The notes under the pieces are model-generated. The model had not been told where the DNA came from and made no database searches. It was given only the letters and a program-made list of their open reading frames with translations. A program made the position numbers and the translations under genes. This document shows positions 1 through 64,000 of a stretch of 64,000 nt of DNA, piece after piece. The stretch is from Frigoribacterium sp. Leaf8 (GTDB taxonomy: Bacteria > Actinomycetota > Actinomycetes > Actinomycetales > Microbacteriaceae), in the NCBI RefSeq assembly GCF_001421165.1, contig NZ_LMKB01000001.1:708009-772008 (forward strand), read 5' to 3'. Position 1 is the stretch's first letter; each line of letters starts with the position of its first letter.

Positions 1-61
1 AGCGCCAGAATTGGGACACGATACGCTCCGGGACTAGGGGCAATTCCTCCGGTGTGGCCTA

Positions 62-1165
62 TTAATCTGCATGCCTGCCCCCAGCCCGTGCAGGCGACGA
101 TGTCCAACGTCGGTACAGTCGGCGTCGACTTGCGATGGTTAGGCCAAGGCCGGCGAGTAGGGCAGCAAAGCCAATGAGTGCGGCAATCGACGTTGCGTCT
201 TTGCTCGAACCCGTCCAGGCGAGGGGGCCGCTGGCAGCCGTTGCGTAAGGGTCTGCTGCGGGCGTCGGGGCCGTACCCGCCGCCGCTGCGACGTAGTCGA
301 CTACGAGGCGGCCGGTCACAGCGGTGCCGTCGGCGCGCTCGGCGGCGAAGGTGAGTGGGGTCGGGTCGCCGACGAGGGTGGGGGAGGGCGCGAAGGTGAC
401 CTGGCCGGTGGTGGGCTGGACCTGCCACGTGCCGTCGTCGGTCGTGACCTCGGTGGCGGGCGTCTCGTTCGGCTGGATCAACACGACCGACTCGGGCACG
501 AGGTCGGGCACAGCCGCGGGCAGGTCGAAGACTGCCGGGGCGCCCGCAGGGGCCGTCAGGGCGACGTCCGGCAGCGTCACGACCGGCGTCGGCGGCACGA
601 CGGCCGCCGCGGTCACCGTCGGGGTCGCTGTCGACGCGACGGTGTCACCCGCGGTGGTGTCCACCCGGTACGAGACCGGCGTCGCCGTGCCGACGAAGGC
701 GGGCTCGGGCGTGAAGACCAGCACCTCACCGTCGACCGTCCAGGTGCCCTCGCCGGGCACCACCACGGTGGCGGCGTCGACACCGGAGGGGTCTACGAGA
801 CGGAGGGTGGCGGGGGAGACCGGCACCGCGCCTCCGTCGTTTTCTGTCACTGCGAGACGCTGGGGGACGCCCTGCTCGCCGGTCGAGGTGTCGGGCCTCG
901 CGACCTCGGTCACCGAGGGCGTCAGGGTGGAGGCGGCGGTCGCTCCGGCCGCGTCGCTCACCACGTAGGGCACCGGCGTCGCCGTTCCCGTGAAGGCGGG
1001 CTCGGGCGTGAAGAGCACGGTGCCGGCGGTGCGGTCGAGCTCATAGCGTCCCTCACCGGGGACCACGACGACCGTGCCGTCGGCATCCACCGTCGCTCCG
1101 GCCGGAGCCTCGAGACGGGTGTCCGCGGGGTCGAGCGGCACGAGCGGGTCACCCGCGATGATCAC
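62..1165 (-). pseudogene. C-terminal remnant of a CshA-type fibril-repeat surface protein with LPXTG-like sorting signal
   Basis: The 367 codons contain tandem repeats of about 90-100 residues. Two near-identical copies carry a PEPAFxGTATPVxY core and a VVVPGEG segment, the pattern of CshA-type fibril repeats in cell-wall adhesins; a third, diverged copy follows. The C terminus has LAWTGSS (an LPXTG-like sortase motif), a hydrophobic helix and an RRRLYRR stop-transfer tail. There is no signal peptide. The reading frame stays open upstream through the only possible start (GTG at 1165) to a TAG at about 1220, and the first repeat is cut off at its start. I therefore read this as the 3' part of a larger adhesin gene that lost its 5' end. 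Expression as a short protein without export is unlikely. A sortase substrate is inferred; no sortase is in the window. Confidence 0.7.
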
Positions 1166-1266
1166 TAAGGGCAGGGTTCGTGCACCATGAGATGCGTGAC
1201 ATGTTGGTTTGATCTACGGTGGGCGTAGCTCGTGATGGGCGGGCTCTGATCGGAGGAGAGGCGTCG

Positions 1267-1299
1267 ATGGTCGACAACGAATTCCACGGGATCAGGTGA
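1267..1299 (+). other. 10-codon mini-ORF with strong ribosome binding site
   Basis: ATG at 1267 follows GGAGGAG at about 1253-1259 with good spacing and encodes MVDNEFHGIR before TGA. The next gene starts 8 bp later at GTG 1307. It could be a leader peptide, or the surviving first codons of a deleted gene at the same breakpoint that truncated the adhesin at 62-1165. No conservation evidence is available here. Confidence 0.3.
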
Positions 1300-1306
1300 G
1301 TAGGCC

Positions 1307-1522
1307 GTGTCGCGCTATGAACTGCAATGGGCGGTCGTCTTGAACTGCTCCGTCATCGCTCTCTTCGCCGGCGTCCACGCTGTCGATCCCGAGGGGTCGG
1401 TCTTCTGGGGGCTCCTCTTCGTCGCGCTCATGATCGGGCAGATCGTCCAGGCGACACGGCCCGAACGTCCCGCGAAAGCCTCGCGGCCCGAGCCCGATGA
1501 GGCATCCGGGAACAGCGAGTGA
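1307..1522 (+). CDS. Small two-helix membrane protein, unknown function
   Basis: A 71-residue protein with two hydrophobic segments (about residues 8-25 and 31-48) and a charged, Pro/Glu-rich cytoplasmic tail. I do not recognise a family. The GTG start lies 8 bp after the mini-ORF stop at 1299; a weak AGGTGAG at 1294-1300 may serve as ribosome binding site. It stands alone between a broken surface-protein gene and the alcohol dehydrogenase, and its tail stops before the dehydrogenase promoter at about 1584. Length and helix pattern resemble the many small membrane proteins of Microbacteriaceae, but no role can be given. Confidence 0.55.
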   Translation: MSRYELQWAVVLNCSVIALFAGVHAVDPEGSVFWGLLFVALMIGQIVQATRPERPAKASRPEPDEASGNSE

Positions 1523-1596
1523 GCGCCACGAGAAAGCAGGCCGTGCTCGCTCCCCAAGCTGGGCGACACCTGTCGTCCACGCCTACCCTGGTCCAC

Positions 1597-2652
1597 ATGA
1601 CCGACGTCCCTGCCCGTACCCGTTTCGCCACCGTCGACGCCGAGCGCTCGGTCGCCTTCGCAGAGGCCGACCTCGAGGCTCCGGGTGAGTCGCAGGTCGT
1701 CGTGCGCATCCGCTACACGGGCGTGTGCGCGACGGACACGCACGGGTGGGCGTCCGGCGGGCTCATCCCCGCCGCCGTGTTCGGCCACGAGTGGACCGGC
1801 ACCGTCGTCGCCGCCGGCAGCCGGGTCACGACCGTCGCCGTGGGGGACCGCGTCGTCGCCAGCGTCGGCCCGCCCTGCGGCACCTGCGCCATGTGCCGCG
1901 CCGGACACCCCGACCACTGCGACACCGCCTTCGCCGAGGCCAACGGTGTCTCGCCCGACGCCCCCACCCACGGAGCCTTCGCCCAACACGTCACCGTCCA
2001 CGAACGCCGCGTCCAACGTGCCCTCGACGGCCTCACCGACGAGCAGCTCGGCTTCGTCGAACCCACCGCCGTCACCTTCCATGCCGTGCGCCGTGCCGGC
2101 CAGCGCCTCGGCGGCGTCGTCGTGGTCCAGGGCGCCGGCCCCATCGGCCTGCTCACCGCTCAGCACGCCCGCCACGCCGGCGCCGGAGCCGTCGTCATCG
2201 TCGAGCCCATGGAGGCGCGGCGCGAGACCGCCCGCCGCCTCGGCTTCGCCGACGTCCACGAACCCGGCGAGGCCTTCCGCGCCCGCGTGCTCGAGCTGAC
2301 CGACGGACTCGGGGCGGACGTCCTCTACGAGTGCACCGGCGCCTCCTCGCTGTTCCAGTCGAGCGCCGAGCTGGTCCGCCGCGGCGGCACGCTCGCGCTG
2401 CTGGGCTACCCGATGACCACCTCGGAGGTCTCGTACGGCGACTGGCAGAGCCGCGAGCTGACGGTCATCGGCAGCCTCGCCTACACGCACTCCGACTTCG
2501 TCGGCGCGATGCGCGCACTCGCCGACGGTTCGGTCGAAGCGGGGCCGCTCATCACGGGGACGGTCGGCCTCGACGAGCTGCCGGCCCTGCTCGTCGAGCT
2601 CGACGGCGGCGAGACGCAGCACGCGAAGGTGCTCGTCGCCCCCAACGGCTAG
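1597..2652 (+). CDS. Zinc-dependent medium-chain alcohol dehydrogenase
   Basis: A 351-residue MDR-superfamily NAD(P)-dependent oxidoreductase. It has the catalytic zinc region (CATDTHGW and FGHEWTG), a structural zinc loop with four cysteines (CGTCAMCRAGHPDHC) and the Rossmann motif GAGPIGLL. The closest general type is the threonine/sorbitol/polyol dehydrogenase group; the substrate cannot be named. I chose ATG 1597 because TACCCT, a TANNNT -10 hexamer, lies 7 bp upstream at 1584-1589, giving a leaderless transcript. The longer frame from 1519 would add 26 poorly folded residues and overlap the preceding gene. It is followed directly by a strong hairpin at 2674-2712 and is probably monocistronic. 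Confidence 0.85.
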   Translation: MTDVPARTRFATVDAERSVAFAEADLEAPGESQVVVRIRYTGVCATDTHGWASGGLIPAAVFGHEWTGTVVAAGSRVTTVAVGDRVVASVGPPCGTCAMCRAGHPDHCDTAFAEANGVSPDAPTHGAFAQHVTVHERRVQRALDGLTDEQLGFVEPTAVTFHAVRRAGQRLGGVVVVQGAGPIGLLTAQHARHAGAGAVVIVEPMEARRETARRLGFADVHEPGEAFRARVLELTDGLGADVLYECTGASSLFQSSAELVRRGGTLALLGYPMTTSEVSYGDWQSRELTVIGSLAYTHSDFVGAMRALADGSVEAGPLITGTVGLDELPALLVELDGGETQHAKVLVAPNG

Positions 2653-2673
2653 ACCGCCGTCGGGACCGACACG

Positions 2674-2712
2674 AGGAGGCGCGGTGCGCGACGATCGCGC
2701 ACCGCGCCTCCT
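2674..2712. terminator. Bidirectional hairpin terminator with GGAGGCGCGG core
   Basis: Perfect 18-bp arms (AGGAGGCGCGGTGCGCGA and its complement) around a 3-base loop. It lies between the convergent ends of the alcohol dehydrogenase (2652) and the giant surface gene (2741), so it can stop transcription from both sides. The stem has the same core as the hairpins at 10842, 18326 and 37061. There is no T-run. Confidence 0.75.
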
Positions 2713-2740
2713 GCGATCGGTCCGGGCTCCGCCCGCTACG

Positions 2741-5700
2741 TCACCGCTTGATGATCGGGTCCACCTGCTTCTTCATGCCGTCGACCATGCACGTGCCGAG
2801 CGTGGAGCCCATGCTCGACCACTGGTCGCGGGCGTCGTTGAGGTACGACCCCGACCCGAAGGCGTCGATCGAGTCGACCACCCACTGGACGCCCTGACTG
2901 CCGGCGACGCTCTTCTCGGCCTTGAGCTTCGGGTAGGCGAAGTTGATGGCCTTGTTCGCCAGGGCCGCCCCGCCCTTCGTCCCGAACTTCGCGGCGATGC
3001 TGCTCTCGGTCAGCTTCGGCCCGTGCGCCCAGCTCGAGATGCAGTCGGCGTACATGGCCGGGATCCCGGTGGTCGCCGTGACGATCGCGGTCACCCGGTC
3101 GTACTCGTCGAGACCCTTGCCCGAGACGCCGACGGCCTTCAGCCCCGTCGACACGAGCGACATCGCCGTCCCGAGCACCTTGAGCAGCGTCGCCTCCATC
3201 AACATGATGCCGGTGAGCACCACGGCCCCCAGGGCGATCGTCCGCTGGGCGACGCTCGACAGGCCGTTCACGATCTTCTCGCCGACGCTCGGCGTGTGGA
3301 CGTCGGCCGTGACCGACCGGTCGCCCGTCATGACGACCCAGGACGTCTCGTTCTCGGTCTGGTCGGTGCCCGACCAGCTGTTCAGGTGGCCACCCGCCGG
3401 CACGTCGGCCTGCATCTGCACCACCGTTCCGAGGACGTACTTCGACGGGTCGTTGTCGCAGTTCGGACCGTTGGCGGCCGCCACCCGGGCGCCCAGCGAG
3501 AGCGTCGCGCACTTGGTCCGCAGGAAGATGCCGACCACGGGGGAGGAGCCGTCGGTGGGGATCGTCACCGTCTGCGGGCCCACCGGCAGGTCGTACCCGA
3601 GCGAGCCGTAGTCGGTCAACCCGATCGTGACGGTGCTGCCGGGGCGACCCCACAACGGCGGGCAGCCGCCGTCGTGCGCGATGATGTCGGCCCAACCACC
3701 GTCGTCGAGGTCGGAGAGGTCACCGAAGCGGTTGCCCGTGCGGAGCACGTTGTCGTACCGCCCGTCGGGCTTCTGGACGTGGACGTAGACGGCCAGGGGG
3801 ACGCAGTACTCGATCCGGACGTCGGACATCGGGGTCCCGATGACCGATCCGTCGCGGCTCAGCATCGTGTAGAGGCGGCCGTCGGCTGCCCGGACTCCCT
3901 GGGGCCACCGCACCGTGTCCTCGGACGTCGGCCGGCCGACCGAGGCGATCGCCCGGACGGAGGACGGCGTCGGGGTCGTCGACCGGAGGACGACCGTCTC
4001 ACCCCAGACCCCGGAGTTGTTCGGGCAGACGACCCGGCTCGAGTACTTGGCCGAGTAGTCGAACGACGTCTGCGTCGTGCCACCCTGCGGGTAGCTGAAC
4101 TGGATCGGGCGGCACGTGTCCGACCAGTAGTCGGCGGCGATCGACACGCGGTCTGCGGGGGCGAACTCCATGTAGAGGACCGGGCCCCGTGACGAGCCGT
4201 CGGTCCCCGCGTCGGCGACGGCCTCGAGGCCGTCGACCAGTGACCACCGGATCTCGGCGACCGTGGTCGCCGGTGCGACGTAGTCCGTGTTGCGGTTCAC
4301 CTGCAGCGACCCGTACTCGACCTTGTCGGCCCGCTCGGCGCGGACGATGGCTGTCCCGATGAACCAGTCCGTCTGGGTGACGACGGACTTGAAGCCCTTC
4401 GTCACCGCCCGGTCCACCGACGGGCCACGGCTGCCGCAACGCAGCTCGTCGATCGAGGTCGAGTCGCCGTCGGCCACGTTGGTGAAGGTCGTCGGCGTGT
4501 AGGCCGGCACCGTCTTGTCGGCGCTGATCGGCAACGCCGTGCTCGTCGTGACGGCGACGCAGCGCACGACGCCGTAGTTCACGCCGATGACGAGCTGCGC
4601 CTCCGCGGGGGTCGGCACGACGAAGGTGCGCGTCGCGGTGCCCGCGGCACCCGACCGTCCACCGGCCGGGGCGTCACCAAGGGTCGTGAGGGCGAGCGGG
4701 TCCTCGCCGGTGCGCTTCACCGGACCGAAGTCGCTCGTGCGCCAGTCGAGGAGGTAGGTGCCGTCGTCGGGCGTCGCCCTGACCGTCACCGTCGAGCCGG
4801 GCACGTAGCCCGCCGTGCCGTCGCCCGTCGTGCAGGTGCCGTCGTAGGGCTTCAGGTAGCGGCTCTCGCCGGGGCGCTCCGACGCGATGATCGCCTGCGT
4901 GCCACCGTCGCCGGGACGGATGTCGACGACGCTGCACTCGGCCGCCTTGAACGTGGCACTGACCTTCTGGTCGCCGGTGACGGTGGTCGTGTAGAAGCCA
5001 CGACCGAGCTCGTCCGCCGTCGCCCCGTCGACCGTGTCGACGACGTAGGGTGTGCCGCCGTTGCGGCGGGCCTGGCCGACCGTCGTCACGGGCGTGATGG
5101 CCAGGTCGACGACCGTGCCCACCGCGTAGCGCGGTTCGCCGTTCGCGAGCTGCTCGAGCTCGTCGGCGGTCGGCGTGCGGGGGTCGGTGCAGTTGGGCTT
5201 CGTCAGGGCCTTGACCGTGCCCTTGGCGTAGTACTGCTCGGTGTAGGCGAAGGCCGGGTCGGTCTTCGCCACGATGTCGCCCCGCGGCGTGACCTGGAGC
5301 GTGTGGCAGACCGGTGCGTACCGGGTCGTGAACGAGAGGGACTGGAACGCCGTCACCGTGAAGCGGTACTCGTCGCTGGTCGCGACCCCCTGGCCGTCGA
5401 GGTACCACCCGGCGAACCGATACGGGGCGGCGACGGGCTCGTGACGCGCCGTCACCGACGCACCCGTGACGAACCCGGCACGGTCGCCCCGTCGGCAGGC
5501 GGTCGACGGGTCGCCCGTCACCGTGCTCTGGTAGGCCGTGATCACGATGCAGTCCTTCGGCGTGACCGACGAGACCACGGAGGCGCTGGGCGCGTCGTCC
5601 GCGGAGGTGAAGCGCACCGACACGTCGAGCTTCGTCGACAGCGACGAGCTGGTGGGCAGCGGGACGGTCAGGGTGCAGCGACCCACCGACACGTCGGCCG

Positions 5701-8700
5701 AGCAACTCGCGGAGCCGAGGCGCACCTCGACCGACCCCTTCGGCGCCAGCGAGCTACCGGTGCCCACCTTCCAGCCGAACGTGACGGGGGTGCCCGAGAC
5801 GACGGCCGACAGGTCGGGGGAGCTCGACCAGTCGAGCGTCGTCTGACGGGCCGAACCCGTGACGGTCACGCCGTCGACGGCGCCCTCGTGGTCCGCGTCG
5901 CCCGAGTACCGGACGTCGAGCGTGTTGCGCCCCGTGACGATCGTCTCGGCGGGCAGGGCGCAGAGGCCACCCGCGGCCGGAACGGTGCAGCTGAGGCCGG
6001 ACGGCGAGGCCGTGACGGTGATGGTGCCCGACGGGTTCGGGGCGACGTCCGGGGTGACGTTCGACACCGACGGCGACACCGTCAGCGGTCGCCCGCTCGC
6101 GAAGACCGTGCCGGGCAGGTCGAGCCGGACGGTCGTGCGGGCCTTCAGCACCGAGACGGTCGTCGAGGCCGAGGTGGGCCCGTAGAGCACGCCGTCACCG
6201 GCCACCGAGACGCTGGCGGTGAGGTCCGCGGCGCTGAGCACCTCGGTCGTCACGCGTCCGGTCAGGTAGGGCGACGTGGCCGGGAAGGTGGCCCGCTCGA
6301 GCAGCAGCGTCGACTGCACGCCGCCGATGGTGACGGTGGCCGGGGCGAGCATCAGCGGGGTCAGCGAGCGGTCGGCCGGACGGAGGCGCACCTCGAAGGT
6401 CGCGCGGGTGCCGACCTGCATGCGACCGGTCGCGGCGATCTCGAGCGCCGCGGGGGCGGGCGCCGTCGTCAGCGTGACCGGAGCGCTCGACGCGGTCCAC
6501 GGGCGCGAGCCGTACGAGACCGACGCGACTAGGTCGACCCGTCCGCCGAACGGGCGGGTGACGTCGAGCGTGCCCGACAGGACCGTGCCCACGGGGGACA
6601 GCGTCACGGTGCCGAGCCGGGTCCGGCTGTCACCGGCCACCACGGCCACCGTGGCCTCGGTCCCGGCCGGGATGCCGAAGCCACCGCCGGGAAGGGCGCT
6701 CGCGGTGACGGTCACCGGGACGGCGACCCCGGCGACGTGGGGGCCGTCACCGACGGTCAGGGCGAGCTGCGGGGCGGGCGGTGCCGACCAGGTCGTGACG
6801 GCCGGCGCGGACGTGATCGGCTCGACGCCCACCACCGAGGCGAAGCGTGCGACGGCCGTGTACCGCCACGCGCCGGGCTGCCGCTCGACGACGTCGAGGG
6901 TGCCCGTCAGGCCGCCGGCGAGGTCGACCCGGTCGACGAGCTCGGCCGTGCCACCGGGCAGGGCCCGGTAGACCGAGAGGCTGTCCACCGCGTAGGCGGG
7001 GGCGCCGCCGATGGTCGCGGTGAGCCGGATGGTCGAGTCCAGGGTGGCGGTCGTCGGTGCCGTGAGGGTCACCGTCGGGTCGAGGACGGGGGCGGTGGGC
7101 TGCGCGACCACGTAGGTCACCCCGAGCCAGGTCTGGTCGCCGGCGTACTCGATCCGGTACGAGTGGATGCCCTCGAGCACGGCCACCGGGACGTGGGCAC
7201 TGCCGTCGGCGGCGACGGTGCCGCGCCCGACGACCTGGTCCTCGCTCGTCACCGTGATCGCACCGGTCGGCGCGGGCAGACCGCGGACGGGCACGTAGGA
7301 GGAGTCGAGGTGGGCCGTCCCGGCGGCGGGGTCACCCGACCAGGTCCAGGGCTGGTGTTGCGGCCAGCGCTTCGCGACGACCTGCGAGTCGGAGTCCTTC
7401 GACGAGCGGGCCGAGCCCGCGAGGCCGCTGTACTCGGCCCGCCAGTCGTACGTCCCGGCGACCGTGGCCCCGGTGTAGCTCAGGTACGCCTGCCCGTTCG
7501 TGACGTCGACGCTGCGGACGACGCGCCCGTCGAGGGAGAAGGTCACCGCGCCTCCGGTGACCTTCGAGCCGTCGGCGGTGCGCACGTCGGCGACGAGTCC
7601 GACGGGGTCGCCGACCACGGGCGAGGGCGTCTGCAGCGTCAGGTCGGTGACGGTGTCGGCGAGGGCGACGTCGACGCCCGAGAACTCGGACCCGGTGCCG
7701 TAGTGGCTGTCGGTGTCGGGCACCTCGAAGATGAAGTCGTGGTGGCCGGCCTTGAGCTTGCCCGTGAGGTCGACGACGACGGTCGCCTTCCCGTCGACGA
7801 CCGAGAACGGGGTCGACGCGACGGGGCCGGAGCGCTGGTCGATCATCTCGAGCACGAAGCCGTCGCCGTCGGCGTCGCTGGTGAACGAGAAGGTCACGGT
7901 GTGCTCGTCACCGAACGTGATCGAGTCCGACGGCGAGTGGACCGCCCGGTAGTCGTAGTCGAGACGCGCGCGCTGGAAGTCGGCGGTGACGGTCTGCTCG
8001 CTGCCGGCGTAGGTCGCGTCGGCCGGGACGTACACGAAGCGCAGGTCGACCGAGGTGCTCCCGAGCTCCTTGGTCGGGAGGAAGAAGGGGAAGGCCGAGT
8101 CGGCCAGGTCGAAGTCCGTGACCTCCACGTCTTCTGTCGCGGGGTCGTGGTCGTCGCGGAAGACCTCGACGGTGCCGGTGGGTTCGTCGGTCGTGCCCTC
8201 GGCCGCGACGTCGATCGCGAACTCCTGGTCCTCGCCGAGCGTGGCCACGCCCAGCTGCAGCACGTCGACGGTGGTGGCGATCGGGGCCGGGGCGGCCCGG
8301 GCGACCGACGGGGCCGGTGCGGGTGCCGGTGCCGGTGTCGGCGCCGCGGCCGGTGCAGGAGGCGCGGCCGGGGTGGGGACCGTCGGTGCGGCAGCAGGCG
8401 CGGATGCGGGTGCGGGTGCCTCGGTGTCGGCGGGGCTCGTCGCCGCGGCGGCGGGTCCCGACGTCGGCTGCGGGGTGACGGCGGGAGCGGTGGTCGGCAG
8501 GTCGGCCGGACCGGTCGACGAGGTGACGGGGGCCTCGGCCGCGGAGGCGCTGACGGCGGGCATGAACGGCACCATCAGGGCGACGATCGTGACGACGGCG
8601 ATCGGGCTCGCCTTCGTCCACGGGTGACGCAGGACGCCGGTCAGGCGCCCGGGGACCCGAGGACCGCCGCGTCGGTCGACGCGCACGTCGTCGAGGGGGA

Positions 8701-9514
8701 GCAGGACGGCGAAGACGCTGCCGACGACGACGAGGAACAGGGCGACGAGGCCGACGAGGGCGAGCGTGCCGAGTGAGGTCTGCGCCGTCGTGGCGGTGGG
8801 GGCCGCGAGGACCACCTCCCCGAGGGCGGTCAGGGCGGTCGACACCGCGCCGACCGCGACGACGAGTCCCACCACGGCTGCGGTGCGGGTCCGGAGCGTG
8901 GTGACCGCCCGGCGGAGCAGCGACCGCAGCGAGTCCGGGTGCGACAGGGACGCCGGCAGGGCCGTGATCGTCAGGCCCACCGCGACGAGCACCGGCGCGA
9001 AGGGGATCGCGAGGAGCAGCGTGCGGCGGATCGTCCGACGCGGGGCGGACCGCAGTCGCAGCACCCCCGCCGTGACCAGGGCGCCCAGGCTGAGGGGCAG
9101 GGCGACGAGCGCCCCGACCAGGACGGCGAGCACGAGCAGCAGCTCGACCGCGAGGAGGCGCGGCAGCGACCGGAGCGCGTGCGTCAGACCCCGACGCAGG
9201 GTGCGTCGACCCCCGGCGGTCGACTGCGAGATCGTCGACGAGACCGCCAGGACGGCCGTGACGACGGTGAGTGCGGCGACGCCGTACTGGACGGCTCGCA
9301 CCACGAACGACGTCGTGACCAGGGCCGAACCCGAGGCCTGGGTGACGTCGCCGGTGATCAGACCGACGATGAGCAGGGCGAGCAGTTCGAGCAGGACGGC
9401 CGCGGTGACGACGACCAGGGCGAGGACGACTGCCCGGAGCAGGAGGCGGGGGCGGAGGACCGCGCGGGCACGGGTGCCGAGCGGGCGCAGGCGGGCAGGG
9501 AAGGATGAAGCCAT
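2741..9514 (-). CDS. Giant multi-domain membrane-anchored Ig-repeat surface protein
   Basis: About 2257 residues. Residues 1-280 hold six hydrophobic helices arranged like a GPDPase-type membrane module. A signal-peptide-like segment follows at about 300-330 (WTKASPIAVVTIVALMVPF then AVSASA), then a Pro/Ala linker (about 330-405). A long extracellular part carries bacterial Ig-like (Big_3_5-type) repeats ending in YSG or SGDADH motifs. Next come a cysteine-containing InlB-B-like segment (FAGWYLDGQG) and further repeats. A hydrophobic stretch sits near 2090-2125, before a 130-residue C-terminal domain with two cysteines. Start ATG 9514 has GAGGA about 10 bases upstream; the frame continues open to 9595. 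Adhesion or wall spanning is inferred from architecture only. It resembles no single described adhesin that I know. Confidence 0.8.
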   Translation of the reverse strand: MASSFPARLRPLGTRARAVLRPRLLLRAVVLALVVVTAAVLLELLALLIVGLITGDVTQASGSALVTTSFVVRAVQYGVAALTVVTAVLAVSSTISQSTAGGRRTLRRGLTHALRSLPRLLAVELLLVLAVLVGALVALPLSLGALVTAGVLRLRSAPRRTIRRTLLLAIPFAPVLVAVGLTITALPASLSHPDSLRSLLRRAVTTLRTRTAAVVGLVVAVGAVSTALTALGEVVLAAPTATTAQTSLGTLALVGLVALFLVVVGSVFAVLLPLDDVRVDRRGGPRVPGRLTGVLRHPWTKASPIAVVTIVALMVPFMPAVSASAAEAPVTSSTGPADLPTTAPAVTPQPTSGPAAAATSPADTEAPAPASAPAAAPTVPTPAAPPAPAAAPTPAPAPAPAPSVARAAPAPIATTVDVLQLGVATLGEDQEFAIDVAAEGTTDEPTGTVEVFRDDHDPATEDVEVTDFDLADSAFPFFLPTKELGSTSVDLRFVYVPADATYAGSEQTVTADFQRARLDYDYRAVHSPSDSITFGDEHTVTFSFTSDADGDGFVLEMIDQRSGPVASTPFSVVDGKATVVVDLTGKLKAGHHDFIFEVPDTDSHYGTGSEFSGVDVALADTVTDLTLQTPSPVVGDPVGLVADVRTADGSKVTGGAVTFSLDGRVVRSVDVTNGQAYLSYTGATVAGTYDWRAEYSGLAGSARSSKDSDSQVVAKRWPQHQPWTWSGDPAAGTAHLDSSYVPVRGLPAPTGAITVTSEDQVVGRGTVAADGSAHVPVAVLEGIHSYRIEYAGDQTWLGVTYVVAQPTAPVLDPTVTLTAPTTATLDSTIRLTATIGGAPAYAVDSLSVYRALPGGTAELVDRVDLAGGLTGTLDVVERQPGAWRYTAVARFASVVGVEPITSAPAVTTWSAPPAPQLALTVGDGPHVAGVAVPVTVTASALPGGGFGIPAGTEATVAVVAGDSRTRLGTVTLSPVGTVLSGTLDVTRPFGGRVDLVASVSYGSRPWTASSAPVTLTTAPAPAALEIAATGRMQVGTRATFEVRLRPADRSLTPLMLAPATVTIGGVQSTLLLERATFPATSPYLTGRVTTEVLSAADLTASVSVAGDGVLYGPTSASTTVSVLKARTTVRLDLPGTVFASGRPLTVSPSVSNVTPDVAPNPSGTITVTASPSGLSCTVPAAGGLCALPAETIVTGRNTLDVRYSGDADHEGAVDGVTVTGSARQTTLDWSSSPDLSAVVSGTPVTFGWKVGTGSSLAPKGSVEVRLGSASCSADVSVGRCTLTVPLPTSSSLSTKLDVSVRFTSADDAPSASVVSSVTPKDCIVITAYQSTVTGDPSTACRRGDRAGFVTGASVTARHEPVAAPYRFAGWYLDGQGVATSDEYRFTVTAFQSLSFTTRYAPVCHTLQVTPRGDIVAKTDPAFAYTEQYYAKGTVKALTKPNCTDPRTPTADELEQLANGEPRYAVGTVVDLAITPVTTVGQARRNGGTPYVVDTVDGATADELGRGFYTTTVTGDQKVSATFKAAECSVVDIRPGDGGTQAIIASERPGESRYLKPYDGTCTTGDGTAGYVPGSTVTVRATPDDGTYLLDWRTSDFGPVKRTGEDPLALTTLGDAPAGGRSGAAGTATRTFVVPTPAEAQLVIGVNYGVVRCVAVTTSTALPISADKTVPAYTPTTFTNVADGDSTSIDELRCGSRGPSVDRAVTKGFKSVVTQTDWFIGTAIVRAERADKVEYGSLQVNRNTDYVAPATTVAEIRWSLVDGLEAVADAGTDGSSRGPVLYMEFAPADRVSIAADYWSDTCRPIQFSYPQGGTTQTSFDYSAKYSSRVVCPNNSGVWGETVVLRSTTPTPSSVRAIASVGRPTSEDTVRWPQGVRAADGRLYTMLSRDGSVIGTPMSDVRIEYCVPLAVYVHVQKPDGRYDNVLRTGNRFGDLSDLDDGGWADIIAHDGGCPPLWGRPGSTVTIGLTDYGSLGYDLPVGPQTVTIPTDGSSPVVGIFLRTKCATLSLGARVAAANGPNCDNDPSKYVLGTVVQMQADVPAGGHLNSWSGTDQTENETSWVVMTGDRSVTADVHTPSVGEKIVNGLSSVAQRTIALGAVVLTGIMLMEATLLKVLGTAMSLVSTGLKAVGVSGKGLDEYDRVTAIVTATTGIPAMYADCISSWAHGPKLTESSIAAKFGTKGGAALANKAINFAYPKLKAEKSVAGSQGVQWVVDSIDAFGSGSYLNDARDQWSSMGSTLGTCMVDGMKKQVDPIIKR

Positions 9515-9608
9515 GGCGGGGGTGTCCTCGACGGTCGAGCGCTTCGGGAGCGCGCCAGACGGAGACGACGGGTGAGCCCGGCACCACCTCCACACGGTGG
9601 TTCATCTG

Positions 9609-9646
9609 GATACCGAACAGTATCGAGATGGTCGAGGGCGCGACAA
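9609..9646 (-). promoter_or_regulatory. Promoter with overlapping inverted repeat upstream of the giant surface gene
   Basis: Reading the minus strand, TTGTCG (9646-9641) and GATACT (9624-9619) are separated by 16 bp and fit -35 and -10 elements about 100 bp before the ATG at 9514. The -10 overlaps an inverted repeat GATAC-N6-GTATC (9609-9624), which could be an operator. The binding protein is unknown. Confidence 0.45.
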
Positions 9647-9675
9647 TCGGCCCGGTACCCCCAGTAAGGAGGGGG

Positions 9676-10107
9676 TCAGTCGTTGTCGGGCACGCAGGCG
9701 TAGTCGTCGCCGAAGGCCTCGGTGACGCGGCGGATGGCTTCGGGTGTGCCCCACTGCTCGACGTCCTCGCAGGCGTGGTCGGCCCGGGACGCGTACATGC
9801 CGAACGCCCCGACGTCGACGTAGCCGTAGTCGTAGCGATCCGAGGGGCGTCCGCCGGCGCCGGGCTCGTCGGGCAGGTCGATGACGAAGCCGTCGGGGAA
9901 GCGCAGCTCGACCCCGTGCGGTGCACAGGCCGGGAGGGTCTCCGTCGTGAGGTCGGCCACGATCACCGGCTCGTAGGTCGTGCAGTACGGGAGGCGCGCG
10001 TCGGACCCCGACAGCACGAGCGGCACGTCCGGGTCGGCCCGCACCGCGAGCACCAGCAGCACCGACACCACGAGCAGCGCGGTGACGATGCCGGCGAGGA
10101 CCTTCAT
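9676..10107 (-). CDS. Membrane-anchored or secreted cysteine-containing protein, unknown function
   Basis: A 143-residue protein with an N-terminal hydrophobic helix (about residues 3-22) that acts as signal anchor, then an exported domain with four cysteines (about 42, 61, 112 and 138), which could form two disulfides. No family is recognised. It is transcribed in the same direction as the giant surface gene and ends about 160 bp before that gene's ATG, with a promoter in between, so co-transcription is possible but not required. Start ATG 10107 is the only good start. Confidence 0.6.
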   Translation of the reverse strand: MKVLAGIVTALLVVSVLLVLAVRADPDVPLVLSGSDARLPYCTTYEPVIVADLTTETLPACAPHGVELRFPDGFVIDLPDEPGAGGRPSDRYDYGYVDVGAFGMYASRADHACEDVEQWGTPEAIRRVTEAFGDDYACVPDND

Positions 10108-10255
10108 GAGGTGAACCTACCGCCGGATCGACGTCGTGCGATCGCGAATGGAGCGGTGTTCCTGGGCATCACGTCAATCGACTGGCATCGACCGGCGCGA
10201 GCGTCCTAGCGTTTTCCCGACCAATCAGTACCGAGATGAAGGAGCAGTGCTTCTC

Positions 10256-10480
10256 GTGACGAACTGGCTCCGCGCCCTCGCCCCGCTCGCCCTGACCACG
10301 ATCGCCCTGGTCGTCTTCTTCACGGCCGACCACACCGTCGGGATGCTCCTGATCGTGGCCGCCCTCGCCTCGGCGTTCCTCGTCGGCACGGGCGCCGGTC
10401 AGCCGAACCGCGCCTCCTGGGCCAGGCGTCAGGCCGCGACGTCGAAGACGACGACCCGGGCGGACGCGTCGCCGAGGTAG
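10256..10480 (+). CDS. Small two-helix membrane protein, unknown function
   Basis: A 74-residue protein with two hydrophobic helices (about residues 6-24 and 29-48) and a basic Ser/Thr/Arg-rich tail. I chose GTG 10256 because AAGGAG at 10239-10244 is 11 bases upstream; GTG 10247 is too close to it and the upstream in-frame extension to 10136 is not protein-like. The 3' end overlaps the convergent Dabb gene (10429) by about 50 bp, so the last 17 codons may be poorly conserved. Confidence 0.55.
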   Translation: MTNWLRALAPLALTTIALVVFFTADHTVGMLLIVAALASAFLVGTGAGQPNRASWARRQAATSKTTTRADASPR

Positions 10481-10740
10481 CTCGCCACCGGCTGGTGCGA
10501 GGGGTGCGGCAGGTAGCCGTCGCGGGCCGCGGCGTCACGGAAGCGCACCACGAGCATCCAGTCGAAGCCGGCCTCGAGCTGCTCGGGGCTGAAGCTCTCG
10601 CCACTCGACACCGACAGCACGCCGTCGATGCCGGTCAGGTGCTCGGTCGACAGCCGCGTCGCCTGCTCGGCCACGTCGGCCGGGGCCCCCTCGGCCCACT
10701 CGACCAACACCACGTGCACGATCTCGTCCGTGTCGGCCAT
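10429..10740 (-). CDS. Dabb (stress-responsive A/B barrel) domain protein
   Basis: A 103-residue single-domain protein of the dimeric alpha/beta barrel fold (Dabb, PF02876-like). It opens with IVHVVLVEWAEGAP, has a central EHLTGIDGVLSVSSGESFSPE region and a FDWMLVVRFRD strand, followed by the usual YLPHPSHQPVASYL motif. Family members act as small cyclases or have no known activity, so no reaction can be assigned. ATG 10740 follows GAGGGG at good spacing. It lies downstream of the apionate-type operon but is separated from it by the 10842-10885 hairpin and so probably has its own promoter. Confidence 0.8.
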   Translation of the reverse strand: MADTDEIVHVVLVEWAEGAPADVAEQATRLSTEHLTGIDGVLSVSSGESFSPEQLEAGFDWMLVVRFRDAAARDGYLPHPSHQPVASYLGDASARVVVFDVAA

Positions 10741-10841
10741 CCGCGCATCCCCTCGTCGTCGCCGCTCGCCGCGGCAGGTCACCCGATCCTGACACGGGCG
10801 TCGTCCCGGCGGTCGGCCCGGGCGACCACCGCACCACGCGA

Positions 10842-10885
10842 GAACGCAGGAGGCGCGGGTCACGCGACCCGCGCCTCCTGCGTTC
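10842..10885. terminator. Long perfect hairpin terminator with GGAGGCGCGG core
   Basis: Arms of 20 bp (GAACGCAGGAGGCGCGGGTC and its complement) with the loop ACGC. It lies 14 bp past the stop of the apnO-like gene on the minus strand and so ends the apionate-type operon. The core and loop are identical to the hairpin at 18326-18365. Confidence 0.75.
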
Positions 10886-10898
10886 CCGGCGTCGCGGC

Positions 10899-11819
10899 CT
10901 AGCGGCGGACGGCGTCGATCTTCAGCATGCGCGCGATGACCGAGTCGAGCTGGCTGTCGTCGAAGATCTTCTTCCAGTCGTCGCGGACGATCGACTCGCG
11001 GCCGTAGTCCATGGCGATGTGGCAGGCGTCGCTGAACGGGTTCGAGCCGCGCAGGCCGTTCGTCAGCGCGATCCAGGTGTGGCCGTAGAGCATCGCGCGA
11101 GCGGCCTCGTAGGGGACCCCGACGCCGTCGACGGTCTCCTCGAGCGCCTCCTTCAGGAACGCCCCGATCATGCAGGCCATCGTCTCGACCAGCGTCGGCT
11201 CGAGCACGGCCAGCTGCTTGACCGTCACGTAGTGCACGGCGATGACGGGTGCGTAGATCGTCGAGATGACCTGCGTCATGAGCTCGCGGACGGGCGAGTC
11301 CTCGGCCACGCCCTCGAGCGCGGCGACGACCTCCTGCGGGGCGGCCACGCCACCGAAGGTGTCGGCCCACTCCTCCTTCGTGGTGCGCTCGAGGAACACG
11401 CTGGGGTGGCAGGGGTGCGCCACCGCGTAGTGGATGTCCTCGCGCACGGCGAGCAGGCCCGCGTACGCGGCCGCGGGGTCGAGGGTGAGGATGACGGCGC
11501 CGGTCTTCATCGCCGGGACGACCTGCTCGGAGACCTTGCCGAGCACCACGTCGGGCACGGCCAGGATGACCACGTCGGCGTCCGCCACGGCCACGTCGGT
11601 CGCGGTGACCGAGCGGCCGAGCGACTCGATCAGCTCGACGCCGGCGGGCGACGCCTCGCTGTAGAGGGTCGTGTACGCGCTCTTGGCGAGGTTGTTCGAG
11701 ACGCGCTGGCCCATCTTGCCGCCGGCGCCGATGACGGCGACGGTGACGTCGGACGAGCCCTGGCCGTCGGCGTACGTGACGGTGCTCTCGGGGGCGGTCG
11801 TGTCGAGGGTGTCAGTCAT
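10899..11819 (-). CDS. apnO: D-apionate oxidoisomerase-like dehydrogenase
   Basis: A 306-residue NAD(P)-dependent enzyme. An N-terminal Rossmann domain starts at AVIGAGGKMGQR (residues 28-39), followed by VVILAVPD. The conserved HPCHPSVF segment (about residue 137) and the all-helical C-terminal half match the phosphogluconate-dehydrogenase-like family that contains ApnO. ApnO oxidises and isomerises D-apionate to 3-oxo-isoapionate (known for characterised members). The assignment rests on this family match plus context: all genes needed to process the resulting L-erythrulose follow in the same operon. The start overlaps the next gene (stop at 11812) by 8 bp, so translation is coupled. An alternative is a dehydrogenase for another branched sugar acid. 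Confidence 0.68.
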   Translation of the reverse strand: MTDTLDTTAPESTVTYADGQGSSDVTVAVIGAGGKMGQRVSNNLAKSAYTTLYSEASPAGVELIESLGRSVTATDVAVADADVVILAVPDVVLGKVSEQVVPAMKTGAVILTLDPAAAYAGLLAVREDIHYAVAHPCHPSVFLERTTKEEWADTFGGVAAPQEVVAALEGVAEDSPVRELMTQVISTIYAPVIAVHYVTVKQLAVLEPTLVETMACMIGAFLKEALEETVDGVGVPYEAARAMLYGHTWIALTNGLRGSNPFSDACHIAMDYGRESIVRDDWKKIFDDSQLDSVIARMLKIDAVRR

Positions 11820-12621
11820 TGTTCTTGCTCCTTAGTTCAGAGATGGTTCGTGTCGTCCACTCGGCTTCGAGCCGCGTGGTGGTCTCGGGATCGCCCTGCC
11901 AGGGCAGCCAGTGCTCGACGACCTGGTTGACGGGGCTGGTGCCGCCGTCGCGGGCGTCGAGCGCGGCACGGATGCCGTCGTAGTCGAGGCGGCCCTCGCC
12001 GAGGGGCGTGCTGGTGAGCGCGAAGCCGACCCAGCCGTCCTTCCGTGAGAAGGCGAAGTCCTTGACGTGCCAGTTGGCGACGAACGGCAGGCAGCGCGCG
12101 GTCACGTCGGCCGGGTGCTCCAGGTTCGCGACGGTGTTGGCCGGGTCGAGCACGATGCCGAGCCGCGGGCTGGCGACCGCCCGCACGACGGCCACGAGCT
12201 CGGTCGAACCGACCTGCTCGTAGGTCTCGAGGGCGAGGGTGACCCCCGCCTCCTCGTACTCGGGCAGCACCTCGCGCAGCCGGCGCTCGGTCTCGGCCGC
12301 GTCGGGACGGTCGTCGCCCGCCGTCCACATGCCGCGGACCAAGGAGGCGCGCAGCGCGACGGCGAGGCGCAGCCACGTCCGCAGGACGGTCGGCCCGGTG
12401 CCCCGGGTGCCGAGTTCGAGCGTCAGCCCGAGCTCGTCGGCGAGGTCGCGCAGCGCGGCGAGCTGCTCGTCGGTGTAGCCGGTCAGGGCCTCGTGGTCGC
12501 AGATCTGGAACAGCCGGACGCCCTGCGCGGCCGTGTCACGCAGCATGTCGTCGAGCGTCATCGGCTGCGGGACGAGGTCGCTGCCCCGCCAGAAGTACGC
12601 GTAGGTGCTGAGGCCGATCAC
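11812..12621 (-). CDS. oiaX: Xylose-isomerase-like TIM-barrel enzyme, probable 3-oxo-isoapionate decarboxylase
   Basis: A 269-residue AP-endonuclease-2/xylose-isomerase-like barrel. Family metal-site segments are visible: LALETYEQVG (Glu on strand 4-5), GIVLDPANT (Asp), ANWHVKDF (His/Lys) and VNQVVEHW (Glu). Such enzymes isomerise, epimerise, dehydrate or decarboxylate small sugars. In one described D-apionate pathway a decarboxylase, which I recall as belonging to this superfamily, turns 3-oxo-isoapionate into L-erythrulose; that is the step missing between its two neighbours. The assignment is inference from position. It overlaps both neighbours (8 bp with the oxidoisomerase, 4 bp with the TIM-family isomerase). 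A hydroxypyruvate-isomerase-type activity is the alternative. Confidence 0.55.
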   Translation of the reverse strand: MIGLSTYAYFWRGSDLVPQPMTLDDMLRDTAAQGVRLFQICDHEALTGYTDEQLAALRDLADELGLTLELGTRGTGPTVLRTWLRLAVALRASLVRGMWTAGDDRPDAAETERRLREVLPEYEEAGVTLALETYEQVGSTELVAVVRAVASPRLGIVLDPANTVANLEHPADVTARCLPFVANWHVKDFAFSRKDGWVGFALTSTPLGEGRLDYDGIRAALDARDGGTSPVNQVVEHWLPWQGDPETTTRLEAEWTTRTISELRSKNND

Positions 12622-13487
12622 GAGGCCACCTCGTCCCGGCGTGCGGCGTCGGGGGCCGGCGTCTCGTCGAGTGCGGGTGCCTCATCGAGCGCGAGTGCGA
12701 GCGCCTCGTCGAGGATGCGCTCCACCGCGGAGGCGTCGTGGGCGAAGCGACCGAGGAACAGCCCACGGACCTGGCCGCCCAGACCGGTCAGCAGCCCCGG
12801 ACCGGCGCTGCCGCCGTAGATCACCCGGCTGCCGGCGCGATCGGCCAGCCCGGCGAGGTGGTCCTCGACGGCCGCGACCACCGCGGTGATGTGGCCCGCG
12901 GACGCCGGCACCGGTGCGCCGATCGCCCAGAGCGGCTCGTACGCCACGACGAGGGCACCCGGGAGGCGGGCCTCGTCGGCTGCCGCCAGGGCGAGGTCGA
13001 TCTGCTGCGTCACCTCGAGCGCGGCGAGGGCGGGCGACGTCTCGTCGGCCTCGCCCACGCAGAGCAGCGGAGTGATGCCGTGGCGCAGCGCCGCCGCCGT
13101 CTTGGCCGCGACGACCGCGTCGTCCTCGTGGAAGAGCGTCCGCCGTTCGGCGTGGCCGATCTCGGCGAGGGTGCAGCCGATCTCGGCCAGCTCGGCGCCG
13201 CTCACCTCGCCCGTGAAGGCGCCCGAGTCGTCGGTCGCGAGGTCCTGGGCACCGAGGCGGACCGAGGTGCCGGCCAGCGCCTCCTGCACGGGGACGAGCG
13301 ACGGGAACGTCGGCACGACGAACAGGTCGACGACGCCCCGCCGGACGGCCGGGTGGCGCCGCGCGATCTCGGCCACCTCGGTGCTCCACGCGAGGGTCCT
13401 CGCGTGCGAGAAGTACATCTTGAGGCTCACCCCGATCGTGAAGCGGGCCGGGGAGGGCCGGACGGGGGCGGTCACCGGATCGCTCAC
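12618..13487 (-). CDS. lerI: TIM-family L-erythrulose-1-phosphate isomerase
   Basis: A 289-residue triosephosphate-isomerase homologue that keeps the catalytic set: Lys in GVSLKMYF, His in EIGHAERR and Glu in AYEPLWAIG. It also has the phosphate-binding YGGSAGPGL loop. The NWKMN of glycolytic TIM is replaced by SLKMY, and the C terminus carries an extra acidic Ala/Pro tail of about 30 residues. In characterised tetritol pathways (Mycobacterium smegmatis LerI, Brucella EryH) such TIM paralogues convert L-erythrulose 1-phosphate to D-erythrulose 4-phosphate. Placement between a kinase/RpiB pair and apnO-like genes favours that role over glycolysis. It overlaps both neighbours by 4 bp. Confidence 0.72.
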
Positions 13488-13972
13488 GCCGCGTCGATGC
13501 CGACGCGCTCGCCCGACCCGTCGTAGCCACAGATGGCCGCGACCTTCTCGGCCGAGGCGCTCGAGGTGTCGAAGCGGTAGGTGAGGAACTCCTTCGCCAG
13601 GCGGCGCATGAGCTCGACGCCGATCACGCGCTGGCCCATGCAGAGCACCTGGGCGTCGTTCGAGAGGACGGCGCGTTCGACCGAGAACGTGTCGTGCGCG
13701 GTCACCGCCCGGATGCCGGGCACCTTGTTGGCCGCGATGGCGACGCCGAGCCCGGTGCCGCAGATCAGGATCGCGCGGTCGGCGCGGCCGTCGGCGACCA
13801 TGCGGGCCGCCTCGACGGCGACGTGCGGGTAGGCGGTGTGGCCGTCGGCGGCGACCCCGACGTCGGTGACGCTCGCCACGCCGTCGTTCGCCTCGAGGTC
13901 CTTCTTGAGGACCTCTTTGTAGTCGTACCCGGCGTCGTCCGATCCGACGACGATGCGCAGCTGGTCAGCCAT
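13484..13972 (-). CDS. derI: RpiB-family D-erythrulose-4-phosphate isomerase
   Basis: A 162-residue LacAB/RpiB sugar-phosphate isomerase with the [10 protein letters not shown] start, the active-site [13 protein letters not shown] loop (catalytic Cys) and [29 protein letters not shown]. Members include ribose-5-phosphate isomerase B and the tetrose-specific DerI/EryI, which makes D-erythrose 4-phosphate from D-erythrulose 4-phosphate. The ATGA overlap with the TIM-family gene argues for the tetrulose role. It begins 36 bp after the kinase gene. Sequence alone does not exclude a ribose-5-phosphate specificity. Confidence 0.72.
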
Positions 13973-14008
13973 GGTGGTGCCTTTCGTGGAGGGTGTGAGG
14001 GGGAGGGG

Positions 14009-15745
14009 TCACGCGGCGGGCTGCGGCGCGAGGACGCGTCCGACGGCCCGCGTGATGAGCCCGAGCGAGGTGGCGCCGGCGTCGGGCGTGCCGAGGCTCT
14101 TCTCGGCGTGCGGCCGGGCGCGGCCCATCTTGGGCAGGAGGTCGGCCGTCGCCGCGGCCGCCGTCACGGCGACCTCGGCCGCGGTGGCCCAGGCCGTGGC
14201 GAGGTCGGCCCCGTCGTCGACCGCCGCGGAGAGGGCCGCGTCGAAGGGGACGAGCACGTCGACCATGGTCTTGTCGCCGACCGTGGCGCCGAACTCGAGG
14301 ATCGCCTCGGTCGCGGCGGAGACGCCGCGGGACACGGAGGCGCGGTCCGGGGCCGCCTCGTCGCCCACGGCCGCGCCGAGGCTCGCGAGGGCGGCACCCC
14401 AGAGGGCTCCGGAGGTGCCCCCGGCCCGATCGGACCAGGCGTCGCCGGCGAGGTCGAGGACGGTGCCCGCCCCCGCACCGGCGAGCACGGCCTCGCGGGC
14501 GGCGGCGACGGCGGCGTGGACCCCGCGCTGCATGCCGATGCCGTGGTCGCCGTCCCCGGCGACGGCGTCGATGCGTCCGAGCTCGTCGACGTTCTCCTCG
14601 ACCGTGGCCTGCACCGCCTCGAGGGCGCTCAGCACCAGCTGGGCGGCCTGCCGGGACGCCGGGGTCGCGGGCGGGATCGCGATGGCGACCCGCGCCTCCT
14701 GCTCGGCGTCGTCCGCCCGCGACGCGACGTCGACGGAGCCCTTCTTGTAGGCGGGTGCGTCGACCGGGGCCGCCCAGAGGCGCTCGAGCTCGTCGTCGAG
14801 CCAGAACAGGGTCAGCGAGACGCCGGCCATGTCGAAGCTCGTGACGAGCTCGCCGACCTCGGGCTCGACGACCTCGACGCCCGCCTCGCGGAGCAGGGCG
14901 TCGACCCGGGCGTAGACCACGAAGAGCTCTTCGTACTTGACCGAGCCGAGTCCGTTGAGCAGCACGGCCACCTTGCGCCCGCGCGCCTCGTCGACCCCGT
15001 CGGGCAGTTCGTCGCTCGCGAGCAACGCCTCGACGAGCAGCTCGGCGAGGCCGTCCGCCGTGGGGACGTCGGTCTCGCCGATGCCGGGCTCGCCGTGGAT
15101 GCCCATGCCGACGGCCATGCGGCCCTCGGGCACGGTGAAGAGCGGTTCGTCGGCCCCGGGCAGCGAGCAGCCCGAGAACGCCACGCCGACGCTGCGGGTG
15201 CGTTCGTTCGCCTTGACGGCGACGCGGACGACGTCGTCGAGGTCGGCGCCCTCCTCGGCGGCGGCCGCGGCGGACTTGAAGACGGTGAGGTCGCCGGCGA
15301 TGCCGCGACGCTTGTGCTTGTCGGCGATCGACGCGCTCGAGATGTCGTCGGTGACGGCGACCGTGCGGGTCTCGATGCCCTCGTCGATCAGCTTCTGCTG
15401 GGCCTTGTCGAAGTTGAGGACGTCACCGGCGTAGTTGCCGTAGCTCAGCAGGACGCCCCCGCCGTTCTGCGCCGACTTCGCGACCGACCTGACCTGCTGC
15501 CACGAGGGCGAGGCGAAGAGGTTGCCGAGGGCCGCGCCGTGGGCGAGCCCCTGCCCGACGAGTCCGCCGAAGGCCGGGTAGTGACCCGAGCCACCGCCGA
15601 CGACGAGCGCGACGCTGCCGGGGGCCGAGCGGGTCGCCCGGACCACGCCGCCGTGCACCCGTCGCACCCAGCGCTGGTTGGCGGCCACGAAGCCGTCGAT
15701 CATCTCGTCGGCGAAGTCGCCCGGATCGTTGAAGAGGCGTGTCAT
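14009..15745 (-). CDS. lerK: DhaKL-type ATP-dependent ketose kinase, probable L-erythrulose kinase
   Basis: A 578-residue fusion of a DhaK (Dak1) domain (residues 1-330) and a DhaL (Dak2) domain (about 365-575). The DhaK part shows VGGGSGHYPAFGG and LGNLFASP, plus GMGIHGEPG, whose His forms the hemiaminal with the ketose substrate. The DhaL part carries AGDGDHGIGMQRG, the Asp triad that binds Mg-ATP. Single-chain DhaKL proteins are ATP-dependent (not PEP-dependent) kinases of dihydroxyacetone or tetruloses. Co-occurrence with TIM and RpiB paralogues is the signature of tetrulose catabolism in actinobacteria. A role in dihydroxyacetone phosphorylation is the alternative. Confidence 0.75.
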   Translation of the reverse strand: MTRLFNDPGDFADEMIDGFVAANQRWVRRVHGGVVRATRSAPGSVALVVGGGSGHYPAFGGLVGQGLAHGAALGNLFASPSWQQVRSVAKSAQNGGGVLLSYGNYAGDVLNFDKAQQKLIDEGIETRTVAVTDDISSASIADKHKRRGIAGDLTVFKSAAAAAEEGADLDDVVRVAVKANERTRSVGVAFSGCSLPGADEPLFTVPEGRMAVGMGIHGEPGIGETDVPTADGLAELLVEALLASDELPDGVDEARGRKVAVLLNGLGSVKYEELFVVYARVDALLREAGVEVVEPEVGELVTSFDMAGVSLTLFWLDDELERLWAAPVDAPAYKKGSVDVASRADDAEQEARVAIAIPPATPASRQAAQLVLSALEAVQATVEENVDELGRIDAVAGDGDHGIGMQRGVHAAVAAAREAVLAGAGAGTVLDLAGDAWSDRAGGTSGALWGAALASLGAAVGDEAAPDRASVSRGVSAATEAILEFGATVGDKTMVDVLVPFDAALSAAVDDGADLATAWATAAEVAVTAAAATADLLPKMGRARPHAEKSLGTPDAGATSLGLITRAVGRVLAPQPAA

Positions 15746-15865
15746 GAGAACTCCAGGAGGCGGTGGTCCGGTCGACGGCGCGACGGCACGGCGACGGGGT
15801 GCGGAGGGGGCGGGGCCCGGGTCGGTGATCGTCCGGGCCCCGCGGGGGGAGGGGGTGAGCGTCGG

Positions 15866-17260
15866 TCAGTCGAGCCCGGCGGTCGCCGCCAGGTCGGCCT
15901 GCTCGCGGGGGCTGAGGGTGCCCTCGGGCTTCTTCATCCGGCTGAGCGCGATCATCAGCGCGGCCGACAGCAGCATGAAGAACCCGACGATGAACATCGG
16001 CACCCGGTAGTCGCCGGTGACGTCGGTGACCAGGCCCGTGATGTACGGGGCGCTGAAGCCGGCGAGGTTGCCGACCGTGTTGATGAGCGCGATGCCCGCG
16101 GCCGCCGCGGCCCCGGTCAGGAACTGCGTGGGCAGGGTCCAGAAGTTGGGCAGGGCCGCGAAGATCGCCATGGCGGTGACCGCGATCACCGCGATGGTGA
16201 GGGCGGGGGACTGTGCGTAGAGCGCCAGCGGGATGCTCAGACCGCCCACGACGGCGGGGATGACGATGTGCCAGGTCTTGAGGCCGCGACGCGAGGCGTC
16301 ACGCGACCAGAAGTACAGGGCGATGGCCGCGGGGACGTAGGGGATGGCCGTGATGAAGCCGCGCTGGGTGACGGTGAACTCGGTGCCGAACTGCTCCTGG
16401 AAGCCGCCGATGATGGTGGGCAGGAAGAACGCGAGCGCGTAGAGGCCGTAGATGAAGCCGAAGTAGATGAACGAGAGCATCCAGACGCGGCCGTTCTTGA
16501 AGACGACGCCGAGGCCCGGGTGCTTGCCGGTGGTCGAGACGGCACCCGTCTTCGTCGAGGCCTCCTTCACCAGCGCCTGGGTCAGCCAGACCTGCTCTTC
16601 CTTGGTGAGCCACTTGGCGTCGGCAGGCTTGTCCTTGAGGTAGAACCAGGCGACGATCCCGACGACGATCGCGGGGATGGCGACGCCCATGAACATGAAG
16701 CGCCAGCCCTCGAGGCCGAAGAAGACGCCGTCGTGGCTGATCAACCAGCCGGCGAGCGGGGCACCGATGACGGTGGTGAGGGGCTGCGCCAGGTAGAAGA
16801 GGGCGAGGATCTTGCTGCGGTGGGCGGCCGGCACCCACAGGCTCAGGAAGAGGATCGCGCCGGGGAAGAAGCCGGCCTCCATGACGCCGAGCAGGAAGCG
16901 CAGCGCGACGAGCTGCTCGAAGTTCTGCACCCAGGTGAAGAGCAACGCCACGATGCCCCAGGTCACCATGATGCGGGCGAGCCACTTGCGGGCACCGAAC
17001 TTGTGCAGGGCGAGGTTCGACGGCACCTCCAACAGGATGTAGCCGATGAAGAACACGCCGGAGGCGAAGCCGAACTGGGCCGCCGACAGGGCGAGGTCGG
17101 ACTCCATGCCGTTCGGCGCCGCGAAGCCGATGGCGGTGCGGTCGAGGTAGTTGATGAAGAACATCAACGCCACGAACGGGACGAGCCGGACGGCGACTTT
17201 CTTGATCGCGGACTTCTCGACCGCGCTCTGTGGCGCGCTCGTTCGGGTGGTGGTGTCCAC
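15866..17260 (-). CDS. MFS transporter, anion:cation symporter (sugar-acid) type
   Basis: A 464-residue twelve-helix permease. Family marks are FINYLDRTAIGFA in helix 1 and LGVMEAGFFPGAILFLSLWVP in helix 4, typical of the ACS family (phthalate, galactonate, tartrate carriers). Uptake of an acidic sugar such as D-apionate fits the enzymes encoded downstream. I chose GTG 17260 because AAGGAG is 5 bases upstream. The open frame continues to 17371 but would read through the promoter at 17331-17368. It is the first gene of the operon; about 120 bp separate it from the kinase gene. Confidence 0.8.
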   Translation of the reverse strand: MDTTTRTSAPQSAVEKSAIKKVAVRLVPFVALMFFINYLDRTAIGFAAPNGMESDLALSAAQFGFASGVFFIGYILLEVPSNLALHKFGARKWLARIMVTWGIVALLFTWVQNFEQLVALRFLLGVMEAGFFPGAILFLSLWVPAAHRSKILALFYLAQPLTTVIGAPLAGWLISHDGVFFGLEGWRFMFMGVAIPAIVVGIVAWFYLKDKPADAKWLTKEEQVWLTQALVKEASTKTGAVSTTGKHPGLGVVFKNGRVWMLSFIYFGFIYGLYALAFFLPTIIGGFQEQFGTEFTVTQRGFITAIPYVPAAIALYFWSRDASRRGLKTWHIVIPAVVGGLSIPLALYAQSPALTIAVIAVTAMAIFAALPNFWTLPTQFLTGAAAAAGIALINTVGNLAGFSAPYITGLVTDVTGDYRVPMFIVGFFMLLSAALMIALSRMKKPEGTLSPREQADLAATAGLD

Positions 17261-17330
17261 ATCGACTCCTTCGGATCTAACGACGTTGTTGGATGACGCC
17301 TTCGACCGATGCCGGTGGCGCGCAGGGACC

Positions 17331-17368
17331 ATCGTGCCTTTTTCGCCGATATCTGTCAACCGGTTGAC
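17331..17368 (-). promoter_or_regulatory. Operon promoter with perfect GntR-type operator
   Basis: On the minus strand TTGACA (17359-17354) and CACGAT (17336-17331) are 17 bp apart and fit -35 and -10. The -35 is embedded in the perfect 14-bp palindrome GTCAACCGGTTGAC (17355-17368), a typical operator for FadR/FCD-type GntR proteins. The divergent gene at 17511 encodes such a protein, so repression of the operon is likely. Confidence 0.65.
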
Positions 17369-17408
17369 CAATTCAGCGGCGGGACGGAGCGGCGCGAGTG
17401 CCTCGAAA

Positions 17409-17496
17409 GGTGGACCCGTGGGCCCCGCGAGCTGGACCCGTGGGCCCCGCGAGCTGGACCCGTGGGCCCCGAGAGCTGGACCCGTGGGCCCCGCTG
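17409..17496 (+). repeat. Four 22-bp tandem repeats
   Basis: Four copies of GCTGGACCCGTGGGCCCCGCGA in exact register, with one to three changes in the first, third and fourth copies. They fill the divergent region between the operator at 17355-17368 and the regulator start at 17511. Each unit contains the palindrome GGGCCC. Confidence 0.85.
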
Positions 17497-17510
17497 ACTA
17501 AGCTCGCACC

Positions 17511-18248
17511 GTGCCGGCATACCCAGAGAGCGACCCCACGAGCCTCGATCTCGAGCTCGAGATGGTCCCGCGCGGCACCGCGGTCAGCGAGGTCGTCAAG
17601 CAGCTCGTGGCCCTCCTGACGGCCGGCGAACTGACCCCCGGGTCGCGCCTCCCACCCGAGCGGCAGCTCGCCGAACGTCTCGGCGTCGGGCGGTCGGCCG
17701 TCCGCGAGGCCCTGGCCGCCCTCGAGATCCTCGGCATCGTCACGGTGCGCCCGGGCTCGGGCACCTACCTGCGCGACCAGACCTCGGAGTTGCTGCCGAC
17801 CACGCTCAGCTGGGGTCTCATGCTGAACGCGGCACGCACGCGCGAGCTCATCGAGGTCCGGGGCGGGCTCGAGATCCAGGCCGCCGCCTACGCCGCCGAG
17901 CGGGCCACGGACGCCGACGTCGACGCCCTGCGGGGGTACATCGAGGTGATGGCCGACTCGCTCGAGGACCTCGACGCGTTCCTCCAGGCCGACATCCGGT
18001 TCCACCTGCAGATCGCCGTCAGCGCCGACAACGTCGTGCTCAAGGACCTCCTGCAGAGCACCCGGTCGCTGCTGCGCCTCTGGGTCGAACGCGGGCTCAC
18101 CGAGAAGGACCAGGCCGAGGCCGCGTACCGCGAACACTGCGCCGTCTTCCGCGCGATCGAGGCACGCGATCCCGACGCCGCGCTCGCCGCGATGCGCGAC
18201 CACATGGCCACCGCCGCCGACCGGGTCCGGAGCGCCACGGTCGTCTAG
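17511..18248 (+). CDS. FadR-subfamily GntR transcriptional regulator of the apionate-type operon
   Basis: A 245-residue protein with an N-terminal winged helix (residues 25-90; LPPERQLAERLGVGRSAVREALAAL is the recognition region, ending GSGTYL). An all-helical FCD ligand domain follows. It has the usual Asp/His metal-site positions in DIRFHLQIAV and the closing EHCAVFRAI segment. Members sense organic or sugar acids and usually repress. It is divergent from the catabolic operon, whose -35 lies in a palindrome of the FadR type. GTG 17511 lies 7 bp after TAAGCT, a TANNNT -10, suggesting a leaderless message. The inducer is inferred to be a pathway intermediate. Confidence 0.85.
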   Translation: MPAYPESDPTSLDLELEMVPRGTAVSEVVKQLVALLTAGELTPGSRLPPERQLAERLGVGRSAVREALAALEILGIVTVRPGSGTYLRDQTSELLPTTLSWGLMLNAARTRELIEVRGGLEIQAAAYAAERATDADVDALRGYIEVMADSLEDLDAFLQADIRFHLQIAVSADNVVLKDLLQSTRSLLRLWVERGLTEKDQAEAAYREHCAVFRAIEARDPDAALAAMRDHMATAADRVRSATVV

Positions 18249-18325
18249 GTCGTCGCCCCCGACGGGCGGGGCGACGTCGTCGCCTCCGCTCGAGCGTCGG
18301 TCGGCACCGGCGTCACCGCACGAGG

Positions 18326-18365
18326 ACGCAGGAGGCGCGGGTCACGCGACCCGCGCCTCCTGCGT
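18326..18365. terminator. Hairpin terminator with GGAGGCGCGG core
   Basis: Perfect 18-bp arms with loop ACGC, identical in core and loop to the hairpin at 10842-10885. It lies between the convergent ends of the FadR-type regulator (18248) and the aquaporin gene (18387). Confidence 0.75.
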
Positions 18366-18386
18366 TCCCTGCCGCTCGGATGGCCG

Positions 18387-19169
18387 TCAGGCGCGACGGC
18401 GCAGGACGCGGTGGGCCAGGCCCGCCAGGGCGCCGCCGACCAGGGGTGCCACGAAGAAGACCCAGACCTGGGCCAGGGCGTCGGGGCCGCCGTAGAGGGC
18501 GGCCGCCAGCGAGCGGGCAGGGTTCACCGACGTGTTGCTCACGGGGATGCTGATCAGGTGGATCAGCGTCAGGGTCAGGCCGATCGCCAAGGGTGCCAGG
18601 GCCTTGTACTCACCCTTGGCGGTTACCGACAAGATTACGCCGACGAACACGGCCGTCAGCACGATCTCGGTGACGAGGACGGCTCCGAGGCCGAAACCGC
18701 CGGGCGACGATGCGCCGAAGCCGTTCGAGGCGAAGCCCGAGTCCCGGGCCGCGGCGAAGTAGCCGGCGGGGCCGTCGGCGGCGACGAGCGCCACGACGCT
18801 GGCTCCGGCGGCGGCCCCGACGAGCTGCGCGACGACGTAGCCGGGCACGCTCGACCACGGGGTCCGACGGGCCAAGGCGAAGCCGACCGTCACGGCCGGG
18901 TTGAAGTGGCCGCCCGAGATGTGGCCGACGGCGTAGATGCCGGCCGTCACGCTCAGGCCGAACGCCAGGGCCACGCCGAGGAAGCCGACCCCGAGCGCGT
19001 TGCCGTCGTCCGGGAACGACGACGCGAACACGGCCGTGCCCACGCCTCCGATGACGAGGAGGAACGCCCCGAACGCCTCGGAGGCGTACCGCGCGAGGGG
19101 CGCGTAGGTCTCGGCGTGCTGCGTGCGCTGTTCTTTCGTGGACCGGCTGGCGGGTGTGGTGCGAGGCAT
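18387..19169 (-). CDS. Aquaporin (MIP family, AqpZ-like)
   Basis: A 260-residue channel with six helices and both pore signatures, GGHFNPAVT and SVNPARS. The short loop structure and residues around the second NPA fit a water channel rather than a glycerol facilitator, though selectivity cannot be proven here. ATG 19169 follows GGGAG at good spacing; the frame extends upstream to 19850 only through low-complexity sequence and the Holin-X gene region. A G-rich stretch with repeated GGGCCGGGTG and GGGGGCCCGGTTC units lies at 19186-19290 upstream. Confidence 0.88.
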   Translation of the reverse strand: MPRTTPASRSTKEQRTQHAETYAPLARYASEAFGAFLLVIGGVGTAVFASSFPDDGNALGVGFLGVALAFGLSVTAGIYAVGHISGGHFNPAVTVGFALARRTPWSSVPGYVVAQLVGAAAGASVVALVAADGPAGYFAAARDSGFASNGFGASSPGGFGLGAVLVTEIVLTAVFVGVILSVTAKGEYKALAPLAIGLTLTLIHLISIPVSNTSVNPARSLAAALYGGPDALAQVWVFFVAPLVGGALAGLAHRVLRRRA

Positions 19170-19185
19170 GGGGACTCCCTGGTGT

Positions 19186-19290
19186 CGGGTTGGGACGAGT
19201 TGGGACGGGGTCGGGTGGGGCCGGGTGGGGCCGGGCCGGGACGAGTTCGGAGGGGGCCCGGTTCCGAGGGGGCCCGGTTCGGAGGGGGCG
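19186..19290. repeat. G-rich simple-sequence stretch
   Basis: Short repeated units (GTTGGGACGAG, GGGTGGGGCCG, GGAGGGGGCCCGGTTC) between the aquaporin start and the Holin-X gene end. It looks like slippage-prone sequence; G-quadruplex formation is possible on the plus strand. No gene is seen in it. Confidence 0.5.
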
Positions 19291-19294
19291 GCGG

Positions 19295-19690
19295 CTAGTC
19301 GGTCGACGAGGTGAGGTTCTTCACCGTGTCGGAGGGCACCGGCGGGATGCCTCGCTTGACGCCCTTCAGGCCGACGGCGACGAGCACCGCGGTGACGACC
19401 GCGAAGACGGCGAACGTGATGAGCGCGGCGGCCCAGAGGGGCAGGGCCAGGGCCAGCAGGGCGACGGCGGTGCCGGCCAGGAGGATCACGGTCATGATCG
19501 CGAGGACGGCTCCGACGGCGAGCAGCACGGCGCCGGACCGCGCGTCCCGAGCCCGACCGGCGACCTCGTCGCGGGCCGACCTCAGTTCGGCGCGCACGGC
19601 CTTGATGATGGGCTCGATCGCCCGGCTGCCGAGCTGGTCGCGGAACCTGCCGGCGAAGCCCGAGTCGGCCTGCTTGTCGTCGTCGCTCAT
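19295..19690 (-). CDS. Phage-holin-superfamily (Actinobacterial Holin-X) membrane protein
   Basis: A 131-residue protein: a charged amphipathic N-terminal half (residues 1-50), two adjacent hydrophobic helices (about 52-76 and 80-105), and a short polar tail. This is the layout of the chromosomal actinobacterial family PF07332. Despite the name these proteins are widespread outside prophages, and no lysin or phage gene is nearby. Function is unknown; membrane-stress or envelope roles are speculative. ATG 19690 is the natural start. No shared operon is evident with the aquaporin. Confidence 0.72.
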   Translation of the reverse strand: MSDDDKQADSGFAGRFRDQLGSRAIEPIIKAVRAELRSARDEVAGRARDARSGAVLLAVGAVLAIMTVILLAGTAVALLALALPLWAAALITFAVFAVVTAVLVAVGLKGVKRGIPPVPSDTVKNLTSSTD

Positions 19691-19888
19691 GGTGGTCGTC
19701 CTTCTCTCGGCGCGGCCACTCGTGGGTGGCCGGGGATCGCGGTGCCGCGGTGCGGACGCGCTGTGTCTCGGTGACACACCATTCGGACGCGAGCGGCAGC
19801 CCACCCGTCATCGACCTCCAGCGAGCTTGCAGACTCGGGTCGACGGGCACTCGCGAAGCGGCCAGGCGGGGGGACAGCGCGGGCCTGT

Positions 19889-19966
19889 CCGGCGGACGGC
19901 GGGCGGCGGGCGGCGTCGTGCGGCGGACGGCGTCGGGCGGCGGGCGGCGGGCGGCGGGCGTCCGGC
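19889..19966 (+). repeat. GCGG-rich simple repeat
   Basis: Repeated CGGCGGGCGGCGGGCGGC and CGGCGGACGGCGT units directly upstream of the small membrane protein gene at 19985. It occupies most of the gap after the Holin-X gene. I see no gene in 19691-19984; the promoter of the next gene must lie in or beside this stretch. Confidence 0.5.
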
Positions 19967-19984
19967 GTGCGGCAAGATGGCCTG

Positions 19985-20509
19985 GTGGCTCGACGCGAAC
20001 CTCCCGTCATCCGCATCGTCGCGTCGACCAGCGCCGCGGTGCGCCAGGCCGACGGGCCCGACCGACTCGCGCGCACCGACGCCGCCGTCGACCGGCTGCG
20101 CGAGGGCGGACGCTCCCGCGAGGACGCCCTCTACCTGCTGTCGTCCTACTGGACCGGCGAGCACGGCCGACAGCTGCCGAGCCCGCGCACGCTGATGATC
20201 ACCCTGGTGGTGACGCTGGTCGTCTGCATCGGGGCGGTCGTCGCGTTCGGCTCGACCGGCATCGCCTGGATCGCCGCCGTCTTCTTCGGCGGGGGACTGC
20301 TCGTGCGGGGGATCGTCGAGCTGTGGCGTCTCCACCGCAACTGGTACGGCTCGCGCGAGCGCCGCACCGCCGTCCGCTCCCTCGTGGGCGTCGCCCTCGA
20401 CGTCGTCGGCGTCTACCGCGACGGCTACCGCCTCCCCCGGGAGGCGCGCGCGGCCGACCGGCGCCAGGCCCGGTTCACGAGGTCGAGGCCGTCACCACGA
20501 CGACGGTGA
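19985..20509 (+). CDS. Two-helix membrane protein, unknown function
   Basis: A 174-residue protein: a charged N-terminal region containing REGGRSREDALYLLSSYW, two hydrophobic helices (about 68-88 and 92-112), and a basic C-terminal tail. No family is recognised. The start is uncertain: GTG 19985 lies just after CAAGAT, a possible -10 for a leaderless message; GTG 19967 in the same frame is the alternative. Neither has a Shine-Dalgarno sequence. Confidence 0.5.
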   Translation: MARREPPVIRIVASTSAAVRQADGPDRLARTDAAVDRLREGGRSREDALYLLSSYWTGEHGRQLPSPRTLMITLVVTLVVCIGAVVAFGSTGIAWIAAVFFGGGLLVRGIVELWRLHRNWYGSRERRTAVRSLVGVALDVVGVYRDGYRLPREARAADRRQARFTRSRPSPRRR

Positions 20510-20561
20510 CCGGACGGCCTCGTGGCCGTCGCCCGGCTCGGCCAGGCGCCGACCGGCGTCG

Positions 20562-21239
20562 TCAGTCGACCAGGATGCGGAGGGCTTCGACGAGCGCGCG
20601 GTTGCCGGCGCGGAGAGCCCCGACCTCGGCCTCGAGGGTGGTGAGGCGGCTGTCGGCGGGTGCGGCGGGTGCGGGTGTGGGTGCAGGTGCGGGTGCGGGT
20701 GCGGGCACGGATGCCGGCTCGGGCTGCAGGTCGGGTTGGCTCTCGGGCGTCGGCTCGGGCTCGGGCTCGGGGGCAGGATCGGACGCCACCCAGGGGTCCT
20801 GCTCGGGTTCGGCCTCCGGCTCAGGCTGCGGGTCGGACTCCGGGTCGGACGCGGCCTCGGTCTGCGGAACGGCCTCGGCCTGCGGCACGGACCCTGTCTG
20901 TGCGTCGGACTCGGCGTCGGGCTCGGGCTCGCGCGCGGGCTCCGGAGGTGCGGCGGGCTGCGGCGCGTCGATCGGTTCGTCGTCCGTGGGGGACTCGACC
21001 CGCGCCTCCTTGGTGGTCTTGACGACCTGCGAGAACTTGGGGCGGGGCTTCCGCTTCGGCTTGGCGGACTCGGGCGAGACCTCGTCGACCCAGTCGCTGA
21101 GGGTCTGCCGCGGGACGTTGAACTCTTCCGCGACGACGGTGAGCACGTTGCGGTCGGTCGGGTTGGTCATCCGACGCTGCAGCACGCGGGCCGTCGCGGC
21201 CTCTCGCGTCTCGTCGTCGTACCACTCGTCGAAAGGCAT
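20562..21239 (-). CDS. Transposase-type HTH protein with acidic Pro-rich linker and C-terminal zipper
   Basis: 225 residues. Residues 1-60 resemble the helix-turn-helix of IS3-family OrfA transposases (VLTVVAEEFNVPRQTLSDWV). A basic patch KPKRKPRPK follows at 60-70. Then comes a long Pro/Glu/Asp/Gln-rich low-complexity linker (75-185) with PAPAPAPAPTPAPAAP. The end is a short leucine-zipper-like helix (LTTLEAEVGALRAGNRALVEALRIL), the position of the OrfA zipper. There is no catalytic OrfB downstream and there are no flanking inverted repeats, so this looks like a domesticated DNA-binding protein rather than an insertion sequence. The role is unknown. Confidence 0.6.
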   Translation of the reverse strand: MPFDEWYDDETREAATARVLQRRMTNPTDRNVLTVVAEEFNVPRQTLSDWVDEVSPESAKPKRKPRPKFSQVVKTTKEARVESPTDDEPIDAPQPAAPPEPAREPEPDAESDAQTGSVPQAEAVPQTEAASDPESDPQPEPEAEPEQDPWVASDPAPEPEPEPTPESQPDLQPEPASVPAPAPAPAPTPAPAAPADSRLTTLEAEVGALRAGNRALVEALRILVD

Positions 21240-21307
21240 GCTCCGAGTCTAGGGATGCGCGAGTCCCTCTCTTGTCCGAATCGAGGGGGTGGTCCGTGCA
21301 TGACCGA

Positions 21308-21336
21308 TTGACAGGACATAAGGACATGGCTAGCCT
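21308..21336 (+). promoter_or_regulatory. Promoter and putative operator of the myo-inositol operon
   Basis: TTGACA (21308-21313), a 17-bp spacer and TAGCCT (21331-21336) fit a housekeeping promoter 73 bp before iolT. The segment TGACAGGACATA (21309-21320) overlaps the -35. Its complement TATGTCCTGTCA matches TATGTCGTGACA (33561-33572), upstream of the linked GntR gene, at 10 of 12 positions. A direct repeat GGACAT occurs at 21314 and 21322. Confidence 0.65.
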
Positions 21337-21408
21337 CGTCCTGTCGCCGTTGCAGGGCGACGACCCGCACCGACGCGGGAAGCTGTAACCACAACCAATG
21401 GAGGAATC

Positions 21409-22857
21409 GTGGTCACCGACACATCGGGCAGTTCGCCCCGAGTAGCTCTTCCCGCCCTGGTCTCGGGCCCGCACACCAAGCGTCTCGGCACCGTCGCGGT
21501 CATCGCCACCTTCGGTGGCCTGCTCTTCGGGTACGACACGGGCGTGATCAACGGCGCGCTCGACTCGATGGAGGAGAGCCTCGGGCTCACGCCGGCCAGC
21601 GAGGGCATCATGGTCTCGGCCATCCTCATCGGGGCCGCGGTCGGGGCGTTCTTCATCGGGCGCATCTCGGACGCCTTCGGGCGGAAGCCGACCATCAACA
21701 CCCTGGCCATCCTGTTCTTCTTCGCCGCGCTCGCCTGCGTGCTCGCCCCCACGTGGGAGTTCCTCACCGGGGCGCGGTTCTTCCTCGGCATCGCGGTCGG
21801 CGGGGCCTCGGTCACCGTGCCGGTGTTCCTAGCCGAACTCGCCCCCACCGAGCAACGCGGCGGACTCGTCAGTCGCAACGAGCTCATGATCGTCTCGGGG
21901 CAGCTCGCCGCCTTCACCATCAACGCCGTCATCGGCAGCGTCTGGGGCGAACACGACAACGTGTGGCGCTACATGCTCTCCGTCGCGGTGCTGCCCGCCA
22001 TCGCCCTCTTCATCGGCATGTTCCGTGTCCCCGAGAGCCCTCGCTGGCTCATCGCCAAGGGCCGCGACGACGACGCGCTCGCCGTGCTCAAGCAGATCCG
22101 GGCCGACGACCGCGCGGTGGCCGAGATGGCCGAGGTGCGCCTCCTGGCCGACGAGGAGAAAGAGGCCAAGAGCGCCCGCCTCGCCGACCTCATCGCCGAG
22201 CCCTGGCTCCGCAAGATCCTGTTCATCGGCATCGGCCTGGCCGTCGCTCAGCAGCTGACCGGCATCAACTCGATCATGTACTACGGCACCCAGGTGCTGC
22301 AGCAGTCCGGTTTCTCGCAGAGCGGGGCCCTGATCGCCAACGTCGGGGCAGGCGTCATCGCCGTCGTCGCGATGCTCGTCGCCCTGCGCATCATCAACAA
22401 GGTCGGACGGCGCACCATGCTCATGGCCGGCTTCGCCGGCGTCACGATCTTCCACCTGCTGATCGGCCTGTCGTCGCTGCTGATCCCCGAGGGGCTCGGC
22501 CGCGCGATCGTCGTCCTGATCTTCGTCATCGGCTTCGTCGGGACCATGCAGGGCACCATCGGCCCTCTCGTCTGGCTGATGCTCAGCGAGATCTTCCCCC
22601 TCAAGCTGCGCGGCGTCGGGATGGGGCTCACGGTGCTCATCCTCTGGTTGACCAACTTCGCCGTCAGCCTGCTGTTCCCGATCCTCGTCGCCGGCATCGG
22701 CATCTCGACGACGTTCTTCATCTTCGCCGTGCTCAACGCCGGGTCGTTCCTCTTCGCCGTGAAGAAGGTGCCCGAGACGAACGGGCGGTCGCTCGAGCAG
22801 CTCGAAGAGGACTTCAGCACCGGTGCCATCTACGTCGTGAAGAACGGCAAGAAGTGA
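21409..22857 (+). CDS. iolT: myo-Inositol:proton symporter, MFS sugar porter
   Basis: A 482-residue twelve-helix sugar porter. Signatures: GGLLFGYDTGVINGAL (helix 1), GRISDAFGRKP (loop 2-3), PESPRWLIAKGR (after helix 6), QQLTGINSIMYYG (helix 7) and PETNGRSLEQLE (end). It leads an operon of inositol-degradation genes, so myo-inositol uptake is the clear inference. GTG 21409 follows GGAGGA at 21400-21405. It is 40 bp ahead of iolC. Confidence 0.9.
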   Translation: MVTDTSGSSPRVALPALVSGPHTKRLGTVAVIATFGGLLFGYDTGVINGALDSMEESLGLTPASEGIMVSAILIGAAVGAFFIGRISDAFGRKPTINTLAILFFFAALACVLAPTWEFLTGARFFLGIAVGGASVTVPVFLAELAPTEQRGGLVSRNELMIVSGQLAAFTINAVIGSVWGEHDNVWRYMLSVAVLPAIALFIGMFRVPESPRWLIAKGRDDDALAVLKQIRADDRAVAEMAEVRLLADEEKEAKSARLADLIAEPWLRKILFIGIGLAVAQQLTGINSIMYYGTQVLQQSGFSQSGALIANVGAGVIAVVAMLVALRIINKVGRRTMLMAGFAGVTIFHLLIGLSSLLIPEGLGRAIVVLIFVIGFVGTMQGTIGPLVWLMLSEIFPLKLRGVGMGLTVLILWLTNFAVSLLFPILVAGIGISTTFFIFAVLNAGSFLFAVKKVPETNGRSLEQLEEDFSTGAIYVVKNGKK

Positions 22858-22897
22858 CCGCGACCGCACGCCACGCTCTCGAGAGGACGACCACGTC

Positions 22898-23872
22898 ATG
22901 ACCGACCACACCGACAACGACACCGCTCCGTACGACGTCCTCACCATGGGCCGCGTGGGCGTCGACATCTACCCGCAGCAGTCCGGCGTCCCGCTCGAAG
23001 AGGTCGAGACCTTCAGCAAATCCGTCGGTGGCAGCGCGACCAACGTCGCCATCGCGGCCGCCCGTCACGGCCGGCGGTCCGCGGTGGTCACCCGCACCGG
23101 CGACGATCCCTTCGGTCGCTACATCGTCCGAGAGCTCGAGCGGCTCGGCGTCTCGACCCGGCTCGTCTCGACCGTCGACGGGCTCAACACCCCCGTCACG
23201 TTCTGCGAGATCTTCCCGCCCGACGACTTCCCGCTGTACTTCTACCGGCAGCCGAAGGCACCCGACCTCATGATCACCGCGGGCTCGCTCGACCTCGCCG
23301 CCGTCGAGAAGGCCACGGTCTTCTGGGCCACGGTCACCGGCCTCAGCGAAGAACCGAGCAGACAGGCGCATCACGTGGCCTGGCAGGCCCGGGGTCGTCG
23401 GCCCCTGACCATCCTCGACCTGGACTACCGCCCCATGTTCTGGAAGAGCCCGGAGGTCGCCACCCGAGAGGTCGGCCGCGCTCTCGAGCACGTCACCGTC
23501 GCCGTCGGCAACCGCGAAGAGTGCGAGATCGCCGTCGGCGAGACCGAGCCCGAGCGGGCGGCCGACGCCCTCCTCGACCGGGGCGTCGAACTCGCCGTCG
23601 TCAAGCAGGGCCCCAAGGGCGTCCTCGCCAAGACGCGTGACGAGCGGATCGAGGTGCCGGCGCACGTCGTCCAGGTCATCAACGGCCTGGGGTCGGGCGA
23701 CGGGTTCGGGGGCGCCCTCTGCCACGGCCTGATCGAGGGGTGGTCGCTCGATCGCACCCTGCGCTTCGCCAACGCGGCCGGCGGCATCGTCGCCACCCGG
23801 TTCGAGTGCTCCACCGCCATGCCCACCACCGCCGAGGTCGAGGCCGTCCTCCAGGAGGCGCACCATGTCTGA
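22898..23872 (+). CDS. iolC: 5-Dehydro-2-deoxygluconokinase
   Basis: A 324-residue PfkB-family kinase. It phosphorylates 5-dehydro-2-deoxy-D-gluconate (DKG) to DKG 6-phosphate in inositol catabolism. It has the N-terminal substrate region SVGGSATNVAIAAARHG and the C-terminal ATP/catalytic motif NGLGSGDGFGGAL, with Ser replacing the usual Ala of GAGD and the catalytic Asp kept. The protein is single-domain, unlike the longer proteobacterial fusions that carry a DUF2090 domain. It overlaps the next gene by 8 bp. Confidence 0.9.
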   Translation: MTDHTDNDTAPYDVLTMGRVGVDIYPQQSGVPLEEVETFSKSVGGSATNVAIAAARHGRRSAVVTRTGDDPFGRYIVRELERLGVSTRLVSTVDGLNTPVTFCEIFPPDDFPLYFYRQPKAPDLMITAGSLDLAAVEKATVFWATVTGLSEEPSRQAHHVAWQARGRRPLTILDLDYRPMFWKSPEVATREVGRALEHVTVAVGNREECEIAVGETEPERAADALLDRGVELAVVKQGPKGVLAKTRDERIEVPAHVVQVINGLGSGDGFGGALCHGLIEGWSLDRTLRFANAAGGIVATRFECSTAMPTTAEVEAVLQEAHHV

Positions 23873-24788
23873 TCGCATCGCCCCGGTCCTCGACTTCGAG
23901 CGCCTCCGAACCCTCCGGGCCGCCGAGCCGCACCGGGTGGCCGAGATCCTCGCCGCCCGGACGCGACCCGCACCGCTGGGTGCGGACGGACGCCTCTTCA
24001 TCGTCGCGGCGGACCACCCCGCCCGGGGTGCCCTCGGCGTCCGAGGCGACTCGAGCGCCATGGCCGACCGGTACGACCTCCTCCGTCGCCTGGTCGTCGC
24101 CCTCGGCCGACCCGGCGTCGACGGGGTGCTCGGGACGCCCGACATCCTCGAGGACCTCGCCCTGCTCGGCGCGCTCGACGGCAAGGTCGTCGTCGGCAGC
24201 ATGAACCGCGGTGGTCTCCAGGGCGCCACGTTCGAGCTGGACGACCGGTTCACCGCGTACTCGGCCGCGTCGATCGCCGACTCCCGGTTCGACTTCGCCA
24301 AGCTGCTCGTGCGCGTCGCCCTCGACGACCCCGGCACGGCCTCCACGCTGGCCGCGACGGCACGCGCGGTGACCGAGTCGGCCAGGCTGCGCCTCCCGAT
24401 CATGCTCGAGCCCTTCATGAGTTCGTGGGTCGACGGACGGGTGACGAACGACCTGACGGCCGACGCCGTCATCAAGTCGGTCGCCATCGCGTCGGGCCTG
24501 GGCGAATCCTCCGCCTACAGCTGGCTCAAGCTGCCCGTCGTCGACGACATGGAACGCGTCATGGCGGCGACGACCCTGCCCACCCTGCTGCTGGGCGGTG
24601 ACCCCGCCGTCGACCCGGCCGACACCTACGCCCGCTGGGCCGCGGCCCTCGCGCTCCCGGGCGTCCGTGGGCTCGTCGTCGGGCGCACCCTGCTCTACCC
24701 GAGCGACGACGACGTCGCCGCAGCCGTGGACCACGCGGCCGGGCTCGTCCACCCACCCTCGACCACGAACGGATCGGCAGAACGATGA
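23865..24788 (+). CDS. Class I aldolase (DeoC/LacD-like), probable DKG-6-phosphate aldolase
   Basis: A 307-residue barrel protein often annotated as deoxyribose-phosphate aldolase in actinobacterial iol operons. Segments such as RLFIVAADHPARG, FDFAKLLVRVALDD, LPIMLEPFMSSW and YSWLKLPVVDDMERV (candidate Schiff-base Lys) fit the DeoC/LacD/FbaB superfamily. The operon has no class II iolJ, and DKG 6-phosphate must be cleaved to dihydroxyacetone phosphate and malonic semialdehyde. This gene, sandwiched between iolC and iolA with 8- and 4-bp overlaps, is the natural candidate. The reaction is inferred from position. Confidence 0.75.
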   Translation: MSDRIAPVLDFERLRTLRAAEPHRVAEILAARTRPAPLGADGRLFIVAADHPARGALGVRGDSSAMADRYDLLRRLVVALGRPGVDGVLGTPDILEDLALLGALDGKVVVGSMNRGGLQGATFELDDRFTAYSAASIADSRFDFAKLLVRVALDDPGTASTLAATARAVTESARLRLPIMLEPFMSSWVDGRVTNDLTADAVIKSVAIASGLGESSAYSWLKLPVVDDMERVMAATTLPTLLLGGDPAVDPADTYARWAAALALPGVRGLVVGRTLLYPSDDDVAAAVDHAAGLVHPPSTTNGSAER

Positions 24789-26317
24789 CCAGCACCACCA
24801 GCACGCACACCGGCACCACCGCCACCGATCGCCCCCTGGTCGCGCACTGGATCGACAACGTCGAGGTGCCCGGCACGAGCGGCCGCACCGCGCCCGTCTA
24901 CGACCCGGCCCTCGGCGTCGCGACGAAGGACGTCTCGCTCGCCGACGCCTCCGAGATCGAGGCCGCCGTCGCCTCGGCCCACCGCGCGTTCCCCGCCTGG
25001 CGCGACCTCTCGATCACGAAGCGCCAGCAGATCATGTTCCGTTTCCGTGAGCTGCTCAACGAGCGCAAGGGCGAGCTCGCCGAGATCCTCACGAGCGAGC
25101 ACGGCAAGGTGTTGAGCGACGCCCTCGGCGAGATCACCCGCGGCCTCGAGGTCGTCGAGTTGGCGACCGGGTTCCCCCACCTGATCAAGGGCGAGTTCTC
25201 GCAGCAGGTGTCCACCGGGGTCGACGTGTACTCGACCAAGGCGCCCCTCGGCGTGGTCGGCGTCATCAGTCCCTTCAACTTCCCGGCCATGGTGCCGATG
25301 TGGTTCTTCCCGATCGCGATCGCGGTCGGCAACACCGTCGTGTTGAAGCCGTCCGAGAAAGACCCGTCCAGTGCCATGTTCCTCGCCCGCCTCTTCGCCG
25401 AGGCCGGCTTGCCCGAGGGCGTGTTCAACGTCCTCCACGGCGACAAGGAGGCCGTCGACGGCCTGCTCGAGCACCCCGACGTGAAGGCCATTTCGTTCGT
25501 CGGGTCGACGCCCATCGCCCGGTACATCTACGAGACCGCCGCCCGGCACGGCAAGCGCGTCCAGGCCCTCGGCGGTGCCAAGAACCACATGCTCGTCCTG
25601 CCCGACGCCGACCTCGACCTCGTCGCCGACAGTGCGATCAACGCCGGATTCGGCTCGGCGGGCGAGCGCTGCATGGCGATCAGCGTGGTCGTCGCGGTCG
25701 AACCCGTGGCCGACGAACTGATCGAGAAGATCACCTCACGCATGGCCGGCCTCACCGTCGGCGACGGTCGCCGCAGCTGCGACATGGGCCCTCTCGTCAC
25801 CGAGCAGCACCGGGACAAGGTCGCGAGCTACATCGACATCGCCCTCGCCGACGGAGCCGACGTCGTCGTCGACGGCCGGGGCGTCGAGGTCGACGGTGAG
25901 GCCGACGGCTTCTGGCTCGGGCCCACCCTGATCGACAAGGTGCCGCTCACCAGCCGCGTCTACACCGAAGAGATCTTCGGGCCGGTGCTGTCGATCGTGC
26001 GCGTCGCGTCGTACGACGAGGGCGTCGCCCTCATCAACGCCGGTGCCTACGGCAACGGAACGGCGATCTTCACCAACGACGGAGGCGCGGCGCGGCGTTT
26101 CCAGGCAGAGATCGAGGTCGGCATGATCGGCATCAACGTGCCCATCCCGGTGCCCGTCGCGTACTACTCGTTCGGCGGCTTCAAGGACAGCATCTTCGGT
26201 TCGGACAAGGCCTACGGACTTCAGGGCTTCGAGTTCTACACCCGCGAGAAGGCGATCACGTCGCGCTGGCTGGACCCCAGCCACGGCGGCGTCGACCTGG
26301 GCTTCCCCCAGAACTGA
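24785..26317 (+). CDS. iolA: Malonate/methylmalonate-semialdehyde dehydrogenase (CoA-acylating)
   Basis: A 510-residue ALDH-superfamily enzyme. It has the MMSDH marks SPFNFPAMVPMWFFPIAIA, GDKEAVDGLL, FVGSTPIARYIY and the catalytic-Cys motif GFGSAGERCMAIS. It converts malonic semialdehyde to acetyl-CoA and CO2, the last step of the inositol pathway (family knowledge). The C-terminal FGGFKDSIFGS and FYTREKAITSRW segments are intact, so the protein looks full length. ATG 24785 overlaps the aldolase stop by 4 bp. Confidence 0.92.
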   Translation: MTSTTSTHTGTTATDRPLVAHWIDNVEVPGTSGRTAPVYDPALGVATKDVSLADASEIEAAVASAHRAFPAWRDLSITKRQQIMFRFRELLNERKGELAEILTSEHGKVLSDALGEITRGLEVVELATGFPHLIKGEFSQQVSTGVDVYSTKAPLGVVGVISPFNFPAMVPMWFFPIAIAVGNTVVLKPSEKDPSSAMFLARLFAEAGLPEGVFNVLHGDKEAVDGLLEHPDVKAISFVGSTPIARYIYETAARHGKRVQALGGAKNHMLVLPDADLDLVADSAINAGFGSAGERCMAISVVVAVEPVADELIEKITSRMAGLTVGDGRRSCDMGPLVTEQHRDKVASYIDIALADGADVVVDGRGVEVDGEADGFWLGPTLIDKVPLTSRVYTEEIFGPVLSIVRVASYDEGVALINAGAYGNGTAIFTNDGGAARRFQAEIEVGMIGINVPIPVPVAYYSFGGFKDSIFGSDKAYGLQGFEFYTREKAITSRWLDPSHGGVDLGFPQN

Positions 26318-26391
26318 CCGCCCGCCCGATCTGTCCCCAGGCAGTACCCCCGTGGCCCCCGGGCCGCCCGCTCGATGATGAGGTGGACGAC

Positions 26392-27318
26392 ATGAACGAC
26401 GACCCCCGCTGGTTCTTCCCCCGCGGCGACCTGACCCGCGACGGCTGGCAGACCGTCGTCGACGGCGACTTCGACGGTTGGCAGCACACCGGCCTGCGTG
26501 TCGGCGAGCTCGGTGACGGTGTCTCGTTGCCCCTCGCCGCCGGTGGGGTCGAGCGCATGGTGGTGCCGCTGGTCGGCGACGTCGTGGTCGAGTGGAGTGA
26601 TGGCCGAGGTGGGTCGGGCACCGTCGAGCTCGCCGGGCGGGCGTCCGTCTTCGACGGGCCGGCCGACGTCGCCTACCTCGGCGTCCGGACGGAGGCGGTG
26701 GTCACCGGGCGCGGTCGGGTCGCGATCGCCGAGGCACCCGCCGACCAGGTGCTCGACGTGCAGGTGCTCCGTCGTGACGACATCCCCGTCGAGATCCGCG
26801 GAGCCGGTCGATCGACCCGCCAGGTGCACAACTTCGGCACCCCGGACGGGTTGCACGCCCAGAAGCTCATCGTGTGCGAGGTCGTGACGCCCGCCGAGAA
26901 CTGGTCGTCGTACCCTCCGCACAAGCACGACGACGGGGTGCCCGGTACCGAGTCCCGCCTCGAAGAGATCTACTACTTCGAATCCGCCGTCGGCCGCGGC
27001 CTCGACGCCCCCTCGCAGGCCGACCCGTTCGGCATGTTCGCCACCTACAGCTCACCCGCGGGGCAGATCGACGTGAACGCCCTCGTCCGCACCGGCGACG
27101 TCGCCCTCGTCCCCTACGGGTACCACGGCCCCGCCGTCGCCGCCCCGGGCTACGACCTCTACTACCTCAACGTCATGGCGGGGCCCGACCCCGAGCGCGC
27201 CTGGCTGATCACCGACGACCCCGCCCACGGGTGGGTCCGAGCCGGCTGGGAATCCCAGGCCCCCGACCCTCGGCTGCCCTACCTCCCCACCGCACCCTCG
27301 AAAGGACCGCGTCGATGA
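26392..27318 (+). CDS. iolB: 5-Deoxy-glucuronate isomerase
   Basis: A 308-residue double-cupin (KduI/IolB) protein that converts 5-deoxy-glucuronate to 5-dehydro-2-deoxy-gluconate. Metal-binding cupin segments are YPPHKHDDG (two His), ESRLEEIYYFE (Glu) and PYGYHGPAVAAPG (His). ATG 26392 sits 9 bases after GATGAGG; GTG 26383 lies against that sequence and is less likely. The stop overlaps iolD as ATGA. Confidence 0.9.
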   Translation: MNDDPRWFFPRGDLTRDGWQTVVDGDFDGWQHTGLRVGELGDGVSLPLAAGGVERMVVPLVGDVVVEWSDGRGGSGTVELAGRASVFDGPADVAYLGVRTEAVVTGRGRVAIAEAPADQVLDVQVLRRDDIPVEIRGAGRSTRQVHNFGTPDGLHAQKLIVCEVVTPAENWSSYPPHKHDDGVPGTESRLEEIYYFESAVGRGLDAPSQADPFGMFATYSSPAGQIDVNALVRTGDVALVPYGYHGPAVAAPGYDLYYLNVMAGPDPERAWLITDDPAHGWVRAGWESQAPDPRLPYLPTAPSKGPRR

Positions 27319-29213
27319 CGACGAAGAGACTCACCGTCGGCCAGGCACTCGTCGAGTTCCTCGCCAACCAGTGGACCGTCGACGGCGACGTGCGAGAGCG
27401 CACGATCCCGGGCATGTTCGGCATCTTCGGCCACGGCAACGTGGCCGGGGTCGGCCAGGCGCTCAAGCAGTACCACGTGGACCGCCCGGGGCTCATGCCG
27501 TACCTGCAGGCCCGCAACGAACAGGCGATGGTCCACCAGGCCGTGGGCTACGCCCGCATGCACCGGAGGCGCGCGACCTACGCCAGCACCGCCTCCGTCG
27601 GTCCCGGTGCCGCCAACATGCTCACCGCGGCCGCGCTCGCGACGACGAACCGGCTGCCGGCCCTGCTGTTGCCGAGCGACACCTTCGCCACCCGGGTCAG
27701 CGACCCGGTGCTGCAGCAGATCGAGCTGCCCCACGACACGTCCCTGCAGGTGACCGACGCGTTCCGGCCGCTGTCGCGGTTCTTCGACCGCGTCGACCGG
27801 CCCGAGCAGCTCTTCTCGATCGCGCTCGCCGCGATGCGCGTGCTGACCGACCCGGCCGAGACCGGCGCCGTCACGATCGCCCTGCCCGAGGACGTCCAGG
27901 CCGAGTGGCTCGACGTGCCCGACGAGTTCCTGCAACCCCGCGAGTGGCACGTCAGGCGCCCCGTCCCCGAGCGAGGACCGCTCGAACGCGCCGTCGCCGC
28001 CATCAAGGCCGCGAAGCGCCCCGTCGTCGTCGCCGGCGGCGGAGTCCTCTACTCGGGCGCCGAGCAGCAGCTCGACGCCTTCGCCCGGGCGACCGGCATC
28101 CCCGTCGGCACGACGCAGGCCGGCGGAGGGTCCCTCGCCTGGGACCACCCGCAGTACCTCGGGGGCATCGGTGCCACCGGCACGACGGCCGCGAACCGCA
28201 TCGCCGCCGAGGCGGACCTCGTCATCGGCATCGGCACGCGGTACAGCGACTTCACCACCGCCTCCCGGACGGCCTTCCAGGACTCCGACGTGCGGTTCGT
28301 CAACGTCAACGTGACGTCGTTCGACGCCTACAAGCACGGCTCGCAACTGCCCGTCGTCGCCGACGCCCGCGAGACGCTCGACGCCCTCGCCGAGGCGCTC
28401 GCCGGGCACCGGGTACCCGACGAGCACGCCGCTCGCGTGGCCACCGAGAAGGCGAGCTGGGACGCCCTCGTCGACGAGGCCTTCCAGCCGTCCGGGCTGG
28501 CCCTGCCCGGCCAGCCCGAGATCATCGGCGCCGTCCAGGCGGCCAGCGACCCCACCGACGTCGTGGTCCAGGCGGCCGGGTCGTTGCCCGGCGACCTGCA
28601 CAAGCTGTGGCGGGTGCGCGACGCGCTCGGCTACCACGTCGAGTACGCGTTCTCGTGCATGGGCTACGAGATCGCCGGTGGCCTCGGCGTCAAGAGGGGT
28701 GCCCCCGACCGCGACGTCATCGTCATGGTCGGTGACGGCTCGTACCTCATGCTGCACACCGAGCTGGTCACCGCCGTCGCCGAGGGCATCAAGATCATCG
28801 TGGTGCTCGTCCAGAACCACGGCTACGCCTCGATCGGCCACCTCTCCGAGACCGTCGGGGCCGAACGCTTCGGCACGCTCTACCGCAAGCTCGATCCCGA
28901 CTCCCTCGACTTCCAGGGCACCGAGGTGCTGCCGGTCGACCTCGCGATGAACGCCCGCAGCTACGGGCTCGACGTCGTCGAGGTGGAACCGACGCCGAAC
29001 GCGGTCGCCGACCTCTCCGCAGCCCTCACCGCGGCCAAGGCGTCGTCGACGAGCACGCTCATCCACGTGAACAGCGATCCGCTCGTGTACGCCCCGGACG
29101 GCGAGGGCTGGTGGGACGTGCCGGTCGCGCAGGTCTCGACCCTCGACAGCACCGAGGCCGCCCTGGCCGACTACCGCGAGCAGCGGGCCGCGCAGCGCCC
29201 GCTGCTCGGCTGA
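27315..29213 (+). CDS. iolD: 3D-(3,5/4)-trihydroxycyclohexane-1,2-dione hydrolase
   Basis: A 632-residue thiamine-diphosphate enzyme of the acetolactate-synthase family that opens the cyclohexanedione ring to 5-deoxy-glucuronate. Visible parts are GMFGIFGHGNVAGVG (N-terminal PYR domain), the Glu in YLQARNEQAMVHQA, the central domain with KRPVVVAGGGVLYSG, and the ThDP motif GDGSYLMLHTE ending in LVQNHGYASIG. Start ATG 27315 has AAAGGA at 27301-27306 and overlaps the iolB stop. Length is normal for the family. Confidence 0.92.
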   Translation: MTTKRLTVGQALVEFLANQWTVDGDVRERTIPGMFGIFGHGNVAGVGQALKQYHVDRPGLMPYLQARNEQAMVHQAVGYARMHRRRATYASTASVGPGAANMLTAAALATTNRLPALLLPSDTFATRVSDPVLQQIELPHDTSLQVTDAFRPLSRFFDRVDRPEQLFSIALAAMRVLTDPAETGAVTIALPEDVQAEWLDVPDEFLQPREWHVRRPVPERGPLERAVAAIKAAKRPVVVAGGGVLYSGAEQQLDAFARATGIPVGTTQAGGGSLAWDHPQYLGGIGATGTTAANRIAAEADLVIGIGTRYSDFTTASRTAFQDSDVRFVNVNVTSFDAYKHGSQLPVVADARETLDALAEALAGHRVPDEHAARVATEKASWDALVDEAFQPSGLALPGQPEIIGAVQAASDPTDVVVQAAGSLPGDLHKLWRVRDALGYHVEYAFSCMGYEIAGGLGVKRGAPDRDVIVMVGDGSYLMLHTELVTAVAEGIKIIVVLVQNHGYASIGHLSETVGAERFGTLYRKLDPDSLDFQGTEVLPVDLAMNARSYGLDVVEVEPTPNAVADLSAALTAAKASSTSTLIHVNSDPLVYAPDGEGWWDVPVAQVSTLDSTEAALADYREQRAAQRPLLG

Positions 29214-29257
29214 CACCGCCACACCTCACCCGCACCCTCTCGAAAGGCACCGCCGCC

Positions 29258-30214
29258 ATGACCGACACCGTCACCGACCCCGACGCCACGCCCACCGGCC
29301 CGGGCGGGCGCGGGCTCCGCATCGGGACCGCACCCGACTCGTGGGGCGTCTGGTTCCCCGAGCACCCCGGTCAGATCCCCTGGCCGCGGTTCCTCGACGA
29401 GGTGCAGCAGGCGGGCTACCACTGGATCGAACTGGGCCCCTACGGGTACCTGCCGACCGACCCCCACCAGCTCGAGGACGAGCTCGGTCGGCGCGACCTG
29501 AAGCTCTCGGCGGGGACGGTCTTCACCGGGTTCCACAAGAGTGACGACCAGTGGCGACGCGCCTGGGACCAAGCGCTCGCCGTCGCAGGCCTCGCCTCGG
29601 AGCTCGGTGCCGAGCACCTCGTCGTCATCCCCGACCTCTGGCGCAGCGACGCCACGAGCGAGGTCCTCGAGGCCCGTACGCTCACCGACGACCAGTGGGC
29701 GGCGCTCGGCGCCGGCCACGACAAGCTCGGCAAGGCGCTCCTCGAAGAATTCGGCGTCAAGCAGCAGTTCCACACCCACGCGGACAGCCACGTCGGCACG
29801 TACCGAGAGACCGAGCGGTTCCTGGCCGAGACCGACGTGCGCTACACGAACCTGTGCCTCGACACCGGGCACTTCGCCTACTACGGCGGTGACTCCGTGC
29901 GCCTCGTCGAGGAGTACCCCGACCGCATCGGTTACCTGCACCTCAAGCAGGTCGACTCCGACCTGCGGTTCACCGTGCTCAAGAACGACGTGCCCTTCGG
30001 GGACGCGGTCGCGCAGGGGGTCATGGTCGAGCCGCCCCGAGGCGTACCCGAGCTGGCCCCGGTGCTCGACGCGGTCAGTCGCATCGACCCCGAGATCTTC
30101 GCCATCGTCGAGCAGGACATGTTCCCGGTCGAATCGTTCGACCTGCCCCTCGGGATCGCGACCCGCACGCGTGAGCACATCATGAGCTGCTCGCCTCGCT
30201 CCCGTCTCGTCTGA
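29258..30214 (+). CDS. iolE: Inosose dehydratase
   Basis: A 318-residue xylose-isomerase-like barrel that dehydrates 2-keto-myo-inositol to the cyclohexane-dione. IolE marks are TAPDSWGVWFPEHP, WIELGPYGYLPTDP, HTHADSHVGT (metal His), LDTGHFAYYGGD (Asp and His) and YLHLKQVD. ATG 29258 is preceded by GAAAGG. The C-terminal RTREHIMSCS region is followed by a short non-conserved Ser/Arg end. It starts 44 bp after iolD. Confidence 0.9.
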   Translation: MTDTVTDPDATPTGPGGRGLRIGTAPDSWGVWFPEHPGQIPWPRFLDEVQQAGYHWIELGPYGYLPTDPHQLEDELGRRDLKLSAGTVFTGFHKSDDQWRRAWDQALAVAGLASELGAEHLVVIPDLWRSDATSEVLEARTLTDDQWAALGAGHDKLGKALLEEFGVKQQFHTHADSHVGTYRETERFLAETDVRYTNLCLDTGHFAYYGGDSVRLVEEYPDRIGYLHLKQVDSDLRFTVLKNDVPFGDAVAQGVMVEPPRGVPELAPVLDAVSRIDPEIFAIVEQDMFPVESFDLPLGIATRTREHIMSCSPRSRLV

Positions 30215-30254
30215 CGTCCCGCCGCTGACACCCCCGCCCCGAAGGAGAACACCC

Positions 30255-31295
30255 GTGACCACCACAACCCCCGACCTCCGCGTCGCCGTCGTCGGTGCCG
30301 GCATGATGGGCGCCGACCACGTCGCCCGCATCACGTCCACCATCAGCGGGGCCACCGTCGTCGCCGTCGTCGACCCCGACACCGCTCGTGCCGACGCCGC
30401 GGCGGCGACCGCCCCCGGCGCGATCACCGCGGCCGACTTCGACGAGGCGCTCGCCGCCACCGAGATCGACGCCGTCATCATCGCCACCCCGGGCTTCCTC
30501 CACGAAGCCGTCCTCCTCCCCGCACTCGACCGCGGGCTGGCGATCCTCTGCGAGAAGCCCCTCACCACGGACGAGGCCGCCTCGCTCCGCGTGCTCGAGG
30601 CCGAGCAGAAGCTCGACCGGCCGCACATCCAGGTCGGCTTCATGCGTCGCTTCGACCAGGGGTACCGAGACCTCCGGGCCCTCGTCGCGTCCGGCGAGCA
30701 CGGTGCCCTGCTCGCGCTGCACTGCGCCCACCGCAACGCCACGACCCCGCCGAGCTACTCAGAAGAGATGCTCATCCTCGACTCCGTCATCCACGAGATC
30801 GACGCCGTCCCCTTCATCGCCGGTGAGCCGATCGTCGCGGTCGAGGTCAAGAAGCCTCGCCGCAACTCGCTCGCGCCAGAGGGGCTCCGAGAGCCGCAGT
30901 TCGTGATCCTCGAGACCGAGTCGGGCACGATGGCGATCGTCGAGATCAACGTCAACGTCCAGTTCGGATACCAGGTCACCACGGACGCCGTCTTCGAGAG
31001 CGGCGTCGCCTCCATCGGGCGCGAGACCGGGCTCCAGCTCACCACGGCCGCCCGGTCGGCCGTGGCCGTGCCGCCGACGTTCAAGGAGCGCTTCGGCGCC
31101 GCCTACGACACGCAGGTGCAGCGCTGGGTCGACGCCGCGCACCGCGGCACCATCGACGGTCCGAGCGCCTGGGACGGCTACCTGGCGAGCGTCGTCGCCA
31201 CCGCCGGCGTCGAGGCCCAGAAGACCGGTCGGCGCGTCGAGGTCGACTACGCGATGCCCAAGCCGTCGTTCTACGACCTGCCCGGCGTCGTCTAG
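30255..31295 (+). CDS. iolG: myo-Inositol 2-dehydrogenase
   Basis: A 346-residue Gfo/Idh/MocA oxidoreductase that makes 2-keto-myo-inositol with NAD+. The Rossmann start VAVVGAGMMGADHVARI and the catalytic-Lys motif CEKPLTTDE are present. So is the substrate-side HEIDAVPF, with its His and Asp. GTG 30255 follows GAAGGAG at 8-base spacing. It ends 15 bp before the next gene. Confidence 0.9.
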   Translation: MTTTTPDLRVAVVGAGMMGADHVARITSTISGATVVAVVDPDTARADAAAATAPGAITAADFDEALAATEIDAVIIATPGFLHEAVLLPALDRGLAILCEKPLTTDEAASLRVLEAEQKLDRPHIQVGFMRRFDQGYRDLRALVASGEHGALLALHCAHRNATTPPSYSEEMLILDSVIHEIDAVPFIAGEPIVAVEVKKPRRNSLAPEGLREPQFVILETESGTMAIVEINVNVQFGYQVTTDAVFESGVASIGRETGLQLTTAARSAVAVPPTFKERFGAAYDTQVQRWVDAAHRGTIDGPSAWDGYLASVVATAGVEAQKTGRRVEVDYAMPKPSFYDLPGVV

Positions 31296-31310
31296 CCGGG
31301 GGAGTGACCG

Positions 31311-32192
31311 ATGGTGAAGATCGCCCTCGACCCCACCCCGCTGCACCACAGCCACTCGCTGCTCGAACTGCCCGCCAAGGTCGCCGAACTGGGCTACGAC
31401 CACCTGCAGTTGACCCCGCACCGCGACTTCATCCCGTTCTTCCGGCACCCGAAGGCCGACGACGACCTCGTCGACGCCTTCGCGGCGGCGTGTCGAGAGG
31501 CACGCGTGGAGATCGCGTCCGTCCTGCCCGTCCTGCGCTGGTCCGGTCCCGACGAGGAGTCCCGTCGGGCCGCCGTCAAGCACTGGAAGCGCGTGATCGA
31601 GATCACCGCCCGCCTCGGCGTCGAGGTGATCAACACCGAGTTCAGTGGTCGTCCCGAGCTGTCCGAAGAATCCGAGCGTCAGTTCTACTGGTCGATGGAA
31701 GAGTTGCTGCCCGTCCTCGAACGCGAGGGCATCCGCGTGTTCATCGACCCGCACCCGGACGACTTCGTCGAGGACGGACTCGAGGCCCTCCGGGTCATCC
31801 GCGGCCTCAACACGAAGCAGGTCGGTCTCGCCTACGTCGCGTGCCACACCTTCCACTACGGCGGCGACATGGCCGGGATCATGGCCGCCGCGGGGCAGTC
31901 ACTCGGCCTCGTCCACATCGCCGACACGTTCGACCACCGCCGCTCGCACGGGCTGAGGTACATCAGCAATCCGCCCGGCAACGCGGCCCGCGTCCACCAG
32001 CACCTGAAGATCGGGGACGGTGACGTCGACTGGGACGGCTTCTTCGGCGGCCTGCAGGGGCTGGGCTTCTTCGATCGCGACGACACGATCGCCGTCTCGA
32101 GCGTCTTCGCCGAGGACGAAGCCGTCGACGGCGTCAGTCGCTACCAACGAGAGCAGATCCTGGCGCGCATCGACGCCGCGTCACGCGCCTGA
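31311..32192 (+). CDS. iolH: IolH-like sugar phosphate isomerase/epimerase
   Basis: A 293-residue xylose-isomerase-like barrel with metal-site segments VEVINTEFSG (Glu), FIDPHPDDF (Asp/His), YVACHTFHYGGD (His) and LVHIADTFDHRRSHG. It is the second such barrel in this operon and matches the position and type of IolH in other inositol clusters, whose exact reaction is unsettled. An epimerase or isomerase acting on inosose stereoisomers would fit. GTGACCG before ATG 31311 gives only a weak ribosome site (GGGGGAG at about 31299-31305). Confidence 0.75.
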   Translation: MVKIALDPTPLHHSHSLLELPAKVAELGYDHLQLTPHRDFIPFFRHPKADDDLVDAFAAACREARVEIASVLPVLRWSGPDEESRRAAVKHWKRVIEITARLGVEVINTEFSGRPELSEESERQFYWSMEELLPVLEREGIRVFIDPHPDDFVEDGLEALRVIRGLNTKQVGLAYVACHTFHYGGDMAGIMAAAGQSLGLVHIADTFDHRRSHGLRYISNPPGNAARVHQHLKIGDGDVDWDGFFGGLQGLGFFDRDDTIAVSSVFAEDEAVDGVSRYQREQILARIDAASRA

Positions 32193-32211
32193 GCCGCCGA
32201 TCCGCCCGGCC

Positions 32212-32260
32212 CCTGCGGCACCTGCGGCACCTGCGGCCCCTGCGGCACCCGCGGCACCTG
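32212..32260 (+). repeat. 9-bp tandem repeat CCTGCGGCA
   Basis: Five units of CCTGCGGCA (third ends in C, fifth starts CCC) plus a partial unit, in the 103-bp gap between iolH and the tautomerase gene. It looks like recent slippage. Confidence 0.8.
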
Positions 32261-32295
32261 ACCATCCCCGACCACACCCGACGAAAGAAGAGCCC

Positions 32296-32715
32296 ATGCC
32301 CCTCGTCCGCATCGACCTCCTGCCCGGTCGCAGCCCCGATCAGATCACCGCGATCGCCGACGCCGTCCACGACGCGATCGTCGACGTCTACGGCATCCCG
32401 CCTCGCGACCGCTTCCAGGTGATCAACGAACTGCCGGCCGGTCGCATCATCGCCCAGGACGCCGGGCTCGGCTTCGAACGCTCCGGCGGAGTCGTGATGA
32501 TCCAGATCTTCACCCAGCGGGGACGCACCGACGACGCGAAACAGGCCCTGTACGCCCGCATCGCCTCAGGCCTCGAGGCCGTGGGCGTGGCCGGCGAGGA
32601 CGTCTTCATCGGCTACGTCGAGAACGGTCCGCAGGACTGGTCGTTCGGCTTCGGGGTGGCCCAGTACGTGACCGGTGAACTGACGGTGCCCTCGGCCGCG
32701 GGACAGGCCGGCTGA
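32296..32715 (+). CDS. Tautomerase-superfamily protein in the inositol operon
   Basis: A 139-residue protein that starts MPLVRIDLLPGRS, with Pro-2 becoming the catalytic N-terminal proline after Met removal. A conserved DRFQVINEL strand (Arg) and MIQIFTQRGR follow, as in the Tautomerase_2/4-oxalocrotonate-tautomerase superfamily. It ends the iol operon, 103 bp after iolH. Keto-enol or keto-keto exchange of inosose, diketone or 5-deoxy-glucuronate intermediates is an attractive but unproven role. ATG 32296 follows GAAAGAAG at 32283-32290. Confidence 0.75.
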   Translation: MPLVRIDLLPGRSPDQITAIADAVHDAIVDVYGIPPRDRFQVINELPAGRIIAQDAGLGFERSGGVVMIQIFTQRGRTDDAKQALYARIASGLEAVGVAGEDVFIGYVENGPQDWSFGFGVAQYVTGELTVPSAAGQAG

Positions 32716-32784
32716 GCGGCAGGGTCCCGGACCGCGCAACCGCTGACGCCCGCCGTCGGGTGCGCGGCGCGCGGTGCCCGGCGG

Positions 32785-33540
32785 CTACTTGTCGACGAGG
32801 GTGATCGAGAACGAGTAGAGGTCGGGCCGGTAGCAGTGGTGCCCGACCTCGACGGCCCGACCCGACGCGTCGTAGGCCGTGCGGGTCATGGTCAGCACGG
32901 CCCCGCGCGGCTCGATCTCGAGCAGCTGGGCCTCGTCGGCGTGGGCGGCCCGGGCCCCGATCCGCTGCTTCGCCACCCGGATGGTGACGCCGAGGGCCCG
33001 GAGCAGTTGGTACAGGCCCTGGGCGGCGAGGTCGGCGTCCGAGAACGGAGCGAGGTCGAGGGGCAGGTAGTTCTCGAGCACCGCGACGGGGACACCGTCC
33101 GCCAGGCGGAGGCGCCGCACGTGGCTGACGCGGTCGCCGACCTCGATGCCGAGAGCCAGGGCGGTCTTCTCGTCGGCCGCGACGACCTGATGGGCGAGCA
33201 GACGTGTCGTCGGGGCCTTGCCGCTGTCGGTCAGGTCTTCGAACAGGCTGGTCAGCTCGACGTTGCGGGTCACGGGTCCGTGGACGACCTGGGTGCCGAT
33301 CCCGCGCCTCCGGACGACGAGCCCCTTGTCGACCAGCTCCTGGATGGCTCGCCGGACGGTGGGCCTCGACAGGCCGAGACGTTCGCCGAGTCCGACCTCG
33401 TTCTCGAGCCGAGCGCCCGCCGGCAGCTGGCCCCCGAGGATCGCCGCCTCGAGCCGCGTGGACATCTGGAACCACAACGGGATGGGGCTGCTGCGGTCGA
33501 GGTCGGCGAAGTGGTCGGCCGGAAGCTTCGCGTCGGTCAT
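32785..33540 (-). CDS. GntR/HutC-type (UTRA) regulator, probable inositol-operon regulator
   Basis: A 251-residue protein: winged helix at residues 15-85 (ENEVGLGERLGLSRPTVRRAIQELVDKGLVVRRRGIGTQV) and a UTRA ligand domain from about 100 to 245. It lies convergent to the iol operon end and shares a 12-bp motif with the iol promoter (see 33561-33572). GntR-type IolR repressors are known in Corynebacterium, which supports the assignment. Ligand and sign of control are inferred. Confidence 0.78.
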   Translation of the reverse strand: MTDAKLPADHFADLDRSSPIPLWFQMSTRLEAAILGGQLPAGARLENEVGLGERLGLSRPTVRRAIQELVDKGLVVRRRGIGTQVVHGPVTRNVELTSLFEDLTDSGKAPTTRLLAHQVVAADEKTALALGIEVGDRVSHVRRLRLADGVPVAVLENYLPLDLAPFSDADLAAQGLYQLLRALGVTIRVAKQRIGARAAHADEAQLLEIEPRGAVLTMTRTAYDASGRAVEVGHHCYRPDLYSFSITLVDK

Positions 33541-33560
33541 GTGGTCCCCTCAGCCGAACG

Positions 33561-33572
33561 TATGTCGTGACA
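33561..33572 (-). promoter_or_regulatory. Candidate autoregulatory operator of the inositol GntR gene
   Basis: TATGTCGTGACA lies 21 bp upstream of the GntR start (33540). It matches the complement of 21309-21320 at the iol promoter at 10 of 12 bases. From memory it also resembles the TGwCnTrACA-type box reported for C. glutamicum IolR. Confidence 0.5.
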
Positions 33573-33642
33573 ACCTTACGGGCGGCACGGGCCGGTGGCC
33601 ATCTCGGCGCCGGGTCGGTGCCTCGGCCGGTCCGTGGACGGG

Positions 33643-34128
33643 TCAGTCCCCGGTGAGCGCGGCCGCGTAGGCGCGGACCGAGCGGTGGTAGCGGGGGAGG
33701 GTCGGCTCGACGGCCTCGATCGCGACCCGCAGGGCCTCGTCGGAGCGGCCGGCGCTGTGCAGGGCGAGCGCGAGGAAGACCCTCGGCGCGGCTCCGGTGG
33801 CGGGGTGCTCGGGAGCGTCGCGCAGCATGGCGATGGCCTCGTCGACCCGGCCGAGGTTGCGCAGCGTCGAGGCGTGCTGCACGACCATCTGCGCAGCCCG
33901 GGTCGGGTCGACGGCGTCGAGACCGGCCTCGGTCGCCGCCGCATAGTGCACGTGGGCCTCGGCCTCGCGGCCCCCGGAGTCGTGCGCACCCCCGAGTTCG
34001 AACTCGCCCAGCGCAGGGTGCGGAGCGTCGGCGGCGAGGGCCGCCATGCGCTCGATGCGCTGCTCGTCGTCGACGGTCTCGTCGGCCCAGAGGGCGGCGA
34101 CGCGGTCTTCCCAGGCATCGGTGCTCAT
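33643..34128 (-). CDS. Tetratricopeptide-type (TPR_5) protein
   Basis: A 161-residue helical protein with TPR-like pairs: HPALGEFELGGAHDSGGREAEA, a Gln/His-containing AAQMVVQHASTLRNLGRVDEA and VFLALALHSAGRSDEALRV. This matches the tetratrico peptide repeat group 5 family common in actinobacteria. It is probably a cytoplasmic protein-binding module; no partner can be named. ATG 34128 is the first good start. It stands alone, divergent from the secreted protein at 34321. Confidence 0.7.
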   Translation of the reverse strand: MSTDAWEDRVAALWADETVDDEQRIERMAALAADAPHPALGEFELGGAHDSGGREAEAHVHYAAATEAGLDAVDPTRAAQMVVQHASTLRNLGRVDEAIAMLRDAPEHPATGAAPRVFLALALHSAGRSDEALRVAIEAVEPTLPRYHRSVRAYAAALTGD

Positions 34129-34320
34129 GGGGCCACGGTAGCGGGCGGGGTGAGCCGCGCCCCCTCGGCGTGAGCCGCGTCTCCTCCCCAGCGACACCCG
34201 ACCGGGATCTTGTCCCCGCGTTGACCTCCTGCTGACCGAGTGCTGACGGGCCTCTCGAGAGGCTTGATCCACCGCACACCACGGGCCGGCACACCGGCCC
34301 CCTAGCGAAGGAACACGCAC

Positions 34321-34848
34321 ATGACCCGCCGCCGAATCGCCCTCCCCGTCATCGCCGTCTCCGCCGCCGCCGTCCTCGGCATCACGGGCTTCACGGCCGC
34401 GACCGCCGCCGCCCCCGACCCGGCCCGCGACTCGTCGTCGGCCAAGAAGACACCCCCGACGGCCGACGCCCCGACCGAGGCCGAGGTCCAGGCCCTCTTC
34501 GACGACTGGAACGCCTCACTCGCCACCGGTGACCCCACCCAGGTCGCCGAGCACTACGCCGACGACGCGGTCCTGCTGCCGACGGTCTCGCCCGGCATCC
34601 ACGACACCCCCGCCGAGCGCCTCGAGTACTTCGAGGGCTTCCTGCTCAACGAACCGCAGGGCGAGATCACCGAGAGCGTCGTCCGCGACCTCGGCGACGG
34701 TTACGTCTCGCACTCCGGCCTCTACACGTTCACGATGGGTGCGAGCGGCGACGTGGTGCCGGCCCGGTTCACGTTCGTCTACGCCGAGGACGACGGCGAG
34801 TGGCAGATCGTCGAGCACCACTCGTCGAAGGAGCCGGTGAAGGGCTAG
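34321..34848 (+). CDS. Secreted SnoaL/CaMKII-AD-like (NTF2-fold) protein
   Basis: A 175-residue protein with a Sec signal (MTRRRIALPVIAVSAAAVLG, cleavage after about ATA at 30) and a 130-residue NTF2-like domain. The domain segments are EVQALFDDWNASLATGDP, VAEHYADDAVLLP, GYVSHSGLYTFTM and RFTFVYAEDDGEWQIVEHHSS, the pattern of the SgcJ/CaMKII association-domain group. Members bind small ligands or oligomerise; the exported form has no clear known job. A TTGACC at about 34220 is a weak promoter candidate. Confidence 0.75.
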   Translation: MTRRRIALPVIAVSAAAVLGITGFTAATAAAPDPARDSSSAKKTPPTADAPTEAEVQALFDDWNASLATGDPTQVAEHYADDAVLLPTVSPGIHDTPAERLEYFEGFLLNEPQGEITESVVRDLGDGYVSHSGLYTFTMGASGDVVPARFTFVYAEDDGEWQIVEHHSSKEPVKG

Positions 34849-34922
34849 GCGACCGTGGCACGTCGGCCGGGGCGCGCCTCCTGCGTTCGCCGTCCGTCCA
34901 GTCGAGGGTGAGATCGTCGACC

Positions 34923-35606
34923 GTGCTCGTTCTGCTCGTGGAAGACGATCCCGCCATCGCCGCCTCGCTCCGCGAGGGCCTCGCTCGCTTCGGCTACGAC
35001 GTCGAGTGGGTGACGACCGGGGGCGAGGCGCTCGACGCCGACCCACCCGGCGTCGTCCTGCTCGACCTCGGCCTGCCCGACATGGACGGCCTCGACGTCT
35101 GCCGGCGGCTCCGAGCCCGGTCGAACGTGCCGATCATCGTCATCACCGCCCGAGGTGACGAGGTCGACACCGTCGCCGGGCTCGAGGTCGGTGCCGACGA
35201 CTACGTCGCGAAACCGTTCGGCGTCCGCGAGATCGTGGCACGCATCCGCGCGGTGACCCGGCGCCACGCGGGCGACGCGACGGCCGAGGCCACCGAACCC
35301 GCGCCTCCTGCCGTGGCCCTCGGCGCCGTGAGCGTCGACGTCGCGGCGAGGCGGGTGCGCCGACACGACGCCGAGGTCGCCCTCGCGCCGAAGGAGTTCG
35401 ACCTGCTCGTCGCCCTGACCCGTCGCGTCGGGTCGGTCGTCACCCGCGAGGCGCGGATCGACGAGGTCTGGGACAGCCACTGGTTCGGATCGACGCGCAC
35501 CCTCGACGTGCACGTGTCGGCCCTGCGGCAGAAGCTCGGGCCCGAGATCGCCATCACGACCGTGCGCGGGGTCGGGTTCCGGTTGGAGCACGCCGATGCG
35601 CCGTAG
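34923..35606 (+). CDS. OmpR/PhoB-type response regulator
   Basis: A 227-residue regulator: receiver domain (residues 1-115) with the acidic pair in VEDDPA, phospho-acceptor Asp48 in VLLDLGLPD, Thr in IIVITARGDE and Lys in YVAKPFG. A linker follows (119-130), then the winged-helix DNA-binding domain with LAPKEFDLLVAL, TRTLDVHVSALRQKL and TVRGVGFRLE. The linker coding region contains a copy of the CCGCGCCTCC motif (35299-35308), giving APPA. GTG 34923 is chosen because LVLLVEDD must be near the N terminus. It overlaps the kinase gene by 11 bp. Confidence 0.9.
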   Translation: MLVLLVEDDPAIAASLREGLARFGYDVEWVTTGGEALDADPPGVVLLDLGLPDMDGLDVCRRLRARSNVPIIVITARGDEVDTVAGLEVGADDYVAKPFGVREIVARIRAVTRRHAGDATAEATEPAPPAVALGAVSVDVAARRVRRHDAEVALAPKEFDLLVALTRRVGSVVTREARIDEVWDSHWFGSTRTLDVHVSALRQKLGPEIAITTVRGVGFRLEHADAP

Positions 35607-37062
35607 GCTCATCGCCTCGTACCTCGTGATCGTCGGGCTCGCCCTCGTCGCCTTCACCGTGCCGGTCGGCCTTCAGTTGACCGACCTGCTGCGCAGCGAT
35701 CAACGCGAGGTGGCCCTGCGCGAGGCACGCACCATCGCCGTCCTGCTCGCCACCGCCACCGAAGCGGACGACGCCACGGCCCGCGGCGCCCGGGTGGCGC
35801 TGCTGCAGCTGCGCGACGAGATGGAGGAGCAGACCGACGGCCGTGTCGAGCTGATCGAGGTCGACCGGTCACCCGCCCTCGGTCGGCCGGTCGTCGGGGC
35901 GGACGACGACGACTTCGGTGCCGCCCTGTCGGGGCAGGAGCGCGTGCGGTCACTCGACGACTCCGTGCTCGGTGAGCGGGGCCTGCAGGTGACGGTGCCC
36001 GCGACGACCGACGACGGCCGGGTGGACGGCGCCGTCCGGGTCACGGTGCCCACGGCTCCGGTGGACGAGGAGGTGCGAGGCATCTGGCTCTTCCGGCTCG
36101 CGGCCGGTGTGGTCGTCCTGGTGCTCTCGGTGATCGCCAGCGCCGTCGTCGCCACGTCGCTGCTGCGCCCGCTGCGGTTGCTCGACGCGATGGCCGACCG
36201 CATCTCTCGCGGCGACCTCACCGCCCGCGCCGACCTCGACGCGATGGGCCCGCCCGAGATGCGTCGTCTCGCGAGCACCCTGAACGACGGCACCCGACGC
36301 ATCGAGGTGCTGCTCTCGGCCCAGCGGGCCTTCACCGCGGACGCGTCGCACCAGCTCCGCACACCCCTCACCGCCCTGCGCCTCGGCCTCGAGAACCTGC
36401 AGGACCGGCTCGACGACCCCGCCGACGTGGCCGCCGTCGATCGCGCCCTGAGCGAGTCCGGTCGGCTGAGCCGGCTCGTCTCTGACCTGCTCGTGCTCGC
36501 CCGCAGCCAGGGCGCCTCGGCCACACCGGTACCCGTCGACGTCGGTGCGGTCCTGGAGGCGCGGGCCGAGGTCTGGTCGTCGTCGGCCGAGGACGTCGGG
36601 GCGCGGATCGTGGTGGAGCTCGGGGGACCGGGGCTCGGCGGGCCGGGGTCGCGCGGGCCGGGGTTGGTCGGGCCAGGGTCGGGCGGGCCAGGGTTGGTCG
36701 CGCTGGCCTCGTCGGGGCAGCTCGAGCAGGCGCTCGACAACCTCATCGACAACGCGTTGCGGGTGTGCCCGACCGGCGAGGCGGTGACCCTGCGAGCGAC
36801 GGCGCCTCCGGAGTCGGACGGGGTCCTCGTCGAGGTCATCGACCGCGGGCCCGGCATGTCGGCGGCCGACCGGGCCCGCGCGTTCGACCGCTTCTGGAGC
36901 ACCACGCCGGGCGGTTCCGGCCTCGGACTCGCCATCGCCCGAGAACTCGTCCAGCACGACGGCGGATCGGTCGACCTGGTCGACACTCCCGGTGGCGGGC
37001 TGACCGCGCGGATCGTGCTGCCACGCGACATCGCCTCGACCGCGGGCGGCCGGGCCGGGTGA
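35596..37062 (+). CDS. Sensor histidine kinase with HAMP domain
   Basis: A 488-residue two-helix membrane kinase. Helix 1 is near residues 7-27, an extracytoplasmic sensor region spans 28-165, helix 2 lies near 168-192, and HAMP is around 193-245. The H-box FTADASHQLRTPL carries phospho-acceptor His252. The N-box QALDNLIDNALRV, G1 DRGPGMS and G2 GSGLGLAIARE are intact. A 26-residue Gly/Pro repeat (about 342-368) is inserted just before the ATPase core. The stop overlaps the 37061-37116 terminator. It pairs with the preceding response regulator; the stimulus is unknown. Confidence 0.9.
   Translation: MRRRLIASYLVIVGLALVAFTVPVGLQLTDLLRSDQREVALREARTIAVLLATATEADDATARGARVALLQLRDEMEEQTDGRVELIEVDRSPALGRPVVGADDDDFGAALSGQERVRSLDDSVLGERGLQVTVPATTDDGRVDGAVRVTVPTAPVDEEVRGIWLFRLAAGVVVLVLSVIASAVVATSLLRPLRLLDAMADRISRGDLTARADLDAMGPPEMRRLASTLNDGTRRIEVLLSAQRAFTADASHQLRTPLTALRLGLENLQDRLDDPADVAAVDRALSESGRLSRLVSDLLVLARSQGASATPVPVDVGAVLEARAEVWSSSAEDVGARIVVELGGPGLGGPGSRGPGLVGPGSGGPGLVALASSGQLEQALDNLIDNALRVCPTGEAVTLRATAPPESDGVLVEVIDRGPGMSAADRARAFDRFWSTTPGGSGLGLAIARELVQHDGGSVDLVDTPGGGLTARIVLPRDIASTAGGRAG
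36623..36702 (+). repeat. In-gene GGGCCGGGG tandem repeat
   Basis: Repeated units of about 12-18 bp (GGGCCGGGGTTGGTC, GGGCCAGGGTCGGGC) inside the histidine kinase gene. They keep the frame and encode repeated GGPG/RGPG/VGPG. Confidence 0.75.
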
Positions 37063-37116
37063 GCAGGGACGCAGGAGGCGCGGGTCGGCCGCCCCGCGCC
37101 TCCTGCGTCCCTGCTC
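37061..37116. terminator. Long hairpin terminator overlapping the kinase stop codon
   Basis: Perfect 23-bp arms containing GACGCAGGAGGCGCGG, with a 10-base loop. The stem begins inside the TGA stop of the histidine kinase gene and faces the convergent DUF4184 gene. The core is the same as at 10842 and 18326. Confidence 0.8.
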
Positions 37117-37207
37117 GGTGCCGTCGCGGCCGCCAGTGCATGATCGGAGGGTAGCCCGGCCTCCTCGGGGGTCGCGGCGGCGGATGCAGGGGTGAAGGCC
37201 GACCGCG

Positions 37208-38068
37208 TCAGGCTCGTCGGGGGTGTGCGCGAGCGCGGATCAGGTGCACGGCGACGGCCGCGACGGCCGTCGCGACCAGGACGAGAGCGCCCGCGAGGGT
37301 GCCGGCGAAGAACGTGAACGACTTCACCGTGTGGACGTCGGTCGGCAGTCCCCGGGTCGAGGCGACGACCACGACGCCGGCGACGAGGGCCGCGATGAGC
37401 GAGACCCAGAAGGCGAGGCGGATCCGCCGGGTCGAGACGGTGGCCGGTCTGCTGCTCGGCGGCGCCGGCGGAGTGCGCCGGAGGTACCGGGCGGCGGCGA
37501 TCGCCAGCACGACGAGCCCGCCGAGCGACGAGGCGTACTGCGCCCACTGCGTCCCGACCAGTGGCCCCCACCGTTCGGCCAGGGCCGGGACCAACGTGCT
37601 GCCGAACCGGTCCGGGTGCGTGAACGCGTCCCAGAGCACGTGGGTGACGACGCCGAGGACGAGGGCGAGGAGGGTCCACGGGGCGGTGCGGGCGAGTCCG
37701 GCCCCCGAGCCGGTGCCGGGGTCGCTCCCGTCGCCGGGCACGGGACCGTGCGAGTCCCACGACGTCGGCAGGCGCGATCCGATCGACGTCGGCAGCAGGG
37801 CCCGCGCCGCCGGCCGCAGCAGCACGCGCCAGACGAGGTACAGCAGCACCGCGACCGGCACCGAGAACAGCAGCAGGCTCGGGAACCCGTGGGTCTGCTC
37901 GTAGGTCACGCCGACGGGGAAGAACAGCGGCACGTCCGGCGCCATGGAGCCGACCGCGACCGCCCCGAACGGCAGGGGCGTGCGGAGGAACGGCAGGGCG
38001 ACGACGGCATGGCTGGGGGTGAACGGCACACGCCATCGTGGCGACCGAGGGCCGGGGCCGGCATCCAC
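37208..38068 (-). CDS. DUF4184-family membrane protein
   Basis: A 286-residue (or 273-residue) integral membrane protein. The family signature is at the N terminus: VPFTPSHAVVALPFL, VAVGSMAPDVPLFFPVG and a metal-hydrolase-like GVVTHVLWDAFTHPDRFG. Six or so helices follow, with a Pro/Gly/Asp linker around residue 105-125. DUF4184 proteins resemble membrane-bound LexA-binding/YdjM-type hydrolases, but no activity is established. GTG 38029 (start VPFTPSH) fits the family better than GTG 38068; neither has a clear ribosome site. Confidence 0.72.
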   Translation of the reverse strand: MDAGPGPRSPRWRVPFTPSHAVVALPFLRTPLPFGAVAVGSMAPDVPLFFPVGVTYEQTHGFPSLLLFSVPVAVLLYLVWRVLLRPAARALLPTSIGSRLPTSWDSHGPVPGDGSDPGTGSGAGLARTAPWTLLALVLGVVTHVLWDAFTHPDRFGSTLVPALAERWGPLVGTQWAQYASSLGGLVVLAIAAARYLRRTPPAPPSSRPATVSTRRIRLAFWVSLIAALVAGVVVVASTRGLPTDVHTVKSFTFFAGTLAGALVLVATAVAAVAVHLIRARAHPRRA

Positions 38069-38196
38069 CCGAGGGTTGAGAACGTCGGACCCGCGGGGTG
38101 ACCCGGCCCGGCGTCGGGTTGGTCGATCCCGTGTCTCTCACGGTCGTCGAGCCTGCACGCAGCCCTCGGTAGCGACCCGCGCCTCCTCGTCCCCGC

Positions 38197-39189
38197 TCAG
38201 CGACCGGACGAGGCGCGGAGCGTGTCGGAGGGGCGCTCGCCGAACCGTTCCGCGTAGGCCGCGGCGAAGCGGCCGTGGTGCGTGAACCCCCAGCGGGCCG
38301 AGACGTCGGTGACGCTCGAGTCCCCGGGTCCCGCGGCGACCAGGTCGGTGCGCACACGTTCGAGCCGCAGCCGTCGGAGGTAGGCCGTCGGGGTCGTGTC
38401 GAGGGCCCGGCGGAAGCCTTCCTGCAGGCTGCGGACGCTCGTGGCGGTCGCCGCCGCCAGGTCGGCCACGCTCCAGTCGCGGCCCGGATCGGCGCGCAGC
38501 AGCTCGATCGCGCGGGCGACCGCCCGGCCGCCCGACTGCGGCACGGGAGCCCGCAACGCCTCGGAGTGGTTGTGGCCCTGCGAGAGGAGCAGGGCGTGGA
38601 CGAGCGATCGTTCGAGGTTGCGGACGGCGAGCGGGTGCTGGAGGACGCCGTCCTCTCGCCGGGACGCCTCGTCGACGACTCGTACCGCCTGCAGCACGAC
38701 CTGTCCGCCCGTCGCCAGGTCGAGCTCCGCGTCGAATTCGAGCCGGGCGACGGACGTCGACTCGAGCAGGTCCTCGAGCTCGCGCTGCAGTTCGGCGCGG
38801 GGGATCATCAGGGCGATCTGCGCGAAGCCGTCGCCGCAGTCGAGGTCGACCGGTCGGCCGGGCATGAAGACGCCTCCGGACCGGGGTGTCGCGTCGACCC
38901 GCCGCCCGCCGGCTGCGCGCAGGACGGCCCGACCCGCCGTGGGGATGTCGACGTGGTAGTTGTCCGGCTCGGCCGTCCGGAGGCGGACGGCCCGGTCGAA
39001 CCTCATGTAGCCGAGCGTCAACCGGCCCGTGCTCACGGCGTTCAGTTCGAGCCCGAGGTGGCCGGAGGGGCTCGCCGTCGGGAACTCGACGGGGAGGAAG
39101 GCCTCGCCGAGGACGCGTCGTGCCTCGTCGACGCCGTGACACGTGGCGACGCGGTGTCCGGCGAACACTTCTGGACCCTCCGCGAGCAT
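38197..39189 (-). CDS. AraC-family transcriptional regulator (AraC-binding-like N-terminal domain)
   Basis: A 330-residue regulator. Residues 20-190 form a cupin-like AraC_binding_2 domain (PF14525-like), and residues 225-325 carry two HTH motifs (WSVADLAAATATSVRSLQEGFRRAL and VTDVSARWGFTHHGRFAAAYAERFGERP). Such proteins usually activate genes for aromatic or amine use. No clear target is adjacent: the neighbour on the same strand is the NmrA-like reductase at 39527, 337 bp away. The end of the gene abuts a CCGCGCCTCC motif. Confidence 0.8.
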   Translation of the reverse strand: MLAEGPEVFAGHRVATCHGVDEARRVLGEAFLPVEFPTASPSGHLGLELNAVSTGRLTLGYMRFDRAVRLRTAEPDNYHVDIPTAGRAVLRAAGGRRVDATPRSGGVFMPGRPVDLDCGDGFAQIALMIPRAELQRELEDLLESTSVARLEFDAELDLATGGQVVLQAVRVVDEASRREDGVLQHPLAVRNLERSLVHALLLSQGHNHSEALRAPVPQSGGRAVARAIELLRADPGRDWSVADLAAATATSVRSLQEGFRRALDTTPTAYLRRLRLERVRTDLVAAGPGDSSVTDVSARWGFTHHGRFAAAYAERFGERPSDTLRASSGR

Positions 39190-39329
39190 CTTTCGACGCT
39201 ACCGACCCTCGGGGGCGGGCAGAACAGCCCCTCGCGCGAATCGGCCGGGACCCCGCGTCCGGCGGATGGTGGCCCGGCTCGGTCGCTGCCTACCGTGGAG
39301 GTCCGCCGTTGCTCACCACTCGGCGATGA

Positions 39330-39367
39330 ACGGTGGCCCTACCCGTCGGGGGGAAGGGCCACCGTTT
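39330..39367 (+). terminator. Orphan rho-independent terminator, plus strand
   Basis: ACGGTGGCCCT and AGGGCCACCGT (11-bp perfect arms) with a 14-base loop, followed by TTTT, on the plus strand. No plus-strand gene ends here; AraC (start 39189) and the NmrA-like gene (end 39527) are both on the minus strand. TACCGT at 39291-39296 could be the -10 of a short transcript, so a small RNA of about 65 nt is possible. Confidence 0.55.
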
Positions 39368-39384
39368 TCTCGGCGCGGGAAGGC

Positions 39385-39490
39385 TCGGGCGGGCAGGCGC
39401 GGGCGGACAGGCAGGCGCGGGCGGGCGGGCAAGCTCGCGCGGGCAGGCGCGGGCGGGCAGGCAGGCGCAGGCGGGCAGGCGCGGGCGGCG
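39385..39490. repeat. GGCGGGCAGGCGC simple repeat
   Basis: Irregular tandem copies of GGGCGGGCAGGCGCGGGCGG fill the gap between the orphan terminator and the end of the NmrA-like gene. No gene is seen in 39190-39526 apart from the terminator. Confidence 0.7.
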
Positions 39491-39526
39491 TCCCGGGTCG
39501 GCGACCCGCGCCTCCTCGTCCCCTGG

Positions 39527-40462
39527 TCAGGCGGGAGTCGACACCGAAGAACGCGGCGCGGCACCGGTCCGTGTCGCGAGGACGTCGCGCACGGTCGTCC
39601 AGCGTGCGGGACCGTAGCGATCGTTGTCGACGTGCCTCAGCTGCGCGTCGCCGCTGAACATGTTGACGAAGTACTGCATGCCCTGCCAGGCGGGGAAGGT
39701 GTCGTCGCCCTTCGACGTGCGACGCATGACGGCCGCCATCGCCGACAGGGTCCCGGTCGTGCCGGCCCACTGCGGCTTGAAGGACGTGCCGGTGAGCTCG
39801 CTCATCGTGCGGGCGACCTGGCGGGCCGTGACCCGGTCGCCGGCGACCTCCACGACGCGCGGCGCCTCGGGGTCGAGCGCGACCCGGGCGACGACGTGGG
39901 CGACGTCGTCCTTGGTCGTGAAGTCGAGCACCTGGTCGGCCGACGACCAGAACAGCACCCGCTTGCGGTCGAAGAGGACCAGGGGTGCGTCCCCGGTCAA
40001 CAGGTCGGTGAACATGCCGTTCAGCACCGACGTCGCCCGGATCGGGGCCGCGTCGACGTCGGCCGCGAACTCGCGACGCAGTTCGAAGTTGCGGTTGCTG
40101 CCCGGCGGGATGCTGCGGTAGTCGGCCGAGTAGTCGGAGGGCACGAACCGGGGCACACCCGCCGCGACGGCGGCCTTCAGGAGGGCGCGCTGCGCGTCGA
40201 CGATCACGGCGCGGGTGCCGCTGACGGCGGACACGACGACGTCGGCGCCGCGGGCGGCGTCGGTCAGGGCGGGCACGTCCGTGTAGGAGGCGCGGGTCAC
40301 CTCGACCCGGTCGTCGTCAGCGAACAGCGTGGTCGCGCCGGTGCTGCCGGGGCGGGTCAGGACGCGCAGGCGCACGTCGTCCGTGGTGTCGCGGAGCAGT
40401 TCGCGGGCGATGCGCTGGCCGAGGTCGCCGGTCGCGCCGGCGAGGAGGACGGTGGTGGTCAT
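39527..40462 (-). CDS. NmrA-like NAD(P)H-binding reductase
   Basis: A 311-residue atypical short-chain dehydrogenase. It has the N-terminal nucleotide motif LLAGATGDLGQRIARELL, then VLTRPGS and VVVSAVSG. VPSDYSADYRSIPPGSNRNFELRR is the NmrA/isoflavone-reductase-like region. The C terminus runs into a Ser/Thr-rich tail. It is probably a quinone- or aromatic-linked reductase or redox sensor; the substrate is unknown. ATG 40462 begins with MTTTVLL. Confidence 0.78.
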   Translation of the reverse strand: MTTTVLLAGATGDLGQRIARELLRDTTDDVRLRVLTRPGSTGATTLFADDDRVEVTRASYTDVPALTDAARGADVVVSAVSGTRAVIVDAQRALLKAAVAAGVPRFVPSDYSADYRSIPPGSNRNFELRREFAADVDAAPIRATSVLNGMFTDLLTGDAPLVLFDRKRVLFWSSADQVLDFTTKDDVAHVVARVALDPEAPRVVEVAGDRVTARQVARTMSELTGTSFKPQWAGTTGTLSAMAAVMRRTSKGDDTFPAWQGMQYFVNMFSGDAQLRHVDNDRYGPARWTTVRDVLATRTGAAPRSSVSTPA

Positions 40463-40579
40463 GGGGGAGTGGCTCGTTCCGTCGGAGGGTCAGAGGCCAG
40501 TCTGCGCGCTCGACGGCGGTGCGGTGCGGTGCGGTGCGGCTGGTGGGGTCGGGTGCTGCGGATCGCCCGGCGCCGGGAC

Positions 40580-40672
40580 GTGGGCACCACGCCAGGTTGT
40601 GGGCACGACGCCAGGTTGTGGGCACGACGCCAGGACAAGGGCTGGCGCTGTGCTCACATCCTGGCGTGGTGC
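40580..40672 (+). repeat. 19-bp tandem repeats closing into a hairpin element
   Basis: Three 19-bp units (GTGGGCACGACGCCAGGTT and variants) at 40580-40636. They are followed by an inverted copy, so GCACCACGCCAGG (40584-40596) pairs with CCTGGCGTGGTGC (40660-40672). The segment 40630-40669 is clearly related to 57369-57407. No gene is seen in 40463-40863. Confidence 0.75.
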
Positions 40673-40725
40673 GTGGTGCGTGGTGCGTGATGCGTGATGC
40701 GTGATGCGTGGTGCGTGGTGCGTGG
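40670..40725 (+). repeat. 7-bp tandem repeat TGCGTGG/TGCGTGA, eight units
   Basis: Eight consecutive 7-bp units in the order G, G, A, A, A, G, G, G at the last position. It continues directly from the preceding hairpin element, in the intergenic region before the gene at 40864. Confidence 0.9.
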
Positions 40726-40863
40726 GGGAGGGGACGTCCTCGGGGACGCGACCCGCGCCTCCTGCGGCCCGGCGGTGCCGGTCGTGCGCACCCTCATCAC
40801 CCGGAGGGGAGCACGATGGCGGGGACCCGTGGCGCCCGTGCACGGGCGAACGGAGAGAGCCGC

Positions 40864-41244
40864 ATGAGCACCACCGACCCCGACGACTTCGTCACCCGCG
40901 CCGCACGACGGGCCCGTGAACTCATCGACACCTCCGACGTCGTGCCGCCCGTGGCACGCGGTGCCCTGCACGACCTCGCGGGCCGGGCCGAGACCGTGGT
41001 GCGCGACGTCACCGACCGGGCCGGGTCGTCGGCCCACGACCTGGTCGACCGCGCCGAGGTGATCGCCGACCGGGCCGAGAAGACCGTGCGCGACGTCGCC
41101 GAGACCGTCACGATCGCCGCGATGGAGGCCACCGACCAGGCCCACCAGCGCTACCGCCGCCGGGCCCGCGTCACCAACGCCGTCGGCGCCACCGTCATCA
41201 CCGGGCTCGTGGTCGCGCTGGTGGCGAGCAGGCGTCGGGGGTAG
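40864..41244 (+). CDS. Amphipathic-helix protein with C-terminal membrane anchor, unknown function
   Basis: A 126-residue protein. The N-terminal 95 residues are helical and contain repeated Arg/Ala/Asp units (RAETVVRDVTDRAGS, DRAEVIADRAEKTVRDVAE). A single C-terminal hydrophobic helix (about 103-121) is followed by SRRRG. The layout resembles tail-anchored scaffolding or stress proteins, but I recognise no family. ATG 40864 follows GGAGAG at about 40852-40857. Confidence 0.6.
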   Translation: MSTTDPDDFVTRAARRARELIDTSDVVPPVARGALHDLAGRAETVVRDVTDRAGSSAHDLVDRAEVIADRAEKTVRDVAETVTIAAMEATDQAHQRYRRRARVTNAVGATVITGLVVALVASRRRG

Positions 41245-41337
41245 CAGGCGTCGGCACCGGCGCCGCCGCCGAGCTGCCGGCCCGCCGGCACCGCTGGCCT
41301 GCCGTCCCGCAGTCCGGCCGGCCCGCCACCCCGCCAC

Positions 41338-41399
41338 CCCGCCACGAAGTGAACACCCCGCCACGCAAAAAGATGGCGGGGTGTTCACTTCGTGGCGGG
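41338..41399. repeat. Hairpin element A (A-tract loop family)
   Basis: Perfect 26-bp arms beginning CCCGCCACGAAGTGAACA, with the 10-base loop CGCAAAAAGA. It is flanked on the left by GCCGGCCCGCCACCCCGCC, the mirror of the GGCGGGCTGGC arrays beside the related elements at 57439 and 58571. It lies in a 311-bp gap (41245-41555) between the gene at 40864 and the convergent isochorismatase; the right part of the gap (41410-41510) is CGGCGTCCGGCGT simple repeat. It may act as a bidirectional terminator. Confidence 0.85.
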
Positions 41400-41555
41400 A
41401 AGACCCGGAGCGGCACGGAACGGCGCTCGGCGTCCGGCGTCCGGCGTCCGGCGTCTGGCGCCCGGTGCTCGGCGTCCGGCGTCCGGCGTCCGGCGCCCGG
41501 ACGGCGGGCGGGACGGACGGGAGCGTCACGCGGTGTCCCGCGTCACCCAGGCCGC

Positions 41556-42101
41556 TCAGGCGGCGAGCAGCACCTCGCTCGTGACGACGGTCGCGAAGCT
41601 GCCGTCGAGGGCGGCCATGAAGGCGGCGTGCACGTCGCGGCCGGCGACGGTCGTCCCTGCGTGCACGAGGTCGGGGGCCGCGCAGGCGTCGGTGACGACG
41701 GTGCAGGCGAAACCGAGCTCGTGCGCGGCCCGCGTGGTCGAGTCGACGCACATGCTGCTCATCATCCCGACGATCACGAGTTCGGTCACGTCGCGCTCGC
41801 GGAGGCTGGCCTCGAGTCCTGTGCCCACGAAGCTGTTCGGCACGTGTTTCTCGACGACCAGCTCGCCGTCGTGGGGTTCGACGGCCGGGTGGAACGCGAG
41901 GCCGTCGGTCCCGGGCCGGAAGAACGTCGCGCCCTCGCCGGTCGAGACGTGGAAGACGTGGACGACGGGCTCACCCGACGCCCGGAACGCCTCGAGCACG
42001 TCACCGGCGGCAGCGGCGGCCGCCTCGGGCTCGACGAGCGGGAACGCGCCCCCGGGGAAGTAGTCCAGCTGGATGTCGACGATGAGCAGGGCGCGGGTCA
42101 T
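41556..42101 (-). CDS. Isochorismatase-family cysteine hydrolase
   Basis: A 181-residue protein with the catalytic triad of the family: Asp9 in LLIVDIQLDY, Lys in VVEKHVPNSF and Cys in GMMSSMCVDSTTRAA. These are nicotinamidase/isochorismatase-like amidohydrolases; the substrate is not predictable. ATG 42101 gives the normal family length. It lies 26 bp downstream of the phosphatase gene on the same strand and could be co-transcribed with it. Confidence 0.85.
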   Translation of the reverse strand: MTRALLIVDIQLDYFPGGAFPLVEPEAAAAAAGDVLEAFRASGEPVVHVFHVSTGEGATFFRPGTDGLAFHPAVEPHDGELVVEKHVPNSFVGTGLEASLRERDVTELVIVGMMSSMCVDSTTRAAHELGFACTVVTDACAAPDLVHAGTTVAGRDVHAAFMAALDGSFATVVTSEVLLAA

Positions 42102-42127
42102 CGGGCCAGCATGCCAGGCCGCGGGGC

Positions 42128-43432
42128 TCAGGGACGCGCCGGCACCGACGTCGGCACGAGCGTCGTCGCGACCACGGTCACGTCGTCGCTGCGGTCGCGC
42201 TCGAGGGCGAGCCGCTCGACGACCTCGACGATGCGCGCCGGCTCGGGCGTCGCGGCGAGCAGTCGCTCGAGGTCGTGCAGCGCCTCGAGTTCGACGGGGA
42301 ACAGGTCGAGCACGCCGTCGCTGACACAGACGAACACGTCGCCGTCGTCGAGCTGTGAGCGGTGCCGGTGCCAACCGGTGCCCACCCCGATGGGCAGGTC
42401 GGCCGAGTTCAGGCGGTCGACGGCCCCCGAGGCCCGACGGATGAAGGCCAGGCCGTGCCCCGCGTCGGCCCAGAGCACGCCGCCGTCGGCGTCGATGCGC
42501 GCGTGGAACGACGTCGTGAACTGCGTCTCGGTGTCGTACGCGCTCGTCGTCAACCCCACGGAGGCGCGGTGGAAGGCCTCGGCCGGGTCGCCGTCGTCGA
42601 CGCTGCTGCGGATCACCGAGCGCACCGCCGCCGCGATCATGCCCGCGCCGACGCCCTTGCCCATGACGTCGCCGACGGTCACGGCGATGCCGGTCGAGGT
42701 CGGGTACCAGTCGAAGAAGTCGCCGCCGACCTCGCGGGCCGGCACGCAGGCCCCGAACACCGCGAAGGCGTCGGGCAGGGTCGAGGCGTCCGGCGGCAGC
42801 AGCGACTGCTGCACCACGGCGGCCCGGTTGAGCTCGCGCTCGAGGGCGTGCTGCTGGGCTCGCGCCCGCTCGAGTCGGGCCTTCGCCTGCCGGGCGAGTT
42901 CGTTGACCGCCGCGGCGACGGTCGCGTAGACGACCAGGGCGAACGCCAGCCGGATCAACTCGCTCGGGCCCCGACCGTCCGCGGTGAACAGGTACGGCAG
43001 CAGCAGGGTGACGGACGTTCCGACCAGGGGCAGCAAGACGTTCCGCCGACCGGGCCAGGACGCGACCCAGACGACCGCGAGCAGCACGATCGGCAGGAAG
43101 ACCGATCGCTGGTCACCCGTGCCGTACCGCAGCAGCCCCACGGCGACGAAGTCGGCCGCGGGCACCAGCAGCTCCCACCGCCGGAGCCGGGTGTGGCGGG
43201 CCATCGTGGCGGCGAACGCCAGGGCCGCGACGGCGACCGCCACGCTGAGCCACATCGTGACCGCGTCGGTGACGATCAGCCAGGGCAGGGTGGCGCTGAG
43301 CACCGCGGCCAGCGCGATCAGCAGGGCGATGAACGACTGCCGGAACAGCGGCACCTTCTCGACGGGCACGCGTCGCAGGGCCGTGTTGAGTGCCCGTCCG
43401 ATCGCGTCGGCGCCCTCCGTCACGCGTCCCAT
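42128..43432 (-). CDS. SpoIIE-type PP2C phosphatase with membrane sensor domain
   Basis: A 434-residue protein. Residues 25-185 hold about five to six hydrophobic helices, then a coiled-coil linker (about 190-225, ARQAKARLERARAQQHALERELN). A PP2C/RsbU-like domain follows at 235-430 with VGGDFFDWY, VGDVMGKGVGAGM, ADAGHGLAFI and DGDVFVCVSDGVLDLF, which carry the metal-binding Asp residues. Such proteins usually dephosphorylate anti-sigma antagonists in general stress control. No partner-switch genes are adjacent. ATG 43432 follows GAGGGG. Confidence 0.85.
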   Translation of the reverse strand: MGRVTEGADAIGRALNTALRRVPVEKVPLFRQSFIALLIALAAVLSATLPWLIVTDAVTMWLSVAVAVAALAFAATMARHTRLRRWELLVPAADFVAVGLLRYGTGDQRSVFLPIVLLAVVWVASWPGRRNVLLPLVGTSVTLLLPYLFTADGRGPSELIRLAFALVVYATVAAAVNELARQAKARLERARAQQHALERELNRAAVVQQSLLPPDASTLPDAFAVFGACVPAREVGGDFFDWYPTSTGIAVTVGDVMGKGVGAGMIAAAVRSVIRSSVDDGDPAEAFHRASVGLTTSAYDTETQFTTSFHARIDADGGVLWADAGHGLAFIRRASGAVDRLNSADLPIGVGTGWHRHRSQLDDGDVFVCVSDGVLDLFPVELEALHDLERLLAATPEPARIVEVVERLALERDRSDDVTVVATTLVPTSVPARP

Positions 43433-43533
43433 GCCGGTCCCCTCGCCCCTGGATCGCCCGTCGACCACAGGTGTCGTCTTGTCTCGTCTTCCTGACGACG
43501 CTACAGGGTGCGGCCGACGGGCCGCGGACCCGG

Positions 43534-43570
43534 GGAGGCGCGGTGTGGGCGGAACCGGCACCGTGCCTCC
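43534..43570 (-). terminator. Hairpin with GGAGGCGCGG core
   Basis: GGAGGCGCGGTG and CACCGTGCCTCC (12-bp arms, one mismatch) around 13 bases. It lies downstream of the NERD gene (end 43606) and upstream of the phosphatase start (43432) on the minus strand. Confidence 0.55.
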
Positions 43571-43605
43571 TGGGGGCGAGGCGTCGTCCACAGGCGACGC
43601 CTGAC

Positions 43606-44697
43606 TCACTCGGTCCGGTCGGACCCCTGGGCATCCTGGGCGGCGGCGGCGGCGGCGGTCGCGGTGGCGGTGGCCTCCGGCTCGCGGGCTGGGGCCGCCG
43701 CCTCGGGAGCCGTGGCCTCCGGCGCCGACGCGACCCGCGCCTCCTGGGCGTGGGCGCCGAAGCGCAGCACGTCGGCGCCGTACGACGCGAACAGCCGGGC
43801 GAGGTCGTCGACCCGTGCCCGGGACAGCTTCTTCGTCGGACGCGAGGTCAGTTCGCGGACGACGCCCGCCAGCTGGGACCGGTGCGACACGATCACCGTG
43901 GCCGCACCTCCGTCGGTGGCGTCGCGCTCGGTCGCGAAGACCGTCGCGTCGCGGTGCGAGTAGAAGACGCAGGTGTCGAACCAGAGCCGGACGCCGGTCT
44001 CGGCCTGCACCCGGTCGGACAGCCGCTGCGCCTGGCGCCGCACCTGCGACGCGGGGGCCTCGCGGCCGAGGTGGGTGCGCACGGTCAGCACGGTGGGCGA
44101 GTCCTTGACGACCTGCAGCGCGAACGGCGGCGTCATGGTGCTCTCGTCGAACAGGCCCGCGAACGCCGGGAACACGCTGCTCGGGGTCAGGCCGTCGAAG
44201 ACGATGCCGTTCCAGCCCTTGTTCTCGATCACCATCACGCCGGTCTCGGCGAGCAGGACGTGGTCGACCTGCGCGACGAACCGCGAGGAGGCGCCGGTCG
44301 CCACGGGAACGAAGACCACGTTGGTCAGCAACACCGCGTCCACGCCCAGCTGGCGGCAGGCGTCGGCGATGTCGTCGCGCGAGGTGGCCTCCCACTTGAG
44401 GCCGGACGCCACGAGGTCGCGGGCCTGCTTCGCCTCGGTGAGGGCGGCCTGACGCTCGGCGCCCAGGGCGTCGCGCTCGCGGGCGTGGTCGGCGGCGGCC
44501 TGGGCGAGGGCGTCGTCGTGGGCCGCGGCGAGGGCCTCGTGCTGCTCGCGGGCGGCCCGGGCCTGCTCGTCCGCGGCCGCCTTCGCGGCGGCCAGGGCCC
44601 GCTTCGCCCGCGCCCGCAGCACGACGGCGACGACGATCAGGGCGACGAGCAGAACGGCGGCGATGATCCACGGGACGAGGCTCTGGTCGAACGGCAT
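43606..44697 (-). CDS. NERD-domain membrane protein (nuclease-related)
   Basis: 363 residues. An N-terminal membrane helix (about 9-28) leads into an Ala-rich coiled coil (30-95). A NERD domain (about 110-290) follows with the PD-(D/E)xK-like core: QVDHVLL (Asp) and VMVIENKGWNG (Glu-x-Lys). The C terminus (about 320-363) is Ala/Glu/Thr-rich low complexity. NERD proteins are predicted nucleases or processing proteins; activity has rarely been shown. The coiled coil beside the membrane suggests assembly at the envelope. It is probably transcribed with its own promoter. Confidence 0.8.
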   Translation of the reverse strand: MPFDQSLVPWIIAAVLLVALIVVAVVLRARAKRALAAAKAAADEQARAAREQHEALAAAHDDALAQAAADHARERDALGAERQAALTEAKQARDLVASGLKWEATSRDDIADACRQLGVDAVLLTNVVFVPVATGASSRFVAQVDHVLLAETGVMVIENKGWNGIVFDGLTPSSVFPAFAGLFDESTMTPPFALQVVKDSPTVLTVRTHLGREAPASQVRRQAQRLSDRVQAETGVRLWFDTCVFYSHRDATVFATERDATDGGAATVIVSHRSQLAGVVRELTSRPTKKLSRARVDDLARLFASYGADVLRFGAHAQEARVASAPEATAPEAAAPAREPEATATATAAAAAAQDAQGSDRTE

Positions 44698-44764
44698 GCC
44701 TCCAGCAGAACACGGGGTGCGGGCGGCGCGAGGGTGCCTCGCCGGGTCCCGCCCGGTCGGGGGG

Positions 44765-46033
44765 TCAGGCGGGCAGGGCCCCGAGCAGCAGCCCGCCGGC
44801 CGCCGCCACCGCGACGACGGCCCACGGCGGGGTCCGCCACACGACCAGCAGCACGAAGCAGACGAGCGCCAGGCAGAACGGCGCCACCCCGGTGATCGCG
44901 GTCGTGACGACGGGGTCGTAGAGGGCGGCGACCAGCAGGCCCACGACCGCCGCGTTGGCCCCGCGCATCAGGGCCCGGACCGGTGCCCGGCTCCCCAGGG
45001 CGTTCCAGAACGGCAGCACCCCGACGAGCAGGAGGAACCCGGGCGCGAAGATGGCGACGGTCGCGAGCGCGGCCCCGAGCGCGCCTCCCGGCCCGATGTC
45101 GGCCACGGTGCCGAGGTAGGTCGCGAAGGTGAACAGCGGGCCCGGGACGGCCTGGGCGGCTGCGTAACCCGTCAAGAAGGTGTCGTCGTCGACGAAACCC
45201 GGCTCGACCAGGCCGGCGTGCAACAGCGGCAGGACGACGTGCCCTCCGCCGAAGACCAGGGCGCCTGCCCGGTAGAAGACGTCGACGAGCGCGATCGACC
45301 CCGACCCCGTCGCGGCGGCGACGGCGGGAAGGCCGACCAACAGGGAGGCGAAGGCCACGAGGCAGACGACGCCCGCGGCCCGCGAGACGGGGAACCGGAG
45401 GGGCTCGGGATGGACGGCGCGCACCGCCGCTCCGATCGTCGGGTCGGACCCCCGACAGAAGGCGAGCCCGGCCAACACCCCCAGCGCGATCGCCGAGAGC
45501 TGCCCGGCCGGGCCGGCCAGCGCCAGCGCGAGGACGGCCGCGGCCACCGCGATGCTCGCCCGCGTCGGGTCCGGTGCCAGCGCGCGGGACATGCCGATCA
45601 CGGCATGGGCGACGATCGCGACCGCGCCGATCCCCAGCCCCGTGACGATCGCCGAGCCCACCGGACCCTCGAACAGGCCGACGCCGGTGGCGATGACGAA
45701 CATCACGAGTGCCGACGGCAGGGTGAAGGCCACGAAGGCGACGAGCGCTCCGACGGGCCCCGCCCGGAGCAGGCCGAGCCCGAACCCGACCTGGCTCGAC
45801 GCCGGGCCCGGCAGGAACTGCGCGATCGCGACGAGGTCGCCGTACGCGGTCTCGCCGAGCCAGCGTCGCCTGCTCACGGCCTCGGCCCGGAAGTACCCGA
45901 GGTGCGCGACCGGGCCGCCGAACGACGTGACCCCGAGCACCGAGAACGCCGCCAGCACCTCACGCACCCGGGCCGCGCTGCGGCTCGACGGCTTCTCGGG
46001 TCGGGCCGTCGGATCGGGTGCGCGCTCGGTCAC
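44765..46033 (-). CDS. chrA: ChrA-family chromate transporter
   Basis: A 422-residue bidomain CHR permease. Each half carries the family motif: FSVLGVTSFGGPVAHLGYFR near residue 30 and YRAGALVFGGGHVVLPLL near 255. Additional segments AIAQFLPGPASSQVG and GYAAAQAVPGPLF repeat between halves. It exports chromate by proton exchange in characterised members, but many genomic copies have unknown substrates. GTG 46033 is chosen; the frame continues to 46078 without a better start. No chrB-type regulator is nearby. Confidence 0.85.
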   Translation of the reverse strand: MTERAPDPTARPEKPSSRSAARVREVLAAFSVLGVTSFGGPVAHLGYFRAEAVSRRRWLGETAYGDLVAIAQFLPGPASSQVGFGLGLLRAGPVGALVAFVAFTLPSALVMFVIATGVGLFEGPVGSAIVTGLGIGAVAIVAHAVIGMSRALAPDPTRASIAVAAAVLALALAGPAGQLSAIALGVLAGLAFCRGSDPTIGAAVRAVHPEPLRFPVSRAAGVVCLVAFASLLVGLPAVAAATGSGSIALVDVFYRAGALVFGGGHVVLPLLHAGLVEPGFVDDDTFLTGYAAAQAVPGPLFTFATYLGTVADIGPGGALGAALATVAIFAPGFLLLVGVLPFWNALGSRAPVRALMRGANAAVVGLLVAALYDPVVTTAITGVAPFCLALVCFVLLVVWRTPPWAVVAVAAAGGLLLGALPA

Positions 46034-46106
46034 GAGGTCATCGTGGCAGGTGGCCGCCCCGCGCGGTACCGCGGCCACGAAGCCACTCGCGAGGAGGCGC
46101 GGGTCG

Positions 46107-46751
46107 TCACCCCGGGAGGCCGCGACCCCGCCAGGTCCCCAGCTCGGCGACCTCGCGCCAGCCGAGGCTCTCGTAGAGGCGGCGACCGTCGACGCTCGCG
46201 AAGAGCAGACCCGTCGTCGCTCCTCGGGCGGCGGCCCCGTGCTCGAGGCCGGCCATGACGCGGCTGCCCAGCCCGCGCCTCCGGAAGTCGGGTTCGGTCG
46301 CGATGCGGTCGAAGACGACGTCCTCGCCGACGACCGCCGCCTGGCCGCGGGCGGCGACGACGCCGTCGACCTCGACCCGGACGTGCACGACCCGACCGTC
46401 GCCGTCGCCGTCGACGATCACGCCCGCGGGCAGCGGCCGCGCCGACACCTGGCTCGTCATCATCCGCTCGGCGTGCGTCACGGCGTCGAGCCGGGCCAGG
46501 GTCGCGCGGGCGACGTCGTCGAGGGGGCCGATCACCGACAGCCAGACGTCGGGCGCGGTCGTCTCGTCGACGAGGCGGGTGAGCTCGTCCGGGGTCGGCC
46601 GGCCCACGATCCGTTCGACGGCGCGGGTCGCGGCGGCGACGTCGACCCGCCAGGCGTCGCCGTCGCGGTGACGGGCGGCGCCACGCGAGAGCGCCCAGCC
46701 CTCGACCCACCGGTCGACGAGCGGGATGAGGCCGTCGGTCGTCTCGATCAC
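46107..46751 (-). CDS. GNAT-family N-acetyltransferase
   Basis: A 214-residue protein with a diverged N-terminal half and a C-terminal GNAT domain. Acetyl-CoA motif A appears as FDRIATEPDFRRRGLGSRVMAGLEHGA, followed by GLLFASVDGRRLYESLGW (motif B). Substrate unknown. GTG 46751 lies 7 bp after TACGCT, a possible -10 for a leaderless message; a GAGGGG just before it could also serve as ribosome site. Confidence 0.78.
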   Translation of the reverse strand: MIETTDGLIPLVDRWVEGWALSRGAARHRDGDAWRVDVAAATRAVERIVGRPTPDELTRLVDETTAPDVWLSVIGPLDDVARATLARLDAVTHAERMMTSQVSARPLPAGVIVDGDGDGRVVHVRVEVDGVVAARGQAAVVGEDVVFDRIATEPDFRRRGLGSRVMAGLEHGAAARGATTGLLFASVDGRRLYESLGWREVAELGTWRGRGLPG

Positions 46752-46886
46752 CCCTCGAGCGTAGGCCGGGTCGGCGACCACGAGGGGCGGCGAGAGGGCG
46801 GCGGGCACGTGGCACGTGGCGAGTGACGGGGGTGGTGGGTAGCGTCGTCGCCACGAACCACCCACGCACCACCAGAGGAGCACCTC

Positions 46887-48197
46887 ATGACCTCGACCGG
46901 CACCGACCAGCCGCGCCCCCTCCCCGACGACGTCCGGCCGCCCGCCGTGGGCGCCCCGCTCGACGAGTTGTACCGGCATCTCCACCGACACCCCGAGTTG
47001 TCGTTCCACGAGGACGCGACGGCCGCGATCGTCGCGGCCGAGCTCACCGCCCTCGGCTTCGAGGTGCACACCGGCGTCGGGGGCACGGGTGTGGTCGGCG
47101 TGTTGCGCCGCGGGGACGGCCCGACCGTGCTGCTGCGCGCCGACATGGACGGACTGCCCGTCGCCGAGGCCACCGGCCTGGACTACGCCAGCACGGCCCG
47201 AGGCACCGACCCCGACGGGCGCGACGTGCCGGTGATGCACGCCTGCGGTCACGACGTGCACGTGACCTGCCTCGTCGGTGCCGCACGCCGACTGGCGACC
47301 GGCGACACCTGGTCGGGCACCCTCGAGGTGCTCTTCCAGCCCGCCGAAGAGCTCGGTGCCGGCGCCCGCGCGCTCGTCGCCGACGGGCTGCTCGACCGCG
47401 TCCCCACCCCCGACGTCGTCCTCGGCCAGCACGTCGCGCCGTTCCCGGCCGGTCTCGTCGCCCTGCAGTCCGGCCCCGCCTTCGCCGCGCAGGACGGCAT
47501 CCGCATCACGTTCCACGGCCGGGGCGGCCACGGATCACGCCCCGACACGACGGTGGACCCGATCGTCATGGCCGCGGCCGCGGTGCTGCGATTGCAGACG
47601 ATCGTCTCGCGCGAGACCGCTGCCGCTGATCGGCTCGTCATCACCGTCGGGTCGATCCACGCGGGCACCAAGAACAACGTGATCCCCGACACCGCCGAGA
47701 TCCTGATCAGCATGCGGTCGTTCGACGAGCACGTCCGAGAGCGGGCGCTCGCCGCCGTCACGCGAATCGCCGAGGGCGAGGCCGCGGCGGCCGGCGCACC
47801 GCAGCCGCCCACCGTCGAGCACTACGAGAGCTTTCCGGCCGTCGTGAACGACCCGTCCGCGGCGGACCGCACCCGCGCCTCCTTGGTGCGTCGTTTCGGC
47901 GAGCAGCAGGTCATCGCTCCCGGGCCGGTGACGGGCAGCGAGGACGTCGGCATCCTCGCCACCGCGGCCGGTGCGCCGTGCAGCTTCTGGCTGCTCGGGG
48001 GTGCCGACCCCGCGTCGTTCGCCGAGGCGACGTCGGCCGCGGACGTGCCGCGGATCGTGGCTCAGCTGCCGTCGAACCACTCGCCCCTCTATGCGCCGGT
48101 CGTCGAGCCGACCCTGACGAACGGCGTGGACGCACTCGTCGCGGCGGCCCACGAGTGGCTGGCGGATCACGGTGCGTCAGGAGGCGCAGGGCACTGA
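46887..48197 (+). CDS. M20-family amidohydrolase
   Basis: A 436-residue zinc or manganese amidohydrolase of the hippurate hydrolase/IAA-amino-acid hydrolase type. Features: HLHRHPELSFHE, LRADMDGLP, metal ligands in HACGHDVHVTCL and FQPAEELGAGA, the dimerisation-domain GRGGHGSRP, and the C-terminal His in LPSNHSPLYAP. Substrates are N-acyl or amide conjugates; hydrolysis of plant auxin conjugates is possible for a plant-associated host but unproven. ATG 46887 follows AGAGGAG. It appears monocistronic. Confidence 0.85.
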   Translation: MTSTGTDQPRPLPDDVRPPAVGAPLDELYRHLHRHPELSFHEDATAAIVAAELTALGFEVHTGVGGTGVVGVLRRGDGPTVLLRADMDGLPVAEATGLDYASTARGTDPDGRDVPVMHACGHDVHVTCLVGAARRLATGDTWSGTLEVLFQPAEELGAGARALVADGLLDRVPTPDVVLGQHVAPFPAGLVALQSGPAFAAQDGIRITFHGRGGHGSRPDTTVDPIVMAAAAVLRLQTIVSRETAAADRLVITVGSIHAGTKNNVIPDTAEILISMRSFDEHVRERALAAVTRIAEGEAAAAGAPQPPTVEHYESFPAVVNDPSAADRTRASLVRRFGEQQVIAPGPVTGSEDVGILATAAGAPCSFWLLGGADPASFAEATSAADVPRIVAQLPSNHSPLYAPVVEPTLTNGVDALVAAAHEWLADHGASGGAGH

Positions 48198-48255
48198 GCG
48201 CACGGCCGCGCGCCTCGGTACGTCGTGACGTCTCGTCGACGAGCTCAGGGCGGCC

Positions 48256-48759
48256 TCAGGGCGTCGCGTCGTCGTACACGGCGATCAGTCGGTCGAGGAA
48301 GCCCTGCACGACCGCCCGCTCGGCCTCGTCCATGCCGTCGACGAGGTGCTCGATGCCGTCGATCATCGGCAGCACCTGCTCGTAGGCCCGGTCGGCCGAG
48401 GCTTGCTCGGCCGTGACGATCAGCTTGCGGCCGTCGGAGGGGTGTCGCTCGCGCCGCACGTGACCGGCCGACTCGAGGCGGTTCAAGACCAGGGTCATCG
48501 CGGCCGTCGACACCTCGACGCGGCGCGCCAGCTCGCTCGGGGTCGCCGGGCCGGTCGTGATCAGGTGGTCCATGGCGTCGAGCCCGGCCCGGTCGACGCC
48601 GAGACGCTCGGCCAGGTGCCGCTCGAAGCGCTGCTGCCGGACGGCCACCTGCTGCACGCGGGCACGGATGTCGTCGGCGGGCAGCTCGCGACCGTCACGC
48701 CGGGCCCGGGTGCGGTCGTCGCGATCGGGGCGGTCGTGGGGGTCGATGTCGGTCACCAC
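48256..48759 (-). CDS. MarR-family transcriptional regulator
   Basis: A 167-residue winged-helix regulator with GPATPSELARRVEVSTAAMTLVLNRLESAGHVRRERHPSDGRK at about residues 70-112, and dimerising helices at both ends. It is divergent from the FAD monooxygenase at 48817, and palindromic AT-rich sequence at 48782-48806 lies between. Repression of the monooxygenase gene and of itself, relieved by a phenolic or drug-like ligand, is the usual arrangement and is inferred here. Confidence 0.85.
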   Translation of the reverse strand: MVTDIDPHDRPDRDDRTRARRDGRELPADDIRARVQQVAVRQQRFERHLAERLGVDRAGLDAMDHLITTGPATPSELARRVEVSTAAMTLVLNRLESAGHVRRERHPSDGRKLIVTAEQASADRAYEQVLPMIDGIEHLVDGMDEAERAVVQGFLDRLIAVYDDATP

Positions 48760-48777
48760 TCAACGATAGCCGTGTAG

Positions 48778-48806
48778 ATTGCCAATATCGTTGATAATCA
48801 ATCCAG
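48778..48806. promoter_or_regulatory. MarR operator and promoter region
   Basis: GATTG (48778-48782) to CAATC (48799-48803) forms an outer inverted repeat. The palindrome TTGATAATCAA (48791-48801) lies inside it. AT-rich sequence is rare in this window, so these are likely the divergent -10 regions covered by the MarR site. Confidence 0.6.
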
Positions 48807-48816
48807 GGAGCAATTA

Positions 48817-50178
48817 GTGACCATCCCCACCACGCGCACCCGCGTCCTCGTCTCGGGTGCCAGCATCGCGGGGCCTGCCCTCGCCTACTGGCTCGACCGC
48901 TACGGCTTCGAGACGACGATCGTCGAACGGGCCCCCGAGCTGCGGACCGGCGGGCAGAACGTCGACGTCCGCGGTGCGGGCCGCGAGGTCGTGCGCCGCA
49001 CGGGCCTCGAGGACGACGTCCGCGCCGCCACCACGGGTGAGGTCGGCACCCGGTTCGTCGGGCCGACGGGCCGCACGGTCGCCGAGTTCCCGGCCGGCAC
49101 CTCGGACTCCGGAGGCGCGACCGCCGAACTCGAGATCCTGCGGGGGGACCTCGCGCGGCTCCTCGTCGGGCGCACCACGAGCGACGGCCGGGGTCGTGGC
49201 ACCACGTACCGCTTCGGCGACCGCATCACCGGCATCCGGGAGGACGGCGGGGTCGGGGTCGGCGGCGGGGTGGGGGCCGCCGGCGCCGCCGCTGATGCCG
49301 CCACGGGAGGCGACCCGACGACCACCGCGGCCTCCGCGCTCGCCGGCACCGCGCCTCCCGGATCCGGCTCGCGGCGCGTCGTCGTCTCGTTCGAGCACGC
49401 TCCCGACGAACGCTTCGACCTCGTGGTCGCCGCCGACGGCATCGGCTCGTCGACGCGGCGCCTGGTGTTCGGCGACGAGCCGACGATCCGGTCGCTGGGG
49501 CTCGAGACCTCGTACGCGACGATCCCGCGCACGGCCGCAGACGACGACTGGTGGCGCTGGTACAACGCCGCCGGGGGTCGCTCGATCACCCTGCGGCCCG
49601 ACCCACACGGCACGATCCGCGCCGCGATGTCGTTCGTCACCGACCGCACCCGTGAGCGGGGCGGGGCCGAGCGCCGCACCGTCGCAGAGCAGCGGGCCCG
49701 ACTGCACGAGATCTTCGACGACGCGGGCTGGGAGGCCCGACGCGTGCTCGACGGCTTCGACCACGCGGACGACCTCTACTTCGAGTCGATCGGGCAGGTG
49801 CAGGCGCCGCGCTGGTCGTCGGGCCGGGTCGTTCTGCTCGGCGACGCCGCGTACTGCGCCTCGCCGGTGAGCGGCATGGGCACGAGCCTGTCGCTGGCCG
49901 GGGCGTACGTGCTGGCCGGCGAGCTCGCCTCGCACCGACACCACCGCGACGCCTTCGCCGGGTACGAGCGGCTGATGCGGCCCTACGTCGAGCAGGCGCA
50001 GCAGCTGCCGCCGGGGGTGCCGCGGGTCGCCAACCCGAGGTCCCGCGCGGGCGTCGTGGTGTTCCACGCCGGGGTGCGGCTCGCGTCGACCCGGGTCGCG
50101 GGTCGGCTCGGCGCGCGCTTCTCCACCCCGCCGGCCGACGCGCTCGACCTGCCCGACTACGCACACCTCGAGCCTTGA
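48817..50178 (+). CDS. FAD-dependent aromatic-type monooxygenase
   Basis: A 453-residue PHBH-fold flavoprotein. It has the dinucleotide site VLVSGASIAGPALAYWL, the DG motif LVVAADGIGSSTRRLV, and the GD motif VVLLGDAAYCASPVSGMGTSLSLAGA. A 40-residue Gly/Ala/Asp-rich insert (about 145-190) interrupts the substrate domain. Family members hydroxylate aromatics or inactivate tetracycline- and rifamycin-like drugs; which one cannot be told. GTG 48817 follows GGGAG. Control by the divergent MarR gene is likely. Confidence 0.85.
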   Translation: MTIPTTRTRVLVSGASIAGPALAYWLDRYGFETTIVERAPELRTGGQNVDVRGAGREVVRRTGLEDDVRAATTGEVGTRFVGPTGRTVAEFPAGTSDSGGATAELEILRGDLARLLVGRTTSDGRGRGTTYRFGDRITGIREDGGVGVGGGVGAAGAAADAATGGDPTTTAASALAGTAPPGSGSRRVVVSFEHAPDERFDLVVAADGIGSSTRRLVFGDEPTIRSLGLETSYATIPRTAADDDWWRWYNAAGGRSITLRPDPHGTIRAAMSFVTDRTRERGGAERRTVAEQRARLHEIFDDAGWEARRVLDGFDHADDLYFESIGQVQAPRWSSGRVVLLGDAAYCASPVSGMGTSLSLAGAYVLAGELASHRHHRDAFAGYERLMRPYVEQAQQLPPGVPRVANPRSRAGVVVFHAGVRLASTRVAGRLGARFSTPPADALDLPDYAHLEP

Positions 50179-50193
50179 CGCCCTGACGCTCCC

Positions 50194-50253
50194 GTCGAGT
50201 GGTCCCGGATCGTCCTCCACCCCGCCGGGAAGGACGATCTGGGACCACTCGAC
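50194..50253. terminator. Bidirectional hairpin between convergent genes
   Basis: Arms of 23 bp (start GTCGAGTGGTCCC) with one mismatch and a 14-base loop, 16 bp past the monooxygenase stop and facing the PTS operon end. A second hairpin, GCGGGCGTC-CGGA-GACGCCCGC, lies at 50353-50374. Confidence 0.75.
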
Positions 50254-50418
50254 CGAGCAGTCGGGACGAGGAGGCGCGGTGCAGGCGTCCGACGGAGGGC
50301 CCGGACACGAGCGGCGCGGCCCGGACGTGCAGGACGGGCGGGCCCGGGGGAGGCGGGCGTCCGGAGACGCCCGCTCACACCGGACCCGCCCGTCCTGGCA
50401 GGAGATCGGCCGGTCGGC

Positions 50419-51873
50419 CTAGCGGGCCGAGGCGGTCTCGCCGACGCGCGTGCCGTCGGCGTCCGTCGGAGCATCGGCGGAGCCGTCGCCGGCACCGCCG
50501 TCGCGGCCACCGGCCCGGCGGGCACGGGCCCGCACGAACAGGCTCGACGCGTAGACCAGCACGAGCGAGGCGAGGATCGCGACGATGACGGCGATCTGAC
50601 CGCCGGCCAGGCTGATCTGGCCGAACAGGATGCCGACGACGCCGTAGTCCGAGTCGGAGAACGTCGAGTTCGACAGTCCGATGTCGCCGAGCACCGGCAG
50701 CAGGAACAGCGGCAGGAACGTGATCGCGAGACCGTTGGCGAAGGCACCGAGCACGGCACCGCGTCGACCGCCCGCGGCGTTGCCGATGACGCCCGAGGCG
50801 GCTCCGGTCATGAAGTGCGCGACGACGCCGGGGATCACGATGGCGGTGCCGGCGAAGATCATCACCGACATGCCGACGATGCCGCCGACGAAGCTCGCGA
50901 GGAACCCGATCAGCACGGCGTTCGGGGCGAACGTGAACGTGATCGGGACGTCGAGTGCGGGGATCGCGTTCTTGACCAGGCGCTCGCTGATGCCCTTGAA
51001 CGCGGGCACGATCTCGGCCAGCACGACGCGCACGCCGGCGAGGATCACGAAGACGCCCGCCGAGAAGGTCGCGGCCTGCATGACGACGTAGACGATGTAG
51101 TTCTGGCCGTCGCTCAGCTCGGTCTCGACGAAGGCCGACCCGGCGAACAGGGCGACGATCACGTAGATCACGGCCATCGACAGGGCCACGATCACCGTGG
51201 TGTCGCGCAGGAACCCGAGCCCCTTCGGGAACGTGATGTCTTCCGTGGACTTCGACCGGGTGCCCTTGCCGCGGGTCAGCGTCGCGACCAGGCCGCTTAG
51301 GGCGACGCCGGCACCGCCGGTGTGGCCGAGGGCGACGTCGTTCGAGCCGGTGACCTTGCGCATGAAGGGCTGCACGATCGCCGGCGACAGCGTCGTGACG
51401 AGACCCTGCAGCAGAGCACCCCAGAGCACGACGCCCCAGACCGGGAACCCGGCGACGCCGAGGATCACGGCGATCATCGCCGCCATGTAGAAGGCGACGT
51501 GGCCCGAGAGGTAGATGTACTTGAAGTGCGTCGTCGCGGCCAGCAGCACGTTGACGATGAACCCGAAGAAGAAGATCAGCGCGGCGGCCGAGCCGTAGTC
51601 GAGCAGCACCTGGCCGACGATGGCCTCGTTGTTCGGCACGACGCCCTGGACGTTGAAGGCCTCTTGGAACATGGCGCCGAACGGGTCGAGCGAGGCGACG
51701 ACCACGCCGGCTCCGGCGGCCAGCACGAGGAACCCGACGAGGGTGCGCACGGTGCCCTTGAGCACGTCGCTGAACGCCTTGCGCTGCAGCAGCAGCCCGA
51801 CGAGCGAGATCAGCGCGACGATGATCGCGGGCTGGCGGAAGACGTCCAGCAGGACGGAGAGCACGCCCTCCAT
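50419..51873 (-). CDS. ulaA: PTS ascorbate-type transporter, EIIC component
   Basis: A 484-residue integral membrane protein of the UlaA/SgaT family. It has about eleven helices, with GHVAFYMAAMIAVILGVAGFPVWGV and VAHFMTGAASGVIGNAAGGRRGAVLGAFANG as recognisable regions. The C terminus is Asp/Gly-rich. It forms the membrane channel of a phosphotransferase system with the EIIB and EIIA genes just upstream (1-bp and 4-bp overlaps). The family transports L-ascorbate and, in some cases, other sugars or polyols; with a linked transketolase the substrate may be a pentose or tetrose derivative. Confidence 0.85.
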   Translation of the reverse strand: MEGVLSVLLDVFRQPAIIVALISLVGLLLQRKAFSDVLKGTVRTLVGFLVLAAGAGVVVASLDPFGAMFQEAFNVQGVVPNNEAIVGQVLLDYGSAAALIFFFGFIVNVLLAATTHFKYIYLSGHVAFYMAAMIAVILGVAGFPVWGVVLWGALLQGLVTTLSPAIVQPFMRKVTGSNDVALGHTGGAGVALSGLVATLTRGKGTRSKSTEDITFPKGLGFLRDTTVIVALSMAVIYVIVALFAGSAFVETELSDGQNYIVYVVMQAATFSAGVFVILAGVRVVLAEIVPAFKGISERLVKNAIPALDVPITFTFAPNAVLIGFLASFVGGIVGMSVMIFAGTAIVIPGVVAHFMTGAASGVIGNAAGGRRGAVLGAFANGLAITFLPLFLLPVLGDIGLSNSTFSDSDYGVVGILFGQISLAGGQIAVIVAILASLVLVYASSLFVRARARRAGGRDGGAGDGSADAPTDADGTRVGETASAR

Positions 51874-52175
51874 CAGTTGGCCCCGGCGTCGGGCACGGTC
51901 ACGCCCTTGCGCACGGCGGTCTCGCGCACCTTGGTGCGCAGCTCGGCCAGGTCGATGATGCTGTCGAGCACCACGACGTCGCCGAGGCCGCCGACGGAGT
52001 CGGCCAGGTCGGCGCCGACGAAGATCACGTCGGCGGCACCCGGGCCGACCGAGCCGAGGTCGGCGTGGTCGACGTCGACCCCGGTGATGCCCTGCTCTTT
52101 GAGGACCTTCTCGATGTTCATGTGGACCATGAAGCTCGAACCGAGGCCCGAGCTGCAGACGGCGAGGAATTTCAT
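51873..52175 (-). CDS. ulaB: PTS ascorbate-type EIIB component
   Basis: A 100-residue PTS_IIB domain that begins MKFLAVCSSGLGSSFM; Cys7 is the phosphorylated residue. A parallel alpha/beta fold follows, with DVIFVGADLAD. It passes phosphate from EIIA His to the incoming sugar. It is placed between EIIA and EIIC with overlapping stops and starts. Confidence 0.9.
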   Translation of the reverse strand: MKFLAVCSSGLGSSFMVHMNIEKVLKEQGITGVDVDHADLGSVGPGAADVIFVGADLADSVGGLGDVVVLDSIIDLAELRTKVRETAVRKGVTVPDAGAN

Positions 52176-52627
52176 GCGTTCTGTCCGATCTTGGTGAGGA
52201 CCGCCAGGGTGTCGGCGGGGGTGGAGGAGGCGAGCAGCTCGGCGCGGAGCGTCTCGTCGGAGAGCAGGGTGGCGAGGGCCATCATCGTGTCGAGGTGGCT
52301 CTGGGGGTCGGTCGCGGCGAGGCAGAAGAAGAGGTCGATCGGGTGCGCCGCGTCGTCGTTCAGCAGCACGGTCTCGCCGACGCGCAGGCTCGAGAGCCCG
52401 GTGCGCTCGACGCCGTTCTCGGGCCGGCTGTGCGCGAGGGCGATGCCGAAGCCCAGGTCGATGTAGGTGCCGCCCGCGGCGATCGAGTCGGTCATGGCCG
52501 CGACGTAGTGGCTGCTGATGGCGCCGCTGTCGAGCAGGGGCTGCGCGACGCGTTCGACGGCGTCGCGCCAGCCGTCGACGCGGTCGGCGAAGAGGATGGT
52601 CTCGGGGGTGAGGAGGTCGGTCAGCAC
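52172..52627 (-). CDS. ulaC: PTS EIIA component (mannitol/fructose/ascorbate type)
   Basis: A 151-residue PTS_EIIA_2 domain. The phosphorylated His66 lies in GFGIALAHSRPENGV, and the family's HPIDLFFCLAA and DTMMALATLLSD segments follow. It receives phosphate from HPr. It is the first gene of the PTS operon, 114 bp downstream of the UTRA regulator gene on the same strand. That gap includes one GGAGGCGCGG motif (about 52705). Confidence 0.88.
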   Translation of the reverse strand: MLTDLLTPETILFADRVDGWRDAVERVAQPLLDSGAISSHYVAAMTDSIAAGGTYIDLGFGIALAHSRPENGVERTGLSSLRVGETVLLNDDAAHPIDLFFCLAATDPQSHLDTMMALATLLSDETLRAELLASSTPADTLAVLTKIGQNA

Positions 52628-52740
52628 TGTCGTTCCTGGTGGGGGTCGGTGACGTCGGCGTCGGGACGGGCGTCGGTGGTCGTGGGGGTCGGGAGGGGGT
52701 TCAGGAGGCGCGGCTCGGCGGACGAGGCGCGCCCGGTCGG

Positions 52741-53472
52741 TCAGCCGTGCAGGCCGAAGAAGATCTCGCTGTTCTGCGGGGTGAAGTGGCTGGTCCCGTA
52801 CGCGACGGCCCGCTCGTCGCCGTCGAACACGGTCGACGCGATCTTCAGCAGGGTCGTCCCGAGGGGGACGTCGAGCTCATCGGCGTGGAGGGTGCTGGCC
52901 CCGTCGAGCGAGACGAGCAGGTCCTGTCGGGCGAGCGTGACGCCGTGCTCGCGGTCGAGGTGCCCGTAGAGCGAGCCGTCGGTGAAGTCGACGGTCGCCG
53001 TCTCGGGGAAGAGCGCGTACGGCAACCAGGTCACGACGAGGTGGTGCAGCGAGCCGTTGACGAAGCGCAGGCGGGTCAGCTCGACGACCTCGTCGGCCGA
53101 GTTGATGTCGAGGTGGCTCGCCACCGTCTCGCCGGCCCGGACGACCTTCTGGTCGAGCACGCGGGTGCTGACCGCGAAGCCCTCGCCCGTCTGCTGCGCG
53201 TGGAAGCCCTTGACCTCGTCGGCGAAGCGCTCGCGGTAGTGCAGGCGGTACTGCGGCTCGGTGACGAAGGTGCCCCGGCCGTGCTCGCGCACCAGGTGGC
53301 CGTCCGCGATGAGGCCGTCGACCGCGTGCCGCAGCGTGATGCGGCTGACGCCGTACTCGTCGCAGAGGACGGGCTCGGCGGGCAGCTGCGACCCGGGCTC
53401 GAGCTTCTGGATGCGGGACAGCAGGTGCTCGCGCACGGCCACGTACTTGCTCGTGCCGCTCGTGGTGCTCAT
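52741..53472 (-). CDS. GntR/HutC-type (UTRA) regulator of the PTS-transketolase locus
   Basis: A 243-residue protein: winged helix at residues 8-75 (LPAEPVLCDEYGVSRITLRHAVDGLIADGHLVREHGRGTFV) and a UTRA domain at 95-235. It lies between the PTS operon (same strand) and the divergent transketolase gene. Two palindromes at 53548-53565 and 53618-53637 in the divergent gap are its probable sites. Effector likely a phosphorylated sugar from the same pathway. Confidence 0.85.
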   Translation of the reverse strand: MSTTSGTSKYVAVREHLLSRIQKLEPGSQLPAEPVLCDEYGVSRITLRHAVDGLIADGHLVREHGRGTFVTEPQYRLHYRERFADEVKGFHAQQTGEGFAVSTRVLDQKVVRAGETVASHLDINSADEVVELTRLRFVNGSLHHLVVTWLPYALFPETATVDFTDGSLYGHLDREHGVTLARQDLLVSLDGASTLHADELDVPLGTTLLKIASTVFDGDERAVAYGTSHFTPQNSEIFFGLHG

Positions 53473-53547
53473 CTGGTGCCTCCGCGCCGTTGCTGAAGTG
53501 GGTGGTGCCCGCCCGACGACGCCAGGTCGTCGAGTCGTCAGGTCGTC

Positions 53548-53637
53548 AAGTCGTCATGATGACTTCGACGAGGGTACGTCTCGCCGACCACCGGTGCAAG
53601 TCGACAGTCGTCTTGATTCATCATGACGTCCTGATGA
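53548..53637. promoter_or_regulatory. Two palindromic operator candidates in the regulator/transketolase gap
   Basis: AAGTCGTCATGATGACTT (53548-53565) and TCATCATGACGTCCTGATGA (53618-53637) are near-perfect palindromes; the second reads TCATCA-n-GACGTC-n-TGATGA. They share TCATGA/TGATGA half-sites and sit on either side of the divergent promoters. A run of GTCGTCA copies precedes the first (53528-53550). Confidence 0.6.
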
Positions 53638-53694
53638 CCGACGCTACGGTCGTCGGAGACCCAGCCCGCCCCTCCCCGAACCGGAGCCCCCCAC

Positions 53695-55860
53695 GTGACC
53701 CATGCTCTCAATCAGGCCACTCTCGACGCCGCCGCCGTCACCACCGCCCGCCTGCTCGCCCTCGACGCCGTCGAGCGCGCCGGGTCCGGCCACCCGGGGA
53801 CGGCGGCCGCGCTGGCCCCCGTCGCGCACCTCCTCTTCCAGAAGCACCTGCGGCACGACCCGCAGGCACCCGACTGGGCCGGCCGCGACCGGTTCGTGCT
53901 GAGCTGCGGGCACGCGAGCGTCCTGCTCTACACGCAGCTGTTCCTCACCGGCTACGACGTGTCGCTCGACGACCTCAAGGCGTTCCGGTCGTTCGGGTCG
54001 CGCACCCCCGGCCACCCCGAGCTCGGCCACACCCCCGGCGTCGAGACCACGACCGGGCCGCTCGGGCAGGGCCTCGCCACAGCCGTCGGCATGGCGATGG
54101 CGATGCTGCACGAGCGTGCCGTCAACGACCCCGACGCCGCCCCGGGCGAGTCCGTCTTCGACCGCCGCGTTTTCGTGCTCGCGTCCGACGGCGACCTGCA
54201 GGAGGGCCTCTCGTACGAGGCCGGTGCGCTCGCCGGACGTCACCGCCTCGGCAACCTGACGGTGGTCTACGACGACAACGACATCCAGATCGAGGGCGAC
54301 ACGAGCCTCACCTCGAGCGAGAACGTCGGCGCCCGGTTCGCCGCGCAGGGCTGGCGCGTCGACCACGTCGGACTCGCCCCGGACGGCGACGTCGACGTCG
54401 AGGCCCTCGACGAGGTGCTCTCGACGACCGACCGCCGGGGCGACCGCCCGCACCTCGTCGTGCTGAAGTCGCAGATCGCCTGGCCCGCCCCGAACGCCCG
54501 CAACACCTCGGGCTCGCACGGCGCCCCGCTCGGTGCCGCCGAGGTCGCCGCGACCCGGGTCGAGCTCGGCGTCGACTCCGAGCCCTTCACCGTGGACGAC
54601 GCCGTGCTCGCCCACACCCGGTCCGTGCTCGAGCGGGGCCGGGCCGCCCGCGAGGCCTGGCAGGTCGCCGCCCACGCCTGGGAGGCTGCCCACCCCGCGG
54701 CCGCCGCCGAGCTGCACCGCTCGCGGTCGCGCACCCTGCCCGCGGACCTCGGGTCGCGCCTCCCCGTCTTCTCTCCCGGCGACACGCTCGCCACCCGCGA
54801 CGCGTCGGGCACGGTCATCCAGGCGCTCGCCGAGGCGCTGCCCGAGCTGTGGGGCGGTTCGGCCGACCTCGCCGAGCCCAACCGCACGGCGATCGCAGGA
54901 GGCGCGTCGTACCTCCCCGAGGAGGCCCCCGGCACCGGCCGCGCCGGTCGCAACGTCCACTGGGGCGTGCGCGAGGGGGCGATGGCCTCGGCCATGAACG
55001 GCATCGCGCTGATCGAGGGCTCGCGGTTCTTCGCCGGCACGTTCCTCGTGTTCAGCGACTACCAGCGCCCGGCGATCCGGCTGGCGGCGCTGATGCAGCT
55101 GCCGGTCACCTACCTCTGGTCGCACGACTCGGTCGCCCTCGGCGCCGACGGGCCGACCCACCAGCCGATCGAGCACCTGGCGAGCCTGCGCGCGATGCCC
55201 GGGTTCTCGGTCGTGCGTCCGGCCGACGGTGCCGAGACCGCCGCCGCCTGGCTGGCGATCCTCGAGAAGGACGGTCCGGCTGGTCTGGTCCTGGCCCGAC
55301 AGCCGCTGCCGGTCGCGGCGACGCCCGCCGACGTGGTGCGTGCGGGTGTGCGCCGCGGGGCCTACGTGGTGCAGGACGGCGGTGCTGCGGCCGCGGCTGC
55401 GGCTGCGGGCGCCGACACGACCGACGCCGGTGCGCCCGACGCCGGCGCGCCCGATGCCGACGCGGCCGATGCCGGCGCGCCCGACGTGGTCGTCGTCGCC
55501 ACGGGCAGCGAGGTCGCCCTCGTGCTGGAGGCCGTCGCGCAGATCGACGACCTCGCCGTGCGCGTCGTGTCGATGCCCTGCCGCGAATGGTTCGACGCCG
55601 AGCCCGCCGAGTACCGCGAGCAGGTGCTGCCCCGCGCGGTGACGGCCCGGGTCGTGGTCGAGGCGGCCGCGAGCTTCGGCTGGGAGGGCGTCGCCGGCCC
55701 CGACGGCGTGGTCGTCGGCATCGACGAGTTCGGCCTGTCGGCCCCCGCGGCCGACGCGCTGCGCGAGCGCGGCATGACGACCGACCGCGTCGTCGCCGCC
55801 GTTCGCGGGGCTGCCGCCCGGGCCGCGGCCGCCCGGGCGGCGACCTCCGGCGCTTCCTGA
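53695..55860 (+). CDS. tkt: Transketolase
   Basis: A 721-residue ThDP enzyme that moves two-carbon units between ketose and aldose phosphates. Visible are [40 protein letters not shown] and the ThDP motif [16 protein letters not shown] ending in [30 protein letters not shown] and the central [16 protein letters not shown] also appear. An Ala/Gly/Asp-rich insert (about residues 560-595) interrupts the C-terminal domain. Placement opposite a sugar PTS suggests a pathway-specific copy rather than the housekeeping enzyme. GTG 53695 is the start. Confidence 0.9.
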
Positions 55861-55884
55861 CCCGCGCCTCCTCGTCCTGGCCCG

Positions 55885-55940
55885 CGAGTGGGCAGAAGGT
55901 GCTGCTCGGCTCGCGCTGAAGAGCATCTTCTGCCCACTCG
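55885..55940. terminator. Bidirectional hairpin between convergent genes
   Basis: 19-bp arms (CGAGTGGGCAGAAGGTGCT and its complement, one mismatch) around 18 bases, between the transketolase stop and the end of the lipoprotein gene. A CCGCGCCTCC motif precedes it at 55861. Confidence 0.75.
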
Positions 55941-55984
55941 GCGGGGCGGCAGGGGTCGCTGCCGGGCCCGAGCCCGGGACCGGC

Positions 55985-57142
55985 CTACGGCTGGCTGGGC
56001 GAGGTGACCGTCACGGCTCCGCTGGCGATCTGGTCGCGCAGGGCGTCGAGCTCGTCCGACAGCTCGGGGCTGACCGACGACGCCAGGTCGTGGAACGGCG
56101 CGAGGCCGACGCCGCCGTTGTCGAGCGTGCCGACGTAGGGCTCGTTGGTGAACGAGTCGTCGGTCGACGAGACGGCGATCTGCTGGACGGCCTTCTCGGT
56201 GTCCTTGATGACGCTGGTCAGCACGATCGGCCGGTACTCGGCGGGCAGCGTGTCGTAGCCGTCGTTGTCGACCCAGATCACGTCGACGCCGCCCGTGGCG
56301 AGCGCGGCCGACGCCGCCCCCTCGCCGACCTGCCCAGCCACCGGCATGATCACGTCGGCACCCTGGTCGATCAGCGCCTGGGCGAGCTGCTTGCCCTTGT
56401 TGACGTCCTCGAAGTCGCCGGTGAACGAGCCGTCCTGCGCCTCCTTCGACCAGCCGAGCAGCTGCACGCTCGTGCCGTGCGCGGCGTTGTAGGCGTCGAC
56501 GCCGTCCGCGAAGCCGTCCATGAACAGGGTGACCGGGGGCTGGTTGCCGCCGCCGAAGGTCGCCACCTTGCCCGTCTTGCTCACGCCCGCCGCGAGGTAG
56601 CCGGCGAGGTACGAGGCCTGCGCGGTGTCGAACAGGATCGGCTTGACGTTGGGGGCCTCGACGGTCTCGTCGACGATGGCGAAGTCGATGTCGGGGTTGG
56701 CCGCCGCCTGCTCCTCGGTGGCGGGGGCGAGCTCGTAGCCGACCGTCAGCACGAAGCCGCAGCCCGAGTCGACGGCCTGCGCGACGTTCGGGGCCAGGTC
56801 GTTCTCGGTCGTCGAGACGAGCACGCGGGCCTGGATGCCGTCCTCCTTCTCGGCCTTCTGCAGGCCGGCCCAGCTCGACTGGTTGAACGAGCGGTCGTCG
56901 AGCCCGCCCGAGTTCGTCACCATCCGGGCGCAGTCCTCGCCCGCGGCGGAGGTGCTGCCGCCTCCCTCGGCGGGAGCGCTGGCACAGCCGGCGAGCAGGG
57001 CGAGACCGGCGAGGCCCCCGGCGACCCCGAGGAGGCGCGGGTGACGGAGGCGGGACGACGGGCGGTCCCCGAGGCGGGCGGGTGCGGGGTGTGCGGCCGG
57101 GCGTGCGGACGGGCGTGCGGACGTGGCGGGGCGGACGGACAT
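55985..57142 (-). CDS. BMP/PnrA-family substrate-binding lipoprotein
   Basis: 385 residues. A long Arg/Ala/Pro-rich N region precedes a lipoprotein signal with lipobox LLAGC (Cys near residue 53). The binding domain begins ARMVTNSGGLDDRSFNQSSW, the BMP (Med/TmpC/PnrA) signature, followed by VLTVGYELA, VATFGGGNQPPVTLFMDGF and VIMPVAGQVGEGA. Relatives bind nucleosides for an ABC importer. No permease or ATPase gene lies on either side, so it is an orphan here. ATG 57142 has GGAGGT upstream. Confidence 0.85.
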   Translation of the reverse strand: MSVRPATSARPSARPAAHPAPARLGDRPSSRLRHPRLLGVAGGLAGLALLAGCASAPAEGGGSTSAAGEDCARMVTNSGGLDDRSFNQSSWAGLQKAEKEDGIQARVLVSTTENDLAPNVAQAVDSGCGFVLTVGYELAPATEEQAAANPDIDFAIVDETVEAPNVKPILFDTAQASYLAGYLAAGVSKTGKVATFGGGNQPPVTLFMDGFADGVDAYNAAHGTSVQLLGWSKEAQDGSFTGDFEDVNKGKQLAQALIDQGADVIMPVAGQVGEGAASAALATGGVDVIWVDNDGYDTLPAEYRPIVLTSVIKDTEKAVQQIAVSSTDDSFTNEPYVGTLDNGGVGLAPFHDLASSVSPELSDELDALRDQIASGAVTVTSPSQP

Positions 57143-57348
57143 GAGGCGGGACCTCCGGGAAGGGGTGTGCTGTGGGGGTGCCGGCGGTGCGGGCCGGACG
57201 GGTGGACATAGTCAACTGCCTGCGGGGCTCCGTGCCAAGCGTGTGACGGGGGGCGGACTCCGTCGCCGGCAGGCACCGCGCCTCCTGCGCTCGCCGCGCC
57301 TCTTGTGCTCGCCGCGCCCGGCCGACACCGCGCCTCCTGCCTTCCACG

Positions 57349-57402
57349 CCACGAGATGGCCACAGCGCCAGGACTGGTCGTGGCGCCGTGACCACATCGT
57401 GG
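57349..57402. repeat. Hairpin element D
   Basis: 22-bp arms (CCACGAGATGGCCACAGCGCCA against its partner, 18 of 22 paired) and the loop GGACTGGTCG. The segment 57369-57407 is related to 40630-40669. It lies in a 493-bp gap (57143-57635) that otherwise holds three CGCGCCTC motif copies, element B and GGCGGGCTGGC repeats; no gene is seen apart from the promoter of 57636. Confidence 0.75.
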
Positions 57403-57438
57403 CGGGTTGGCGGGCTGCACCAGACCTCCCTGCTCTCG

Positions 57439-57498
57439 CCGCCACGAAGTGAACATGCCGACACTTTTTCTCGTGGCGGAGTGTTCAGTTCGTGGCGG
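57439..57498. repeat. Hairpin element B (A-tract loop family)
   Basis: 17-bp outer arms (CCGCCACGAAGTGAACA, one mismatch) enclose CTTTTTCTCGTGGCGG, the counterpart of the A-tract loop in elements A and C. GGCTGGCGGGC-type repeats follow at about 57500-57545. Confidence 0.8.
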
Positions 57499-57635
57499 GC
57501 TGGCGGCGACGGCTGGCGGGCTGGCGGGCCGGCGGGCTGCGGCGGTGGTGGTGGGCGAGACGGCGGGTCGGGCGCAACGGGTGTTTGCTCGGGACAACAC
57601 GAATCCACGGCCCGGACCAGCACTGGAGGCACGTC

Positions 57636-58511
57636 ATGCGAGAACTCGGAATCGTCAGGACCCTGACCGCCCTCGAGAACGCCGAGCGGCTGGACCCGCT
57701 CGTCGACCGCGTCGCCGGCGTCGTCGACCGGGTCCTCGCGCCGCGCAGCCTGCGCGACGTGCTGCACGGCGTCCCCGCCGGCCACCCGTTGCACCCCGTG
57801 ATGGTGCTCGTCCCGACCGGCGCCTGGATCAGCGCGGCCGTGCTCGACCTGCTGCCCGGCCAGGACCGGGCCGCCCGGACCCTCGTCGGCGTGGGCGTGC
57901 TGGCCGTGGCGCCGTCCGCGCTCGCCGGCTTCGCCGACTGGGCCGCGACGCACGAGCAGCAGAAGCGCGTCGGCCTCGTCCACTCGGCGGCCAACCTCGT
58001 CGCGACGGCCCTGTACGGGGCCTCGTACCTGCAGCGCGTGCGAGGACGGTCGCTCAGCGCCAAGCTGCTCGGCTTCGCGGGGCTCGGTGCCGTCTCGGCC
58101 GGCGGCTTCATCGGCGGACACCTCGCCTATCGTCAGGCCGTCGGCGCGAACCACGCCGAGGACGTCCCGCACCTGGTCGCGCCCGGCTGGCACGAGATCG
58201 CCCGGGTCGACGAGCTGCCCGACCGCGAACTCACCGCCCTCGAGGTGTCGGGCCAGCCCGTGGTGGCGTATCGCCACGGCGACCGCGTCGAGGTGCTGTC
58301 GGACACCTGCAGCCACCTGTCGGCGTCCCTCGCCGACGGCCGCGTCGGCACGGTACGCGGCGAGGCCTGCGTCACCTGCCCGTGGCACGACAGCGTCTTC
58401 TCGCTCGCGACGGGCGAAGTCGTCCACGGGCCGGCGACCTCGCCCCAGCCGCGCTTCGAGACCCGCGTCGTCGACGGCACGCTGGAGGTGCGGCTGCCGA
58501 ACGCCGGCTGA
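57636..58511 (+). CDS. DUF2231 membrane domain fused to a Rieske [2Fe-2S] domain
   Basis: 291 residues. Residues 20-170 form a DUF2231-type four-helix membrane domain (GVPAGHPLHPVMVLVPTGAW and AAVLDLLPGQD). Residues 180-290 form a Rieske ferredoxin domain. Its cluster ligands are Cys225 and His227 in CSHL and Cys248 and His251 in CPWHDS. The soluble cluster domain faces the cytoplasm if the helix count is even; an electron-transfer role at the membrane is likely, the partner is unknown. ATG 57636 follows TGGAGG at 57624-57629. Confidence 0.85.
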   Translation: MRELGIVRTLTALENAERLDPLVDRVAGVVDRVLAPRSLRDVLHGVPAGHPLHPVMVLVPTGAWISAAVLDLLPGQDRAARTLVGVGVLAVAPSALAGFADWAATHEQQKRVGLVHSAANLVATALYGASYLQRVRGRSLSAKLLGFAGLGAVSAGGFIGGHLAYRQAVGANHAEDVPHLVAPGWHEIARVDELPDRELTALEVSGQPVVAYRHGDRVEVLSDTCSHLSASLADGRVGTVRGEACVTCPWHDSVFSLATGEVVHGPATSPQPRFETRVVDGTLEVRLPNAG

Positions 58512-58570
58512 GCCCAGCCGTCCGTCGCTCGCCGCGCCTCCCTGCCCTCGCCGCCACGAAGTGGACATCA

Positions 58571-58628
58571 CGCCACGAAGTAAACAAGCCGCCATCTTTT
58601 TGCGTGGCGGAATGTTTAGTTCGTGGCG
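58571..58628. repeat. Hairpin element C (A-tract loop family)
   Basis: 24-bp arms (CGCCACGAAGTAAACAAGCC onward) with two mismatches and the loop TCTTTTTGCG. A partial extra arm, CCGCCACGAAGTGGACAT, precedes it at 58551-58568. A GGCTGGCGGGCCGGC array follows to about 58675. It lies in the gap 58512-58725, downstream of the Rieske gene. Confidence 0.85.
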
Positions 58629-58725
58629 GGCTGGCGGGCCGGCGGGCTGGCGGGCTGGCGGGCCGGCGGGTGCGGGTGCGGGTGCAGGTGCGGCGGCGTC
58701 CAGGCGGGCGGGGCACACTGTCGGC

Positions 58726-59217
58726 ATGTACCGAGGCCTGCCGACCATCTCGTTGCCCGAACCCGAGCGTCCGCCGTTCGTCGATCGGCTGCGACGGGCG
58801 CTCGACCTGGCCGCCGCCGAGGAGAGCGGGCGCCTGCGGGTCGTCCACTCGTGGGTCGGCGACGAGGTGCCGGGTGGTGCGATCCGTCGTGCTGGCTGGC
58901 AGTCGCGCGTGCTGACGATCACGGGCCCACGGCGGGCGCCGATCGACGTCTGGTTCGACGCGGACGACGGGGACGTCAGCGTGATCGGCGACGTCTCCGT
59001 GCCGGACTGGTCGCTGCACGACGCCGAGGCCGAGTCCGCCTGCCTCGCCGCGTCCGGCCAGCTGCTGCACGACCTCGCGGCCGGTCGCCTGCCCCGCGGT
59101 CGCCGCTCGGACTTCGTCCGGTCGAGCACCGTGCTCGCCCTGATCGGCGCCGGGGCCGTGGTCGGAGCGGTCGTCGTCGACGTGCTGCGCGCCCGGGGTC
59201 GGGGCCGCTCGGTCTGA
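58726..59217 (+). CDS. Tail-anchored protein, unknown function
   Basis: A 163-residue protein with an alpha/beta N-terminal part (residues 1-125, including GWQSRVLTITGPRRAPIDVWFD) and a C-terminal hydrophobic helix (about 133-153) followed by a basic tail. No family is recognised. CACTGT at 58714-58720, shortly before ATG 58726, may be the -10 of a leaderless transcript. Confidence 0.55.
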   Translation: MYRGLPTISLPEPERPPFVDRLRRALDLAAAEESGRLRVVHSWVGDEVPGGAIRRAGWQSRVLTITGPRRAPIDVWFDADDGDVSVIGDVSVPDWSLHDAEAESACLAASGQLLHDLAAGRLPRGRRSDFVRSSTVLALIGAGAVVGAVVVDVLRARGRGRSV

Positions 59218-59220
59218 CGG

Positions 59221-59320
59221 GCGGCGCGTCCTCACCGGACGACCCGCGCCTCCGCTGACGAGCGGCGCGTCCTCGCCGGGCGACCCGCGCCTCCTCGCCG
59301 GGCGAGCCGCGCCTCCTCGG
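59221..59320 (+). repeat. Tandem block built on the CCGCGCCTCC motif
   Basis: Two and a half units of about 38 bp, each containing GGCGCGTCCTC, CCGGGCGA and CCGCGCCTCC, in the gap between the convergent genes ending at 59217 and 59342. Confidence 0.7.
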
Positions 59321-59341
59321 GGCGTCGTGCAGCCGACGCGC

Positions 59342-59758
59342 CTAGCGGGCGTGCCGCTCGAAGAACGCCGTCGACGGCGGCAGCAGCATCAGCAGGCAGG
59401 CGATCAGCGCGCAGATCACGGACGCCCATTCGAGCACCCCACCGCCGCTCGCCCCGCTCACGCCACCCAGCACCTGCAGGATCGTCAGCACGAGCAGCAC
59501 GGTGCGTGCCCAGCGGCGCCCGTCGCGCATCGACCGCACGACCGCGAGCTGCACCAGGGCGACCACGATCGCGAACACGCCGCCGGCGATGTCGGCTCCG
59601 CGTGGGTCGGCCAGGGCCCCGCCGGACGTCGACACCCGGGCCGGCCCGCCGAACAGCATCAGCAGGACGGCACCGACGACGCCCAGGGCGACGACGGCGA
59701 TCCACAGGGCGTACGCCGCCGAGATCGTGCGGGGGGCGGGTGGGGCGGCGTCGCGCAT
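59342..59758 (-). CDS. Four-helix membrane protein, unknown function
   Basis: A 138-residue protein with four hydrophobic segments (about residues 12-32, 50-70, 80-97 and 103-123) and short charged ends. No family is recognised; the layout is like many actinobacterial DUF membrane proteins. ATG 59758 has GAGGAGG 3 to 9 bases upstream; the open frame extends to 59920 but would overlap the divergent gene's promoter. Confidence 0.65.
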   Translation of the reverse strand: MRDAAPPAPRTISAAYALWIAVVALGVVGAVLLMLFGGPARVSTSGGALADPRGADIAGGVFAIVVALVQLAVVRSMRDGRRWARTVLLVLTILQVLGGVSGASGGGVLEWASVICALIACLLMLLPPSTAFFERHAR

Positions 59759-59918
59759 CGGGCCTCCTCGATCGGCGGGCGGGGCCTCCAGGGTAGGCCC
59801 GGCCACCGTCGGTGGTGCGGCGTACCCTCGACGCCACGAACCCCGAAGAGCACGAACGAGCAGGAGCGACGGCCGGGCACCGTCCGCCGCCCCACGACGA
59901 GCGCAGGAGGCGCGGCGC

Positions 59919-60560
59919 ATGGACCGAGAACCCGAACGACGACCGCAGGGTCGCGACCACCGCGTCGACGCGGCCCGCTACCGGGTCGACGGCGACGTGC
60001 CGAGCGACGACGCGCCCCGCGACACCCGCACGGCCGCCGAGATGCGGGCCTGGGCCCGCACCGCCATCGACCAGGCGATCGCCCGTGGCGAGTTCGACGA
60101 CCTGCCGCTCGCCGGCAAGCCGCTGCCCGGCCTGGCCGGCGGCACGGTCGACCCCGACTGGTGGCTCCGCGGTCTGATCGAGCGCGAGGGGCTCACCGGG
60201 CTCGCCCCTCCGGCCCTGTCGCTGCGCGCCGAGAGCACGGGTCTGCACGCCGAGCTCGACCGGCTGCGCTCCGAGGCCGCCGTGCGGTCGCACCTCGAGG
60301 ACTTCAACGCGCGCATCGTCGAGGCCAGGCGCCAGCTGTCCGGTGGACCCCCGGTCGTGACGCCCACGCGGGACGTTGACGGCGAGGTCCTGCTCTGGCA
60401 CGAGAGGCGGCAGGCGCGCCGGGCTGCCGAGGCCGCCGCCGTGCCGCCACCACCCCCGAGCTGGCGCGAACGGCGGGCCCTGCGACGCGAGCTCAAGCGG
60501 CGCCGAGGCGACCCGGGCTCGTCGTCCGGGTCGGGTGAGCCGCCGTCATCCGACGAGTGA
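59919..60560 (+). CDS. DUF1992 (DnaJ-homologue subfamily C member 28-like) protein
   Basis: A 213-residue soluble protein. The conserved block is WARTAIDQAIARGEFDDLPLAGKPLP followed by DPDWWLRGLIEREG, the DUF1992/DnaJC28 conserved domain. An Arg-rich helical C terminus and Ser/Gly tail follow. There is no J domain. Function is unknown in bacteria. ATG 59919 follows AGGAGG at 59905-59910; that ribosome site is itself part of a GGAGGCGCGG motif copy. Confidence 0.82.
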   Translation: MDREPERRPQGRDHRVDAARYRVDGDVPSDDAPRDTRTAAEMRAWARTAIDQAIARGEFDDLPLAGKPLPGLAGGTVDPDWWLRGLIEREGLTGLAPPALSLRAESTGLHAELDRLRSEAAVRSHLEDFNARIVEARRQLSGGPPVVTPTRDVDGEVLLWHERRQARRAAEAAAVPPPPPSWRERRALRRELKRRRGDPGSSSGSGEPPSSDE

Positions 60561-60676
60561 TGCCCGCCTGGCCTCGTGACCTGTTCGTGATCTTTTTCGG
60601 GTGAGAACTACACCTCGAGGATGATGCGCGCTAGGGTCGAGTGTTCGCACCACCCCCAGACGAGAGGACCGCACGC

Positions 60677-61834
60677 GTGACGAAGCCCGCCTCCCCGACC
60701 TCTCCGGATCAGGGTGGCGCGACGGCTGGTCACGTCGAAAGTGCTGGTCAGCGTCAGGCTGGTCCGACCGGCGTCCGTCCGCTCGGAGAGCGTTCGGCCC
60801 GCCTCGCCCTCGAGCGTCGCGAACGCCGTGCCCGACGGGACGTCCTCCCCACCTCGCACCGTGAGTCCTTCGTCGAGTGCCCCGCCCTCGTCGGTGCCGC
60901 CGAGGCCTCGGTCGCCCCGCGCGTCCGACCCCGACGCGCCGACGCGCCGGTTCAGGCCGGCCCCCTGCTCGGTCTCGAAGAGTCCGCCGCCACGGCCAGC
61001 GCCGCCGCTCGTCCCGAGGACGCGGCCCGCGCCTCCTCACCGACCGGCCACCCGGCGCCTGCCCGTCTGTCACGCCGCTCTCGCCGTGCCGCGGCCGTGG
61101 CCGCACGTCCCGCCTCGCCGACCCGTGCGGCCGCCGGCCGCCCCGGTGCGGCGCGCAGCGTCGGCACCGCCGTCAAGAAGCTCTCCATCGTCACCGCGAT
61201 CGTCGGTTTCGCCGCCAGCGGCGTCCTCCCCCTGCTCGCGACCACCGGCGACGAGGCCCAGGCCGTCGCCGCGGGTGCGACGGCGCGGTCGTCGCTCGGT
61301 TCGCAGACGCTGTCGGTCGACACCGCCTCGCTGTCCGACGAGTCCGACGAGACCGCCCGCGACGCCTACTCGGCCACGTCGATGGTCGACGTCGTGACGC
61401 AGAACCTGCAGAACCGCAAGGCCGCGGCGAACACGACCTACGAGGGGCCGACCACGGCCGACTACCTCGCGAACCCGCTCTACCCCGAACTCGACCGCGA
61501 CCAGGTGCTCGCGGTCGCGCTGCAGTACATCGGCACGCCGTACGTGCACGGCGGCGAAGACCCCTCGAAGTTCGACTGCTCGGGCCTCATCACGTTCGTC
61601 TACGCGCAGTTCGGCATCGAGCTGACCCACTACGTGCCGACGCAGAACACCGAGGGCCGGACCATCCCCGAGTCCGAGGCGGTTCCCGGCGACCTCGTCG
61701 TGTTCGACAACCTGGCCCACGACGGCATCTACGCCGGCAACGGCATGATCCTCGACGCCCCGAAGCCCGGCGGCTTCGTCGACGTCCGCCCGATCTGGAA
61801 CCAGGCGCACCACTTCGTCCGCATCGACGGCTGA
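60677..61834 (+). CDS. NlpC/P60-family peptidoglycan hydrolase
   Basis: A 385-residue protein. The first 160 residues are cytoplasmic, rich in Arg, Ala and Pro. A hydrophobic export segment follows at about 172-192 (VTAIVGFAASGVLPLLATTG). The catalytic domain occupies about 275-385: Cys301 in FDCSGL, His348 in LAHDGIY and an acidic third residue, Asp360, twelve residues later, the same spacing as in mycobacterial RipA. It cuts stem peptides in cell-wall remodelling. The unusually long N-terminal region is encoded by motif-rich DNA (61027-61036). GTG 60677 follows GAGAGGA; TAGGGT at 60632-60637 is a likely -10. Confidence 0.85.
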   Translation: MTKPASPTSPDQGGATAGHVESAGQRQAGPTGVRPLGERSARLALERRERRARRDVLPTSHRESFVECPALVGAAEASVAPRVRPRRADAPVQAGPLLGLEESAATASAAARPEDAARASSPTGHPAPARLSRRSRRAAAVAARPASPTRAAAGRPGAARSVGTAVKKLSIVTAIVGFAASGVLPLLATTGDEAQAVAAGATARSSLGSQTLSVDTASLSDESDETARDAYSATSMVDVVTQNLQNRKAAANTTYEGPTTADYLANPLYPELDRDQVLAVALQYIGTPYVHGGEDPSKFDCSGLITFVYAQFGIELTHYVPTQNTEGRTIPESEAVPGDLVVFDNLAHDGIYAGNGMILDAPKPGGFVDVRPIWNQAHHFVRIDG

Positions 61835-61968
61835 GCCGTCCCTCGGGCTCGGCTGCGTCTGCCGCTCTGACGTCCTGATCTGACGGCCCGCGCCTCCGGG
61901 TCTCCGCCGTCCGCCTGCCCTGCGGCAAGCACCGTGCCGCGGTGTCGCGTGCGCGTGCTCCGGACCCG

Positions 61969-63618
61969 CTACCCGAGGCGGCCGGTGAGACGGCCGTGGA
62001 ACGCCTCGCTGCGGTCGTCCAGCCCGACGAACGTCGCCGTCACGCCGTGTGCGCGGAACTTCTCGTCGACCGAGTCGAGGGCGGCGACGCTCGACGCGTC
62101 CCACACCTGGGCGCGGGACAGGTCGACGGTGACCGTCGCGGGGTCGTCTCCGTAGGAGAAGTGCTCGACGAGGTCGTTGCTGCTGCCGAAGAACAGCGGG
62201 CCGACGACGTCGTACCGCACCGTCTCGGGGGCCGGGGGTCCGTCGACGACGGCACCCGCGCCTCCTGCGCTCGGGGTGACCCCGACGGTGTCGCTGGCGG
62301 TGCCTAAGGTGCCGGAGGTGTCGGAGGAGTCGGTGGCGCCCGCGGGGGCCGGCGTCACGTGCCGCTCGACCGTGATCACATGGGCCACGCGGCGCGCGAA
62401 CAGCACCATCGCGAGGAGCACGCCGACCGCGACGCCGAGGGCGAGGTTGTTCGTCGCGACGACCACCGCCACCGTGACCACCATGACCAGTGTCTCGGGC
62501 ACGGGCATGCGGCGGAGGGTCGACGGCTTCAGCGAGTGCCAGTCGACGGTGGTGATCGCGACGATCATCATGACCGCGGCCAGCGCCACCATCGGGATCG
62601 TCGACATCACGGCGCTCAGCCCGGTGACCAGCAACAGCAGGAAGAGCCCGGCTGCGATGGTCGACACCCGCGTGCGGGCCCGTCCGATCTTCACGTTGAC
62701 GACGGTCTGGCCGATCATGGCGCAGCCGGCGATGCCGCCGTAGAAGCCCGCCGTGATGTTCGCGACGCCGAGCGCCCAGGACTCCTTGCCCTTGTGTGAC
62801 GGGGTCTCGGTGAGGTCGTCGACGAGCTTCGCGGTCAGCAGGGTCTCCATCAGGCCGACGAAGGCGACGCTGAGGGCGGTCGGCCAGATGATCTGCAACG
62901 TCTCGAGGGTGAACGGGGCGAGCCACGGGGTCAGGCCGGGCAGGCCGCCACCCATCGGGCCCTCGTCGCCGACGGTGTGCACGTCGAGGCGGGCGGCCAC
63001 GGCGATGACCGTCACGACGACGATGGCGACGAGCGGCGCGGGTACGGCCTTCGTCACCTTCGGCAGCAGCACGACGATCGCGATGGTCAGGGCGAACAGC
63101 GGGTAGACGACCCACGGCTGGTCGATGATGTGCGGCACCTGCGCCACGAAGATCAGCACTCCCAGCGCGTTGACGAAGCCGATCATGACCGAGCGGGGGA
63201 TGAACCGCATCAGCCGGGCGAGGCCGGCGAGCCCGAACGCGAGCTGCACGAGCCCGGCCAGCACGACCGTGGGCAGCACGTAGTCGGTGCCGTGCTCGCG
63301 GACCAGCGGCGCGATGACGAGGGCGACCGAGCCCGCGGCCGCGGTCACCATCGCCGGCCGGCCGCCGAGGACCGACATGACGAGCGCGAGCACGATCGAC
63401 GCGACGAGGCTGACCATCGGGTCGACCCCGGCGATCACCGAGAACGAGATGACCTCGGGCACGAGCGCGAGCGTCGTGACGACGCCGGCCAGGGCCTCGC
63501 GGGTCAGGAGGCGCGGGTTGCGCAACACGGACAGCACCGTGTCGGTGGGGCGGACGGGGAGGACCGACCGCGCGGCGGGTTCAGGGCGCGCGCGGTCGGA
63601 GTCGTGGGCAGTGGTCAC
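61969..63618 (-). CDS. SulP-family anion permease with STAS domain
   Basis: A 549-residue transporter. The membrane part (about 40-400) has LAGVVTTLALVPEVISFSVIAGVDP in helix 1, FVNALGVLIFVAQVP and the GFYGGIAGCAMIGQTVVNVKIGRARTR region. A linker rich in Ser/Thr/Gly (about 420-460) leads to a C-terminal STAS domain with VTVDLSRAQVWDASSVAALD. Sulfate or bicarbonate is the usual substrate. It is divergent from the MerR gene, and the palindrome at 63680-63699 lies 62 bp upstream of its start, so MerR control is likely. Confidence 0.88.
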   Translation of the reverse strand: MTTAHDSDRARPEPAARSVLPVRPTDTVLSVLRNPRLLTREALAGVVTTLALVPEVISFSVIAGVDPMVSLVASIVLALVMSVLGGRPAMVTAAAGSVALVIAPLVREHGTDYVLPTVVLAGLVQLAFGLAGLARLMRFIPRSVMIGFVNALGVLIFVAQVPHIIDQPWVVYPLFALTIAIVVLLPKVTKAVPAPLVAIVVVTVIAVAARLDVHTVGDEGPMGGGLPGLTPWLAPFTLETLQIIWPTALSVAFVGLMETLLTAKLVDDLTETPSHKGKESWALGVANITAGFYGGIAGCAMIGQTVVNVKIGRARTRVSTIAAGLFLLLLVTGLSAVMSTIPMVALAAVMMIVAITTVDWHSLKPSTLRRMPVPETLVMVVTVAVVVATNNLALGVAVGVLLAMVLFARRVAHVITVERHVTPAPAGATDSSDTSGTLGTASDTVGVTPSAGGAGAVVDGPPAPETVRYDVVGPLFFGSSNDLVEHFSYGDDPATVTVDLSRAQVWDASSVAALDSVDEKFRAHGVTATFVGLDDRSEAFHGRLTGRLG

Positions 63619-63679
63619 GGAGGACTCCTGGGGTGTGCGGAAGAATGGGGAGTCGGCGACACTGCCGTACGATGCAACC

Positions 63680-63699
63680 CTACCCTTACGTGAGGGTAG
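63680..63699. promoter_or_regulatory. MerR-type operator
   Basis: Perfect inverted repeat CTACCCT-TACGTG-AGGGTAG between the divergent sulP and merR genes, of the length and dyad form bound by MerR-family proteins. Confidence 0.7.
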
Positions 63700-63701
63700 A
63701 G

Positions 63702-64000
63702 ATGAAACGAGATCCCATGCCCGACGAGACCGCCACGATGCAGATCGGCGAGCTGGCCGAGCGCACCGAGATGTCGCTGCGCACGATCCGCCACTACGAC
63801 GAGGTCGGTCTGCTGACGCCGTCGGGCCGCAGCGAGGGCGGATTCCGGCTCTACACGCACGACGACTACCTGCGGCTCATGGTGATCCGACGCATGAAGC
63901 CGCTCGGGTTCAGCCTCGACGAGATGGCCGAACTGCTGCGGGTCGTCGACGCACTCGACGGCGGGGCGGGTGACGAGGCCGCCGCGGTCGACGACGACGG
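63702..64000 (+). CDS. MerR-family regulator (partial, runs off the window)
   Basis: The visible 99 codons include the MerR DNA-binding domain: MQIGELAERTEMSLRTIRHYDEVGLLTPSGR, then GGFRLYTHDDYLRLMVIRRMKPLGFSLDEMAELL. The sequence continues past position 64000 in an Asp/Ala-rich stretch, so the effector domain is not seen. ATG 63702 or ATG 63717 may be the start; the second gives the more usual N-terminal length. The operator at 63680-63699 touches the first. Confidence 0.88.
   Translation, partial: MKRDPMPDETATMQIGELAERTEMSLRTIRHYDEVGLLTPSGRSEGGFRLYTHDDYLRLMVIRRMKPLGFSLDEMAELLRVVDALDGGAGDEAAAVDDD

Follow-up and report, generated by a model that had tools for sequence, protein, structure and literature searches.

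What substrate is served by a compact run of six genes, preceded by a divergently transcribed regulator, in the actinobacterium Frigoribacterium sp. Leaf8? The genes lie head to tail on the minus strand between positions 10899 and 17260 of the 64,000-nucleotide stretch of DNA analysed here (the window), and the organism belongs to the Microbacteriaceae, many members of which are plant-associated. Domain and profile matches bear out the gene set given in a preliminary description, namely an ACS-type MFS transporter and five enzymes resembling an oxidoisomerase, a xylose isomerase, a triosephosphate isomerase (TIM), RpiB and DhaKL, opposite an FCD-type GntR gene (17511-18248, plus strand). Its remark that most gene ends overlap also holds: three boundaries overlap by 8, 4 and 4 nt, while the RpiB/DhaKL junction has a 36-nt gap and the DhaKL/MFS junction a 120-nt gap containing a GC-rich hairpin. 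Another hairpin (10839-10888; 23-bp arms and a 4-nt loop in a repeat search), a possible terminator lacking a T run, lies at the operon end. A Dabb gene at 10429-10737 was rejected as an operon member, having a match in just one of 48 comparable loci, the window's own.

Judged from sequence comparison, which supports the interpretation given in that description, we consider it very likely that these genes form an inducible operon that lets the cell grow on D-apionate along a known pathway. Carter et al. 2018 (Nat Chem Biol 14:696) reportedly described D-apionate degradation via the 3-oxo-isoapionate decarboxylase OiaC, with the successive steps ApnO, OiaC, LerK, LerI and DerI. PMC13001218 and PMC6302742 cite this work. 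The operon is predicted to encode the same set of steps, including a xylose isomerase-like protein as the decarboxylase; it differs in being headed by an MFS gene, in lacking ApnL and its linked dehydrogenase, and in having an FCD GntR with its own operator and a fused DhaKL. NCBIfam and PDB sequence searches returned no match that names either ApnO or the decarboxylase, and gene context is therefore needed to assign the first two enzymes.

The predicted ApnO-like D-apionate oxidoisomerase (10899-11819, minus strand) combines a Rossmann domain with PF16896 (PGDH_C, 185 bits), shows weak ketol-acid reductoisomerase matches, and matches PDB 5t57 at 214 bits. The preliminary description had held that grouping with non-ApnO enzymes in a tree would count against its reading. 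Such a grouping was not found outright, as the protein falls in a clade linked to the barrel enzyme that includes copies adjoining ApsD and ApnL in apiose gene clusters; what qualifies this result is a long branch (1.85) to the OiaK-linked ApnO clade, at a point where the program warns that long branches meet. That branch would be expected if the long-branch clade had an altered substrate and the operon encoded a sister pathway for a different sugar acid, whether branched or short, and the lack of an ApnL match in the window's own genome, in 37 of the 49 genomes behind named ApnO-barrel loci (mainly enterobacteria), but in just 13 of the 62 ApnO-bearing Microbacteriaceae, fits the same idea. 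However, members of the same clade adjoin ApsD and ApnL in Pseudomonas, Halotalea, Salinicola and Salinisphaera, apiosidase-like and rhamnosidase genes occur near some relatives, and the two clades have in common 52 near-invariant positions, HPCHP among them, against five fixed differences, all of which makes a sister pathway decidedly improbable. The window's protein is 40-43% identical to ApnO of the OiaK clade and 34% identical to 3c24.

Next to the ApnO-like gene lies that of a predicted OiaC-like 3-oxo-isoapionate decarboxylase (11812-12621, minus strand), a xylose isomerase-like barrel protein (PF01261, AP_endonuc_2) whose AF2 model (pLDDT 93.4) finds its nearest folds among isomerases and sugar epimerases. 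Its putative metal-binding residues, E132, D159, H185 and E236, are invariant in 31 of 31 sequences, and in 44 of 48 loci the barrel gene lies within 600 nt of ApnO. The barrel enzyme might instead serve another step, with 3-oxo-isoapionate entering the OiaK/OiaX route, which has the ApnO step in common, uses a kinase and a RuBisCO-like protein, and has genes adjoining ApnO both on plasmids and at loci in the family. This route differs in phosphorylating before decarboxylating and in employing ApnO of the other clade. Loci of this kind do occur in the family (L102-L104), two of them with a barrel gene: in L102 and L103 it adjoins OiaK, the L102 operon also carries an OiaX-like RuBisCO-like protein, and a gene belonging to that cluster is present in L103. 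The barrel enzyme and the kinase route are thus not strict alternatives, and the notion that this enzyme and OiaK exclude each other was dropped. Against OiaK/OiaX operating here, the window's locus has no OiaK match, and the sole match in the genome to the OiaK model, on another contig, scores 122 bits against a cut-off of 700, compared with 387 and 452 for two OiaK-like proteins adjoining ApnO, and has similar copies in genus members that lack ApnO. The operon carries a kinase of the dihydroxyacetone/L-erythrulose type instead, and we regard the OiaK/OiaX alternative as extremely unlikely.

That kinase is a predicted LerK-like L-erythrulose kinase with fused DhaK and DhaL parts (14009-15745, minus strand; Dak1 and Dak2 domains; NF011049 at 730 bits, above cut-off). 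Between it and the barrel gene, on the same strand, are genes for a predicted LerI-like L-erythrulose-1-phosphate isomerase (12618-13487; PF00121) and a predicted DerI-like D-erythrulose-4-phosphate isomerase of the RpiB family (13484-13972; PF02502; TIGR02133 at 203 bits, above cut-off). The former scores 179 bits to PF00121, whereas the other TIM of the genome scores 287, and the L-erythrulose-1-phosphate isomerase 11ef ranks fifth among its 185 PDB matches, below four triosephosphate isomerase entries, while 11ef is absent from the best 60 of 184 matches of the other TIM. The sequence comparison points to the operon protein being a diverged second copy with a LerI role. The product of 13484-13972 reaches 154 bits with the curated DerI model NF051858, below its cut-off of 240; the families otherwise fit a kinase and two isomerases leading toward D-erythrose 4-phosphate.

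ApnO-like genes were found in 62 of 299 Microbacteriaceae genomes. Sixty loci were fetched, of which 48, the window's included, extend at least 7 kb to each side of ApnO. Among these 48, the barrel gene is present in 46, DhaKL in 38, RpiB in 38, TIM in 37, MFS in 35 and a GntR match in 43, the counts recording presence and not order, which varies (e.g. L063 and L076). All six other tested genes are present in 30 of these well-covered loci, and thus the operon grouping is not due to chance. Pseudomonas, Prauserella, Mycolicibacterium and many enterobacteria carry the same gene set; at some loci of gammaproteobacteria the MFS, barrel and ApnO genes have no DhaK, TIM or RpiB gene nearby. The kinase and two isomerases resemble the LerK-LerI-DerI module of tetritol catabolism, which, according to PMC10733421, uses the same last three steps together with the tetritol dehydrogenase EltD. 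This resemblance speaks for an operon serving L-erythrulose or a tetritol (erythritol, L-threitol), in which the two front genes would have some other role. Yet that pathway begins with a tetritol dehydrogenase, whereas the window's operon would begin with an acid; no tetritol dehydrogenase is found among the operon's gene families, the barrel gene is retained more often than the kinase (46 versus 38 of the 48 loci), and the apionolactonase family ApnL tracks ApnO. ApnL occurs in 50 of the 299 family genomes, 49 of which also have ApnO (Fisher about 8e-43, uncorrected for relatedness; all of these ApnL matches score below the curated 750-bit cut-off). A tetritol or erythrulose substrate is thus very unlikely.

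The D-apionate reading is further supported by gene neighborhoods elsewhere. Related genes in Pseudomonas and Halotalea adjoin ApsD, ApnL and sugar ABC transporter genes, and 15 of 80 named loci have matches above 100 bits to both ApsD and ApnL. According to PMC11747546, a cluster of ApnL, apiose dehydrogenase, ApnO, kinase and decarboxylase genes accompanies growth on D-apiose in strain LCG007. Near some relatives' operons lie an apiosidase-like cluster (three loci) and an alpha-L-rhamnosidase cluster (six loci), one member of each having been scanned. A short-chain dehydrogenase (SDR) of the relatives is confined to genomes with ApnL (46 of 46), where it probably stands in for ApsD as a likely new apiose dehydrogenase. 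The searches gave no sign of this front end. The preliminary description had noted that apiose dehydrogenase and lactonase are missing; neither ApnL (NF049900) nor the ApnL-linked SDR (at E<=1e-40) has a match anywhere in the window's genome, and ApsD has none at the locus, though a lactonase of another family may be present. ApnL matches two of the 16 genus genomes. Plant walls as the source of the acid were an ecological suggestion of that description; apiosidase was found in none of 16 genomes of the genus. Given that searches of this genome showed no ApnL, apiosidase or ApnL-linked SDR, D-apionate itself is the likely substrate.

Its predicted importer, the sugar-acid (ACS) type MFS transporter (15866-17260, minus strand), is nearest to the D-galactonate type (TIGR00893 at 264 bits, below the cut-off of 395). 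GTG 17260, which has AAGGAG upstream, is a better candidate for its start than TTG 17371, since the operator sits between these two codons. Presence of the MFS gene (10 of 12 loci without ApnL, 25 of 36 with it) shows no link to ApnL absence, and the idea that MFS replaces ApnL has no statistical support among the 48 loci. The operator proposed in the preliminary description proved to be a real palindrome, GTCAACCGGTTGAC (14 bp; 17355-17368), a single exact copy in its own genome; among 48 upstream regions, its own included, 20 have it exactly, 24 with one to three mismatches and four with a worse match. It lies in the promoter region shared with the predicted FCD-type GntR repressor (PF00392 and PF07729), which is predicted to bind it, and it overlaps the -35 box TTGACA (17359-17354) of a predicted minus-strand promoter (17331-17359), with a 17-nt spacer and a weak -10 box CACGAT (17336-17331). 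This promoter comes from a script scan of relatives run without a shuffled control; generic scanning of 17250-17560 yielded no promoter. In 16 of 28 loci of relatives the operator motif lies no more than 300 nt upstream of SDR, ApnL or both, compared with 14 of the 625 other predicted frames, and this too supports the D-apionate reading.

Under that reading, D-apionate would be imported by the MFS protein and converted by the ApnO-like enzyme to 3-oxo-isoapionate through oxidation and a hydroxymethyl shift, like ketol-acid reductoisomerase in reverse. The barrel enzyme, putatively metal-dependent, would decarboxylate this beta-keto acid to L-erythrulose. The FCD GntR, sitting on the palindrome over the -35 box, would repress the operon until an acid of the pathway frees the operator.

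The chemistry of the pathway is already known; the new elements are the site of the regulator, a form restricted to apionate, and the ApnL-linked SDR of the relatives. Titles and abstracts among the matches listed in our literature search describe no such operon in Actinobacteria, and a search for Curtobacterium with apiose found nothing. A broader proposal, in which we place about even confidence, is that D-apionate serves as a nutrient by itself. Numerous carriers of ApnO and the barrel enzyme, among them the window's genome and 37 of the 49 behind named loci but just 13 of 62 in the family, would be apionate-only, fed by apiose-oxidizing neighbors. The front end in Microbacteriaceae would be a separable module, made up of an undescribed short-chain D-apiose 1-dehydrogenase and ApnL, that is acquired or lost as one unit and is often controlled through the same GntR operator. 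The analysis supplies a regulator for the operon, together with an operator open to testing and a choice of candidate substrates, and it singles out a protein of the relatives as a likely new apiose dehydrogenase. It also assigns apionate breakdown by the decarboxylase route to roughly one in five of the Microbacteriaceae sampled.

The operon, in a genome of the family Microbacteriaceae, runs over 10899-17260 on the minus strand and encodes, in the order of transcription, an MFS transporter, a fused DhaK-DhaL kinase, two isomerase-family proteins (RpiB-like, then TIM-like), a barrel protein resembling xylose isomerase (11812-12621) and a PF16896 dehydrogenase (10899-11819), with three of the junctions being overlaps of 4-8 nt each. 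Opposite the operon, on the plus strand, the gene for an FCD-domain GntR regulator begins at 17511. The preliminary description had read 10899-18248 as a D-apionate-to-erythrose-4-phosphate operon with its regulator and operator, and the gene families, the co-occurrence of the predicted D-apionate oxidoisomerase (ApnO) with the apionolactonase (ApnL) and the conserved operator bear it out in substance. For the MFS gene, GTG 17260, which has AAGGAG five bases upstream, is a better start than TTG 17371, because the operator lies between the two. The 120-nt gap between the MFS and DhaKL genes contains a GC-rich hairpin with 11-bp perfect arms (15810-15843). Beyond the operon's end hairpin is a Dabb gene (PF07876; 10429-10737, minus strand), matched at this locus alone among the 48 well-covered ones, and just past the operon a 2284-aa open frame (2741-9595, minus strand) by eye resembles a repetitive surface protein.

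The dehydrogenase, the predicted ApnO, matches PDB entries 5t57 and 3c24 and, weakly, ketol-acid reductoisomerase, a resemblance that is expected because the enzyme would both oxidise its substrate and migrate a carbon group. ApnO-like dehydrogenases are present in 62 of 299 Microbacteriaceae genomes (E<=1e-20), and the curated apionolactonase model NF049900 matches 50 of the same genomes (E<=1e-10), none above the model cut-off. The two occur together in 49 genomes, with ApnL unmatched in 13 of the 62 ApnO genomes and ApnL alone in one (Fisher 8e-43, kinship ignored). Near some family loci there are genes of an apiosidase-like (PF13204) cluster and of an alpha-L-rhamnosidase cluster (one member of each scanned). 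Among the best 80 loci of 406 relatives from named genomes, related genes were found in Pantoea, Erwinia, Pectobacterium, Pseudomonas, Salinicola, Kushneria, Prauserella and Mycolicibacterium. The apiose dehydrogenase ApsD and ApnL are both encoded in 15 of these 80 (probe similarity >100 bits), five Pseudomonas loci combining them with a complete kinase-isomerase set; the commonest pattern (49/80) is the operon with no nearby ApsD or ApnL, and ApnL had no match in 37 of 49 genomes behind the named loci. ApnL is split into two neighbouring parts, which may be two genes, in loci L152-L154, L156, L157, L161, L162, L172 and L174, from Pseudomonas, Halotalea, Salinicola and Salinisphaera.

In a 46-row tree the ApnO proteins form two clades. 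The first (35 rows) includes the protein studied here and has the barrel gene in the locus in 34 cases; the second (11 rows) holds proteins from OiaK-linked loci, plasmid copies of rhizobial and rhodobacterial origin, and both PDB chains. Copies adjoining ApnL and ApsD occur in both, and 52 positions, including the HPCHP motif, are near-invariant across the two, with five fixed differences. The branch between them is long, and flagged by the tree program; given this length, a detail of the reaction may have changed between the clades.

The barrel protein, modeled from 31 sequences including its own (pLDDT 93.4), has as its closest solved folds the isomerase Art22, a glucal hydratase and D-tagatose/D-psicose 3-epimerases, at 15-19% identity. 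E132, D159, H185 and E236, near the barrel strand ends, are invariant in 31/31 sequences and, by analogy with the superfamily, are inferred to be putative metal ligands. The natural reading is of a predicted metal-assisted decarboxylase acting on the beta-keto acid 3-oxo-isoapionate. In a 2018 paper, this decarboxylation was reportedly attributed to a xylose isomerase-family decarboxylase. A strict either-or between the barrel enzyme and the kinase route from 3-oxo-isoapionate is contradicted by two loci, L102 and L103, where the barrel gene (48% and 46% identical, respectively) adjoins OiaK. An OiaX-like RuBisCO-like protein is also encoded in L102, and L103 carries a gene of the same cluster (assigned by cluster only). 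The Microbacteriaceae gene run L102:8238-14330 brings together the OiaK-like protein, ApnO, ApnL, the OiaX-like protein and the OiaC-like barrel. The genome under study yielded just one OiaK model match, weak and away from the operon.

For the lower steps, PMC10733421 presents LerI, DerI and EltD/LerK as a module yielding erythrose 4-phosphate. The genome encodes a second, typical TIM, scoring 287 bits versus 179 for the operon TIM. L-erythrulose-1-phosphate isomerase ranks fifth of 185 PDB matches of the operon TIM, after four entries named triosephosphate isomerase; it is absent from the best 60 of 184 PDB matches of the typical TIM. The RpiB-like protein scores above the TIGR02133 cut-off and below that of the DerI model.

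ApsD found no match across the 60 family loci. A short-chain dehydrogenase (SDR; E<=1e-60) is encoded in 46 of the 299 family genomes, all 46 falling within the 50 ApnL genomes (Fisher 6e-50), and lies <=600 nt from ApnL in 40 of them; an example, often behind the same operator in its kin, is L079:13834-14586 (minus strand). This SDR probably serves these bacteria as D-apiose dehydrogenase and is a candidate new type.

The operator, GTCAACCGGTTGAC at 17355-17368, is the sole exact copy in the genome; with <=2 mismatches it occurs at 29 places versus 10 for a reversed control pattern. The upstream regions of 48 clear GntR relatives, counting the one studied here, were compared by their best site: 20 have an exact one, 24 one with 1-3 mismatches and four a poorer one. 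Control windows from the same loci, counted at the <=1-mismatch level only, gave 13/960, possibly including true sites. With <=1 mismatch, the operator is present in 52 of 60 loci, where about 6 chance matches are expected over all 1.1 Mb. Of 28 loci that show an SDR and/or ApnL gene, 16 carry a site <=300 nt upstream of it (12 have none there), versus 14/625 other predicted frames, and in L087 an operator-type site precedes a rhamnosidase gene. Of 38 regions with an exact 12-base core, 20 score >=9 of 12 for TTGACA-like and -10-like hexamers (scored without a shuffled control), and in those 20 the -35 hexamer overlaps the palindrome. Since the site recurs upstream of SDR/ApnL and overlaps the -35 box, these patterns suggest that the operator-preceded genes form one regulon, which the GntR protein would repress by covering that box. 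Between operator and GntR start a GC-rich 22-bp unit is repeated in tandem about four times (17395-17504), and the operator-GntR spacing is about 70 nt longer than in the relative L046.

Within the genus, ApnO is found in 11/16 genomes, ApnL in 2/16, the SDR in the same two and an apiosidase in 0/16; a genome search found neither ApnL nor the SDR in the organism studied here. Because these three were not found, the operon's substrate is likely to be D-apionate itself, barring a different dehydrogenase and lactonase that do the same work. The MFS protein, nearest to the sugar-acid type, would likely import D-apionate; no link was found between its presence and missing ApnL. The pathway is already known; new here are this example of it, the site that would control it and the form limited to apionate.
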